Shown here: positions 1 to 12,781 of the stretch, piece after piece | Position numbering within the stretch: position 1 is the first letter of the stretch | Layout of the letters: every line of letters starts with the position of its first letter | NCBI GenBank assembly: GCA_947474205.1 | Contig: CANJIC010000036.1 | Span: 1-12,781, forward strand | DNA length: 12,781 nucleotides | Direction of reading: 5' to 3' | Source of the DNA: Planctomycetaceae bacterium | GTDB taxonomy: Bacteria; Planctomycetota; Phycisphaerae; Phycisphaerales; SM1A02 | Notes under the pieces: generated by a model | The model's database searches: none | What the model was told of the DNA's origin: nothing | Seen by the model: only the letters and a program-made list of their open reading frames with translations | Translations under genes and position numbers: made by a program

Positions 1-267
1 GAACCCCAACGCAACTGGAAATTTAATTTGGCTGATTTGGCGGAGCGCGCATTTTGGAATGAGTACATGGACGCGTTTCATGACGCGCTTGCGGCCACCA
101 GCGCCAAGCATGCGCCGTGGTTTGTTATTCCCAGCGATAAAAAGTGGTTCCGAAACCTGCTTGTCAGCGAAATTCTGCTGGCGCATTTGAAATCGCTTGA
201 CTTGAAATGGCCCAAGCCTGCTGCCGACTCCGCCACGTTGCGCAAGGCTTTGAACGACGCCAAATAA
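1..267 (+). CDS. ppk2: Polyphosphate kinase 2 (PPK2 family), C-terminal fragment
   Basis: The reading frame is open from base 1, so the gene starts upstream of the window; 88 codons remain before the TAA at 265-267. PPK2 enzymes transfer phosphate between polyphosphate and nucleoside mono- or diphosphates in the cytoplasm. The visible residues match the family's C-terminal signature: a KFNLADLAER stretch, then W-x-E-Y-M, then APWFVIPSDKKWFRN and a helix LLVSEILLAHLKSLDLKWP. The Walker motifs and lid that would define subclass and direction (polyP-dependent NDP or NMP kinase) lie outside the window. The last 10 to 15 residues are a short non-conserved tail. The next gene on the same strand starts 108 bp downstream and carries its own ribosome binding site. 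Family assignment is from recognised motifs; nucleotide specificity cannot be judged. Confidence 0.88.
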   Translation, partial: EPQRNWKFNLADLAERAFWNEYMDAFHDALAATSAKHAPWFVIPSDKKWFRNLLVSEILLAHLKSLDLKWPKPAADSATLRKALNDAK

Positions 268-363
268 ATCCACGCAACCCCTATAAGTGGGACATTCCCA
301 CGAGCAAAAGTTGGACAAAACGTCACAATGTCATTTCAAAAATGGCTAGACTGCAAAATCAAA

Positions 364-368
364 AGGAG
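364..368 (+). promoter_or_regulatory. Ribosome binding site fixing the zeta-like gene start
   Basis: AGGAG lies 7 nt before the ATG at 376. It decides between this start and the in-frame ATG at 328, which has no comparable purine-rich motif and would add 16 residues without family similarity. Confidence 0.75.
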
Positions 369-375
369 CACCACC

Positions 376-699
376 ATGTCAGGATCCGCATTCGACAAAC
401 GAGAAGAGAGTTACGAGAAAAAATTCGCACATGACGCGGAACTTCGATTTAAGGTGGAGGCACGCCGCGACAAAATGTTGGCCGCATGGGTTGGCGCCAA
501 GTGCAAAATGAGTGCGGAGGAAATTGCCACATACTCCACCGAACTGGTACGGGCGGACTTGAAGACTCCAGGCGACATGGATGTGCAACACAAAATTCAC
601 GCTGACTTGAAAGCTCGCGGCGTGCACCTCAGCGAGGCGGAAATCCGCGCTGAAATGCACCGTTGTTTCCAAACTGCCGCGGCTGAACTCATGTCATAG
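376..699 (+). CDS. DUF1476 protein, F1-ATPase inhibitor zeta-subunit-like
   Basis: The product is 107 residues, the usual family size. The DUF1476 prototype is the zeta subunit of alphaproteobacterial F1Fo-ATP synthase (Paracoccus), a small helical protein whose N-terminus blocks ATP hydrolysis by F1. The N-terminal half has the hallmark FAHDAELRFKVEARR (residues 17-31) preceded by FDKRE (6-10). The middle has the PGDMDV motif (65-70), and the end a four-helix-bundle-like charged helix. The ATG at 376 is chosen over an in-frame ATG at 328 because AGGAG (364-368) lies 7 nt upstream and family homology begins there. A strong terminator follows at 731-761. The family is known mainly from Alphaproteobacteria, so finding it beside planctomycete-style genes is notable. 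That it inhibits the host ATPase is inferred from homology. Confidence 0.85.
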   Translation: MSGSAFDKREESYEKKFAHDAELRFKVEARRDKMLAAWVGAKCKMSAEEIATYSTELVRADLKTPGDMDVQHKIHADLKARGVHLSEAEIRAEMHRCFQTAAAELMS

Positions 700-730
700 T
701 GCTCTTATCCTGCTCATAAAGACAACCCAC

Positions 731-761
731 ACGCTTGGTCCGAAAGGGCCAAGCGTTTTTT
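731..761 (+). terminator. Rho-independent terminator after the zeta-like gene
   Basis: Bases 731-741 pair with 746-756 (ACGCTTGG against CCAAGCGT, extended by one G-T wobble and two G-C pairs). They enclose a GAAA tetraloop (742-745) and are followed by six T residues (756-761). It lies 32 bp after the stop codon of the zeta-like gene. Confidence 0.9.
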
Positions 762-792
762 ATGCGCCATCGACTAGAGAAATCTTGGATGT

Positions 793-835
793 ATTCAGAT
801 TCGAAATACGTTGATGAATTTTCATGAATCTGAAT
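793..835. repeat. 10-bp perfect inverted repeat straddling the MFS stop codon
   Basis: ATTCAGATTC (793-802) is exactly complementary to GAATCTGAAT (826-835), with a 23-nt spacer. Inside it, GAAA (803-806) can pair with TTTC (820-823), leaving a 2-nt bulge. The stop codon of the minus-strand transporter gene (822-824) sits in this hairpin. No T-run follows on either strand, so it is not a canonical intrinsic terminator. It may be a 3'-end stabilising or weak termination hairpin for the transporter transcript. Confidence 0.5.
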
Positions 836-2096
836 TCAATCTTTCAATTGACACCGTAGGTCCAGCATCTGACAAATGCACAACTCGACCAGGCACCCAG
901 GGCAAAACAGCTAATGCTGCGACAGCGAATCCACTTCCCATCCAGAAGGCGATTTGTGGAAGTCCGTAGCTCCACAAAATTCCAGCGGCGACGCTGGCGC
1001 TTAACACGGCGGCGCCTTGGAAAAATCCAAACAAGCCAAGCGCGGACGCTAAGCGTTCTTTGGGTGCGTAATCCGTAATCATGGCGCGCGCAGTTCCTTC
1101 AGTGCACGCGACGCTGACACCGTACAAGCCAAAGAGCACCCAAAACATCCAGGACGAATCACGCCCAAGCATTGCAAATCCAGCATAACTAACGGCATAA
1201 ATGGCCCAGCCTGTGGCGAGCACCGGCCAGCGCCCATGGCGATCACTAAGCAAGCCCATGGGATAACTCGCCACTGTGTATGTGGCGTTGAACAACGCAT
1301 ACAACAAGACGCATGTGACTGGTGATTGCCCAAGATCAAGCGCGCGCAACAACAGAAAGGTGTCGCTGGAATTTCCAAGCATGAACAACACCAACGCACT
1401 CATGGCAACCCAAAATGATTTTCCGTAGGGAACGCCCGTCGACTTAGCGAAATCTTTTTGACGCTGCTCCACTTGCGTTGGTGACGTATGTGGAATGAGC
1501 CAGGTCATGAACAACGCGACGGCCGAAGACGCCGCGGCGATGGCGAAGATGATTCGAAATTGCGGCGCATCTTGCGGCGTTGCCGCGCGGGAACCAATCA
1601 GCCACGCAAGAACCGCCGCGGCAATGAGCGCGCCGCCAACTCCACCAAGCGAATCAACGCCGCGGTGAAAACCAAATGCGCGTCCGCGATCTTGTATTGA
1701 AACACTTTCCGCGATCAGCGCGTCGCGCGGCGCTCCGCGAACGCCCTTGCCCACGCGATCCAACGTGCGACCGCACAAGACAAAGCTCCAATGCGAAGCG
1801 ACCATGACGAAAATTTTTCCAATGAATGTAATGCCGTACCCACGGCGAACCCATCGCACACGGTGGCCGGTTGCGTCGCTGTAATAGCCAGAAAGCCCGC
1901 GCATAACGCTGACAATTGCTTCGGCGAAGCCCTCGATCAATCCCAACGCGACTGGACTTGCGCCAAGCACGCCCGTGACAAAAAGTGGCAATAGCGGATA
2001 GGTCATCTCGCCGGCAAGGTCGGCGAAAAGACTGATCGCGCCAAGAATCCACAAAGACCTTGGAAGCGGGCGGCGATTATGGCGCGCCAAAATCAA
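822..2096 (-). CDS. MFS transporter (major facilitator superfamily)
   Basis: The 424-residue product is a hydrophobic inner-membrane protein with the length and about 12 membrane segments expected for MFS. The first helix region is at residues 14-40. A motif-A-like loop G-x-x-S-D-x-x-G-H-R (70-79) lies between helices 2 and 3. The signature RVGKGVRGAPRDALIAE (114-130) and DRGRAFGFHRGVDSLGG (136-152) are typical of a bacterial MFS subgroup with no firmly assigned substrate. The second half (from about residue 225) repeats the six-helix plan, with PMGLLSDRHGRWP as the symmetric loop. The start is uncertain: TTG at 2096 has GGAG (2101-2104) only 4 nt upstream, while TTG at 2090 has it 10 nt upstream. 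With the 2096 start it overlaps the 3' end of the upstream lipoprotein gene by 20 bp, suggesting one transcript and translational coupling. Substrate unknown. Confidence 0.9.
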   Translation of the reverse strand: MILARHNRRPLPRSLWILGAISLFADLAGEMTYPLLPLFVTGVLGASPVALGLIEGFAEAIVSVMRGLSGYYSDATGHRVRWVRRGYGITFIGKIFVMVASHWSFVLCGRTLDRVGKGVRGAPRDALIAESVSIQDRGRAFGFHRGVDSLGGVGGALIAAAVLAWLIGSRAATPQDAPQFRIIFAIAAASSAVALFMTWLIPHTSPTQVEQRQKDFAKSTGVPYGKSFWVAMSALVLFMLGNSSDTFLLLRALDLGQSPVTCVLLYALFNATYTVASYPMGLLSDRHGRWPVLATGWAIYAVSYAGFAMLGRDSSWMFWVLFGLYGVSVACTEGTARAMITDYAPKERLASALGLFGFFQGAAVLSASVAAGILWSYGLPQIAFWMGSGFAVAALAVLPWVPGRVVHLSDAGPTVSIERLNSDS

Positions 2097-2490
2097 ACAT
2101 CTCCGATTTGGACCATTTTGGTTTCCATTTCTTGATCAACGCAACATGTTCGGGGTTCGCCTGATAGGCGCGATATGCCTCAACACTTGACAATTCCACC
2201 AAGATGCCAAGCGTGTAATCCTGACGGATATTTTTGCGACCCACATCAATGTGTGGACCACACGCGTAATTCAATACGCCAGGAATTTTTGGAAGCACGG
2301 CGTCGGAATCGGCCTTCATGGCCGCGGCATCGCTTGGATTTGTAAGCGTCACAAAAACCAAGTGTTGAACATGCGCGGTTGAGATCTTGGGCGCGCTTGC
2401 ATTTTCGCCCGCGCTTGAGTTTGCACTGCCCTTCACGGCGCACGCGCTCAACATCAGGGCGAAGGCGCCAGCTAACAAACCCTTCTTCAT
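2077..2490 (-). CDS. Dabb-domain (stress-responsive alpha/beta barrel) lipoprotein
   Basis: The product is 137 residues from the ATG at 2490. It begins with a short classic lipoprotein signal, MKKGLLAGAFALMLSAC, with lipobox L14-S15-A16-C17, so it should be lipidated at C17 and membrane-anchored outside the cytoplasm. A Ser/Ala-rich linker follows. Residues 41-134 match a Dabb domain: HLVFVTLTN strand, a helix, IPGVLNYACGPHIDVGR, YTLGILVELSS, and YQANPEHVALIKKWKP. Dabb proteins are small dimeric ferredoxin-like barrels with varied or unknown roles. In-frame GTG/ATG codons at 2529, 2526 and 2520 would add 10 to 13 residues before the signal peptide and nearly close the gap to the divergent gene, so 2490 is preferred, although its ribosome binding site is weak. 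The 3' end overlaps the transporter start. Biochemical role unknown. Confidence 0.82.
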   Translation of the reverse strand: MKKGLLAGAFALMLSACAVKGSANSSAGENASAPKISTAHVQHLVFVTLTNPSDAAAMKADSDAVLPKIPGVLNYACGPHIDVGRKNIRQDYTLGILVELSSVEAYRAYQANPEHVALIKKWKPKWSKSEMFDFGAP

Positions 2491-2528
2491 CACCACTACG
2501 GCATATTGAACTCTGTTCATGCACATCA

Positions 2529-2541
2529 CGATACCGTATCG
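2529..2541. promoter_or_regulatory. Palindrome in the divergent intergenic region, possible operator
   Basis: CGATACCGTATCG is a perfect 6-bp inverted repeat around a central C. It lies in the 72-bp gap between the lipoprotein start (2490, minus) and the methyltransferase start (2563, plus). A short direct repeat, CGATTT (2540-2545 and 2552-2557), overlaps it. The position suits a regulator acting on both genes, but no clear -35/-10 pairs were found around it. Confidence 0.3.
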
Positions 2542-2562
2542 ATTTGTATTACGATTTGACCC

Positions 2563-3414
2563 ATGTCGCTACCGAACGCTTCAAATCAAATTCCGCCCAA
2601 GCCCGACTATGTGCTTGGAACACACAACGACGAACACGCCCGACTTGGCATGCAACATTCGTTGTGGCAAGAATTTGTTCTTGATGCATGGAAACGCGCG
2701 GGCATTTGCACAGGCTCACGCGTTGTGGATGTTGGCGCGGGTCCTGGATTTGCCACCATGGATCTTGCGGATATTGTTGGCGCAACTGGTCATGTGACCG
2801 CGGTTGAAATCTCGAGCAAATTTGCGCAAGAGGTGAAGGACCAAGCGAACGCCCGCGGCTTGAAAAATATCAGCGTTCACATTATGGACTTGATGCATGA
2901 AGACATTCCACTTGCCAACGCGGGCGCGGCGTTTGATGCCGCATGGTGCCGTTGGGTTTGCATGTTCGTGCCTGATATTGGCGCGTTGGTTCGCTGCGTT
3001 CACAATGCACTGCGCGCGGGCGGCGTTGCGGTGTTCCATGAATACGTGCACTACGAAACATACGGATTGCAACCACCCACGCCTGGCGTTGACTCTTTCA
3101 CACAGGCGGCCATGAAAAGTTTCAGCGCTCGCGGCGGCAACGCCAACATTGCGGGGACACTGCTGAAAGAATTACGTCAGCACGGATTTGAAATCATGTC
3201 CATCAAGCCCATCGTGCGCTCAGCGCGTCCACATGAGCCCCTGTGGCAATGGCCAGCCGGCTTCATTCGCACGTATTTGCCGCGACTGGTTGAACTGGGA
3301 CAAGTGGATAATGCGTTCGCCGCGAATGTGCTTGCAGAACTGGCCAGCGCTGAACAAGATCCGCAATCCATCATGCTTACGCCAACGGTGCTTGAAATCA
3401 TTGCGCGCAAATAG
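2563..3414 (+). CDS. Class I SAM-dependent methyltransferase
   Basis: The 283-residue product is a cytoplasmic Rossmann-fold methyltransferase of the Methyltransf_11/25/31 type. Motif I is VVDVGAGPG at residues 54-62. The acidic residue that binds the SAM ribose hydroxyls is E82 in VTAVEIS. A motif-II/III-like HIMDL is at 106-110, and motif post-II is FDAAWCRWVCMFVPD (124-138), followed by LRAGGVAVFHEY (150-161). The C-terminal third is a family-variable helical region that would hold the acceptor pocket. No Shine-Dalgarno sequence is visible before the ATG, so initiation may be leaderless or SD-independent. It is transcribed divergently from the lipoprotein gene. The methyl acceptor cannot be told from sequence. 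Confidence 0.88.
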   Translation: MSLPNASNQIPPKPDYVLGTHNDEHARLGMQHSLWQEFVLDAWKRAGICTGSRVVDVGAGPGFATMDLADIVGATGHVTAVEISSKFAQEVKDQANARGLKNISVHIMDLMHEDIPLANAGAAFDAAWCRWVCMFVPDIGALVRCVHNALRAGGVAVFHEYVHYETYGLQPPTPGVDSFTQAAMKSFSARGGNANIAGTLLKELRQHGFEIMSIKPIVRSARPHEPLWQWPAGFIRTYLPRLVELGQVDNAFAANVLAELASAEQDPQSIMLTPTVLEIIARK

Positions 3415-3486
3415 CGCTGTTTCAAACGTGCTGTGCTGCCTGCGGCGAATATGTTTGCCGACATAGATTCTGAACAACTCAACGCT

Positions 3487-3777
3487 TCACAAAGCTTGCG
3501 CTATTACCGTGGGCAAAGTCTTTGGCGCGCGAATGCGCAATTGCTTGTTCACATTCGTCTGGCCAAACACAACTTCAATAGCGGACTTACTCACGCCAAA
3601 CTCTTTGGCAAGAAATCGCACCATGTGGTCGGTGGCTTTGCCATTTTCCGGTGCGGCCGTCACGCTAATTTTCAGTTGATTGCCCTTTACCTTGCCAATG
3701 GCATCACACTTTGAACTAGGCTTTCCAAGCACATTCAGCACTAAGATGTCGCCGTCCCATGCGCAAAATTTTTCCAT
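3487..3777 (-). CDS. DUF167 / YggU-family protein (UPF0235)
   Basis: The product is 96 residues from the ATG at 3777, the normal size for this family of small alpha/beta proteins. The core signature is at residues 35-83: LKISVTAAPENGKAT, then FLAKEFGVSKSAIEVV, then a G-x-T-x-x-x-K segment (GQTNVNKQLRI). The frame is open for 24 more codons upstream, but those residues do not look like the family, and AAGGGA lies about 8 nt before 3777. The cellular function of DUF167 is not established. It ends facing the methyltransferase gene (convergent, 72-bp gap) and starts 40 bp from the divergent sulfatase. Confidence 0.85.
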   Translation of the reverse strand: MEKFCAWDGDILVLNVLGKPSSKCDAIGKVKGNQLKISVTAAPENGKATDHMVRFLAKEFGVSKSAIEVVFGQTNVNKQLRIRAPKTLPTVIAQAL

Positions 3778-3817
3778 GTTGCAAGTCCCTTGTAGCGATG
3801 AAACGCGAAAGATTGAT

Positions 3818-5413
3818 ATGAAGTTACAACAATCCACACGCGCGATCACTTGCCTAGCTTCGTGCGCTGCGTCAAATTTCGCGCCAACTTTTTTATTGAC
3901 TTCGCTTTTGACATTGTTGTTGGCTTTGGGCGCGGTGGCTCAAACCACGCCGAATGTGGCCGCTGCCAGCAACCCCGCGCCACCACACGCGCAAGCGCCA
4001 CCCAACTTTCTTTTTATCTTGGCGGATGACCAAAGTTGGGCAGGTCTGTCCGTGGAAATGATCGCTGGAAAAGAGTTCAGCAAGGGAAAAAATTTCAACA
4101 CGCCCAACACGGAAAAACTTGCCGAGCGCGGAATGATTTTCTCGCAGGCGTACGCCGCCCATCCCAAATGCGAATGCTCCCGCGCTGCCATTCTTGCCGG
4201 CCGCACCACCACCACGCTCAACGCGCCAATAAAAGCATCCACCACTTGGTCCATGCCGCTCACGGATTCACTTGCCAATTCGCTTAAGCGCGCAAACCCT
4301 TTGTATCGCGCGGCGCATCTTGGCAAATGGCAATGGCCCATGAAGCCCGCGGATTTGGGCTACGACCAAAGCGATGGCGTTACGCAAAATCAAACTGGTG
4401 AATCAAAAGATCCAGACGATCCAAAACTTTCCCTTAGCCTCACGCGTCGCGCCTGTGATTTCATGGCCACGCAAGTGAAGGAGGATCATCCGTTCTTTCT
4501 ACAGATTTCTTTTTACGCGGTTCATGCGCCCGCGCAAGCGTTGCCCGACACGCTGAAGAAATATGACAACTTGAAGAGCGCAACCAACGGCGCCGCGAAT
4601 GCGACTGAGGATTCTTCAGGCGCAACCGAAGGCAAGCGCGCGCAGAATGGCGCGGGCAAAGGCCCAGGAAAGGGACCAGGCAAAGGTCCAGGCAAAGAAA
4701 ATGCAAACACCGACCGCGCCACCATGGCGGCCATGACGCAAGACTTGGACACGTGCGTGGGTACGCTTATGAAAAAACTTGACGAGCTTGGTATCACCAA
4801 CAACACCTACATTATTTATATGAGCGACAACGGCGGGCGCACTGACATTCTTAGCGGTGGCAAAGGCAATTTGGGCGAGGGCGGCCTGCGCGTTCCGCTG
4901 ATTGTTGCCGGCCCTGGCATTCACGGCGCGACGTATTGCAACGAACCCGTGATCAGTTACGACATTCTTGCAACGGTGCTAGATGTTGCCGCGCCCAACA
5001 CCGCGCTGCCCAAGGGCGCCGAAGGTGGCAGTTGGAAAACCGTGCTGCACAATAGCGGCGCCGGAAAAGTGAAGCGCAGCATTGATCGCATGGTGTGGCA
5101 TCAACCTGTGGAGGTGCCGCATCCGCAATCCGCCATTCGCAAAGGTGATTACAAGCTTGTTTATGAATGGGATACACAGAATGTGCAACTGTTCAATCTT
5201 GCCGATGACTTGAGCGAGAAGAAAGATGTGTCCAAGGAGAAACCAGAACTCACTGCGCAACTGACCGCGGAATTAAAAGCGCATGTGATCGCGGGCCTGG
5301 GCGAGGAAGCATGCGCCGCGCTCGCTCGTGGCGAAACTCCCCAAAATCGCGGAGGCGGCAAGGGCGGCAAAGGCGCTGGCAGCGCTGGCAAACCAAAAGT
5401 TTCCAAGCCGTAA
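3818..5413 (+). CDS. Secreted sulfatase (alkaline phosphatase superfamily) with altered active-site motifs
   Basis: The 531-residue product carries an export signal (hydrophobic core about 24-40, likely cleavage after AVA, 41), so it should act in the periplasm or outside. Sulfatase landmarks in order: FLFILADDQSW with metal ligands D70-D71; the formylglycine site as C118-E-C120-S-R122 followed by AAILAGR; HLGKWQW with K170 and Q172; VHAP with H236; SDNGG with D337-N338; and KGNLGEGGLRVP with K349. The usual formylglycine signature C-x-P/A-S-R has Cys in place of Pro/Ala, and the usual GKWH His is Gln, so activity or substrate may be atypical. A low-complexity insert (about 247-296) includes a GKGP tandem repeat, and the tail (about 511-531) is Gly/Lys-rich. 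The ATG at 3818 is chosen because the signal peptide starts there; the ribosome binding site is weak. Substrate is unknown. Confidence 0.85.
   Translation: MKLQQSTRAITCLASCAASNFAPTFLLTSLLTLLLALGAVAQTTPNVAAASNPAPPHAQAPPNFLFILADDQSWAGLSVEMIAGKEFSKGKNFNTPNTEKLAERGMIFSQAYAAHPKCECSRAAILAGRTTTTLNAPIKASTTWSMPLTDSLANSLKRANPLYRAAHLGKWQWPMKPADLGYDQSDGVTQNQTGESKDPDDPKLSLSLTRRACDFMATQVKEDHPFFLQISFYAVHAPAQALPDTLKKYDNLKSATNGAANATEDSSGATEGKRAQNGAGKGPGKGPGKGPGKENANTDRATMAAMTQDLDTCVGTLMKKLDELGITNNTYIIYMSDNGGRTDILSGGKGNLGEGGLRVPLIVAGPGIHGATYCNEPVISYDILATVLDVAAPNTALPKGAEGGSWKTVLHNSGAGKVKRSIDRMVWHQPVEVPHPQSAIRKGDYKLVYEWDTQNVQLFNLADDLSEKKDVSKEKPELTAQLTAELKAHVIAGLGEEACAALARGETPQNRGGGKGGKGAGSAGKPKVSKP
4655..4690 (+). 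repeat. 12-bp tandem repeat encoding GKGP x3
   Basis: Three consecutive 12-nt units (GGCAAAGGCCCA, GGAAAGGGACCA, GGCAAAGGTCCA) encode Gly-Lys-Gly-Pro three times inside the sulfatase, with a partial fourth unit after them. The units differ at synonymous positions, so the peptide repeat is better conserved than the DNA. It is part of a flexible, positively charged insert in the enzyme. Confidence 0.85.
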
Positions 5414-5530
5414 TTCACATTGCATATTCAAAGATCGCAGCGCGGCCCCATTCCATGGCGCGCGTTTAACGCACAACCGCACATCATTCACATTCGCTGG
5501 CGCTTACTTGGGCGGCAGAGACTTTGGTGG

Positions 5531-8500
5531 CTACTTGGTCTGCAACGATTGCGCGTCGGCTTCAATCCATACCCCAAGAATTATCACATCGGTTTGATCA
5601 ATCATGCCATCATGATTTAGATCGCCAAACGCTGGGTCCCTATCACCCAAAGACACAAGCAACAACGAGAGATCAATGCTGTCCACAACGCCGTTGAAAT
5701 CAAAGTCGCCAAATTCACGTTGACACAAATCGGGTTCGCCGTCATCGTCAATATCTTGGCTTCCAAGCGCGATCAAGTTGGCAGCGCTCTCCTGTGTTTC
5801 CGTTGCGCAATCGATTGTCCATGCTGGATCGCTTCCAGAAATTGGCTCAAACAACATTGCGCTATCAATCTCCACTGGTTGAACTTCGCCATTGGCGGCC
5901 AATCTGCGACCAGCGCGAGTGGCGGCAAGCCAACGACCACGTCCCGACATGCTGATTTCTCCACTTGTGGTTGCGCCACCAGAAACCACCTCGCCATTAG
6001 AACCGTCGCCAGCACCGGTGAAATTGGATCGCGATCCTGAATATCCTGTATCAAAATTTGAGAAACCAGTTTCGCTACCGCCAATGATTGCGCAAACTCT
6101 GTAGACATACAACACGCCTGCGACCGCTGTCGAATCACTATATGAATTTGTAGTGGGCGTCGCGATGGATGCCAAGGCGCCCATGGTTGAAATATTGACC
6201 GCCCATGTACCAATCGAGCCCACATCGGCGCTTGCCGTATCTTGCACGGTCAAGGTCCATGCTCCGGCCGCGACTTCGTTTACAAACGCCGACTGCAAAG
6301 AATTCGAAGGCTTGTAACGGCCCCCTGTTACCAACTGGGAGCACATCACTGATGTCGCGGTGTCATCAAGAACATAGTTGCCATTGATATCAGTTCCACC
6401 ATTGCACCCGGAAAAGAGCACGCAACTTTTACCCTTATGCGAAAGCGTGACAATGAGATCAGCTTGATAGGTATGACGAAAATTAGTAATCGACACAGTG
6501 ACCGCACCAACGCGCGCGGTTGAGTCAGCTGGAACAACATTCAATGTGGCGCTGACCGCGCTGACATCGGGAAGATTCATGCCCGTACCCGACGTGGTGA
6601 CCTCGCTTGAAACTTGCGCGCGATACACCTTGTACGAACTCGCCCCAGCAGTCGCGCCCCATGTCAAAGCAACACGATTTGTGTGCGCGCCATCGGACGC
6701 GACCAGTATTGCTGGCGTTCCAATTGCGGCATACCCCTCATCGCTTGTGCTTGCAGCGGTGTCGCCCATTGGCATGACAGCCTTCACGCAGTACAGATAG
6801 CGCCCGCCCGCAATGGCCGTGGCGTCTACGTATGTGTTGGTGACAGACGTGCCAATTTGAACTGGACTACCGCCTGCGACCCAACGGAATATTTTATAAC
6901 TCGCGGCGCCACTCATGGCCGTCCAATCCGCAATGACTCGATCATTGTAGAAACCATCCGATGCGGTCAATCCCGTAGGTCCAAGCATGTTTCGCCAACC
7001 CGTATCGGAGCCGGAAACAATCACGGCATTTGCGGACGTGACTGCGTCAACCTTATACGTGTACAACGTGGATGCCACGGCGGATGTATCGCCGTAGGTT
7101 GTGTTGGCTATTGTCGCAATCAAGGCCGGCTCTGACACGCTTGTGATTTGAATGGACCAAGACTGCAATGAGCCAACATCGCCACCGGCAGTATCCGAAA
7201 GGACAAGTGTCCAATCACCATTGGCAGTATCGCTGGCAAATGTTGATCGCAGCGCGTTGGAAGGTTTAAATTCACCACCAATTCCTGTTTGCGCGCAGAG
7301 TCCAGCCGAGAATGAATCAGACAATATGTATGTTCCATTTAAGTCGGTGCCGCCATTGCAACCACTCGCAAGTACGCACTGCTGCGCACCGTGTCGCAAT
7401 GTGAGTACCAAATCACCCTGCCACGTGTGGTACAAGTTTGTAAGCGTGACCTTCACCAGCGAACTCACGGCTGACGCGGGCGCGTCAATATGAATGGTGC
7501 TTGATGAGGTGGAAAAATCAGCTATGTTGAAGCCGCTACCCGTTCCCGATTTAAAACTGGATGAGTCAGTGCGATAGACGCGATATGAAGCCGCGTTGGT
7601 GACGGCATTCCACGAAAGATTGACCTTGTCCGCGTAGTCACCGTCCGAGGCCAACAGTGTGAGCACGGGCGGCAAGGATCGTAGACCCGTGACTGAATTG
7701 CTTAGGGCAGAGAAACTCACGGCTGACACACTCTGCACGGCATAGGTGTATGTGGTTCCAGCTACGGCCGTCAAATCCGCGTAACTTGTTGCCGTTGTGC
7801 TGGCAATTTCAGCAAGGGTTGCCACGCTGTCGCCGCGCAAGATCTTGTAACTGCTAGCACCCTGCGCGGCAGACCATGTCAGCAAAATTTTGTCGGTGTA
7901 AATATCGTTGCTTGCAGCCACATTGGTGGGCGCGGCCAGACTTCCGCGGAATCCAGTGTTCGTGGCGCTTACAAGTCCGTCCCCCAACGCGCCGACCGAC
8001 ATGACGGAATAGGTATAGACCGTTGATGGGGAAGCCGATGTGTCACTGAAATTAGTTCCAGATGAAGTGCCGATTTGAGCAGTTGCTCCACTTCCAATGG
8101 CGCGCAAAATTTTGTACCCGGATGCTCCAGACACAGCGCCCCAAGTGATTTCAACTTTATCCAACAGGGTTCCGTCGGTGGCCGCGACCGATGTGGGCGC
8201 AGAAATGTTTCGCCAACCATTCTCTGTGTTACTTGCGCTCGTATCCGCGTTTGCCACTATGGCCACCACGCTATAGGAGTAGATGGTTGCAACTGTTGCC
8301 GTGGTGTCCGCAAATAAAGTGGATGCGCTGGTGCCGATCTGCGTTGGACTAAAAACACTATTGACAGTCATGCCCCAGGAAGAAATTGCACCCGTGTCCA
8401 CATTTGCGGAATCTGTAATGGAGAGTGTCCAGTCGCCCGCAATTTGTTGATTTGCAAACGCGCTTGTAAGCGAGTTGGACGGCCGATAGGTTCCGCCTGT

Positions 8501-10951
8501 CGCCGTTTGCTGACAAAGTAAAGCGCTCGCGGCATCGTCAATGACATAGGTGCCGCTCAGGTCCATTGATGAATTACAATTCTGCGCAAGAATGCAAGTG
8601 ATCCCGTTATGCGTCAATTTCAGGGTTAAATCACCCTGATATGTGTGGGTGAATGAATTCAACTGAATCACCAGGGAACTCACCAACGCCGTGTTTGAAG
8701 CCGCAAGAGTAATGACGCTGGTGTTGGTTGAATTATCGGGGATAGAAAAACCTGAACCAGTTCCACTGACTGAGCCGTTGAGCAACCAACGCTTCACCTT
8801 ATACCCTGTCGAATTTGCAACCGCGTTCCATGTCAACGCGACTTTGTCCGCGAAGGCGCCATCACTTGCGATTAAATTTGTGGGTCCGTTGGTGAGAGCG
8901 ACAAATCCGGTGTTTGCAACGCTGGCCGCGGAATCACCAAAACTATTTGAGGATTTCACCGTGTAGCTATACACAGTGCCAGGAGTAGCGGTCATGTCAT
9001 CAAATGTGGTGGTGGTGGATGTTCCAATCTGCGCCGAAGCGCCGCTGCCAATGGAGCGCAAAATTTTGTAACTGGTCGTGTTGGTGGATGCGGACCATGT
9101 CAATTGCACACGATCCGTGAAGGTTCCATCGCTTGCCAACAGATTCGCGGGAACGGTAAGACCAGCAAGACCATGGCGGCCAAACGCTTGATTGATGAGA
9201 TCGGAGTTTGGCGTGCCGTCACTCAGATTTCCGTTGTTGTCATCCAAAGTTAAATAATCAATGCGGATGTCATCGGCAATATCGCTCTGCCCAGAATGCA
9301 ACATGACTTCATTGATCGCAAGCGCGGCTACTTTATCAATGGCCGTGCTTGCAAAGCGCGCGCCATACAGTTGCCGCAAATCCCACACAATGCCGGAGAG
9401 CAACTGACCACAGTCATGCATTTCGCTGCCACAACTGCTGCAACCTGAGGCCGAATATTGACAGTTATTGGCGGCGTTACGAAGGCCGGTTGAGCAACTC
9501 TGAAATCCTGCGCCCAACTTTGGGTCGTCAAGAATCAGAACCGCCATGACATCTCCAAAGCCTTCGCCAAATGCGTCCTGACCACTGCCGCCGCAATTCA
9601 CTATGTGATGCCCATATTCGTGATGCACCACGCCGCTAAACGAAGTGTTCGCACAGCCGCCGCCCGCCTTGAAAAAGTTAATGCTGATGCCGTCGTAATA
9701 GGCGTTGCAAATGCCGGCTAAATTCACATTCACCCCGAACCCGGTTTGGGTTGCAATGGTTGGAAAATTTGGCGCAATACGAAGCGTGAAGTCACGAACA
9801 ATATTGGCCTGGTAGTAGGCGTTGGTTTGCGCGGTATCCAACTCAGTAGGAACAGGATTGAAAGTAAAAGTAGTTGATCCAGAAGAAACAGTTTGACTTG
9901 CCACAGTCAGTGTGGTGGAATCAGAATTGGCTACGCGGAAATATTTTCCATTGGCAATGGATGGGCGCACAACCACGCTGCCACTAATTGAACCGCTGGT
10001 GAAGTTTCCATTGCTGTCGCCATAGACGGTGCTGGAACCAATGGCCACCGCGGTATACGGCAATCTCTTGGACGCCTCTGGATCGCATACATCGGCGCGC
10101 TTGCCATCGGTCACCATGCCAGAGACTGTGCCCGTAACAACTGCATGCAAAATACGGTTTTCTTGGTACAGAATTGTTCCGTCGGTGGGGTCAACAATAT
10201 ATTCAAATGATTGTTGATTTGGGTCGTTTGGTCCTCCATGGGTCTCAGCAATAAACTGAACGCCCAATCGCGCTGGTTGAATATTGTCATCAATTCCCGC
10301 CCACACCACATAGCGCGGCGAAGTCACGCGCGGAATAGTTGTGAATTGGGGCATGACATTTCGCATAAAAACACCAGCGTCCAATTTGGAAGTGTCCAAT
10401 GAAAGTCCAGTGATTTGATTGGCAATGTTTCCCACTGAACGCAACGTTCCACCGGCTAGAACAACGGGAAAATCGGCGTCGTCACGAGTAATTGCCCAGC
10501 CAAACGCCCGATATACCGGAACATTGGCGGCAGTTTGCGTGAAATAGACCGCATTCAAATTGCCCACTTTGGCATCTTCATTGGGCAATTCAACGACATG
10601 GATTCCATTCTCAAATGGACCAATGGGTTGCAAATCCGTGGGCGCCACATTCCAGAGAACAGACCAACGTTGGAAAAAAGTAGTGGCGCTTGCGGATGGG
10701 GAATCACCCACCGCCAACCTGGAACCCCACGCGCGGCGAACTCGACTTCCTGGGCTCAGCAATCCGCCTTCAGGGTGCAGATCAAGAAAAGATGTTCGCA
10801 CCGTGGCATCTGTTTGATTGCGAATGCCGCCTGGAGTTGGGACAACTGGAGGAGTTGTTGCGACTTTGTCTCCATTGGCAACAGAAGCCATTGAAAGCGT
10901 TAAAAAAAGCAGCGTTCCAGCGGCATTTCCTAGGCATTTTAACTTCATCAT
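5531..10951 (-). CDS. Giant secreted gluzincin-type metalloprotease with FN3, nested P domains and dockerin-like C-terminus
   Basis: The product is about 1806 residues. Numbering below counts from an in-frame TTG at 10972; subtract 7 for the ATG at 10951, preferred because AGGGG lies 5 nt upstream and the signal peptide begins there. Residues 8-33 are the signal peptide. About 98-270 resemble a fungalysin PepSY/FTP propeptide (ARLGVQFIAE, YIVDPTDGTILYQEN). About 380-600 are the protease: H451-E-Y-G-H455, with probable third zinc ligand E470 in GEGFGD, and cysteines at 422, 440, 460, 493, 504, 511, 514 and 521. Seven FN3 modules span 607-1644; the second, fifth and seventh each contain an inserted P domain (739-873, 1143-1279, 1461-1597). 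Calcium loops follow at 1740-1748, 1756-1767 and 1784-1795. No sortase or PEP-CTERM anchor is visible. It is likely a secreted protease, M36-like by inference; substrate unknown. Confidence 0.88.
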   Translation of the reverse strand: MMKLKCLGNAAGTLLFLTLSMASVANGDKVATTPPVVPTPGGIRNQTDATVRTSFLDLHPEGGLLSPGSRVRRAWGSRLAVGDSPSASATTFFQRWSVLWNVAPTDLQPIGPFENGIHVVELPNEDAKVGNLNAVYFTQTAANVPVYRAFGWAITRDDADFPVVLAGGTLRSVGNIANQITGLSLDTSKLDAGVFMRNVMPQFTTIPRVTSPRYVVWAGIDDNIQPARLGVQFIAETHGGPNDPNQQSFEYIVDPTDGTILYQENRILHAVVTGTVSGMVTDGKRADVCDPEASKRLPYTAVAIGSSTVYGDSNGNFTSGSISGSVVVRPSIANGKYFRVANSDSTTLTVASQTVSSGSTTFTFNPVPTELDTAQTNAYYQANIVRDFTLRIAPNFPTIATQTGFGVNVNLAGICNAYYDGISINFFKAGGGCANTSFSGVVHHEYGHHIVNCGGSGQDAFGEGFGDVMAVLILDDPKLGAGFQSCSTGLRNAANNCQYSASGCSSCGSEMHDCGQLLSGIVWDLRQLYGARFASTAIDKVAALAINEVMLHSGQSDIADDIRIDYLTLDDNNGNLSDGTPNSDLINQAFGRHGLAGLTVPANLLASDGTFTDRVQLTWSASTNTTSYKILRSIGSGASAQIGTSTTTTFDDMTATPGTVYSYTVKSSNSFGDSAASVANTGFVALTNGPTNLIASDGAFADKVALTWNAVANSTGYKVKRWLLNGSVSGTGSGFSIPDNSTNTSVITLAASNTALVSSLVIQLNSFTHTYQGDLTLKLTHNGITCILAQNCNSSMDLSGTYVIDDAASALLCQQTATGGTYRPSNSLTSAFANQQIAGDWTLSITDSANVDTGAISSWGMTVNSVFSPTQIGTSASTLFADTTATVATIYSYSVVAIVANADTSASNTENGWRNISAPTSVAATDGTLLDKVEITWGAVSGASGYKILRAIGSGATAQIGTSSGTNFSDTSASPSTVYTYSVMSVGALGDGLVSATNTGFRGSLAAPTNVAASNDIYTDKILLTWSAAQGASSYKILRGDSVATLAEIASTTATSYADLTAVAGTTYTYAVQSVSAVSFSALSNSVTGLRSLPPVLTLLASDGDYADKVNLSWNAVTNAASYRVYRTDSSSFKSGTGSGFNIADFSTSSSTIHIDAPASAVSSLVKVTLTNLYHTWQGDLVLTLRHGAQQCVLASGCNGGTDLNGTYILSDSFSAGLCAQTGIGGEFKPSNALRSTFASDTANGDWTLVLSDTAGGDVGSLQSWSIQITSVSEPALIATIANTTYGDTSAVASTLYTYKVDAVTSANAVIVSGSDTGWRNMLGPTGLTASDGFYNDRVIADWTAMSGAASYKIFRWVAGGSPVQIGTSVTNTYVDATAIAGGRYLYCVKAVMPMGDTAASTSDEGYAAIGTPAILVASDGAHTNRVALTWGATAGASSYKVYRAQVSSEVTTSGTGMNLPDVSAVSATLNVVPADSTARVGAVTVSITNFRHTYQADLIVTLSHKGKSCVLFSGCNGGTDINGNYVLDDTATSVMCSQLVTGGRYKPSNSLQSAFVNEVAAGAWTLTVQDTASADVGSIGTWAVNISTMGALASIATPTTNSYSDSTAVAGVLYVYRVCAIIGGSETGFSNFDTGYSGSRSNFTGAGDGSNGEVVSGGATTSGEISMSGRGRWLAATRAGRRLAANGEVQPVEIDSAMLFEPISGSDPAWTIDCATETQESAANLIALGSQDIDDDGEPDLCQREFGDFDFNGVVDSIDLSLLLVSLGDRDPAFGDLNHDGMIDQTDVIILGVWIEADAQSLQTK
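5564..5761 (-). other. Dockerin-like / EF-hand calcium-loop segment of the giant protein
   Basis: Three acidic loops lie in a row. The first is D-I-D-D-D-G-E-P-D-L-C (residues 1740-1750, thrombospondin-3-like). The second is D1756-x-D1758-x-N1760-G-x-x-D1764-x-x-D1767. The third is D1784-x-N1786-x-D1788-G-x-x-D1792-x-x-D1795. The last two have canonical EF-hand/dockerin ligand spacing and are followed by Leu/Ile-rich helices. Such C-terminal segments are common on secreted planctomycete proteins. Whether it binds a cohesin or only calcium is unknown; no cohesin domain occurs in this window. Confidence 0.75.
6182..6592 (-). other. P domain 3 inserted in FN3 module 7
   Basis: It opens with SGTGMNLPDVS, has FRHTYQADLIVTLSHKG, GAWTLTVQDTASADVG and closes with TWAVNIST. 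Cysteines at 1517, 1523 and 1544 keep the spacing of the other two. FN3 sequence brackets it (SYKVYR before, ASIATPTTNSYSDS after). Confidence 0.8.
7136..7546 (-). other. P domain 2 inserted in FN3 module 5
   Basis: It opens with GTGSGFNIADFS, has LYHTWQGDLVLTLRHG, GDWTLVLSDTAGGDVG and closes with SWSIQITS. Cysteines at 1199, 1205 and 1226 have the same spacing as in P domain 1. FN3 sequence brackets it (SYRVYR before, PALIATIANTTYGDT after). Confidence 0.8.
8354..8758 (-). other. P domain 1 (proprotein convertase P/Homo B) inserted in FN3 module 2
   Basis: The segment opens with GSGFSIPDNS, has the central FTHTYQGDLTLKLTHNG and GDWTLSITDSA strands, and closes with SSWGMTVNS, as expected for the P domain of kexin-like and bacterial proteases. 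Its cysteines fall at 793, 799 and 820. FN3 sequence precedes it (GYKVKRW) and resumes after it (PTQIGTSASTLFADT). Confidence 0.8.
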
Positions 10952-11032
10952 GGAGACCCCTTGAAATAACAATTTGTTGTTGGCGCAATTTGGATTTTAA
11001 ACAACGAAACTACTTAAAACCACTACGAGAAC

Positions 11033-11061
11033 AGTATAGGTTAAAGATCCTTAAAAAAATA
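11033..11061 (-). promoter_or_regulatory. Possible promoter of the giant protease gene
   Basis: On the minus strand TATACT (11038-11033) resembles a -10 box about 80 nt before the ATG. The region upstream is AT-rich, but its candidate -35 (around 11056-11061) matches consensus poorly. A 6-bp dyad, AATAGT-ACA-ACTATT (11066-11080), lies just upstream and could be an operator. This is a weak call. Confidence 0.3.
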
Positions 11062-11128
11062 ATATAATAGTACAACTATTTACTGAACAGCCTGGTGCTT
11101 TGGCGCTCTCTTTGCTCGTTATGCAAAG

Positions 11129-11161
11129 AAAAACCGCATCACAAGCTGGGCTTGGATGCGG
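11129..11161 (-). terminator. Rho-independent terminator of tRNA-Asn
   Basis: Read on the minus strand, CCGCATC (11161-11155) pairs with GATGCGG (11140-11134). A second 5-bp helix (11154-11150 with 11146-11142) lies inside, offset by one bulged base, around a 3-nt loop. Five T residues follow (11133-11129). It starts 13 nt after the tRNA 3' end. Confidence 0.85.
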
Positions 11162-11173
11162 CTTCTTCCAAAA

Positions 11174-11246
<73 letters not shown>

Positions 11247-11425
11247 ATCGGAGAGGCAAGCATACCCATCTCCAAATAAAACGCCACTTTCATATTCCAA
11301 TGAGGCAATCCACAGGTACAACGCGCGGCAATTTGGCGTTGTGGCCGACGCAAGGGCAACCAACTGGCCCAATTTTGCAGCAATGCCAAGTATTTATGCA
11401 TTCAAATGCGCGACACTTGCACCCC

Positions 11426-11454
11426 TTGAGTTTGCGCGGCAAAACCGCTAGGAT
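11426..11454 (+). promoter_or_regulatory. Sigma-70-like promoter of rpmE
   Basis: TTGAGT (11426-11431) and TAGGAT (11449-11454) are separated by exactly 17 bp and end 21 bp before the rpmE start codon. Transcription would begin near 11460, giving a very short leader that contains GGAG (11466-11469) 6 nt before the ATG. Confidence 0.55.
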
Positions 11455-11475
11455 CTTCGTCCCTCGGAGCAACCA

Positions 11476-11751
11476 ATGAAAAAAGAAACTCATCCAAAGT
11501 GGTACGCAGATTGCAAAGTGAACTTTCGTGGTCAACATGTTTTAACTGTTGGAGCGACCGTTCCTGAAATGAATGTCGAAGTATGGTCGGGTTCACACCC
11601 GTTCTACACCGGTCAAAAGTCCTTCGTGGACACCTTGGGACGCGTTGAGCGCTTCCAAAAGAAATTTGCTGGCGCGTACTTTAAGAAGGAAGGCGATAAG
11701 GATGCGAAAGCACCTGCGACCAAGCCTGCCGCCAAGCCTGAGAAGAAGTAG
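11476..11751 (+). CDS. rpmE: Ribosomal protein bL31 (zinc-free form with C-terminal extension)
   Basis: The 91-residue product is the large-subunit ribosomal protein bL31, which bridges the 50S and 30S subunits near the central protuberance. It has the family's MKKETHPKW start, SHPFYTGQ (about 40-47), VDTLGRVERFQKKF (51-64), and a basic end. The four zinc-binding cysteines of the classical form (C-x-C and CSKC before HPF) are replaced: the second pair reads W-S-G-S. Only one Cys remains, at 13. This is therefore a C-minus bL31. Residues 71-91 add a Lys/Ala/Pro-rich tail that the usual 66-70 residue protein lacks. The start is supported by GGAG 6 nt upstream. It is followed by prfA, a common bacterial gene order. 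Confidence 0.93.
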   Translation: MKKETHPKWYADCKVNFRGQHVLTVGATVPEMNVEVWSGSHPFYTGQKSFVDTLGRVERFQKKFAGAYFKKEGDKDAKAPATKPAAKPEKK

Positions 11752-11775
11752 TTACGCAATTTGAAATTTGTCACG

Positions 11776-11807
11776 GCCGCGCTCTCACCAGCGCGGCTGT
11801 TTCTTTT
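11776..11807 (+). terminator. Intrinsic terminator between rpmE and prfA
   Basis: GCCGCGC (11776-11782) pairs with GCGCGGC (11791-11797) in an all-G/C 7-bp stem with an 8-nt loop, followed by a T-rich tail (TGTTTCTTTT, 11798-11807). It begins 25 bp after the rpmE stop, so rpmE probably ends here and prfA may need its own promoter in 11808-11937. No convincing promoter pair was found there. Confidence 0.8.
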
Positions 11808-11937
11808 CACGCACGGTGTCCGCGAGAAGGTTGAGTCTTTTGACGATGTTCCATAACCCAGTTTCATTGGCCACACACTGATTTGATCTTTAAATTCATC
11901 GCAACGCGCACCATGTTTCAATTGGAAACCAAATCGC

Positions 11938-12781
11938 ATGCAACCATCTTCACGACTGCTTGAAAAACTGAATGAGATAGAGGCCAACTTTTTGCGCGAC
12001 GAAGCGCAATTGTGTGACCCCGACATCATGACCGATCATCGCAAAGTGAAAGTGCTTTCACAACGACGCGCGGCGGCGCAACCTTTGATTGAAAATCTGC
12101 GCCAGTGGCGGCGTTTGGAGCGCGAGGCACGCGAGTGCGAAGTGCTTGCCAAGGACACGGACGCGGATGTCGCCGCCATGGCGCGCGGCGAAATTCATGG
12201 GCTGCACACGGCGCGCGACGCCAGCATGGAGGCTCTTATTCGCACGCTTGTTATGGCGGATGATCGCGCGATTGGCAGCCTAATTCTGGAAGTTCGCTGC
12301 GGCGTGGGTGGTCTTGAAGCCGCGATTTGGGCAGGCGATTTGCTGCAAATGTATCGCCTTGGCGCGCAACTTCACGCATGGCAATGGGAAGAAATGGAAA
12401 TCAAACATGGCGACGCGGGCGGCGTGACGCACGCCATTATTCGCATTGAAGGAACAGGGTGTTGGAACACGCTTGGGTATGAAAGCGGCGTGCATCAAGT
12501 GAAGCGCGTGCCGGCCACGGAAACCGCTGGTCGCATTCACACATCAACCGCGACGGTGGCGGTGCTGAGCGAACCCGAAACAGTGGAGTCGCAAGTTGAT
12601 CCAGACGAGGTGCGCGAAATTCTGACCACCGCGCAAGGGCCAGGCGGACAAAATGTGAACAAGGTTGCGACGGCCGTGCATTTAATCCACGAACCAACCG
12701 GTATAGAAGTGCGCATGCAGGAGACGCGCAGTCAATTGCAAAATCGGGACAAGGCGTGGCGGCTGCTGCGCGCGCGAGTGC
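11938..12781 (+). CDS. prfA: Peptide chain release factor 1 (RF1), 3'-truncated by the window
   Basis: The frame is open from the ATG at 11938 to the window end (281 codons plus one base); RF1 is usually about 360 residues, so roughly 80 are missing. RF1 recognises UAA and UAG and triggers peptide release. An N-terminal coiled helical domain (1-100) is followed by the PCRF domain, with EVRCGVGGLEAAIWAGDL and MYRLGAQ. The stop-codon reading tripeptide is P192-A193-T194 in RVPATETAGRIHTST. The HTSTATVAVL sequence marks RF1 rather than RF2. The catalytic loop is GPGGQNVNK with G236-G237-Q238, where the glutamine is normally methylated by PrmC. The ATG at 11938 has GGA 11 nt upstream, and no in-frame start was seen immediately upstream. 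Typical neighbours downstream would be prmC, outside the window. Confidence 0.95.
   Translation, partial: MQPSSRLLEKLNEIEANFLRDEAQLCDPDIMTDHRKVKVLSQRRAAAQPLIENLRQWRRLEREARECEVLAKDTDADVAAMARGEIHGLHTARDASMEALIRTLVMADDRAIGSLILEVRCGVGGLEAAIWAGDLLQMYRLGAQLHAWQWEEMEIKHGDAGGVTHAIIRIEGTGCWNTLGYESGVHQVKRVPATETAGRIHTSTATVAVLSEPETVESQVDPDEVREILTTAQGPGGQNVNKVATAVHLIHEPTGIEVRMQETRSQLQNRDKAWRLLRARV

What the first reader, a model, noticed from the sequence alone, without database searches (positions are those of the whole stretch)
6041..8881. Three P domains nested inside FN3 modules at the same internal position
In FN3 modules 2, 5 and 7 of the giant protease the sequence breaks off after the YKVKR/YRVYR/YKVYR strand. 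A complete proprotein-convertase P domain of about 135 residues follows, and the FN3 resumes with its QIGTS-like strand. The uninterrupted modules 1, 3, 4 and 6 run directly from YKILR to QIGTS-type sequence, so the site is the same loop each time. P domains normally sit as separate domains after a protease. A repeated P-in-FN3 nesting implies that a composite FN3-P unit arose once and was duplicated within the gene, alternating with plain FN3. I know of no described example, though I cannot search.
Basis: partly seen in the sequence, partly recalled or inferred. Interest (0 to 1): 0.75.

Follow-up and report, generated by a model that had tools for sequence, protein, structure and literature searches.

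The report
P domains nested inside FN3 domains
A giant protease of planctomycete bacteria carries three compact P domains, each inserted into the same loop of a rod-forming FN3 domain, so that an ordinary beads-on-a-string stalk probably becomes a branched one.

Summary
In the 1813-aa protein at 5531-10972 (-), FN3 modules 2, 5 and 7 are each split between strands C and C' by a whole ~143-aa P domain; modules 1, 3, 4 and 6 are intact. AlphaFold models (pLDDT 88.8, 88.2) give ONE FN3 built from both halves plus one P fold, not FN3-P-FN3. P0003-P0008 keep three composites; G107 has one. The nested P domains form one clade (87/93, not starred) and are under purifying selection (dN/dS 0.20): probably one capture, then multiplication within the gene. 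Whether whole FN3-P units were copied is unresolved. Four overlapping genome searches (181-400 genomes each) listed full composites in 2 genomes; of 129 P matches in the sequences I fetched, those with FN3 halves on both sides all lie in this family. A different 73-aa insert sits in the same FN3 loop of two other giant proteins. Large FN3 inserts are known (insulin receptor FnIII-2); P-in-FN3 did not appear in my literature searches. Function (lateral binding or stabilising arms) is inferred.

The parts
5531..10972 (-). Gene of the giant metalloprotease, 1813 aa from TTG; likely true start ATG at 10951 (the database copy P0002 has 1806 aa)
9155..10951 (-). Signal peptide (by eye), FTP/PepSY-like prodomain and thermolysin-like catalytic domain
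   Evidence: profile of 12 relatives matches the thermolysin precursor 5a3y, E 1.4e-4, over the prodomain; HExxH and downstream E invariant in 12 of 12
9608..9622 (-). HEYGH zinc motif
   Evidence: invariant columns H444, E445, G447, H448 of A3
8885..9154 (-). FN3 module 1, plain
8198..8884 (-). FN3 module 2, composite (FN3 split by a P domain)
8348..8776 (-). Nested P domain 1 (aa 733-875), between FN3 strands C and C'
7931..8197 (-). FN3 module 3, plain
7670..7930 (-). FN3 module 4, plain
6980..7669 (-). FN3 module 5, composite
7130..7558 (-). Nested P domain 2 (aa 1139-1281)
6716..6979 (-). FN3 module 6, plain
6041..6715 (-). FN3 module 7, composite
   Evidence: no structure predicted for this one
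6179..6607 (-). Nested P domain 3 (aa 1456-1598)
5576..5710 (-). Dockerin-like EF-hand pair at the C terminus (aa 1755-1799), below Pfam's cut-off
   Evidence: PF00404 20.5 bits, cut-off 22.9

Best explanation
A stand-alone P domain (jelly-roll beta-sandwich) was inserted once into the C-C' loop of an FN3 module in the stalk of a thermolysin-like metalloprotease, and the composite was then multiplied within the gene. FN3 strand C leads directly into the first P strand and the last P strand directly into C', so the host FN3 still folds as one domain, the FN3 rod stays continuous, and each P domain hangs off it sideways. Most likely working: protease at the N-terminal end, FN3 rod as spacer, dockerin-like C terminus, and three lateral P domains that bind a ligand (substrate, matrix polymer or cell-surface partner) with avidity, or clamp the rod. 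Shown here: nesting, predicted fold, conservation, purifying selection. Inferred: side-arm geometry, secretion or anchoring, and binding.
Against: Structures are predictions from shallow alignments (12 and 9 rows) of composites themselves, and I saw only secondary structure and aligned ranges, no coordinates; module 7 was not modelled. Several three-FN3 rows have large rmsd (up to 15.8 A), so the angles between modules are unknown. Composite FN3 halves are not one clade in the best tree (3 changes; 0% of bootstrap trees; not rejected). The P tree does not follow position everywhere: P0008's second composite falls with the window's first (93/79) and P0008's first falls outside both, while the FN3 tree groups the second composites 100/100; gene conversion or poor resolution may explain this. 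G107's single composite falls with the position-2 composites (99/86) rather than outside all others, which would need losses in G107; the alternative is not rejected (p-AU 0.409). No ligand, binding site or secretion evidence; the dockerin match is below cut-off.
Confidence: 0.6

Rival explanations
1. The P domains are intramolecular stabilisers or regulators: they fold back on the catalytic domain or on neighbouring FN3 modules, as P domains do in kexin and furin, possibly calcium-dependent.
For: P domains of kexins pack on the protease (established knowledge); the gene is a protease; residues common in P domains (D50, H80, D85, W152, D158, G165) are kept in all 22 composite rows.
Against: The protease is thermolysin-like, with no S8 match by Pfam. 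Of 28 catalytic relatives printed (of 30 fetched), 26 show neither an FN3 pattern nor a P motif after the catalytic domain (four of these are cut short or run out of frame), and no P match was found in any of the 30 except L043 and L046: so this catalytic domain does not in general need a P domain in cis.
Confidence: 0.2
2. The P domain alone, not the FN3-P unit, moved between FN3 modules of the gene (local gene conversion or ectopic recombination at the loop), or the loop is a hot spot hit independently.
For: Host FN3 halves of the three positions are not one clade in the best tree; P and FN3 trees disagree on P0008's composites 1 and 2; an unrelated 73-aa insert occupies the same loop in two other giant proteins.
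Against: Nested P domains form one clade with 87/93 support, which speaks against independent captures; the three Cys columns of 22 of 22 composite rows are mostly absent elsewhere. Entry and exit sites are the same in all. One clade of composite FN3s is not rejected (p-AU 0.445).
Confidence: 0.3
3. Nested P domains are passive spacers or neutral passengers, tolerated because their termini lie close together.
For: Copy number varies (three against one); the ends of the P domain suit a hairpin insertion.
Against: Purifying selection on nested P (dN/dS 0.147-0.235) about as strong as on plain FN3 (0.217); P identity 46, 50 and 53% by position between the window and P0008.
Confidence: 0.1
4. Ordinary linear array FN3-P-FN3 with short or degenerate FN3 domains on both sides.
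For: P domains usually sit end to end with other domains.
Against: Each side holds only part of the strands (A-B-C before, C'-E-F-G after), and both parts together match a single FN3.
Confidence: 0.02

Closest known systems
Insulin receptor FnIII-2 with its insert domain
   Same: A large insert splits one FN3 domain, whose remaining part follows the insert (passages of PMC2577065, and PMC10560217). That the site is the C-C' loop there too is recalled, not read.
   Different: That insert is said to be disordered and holds the alpha/beta cleavage site, and is single; here the insert is a P domain with a predicted compact fold, three times in one protein. Sequences not compared.
P domains of kexin, furin and bacterial S8 proteases (PF01483)
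   Same: Same domain family by profile and predicted fold.
   Different: There the P domain follows the subtilisin domain (PMC2605481 passage on a Bdellovibrio protein); here it lies inside another domain of a metalloprotease.
FN3 domains of bacterial extracellular proteins (3mpc Clostridium thermocellum Fn3-like protein; CtXyl5A 5g56)
   Same: Closest solved FN3 folds to the host module; 3mpc is also the one sequence match.
   Different: In 3mpc the stretches matching the two halves lie three residues apart (weak individually, whole-sequence E 4e-4).
Small stand-alone P-domain proteins of planctomycetes (L011, L012, L073 and others)
   Same: Same start and end of the P unit.
   Different: Not nested; end in a PEP-CTERM-like tail (label recalled). 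None of the 57 non-nested P rows has Cys at column 97.
Planctomycete metalloproteases with the same catalytic domain
   Same: Catalytic domain found in 228 of 400 genomes of the order.
   Different: Of 28 printed only L043 (G001) and L046 (G107) go on into FN3; the others mostly have an Ig/MAM-like part (by eye) and end in EF-hand-like repeats.

Membership tests
FN3 (PF00041) | Seven-stranded Greek-key sandwich of about 90 residues | tested here: met
   [not shown]
P domain (PF01483) | Profile match over the curated cut-off | tested here: met
   72.8 bits against 21 for the whole protein, three stretches
P domain (PF01483) | Jelly-roll fold like furin/Kex2 P | tested here: met
   [not shown]
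Proprotein convertase / S8 protease | Subtilisin catalytic domain before the P domain | tested here: not met
   No S8 match by Pfam; HExxH-type enzyme instead
M4/M36 thermolysin-fungalysin peptidase | HExxH plus downstream Glu | tested here: met
   H444, E445, H448, E463 invariant in 12 of 12
M4/M36 thermolysin-fungalysin peptidase | Family profile match | tested here: inconclusive
   PF01447 at best E 0.0018 in 4 of 12 members, none for the window's own; thermolysin precursor E 1.4e-4, over the prodomain
Dockerin type I | Profile match over the cut-off | tested here: not met
   20.5 bits against 22.9; dockerin-like only
Insulin-receptor-type FN3 insert | Homologous insert | not tested
   No comparison made; likeness of arrangement only

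The most novel reading that the evidence does not exclude
The C-C' loop of FN3 is a natural plug-in site: this planctomycete lineage builds branched rather than linear FN3 rods by inserting whole domains there, at least twice independently (P domain in the protease; a 73-aa GGxGY-type insert in FN3/TIG giant proteins), and the FN3-P composite then spread as a unit, giving a protease with three lateral binding arms.
Probability: 0.4. Interest if true: 0.65.

Novelty: new variant of a known kind. Interest (0 to 1): 0.5.

Why it matters
Domain arrays are usually thought to evolve by adding beads end to end. Here a whole domain appears nested inside a bead without breaking the rod, and the nested state was multiplied and kept. 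It gives a natural, testable design rule (which FN3 loop accepts a 140-residue domain, with which junctions), useful also for engineering branched FN3 scaffolds, and it warns that annotation by linear domain order misses split domains. For microbiology it points to an uncharacterised, widespread planctomycete metalloprotease family.

Tried and rejected
Tried without gain: the window's own genome (none held); protein search for lengths 391-1244 with composite 2 (4 hits, two of them new, P0027 and P0028; no full composite in them) and for short proteins with composite 1 (0 hits). Candidates whose profile match ran past the P part were opened in part: G062 and G166 and G063, G222, G256, G459, G544 and G107's second P protein are P domains without FN3 halves; L088 (G109), also fetched, gave no row. 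Others (for example G115:C14, G003:C2) were not opened. A systematic test of everything fetched found no further composite. A 281-residue FN3 gap in P0019 is missed FN3 modules, not an insert. Sigma-70 promoter scan at 10900-12000: 0 found, 1.3 expected in shuffles.

Considered and rejected: frameshift or assembly artefact (one open frame; same layout in L001 and in P0003-P0008); linear FN3-P-FN3; recent foreign insert (GC of the inserts 0.485-0.527 against 0.471-0.583 for the FN3 parts; also present in P0008, 49% identical over the searched region).

Limits: the genome searches scored only the best 7 or 16 candidates per genome, at cut-offs of 1e-6, 1e-15 and 1e-20, on overlapping genome samples, and the listing was cut, so divergent composites could be missed. 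The output was cut in the middle; searches list every full composite. Rows dropped: P0002, P0004-P0006 and duplicate loci; P0003 as well; P0001, P0002, P0029-P0031, where near-copies of the family were kept.

Full report
WHAT IS THERE. The minus-strand frame 5531-10972 encodes 1813 aa (ATG at 10951 is the likelier start, and the database copy P0002 has 1806 aa). Order: signal peptide (by eye), prodomain and HExxH catalytic domain (aa 8-606), FN3 modules 1-7 (aa 607-1644), a C-terminal region with a dockerin-like EF-hand pair. Pfam finds P_proprotein three times, fn3, and a sub-threshold dockerin. The FN3 alignment puts the extra ~140 residues of modules 2, 5 and 7 at one place, after the YKVxR strand and before the QIGTS/LIATI strand. 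A profile of the three composites matches composites without a break and plain modules as two adjacent parts, 1-36 and 178-227. In the solved Fn3-like protein 3mpc the same two parts lie three residues apart (whole-sequence E 4e-4, each part weak alone).

HOW COMPLETE IS THE INSERT. Stand-alone planctomycete P proteins begin right after their signal peptide (by eye) with the same xGxGxxIPD-type stretch and end where the nested unit ends, followed by a PEP-CTERM-like tail (label recalled). The nested unit is thus a whole domain with hardly any linker. Three Cys columns (97, 103, 124) are present in 22 of 22 composite rows and in 0, 13 and 12 of 57 non-nested rows.

RELATIVES. A search of the protein database with composite 2 (lengths 997-3172) gave 25 proteins; seven (P0002, the window itself, to P0008) carry three full composites and the other 18 none. 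P0008 (49% identical over the searched region) has five plain modules between composites 1 and 2 where the window has two. L001, a 'Planctomycetaceae' MAG contig, is an orthologue; its neighbouring frames resemble the window's. G107 has a 1583-aa relative with one composite, at position 2. Profile searches covered 181 genomes of G001's family, 400 of its order, 397 of its class and 392 of its phylum, in overlapping samples and with capped candidates; the full-length composite matches listed came from G001 and G107. A test of all loci and proteins held found 129 P matches (copies included): 45 with both FN3 parts beside them, 1 with one part (L008, a cut copy of the G001 gene), 83 with neither; the 46 all belong to this family. 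The catalytic domain is common (228 of 400 genomes of the order), but of 28 relatives printed (of 30 fetched) only L043 (G001) and L046 (G107) go on into FN3. The other 26, four of them cut short or out of frame, show no FN3 pattern or P motif, and most end in EF-hand-like repeats.

ORIGIN. In a 70-row P tree the 13 composite P domains are one side of a branch (87/93; 90% of 200 bootstrap trees). That is support, not proof. The FN3 tree (31 rows, 86 columns) is unresolved: composites fall in three groups, in no bootstrap tree in one, yet one clade is not rejected (p-AU 0.445). Position is followed by both trees for composite 3 (window with P0008: P 99/95, FN3 91/92). For composite 2 the FN3 tree does (100/100) but the P tree puts P0008's copy with the position-2 rows (93/79); P0008's first composite groups with the window's first in neither. 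So the three-composite state is probably older than the split from P0008, with gene conversion or weak signal blurring it. Whether G107 lost two copies or never had them is open (its copy groups with the position-2 rows, 99/86; a tree with it outside the other 12 is not rejected, p-AU 0.409).

IS IT USED. Between the window and L001, dN/dS is 0.20 for the nested P domains (0.235, 0.224, 0.147), 0.22 for plain FN3, 0.26 for the host parts and 0.13 for prodomain plus catalytic part (simple counting method, no test of difference). The inserts are kept by selection about as strongly as the FN3 modules. What they do is inference: sideways jelly-roll domains at set places on a stalk fit multivalent binding best; stabilisation, as P domains do in kexins, is the main rival.

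A SECOND INSERT AT THE SAME LOOP. Among 364 FN3 modules with both parts recognised (near-copies included, window left out), 343 have a C-C' spacing of 20 residues or less, 19 hold P domains, and 2 hold a different 73-residue insert. These two are in similar giant FN3/TIG proteins of G101 and G111; Pfam names no domain at the insert. Its fold was not predicted. The same loop has therefore been used at least twice for different inserts in this group.

WHAT IS KNOWN. Searches of the held open-access library listed no paper that, by title and start of abstract, is about a P domain inside FN3; several searches had more hits than were listed. I read passages only of PMC2577065, PMC6200814, PMC2605481, PMC10560217 and PMC6795024. 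Subscription papers are mostly missing from the library. The insulin receptor FnIII-2, split by its insert domain, is the closest precedent I know.

VERDICT. Real, conserved, selected, narrow in known distribution; a new variant of a known kind (domain nesting), in an unusual repeated form.

Noticed in passing
L082 (G101:C15:38000-47715) aa 506-663 of the + frame at 2586; L090 (G111:C154:33000-45000) aa 569-726 of the + frame at 5138: A different 73-residue GGxGY-type insert in the same FN3 C-C' loop of giant FN3/TIG proteins; no Pfam family there.
   Followed up: partly
window 9155-10951: Widespread planctomycete HExxH protease family (228 of 400 genomes of the order) that Pfam does not recognise in the window's copy.
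   Followed up: partly
[not shown]
   Followed up: no
G001:C44:6143-10930: Two neighbouring paralogues of the catalytic domain in the genome of L001; neighbouring copies also in G107, G108, G111 and G115.
   Followed up: no
window 822-5413 and 11938-12780: Neighbours: MFS transporter, methyltransferase, sulfatase and a release-factor-like gene (by eye); methyltransferase-, sulfatase- and release-factor-like frames also flank the gene in L001 (by eye).
   Followed up: partly
composite columns 97, 103, 124: Three Cys conserved in all 22 composite rows; an odd number, so one may be unpaired.
   Followed up: no
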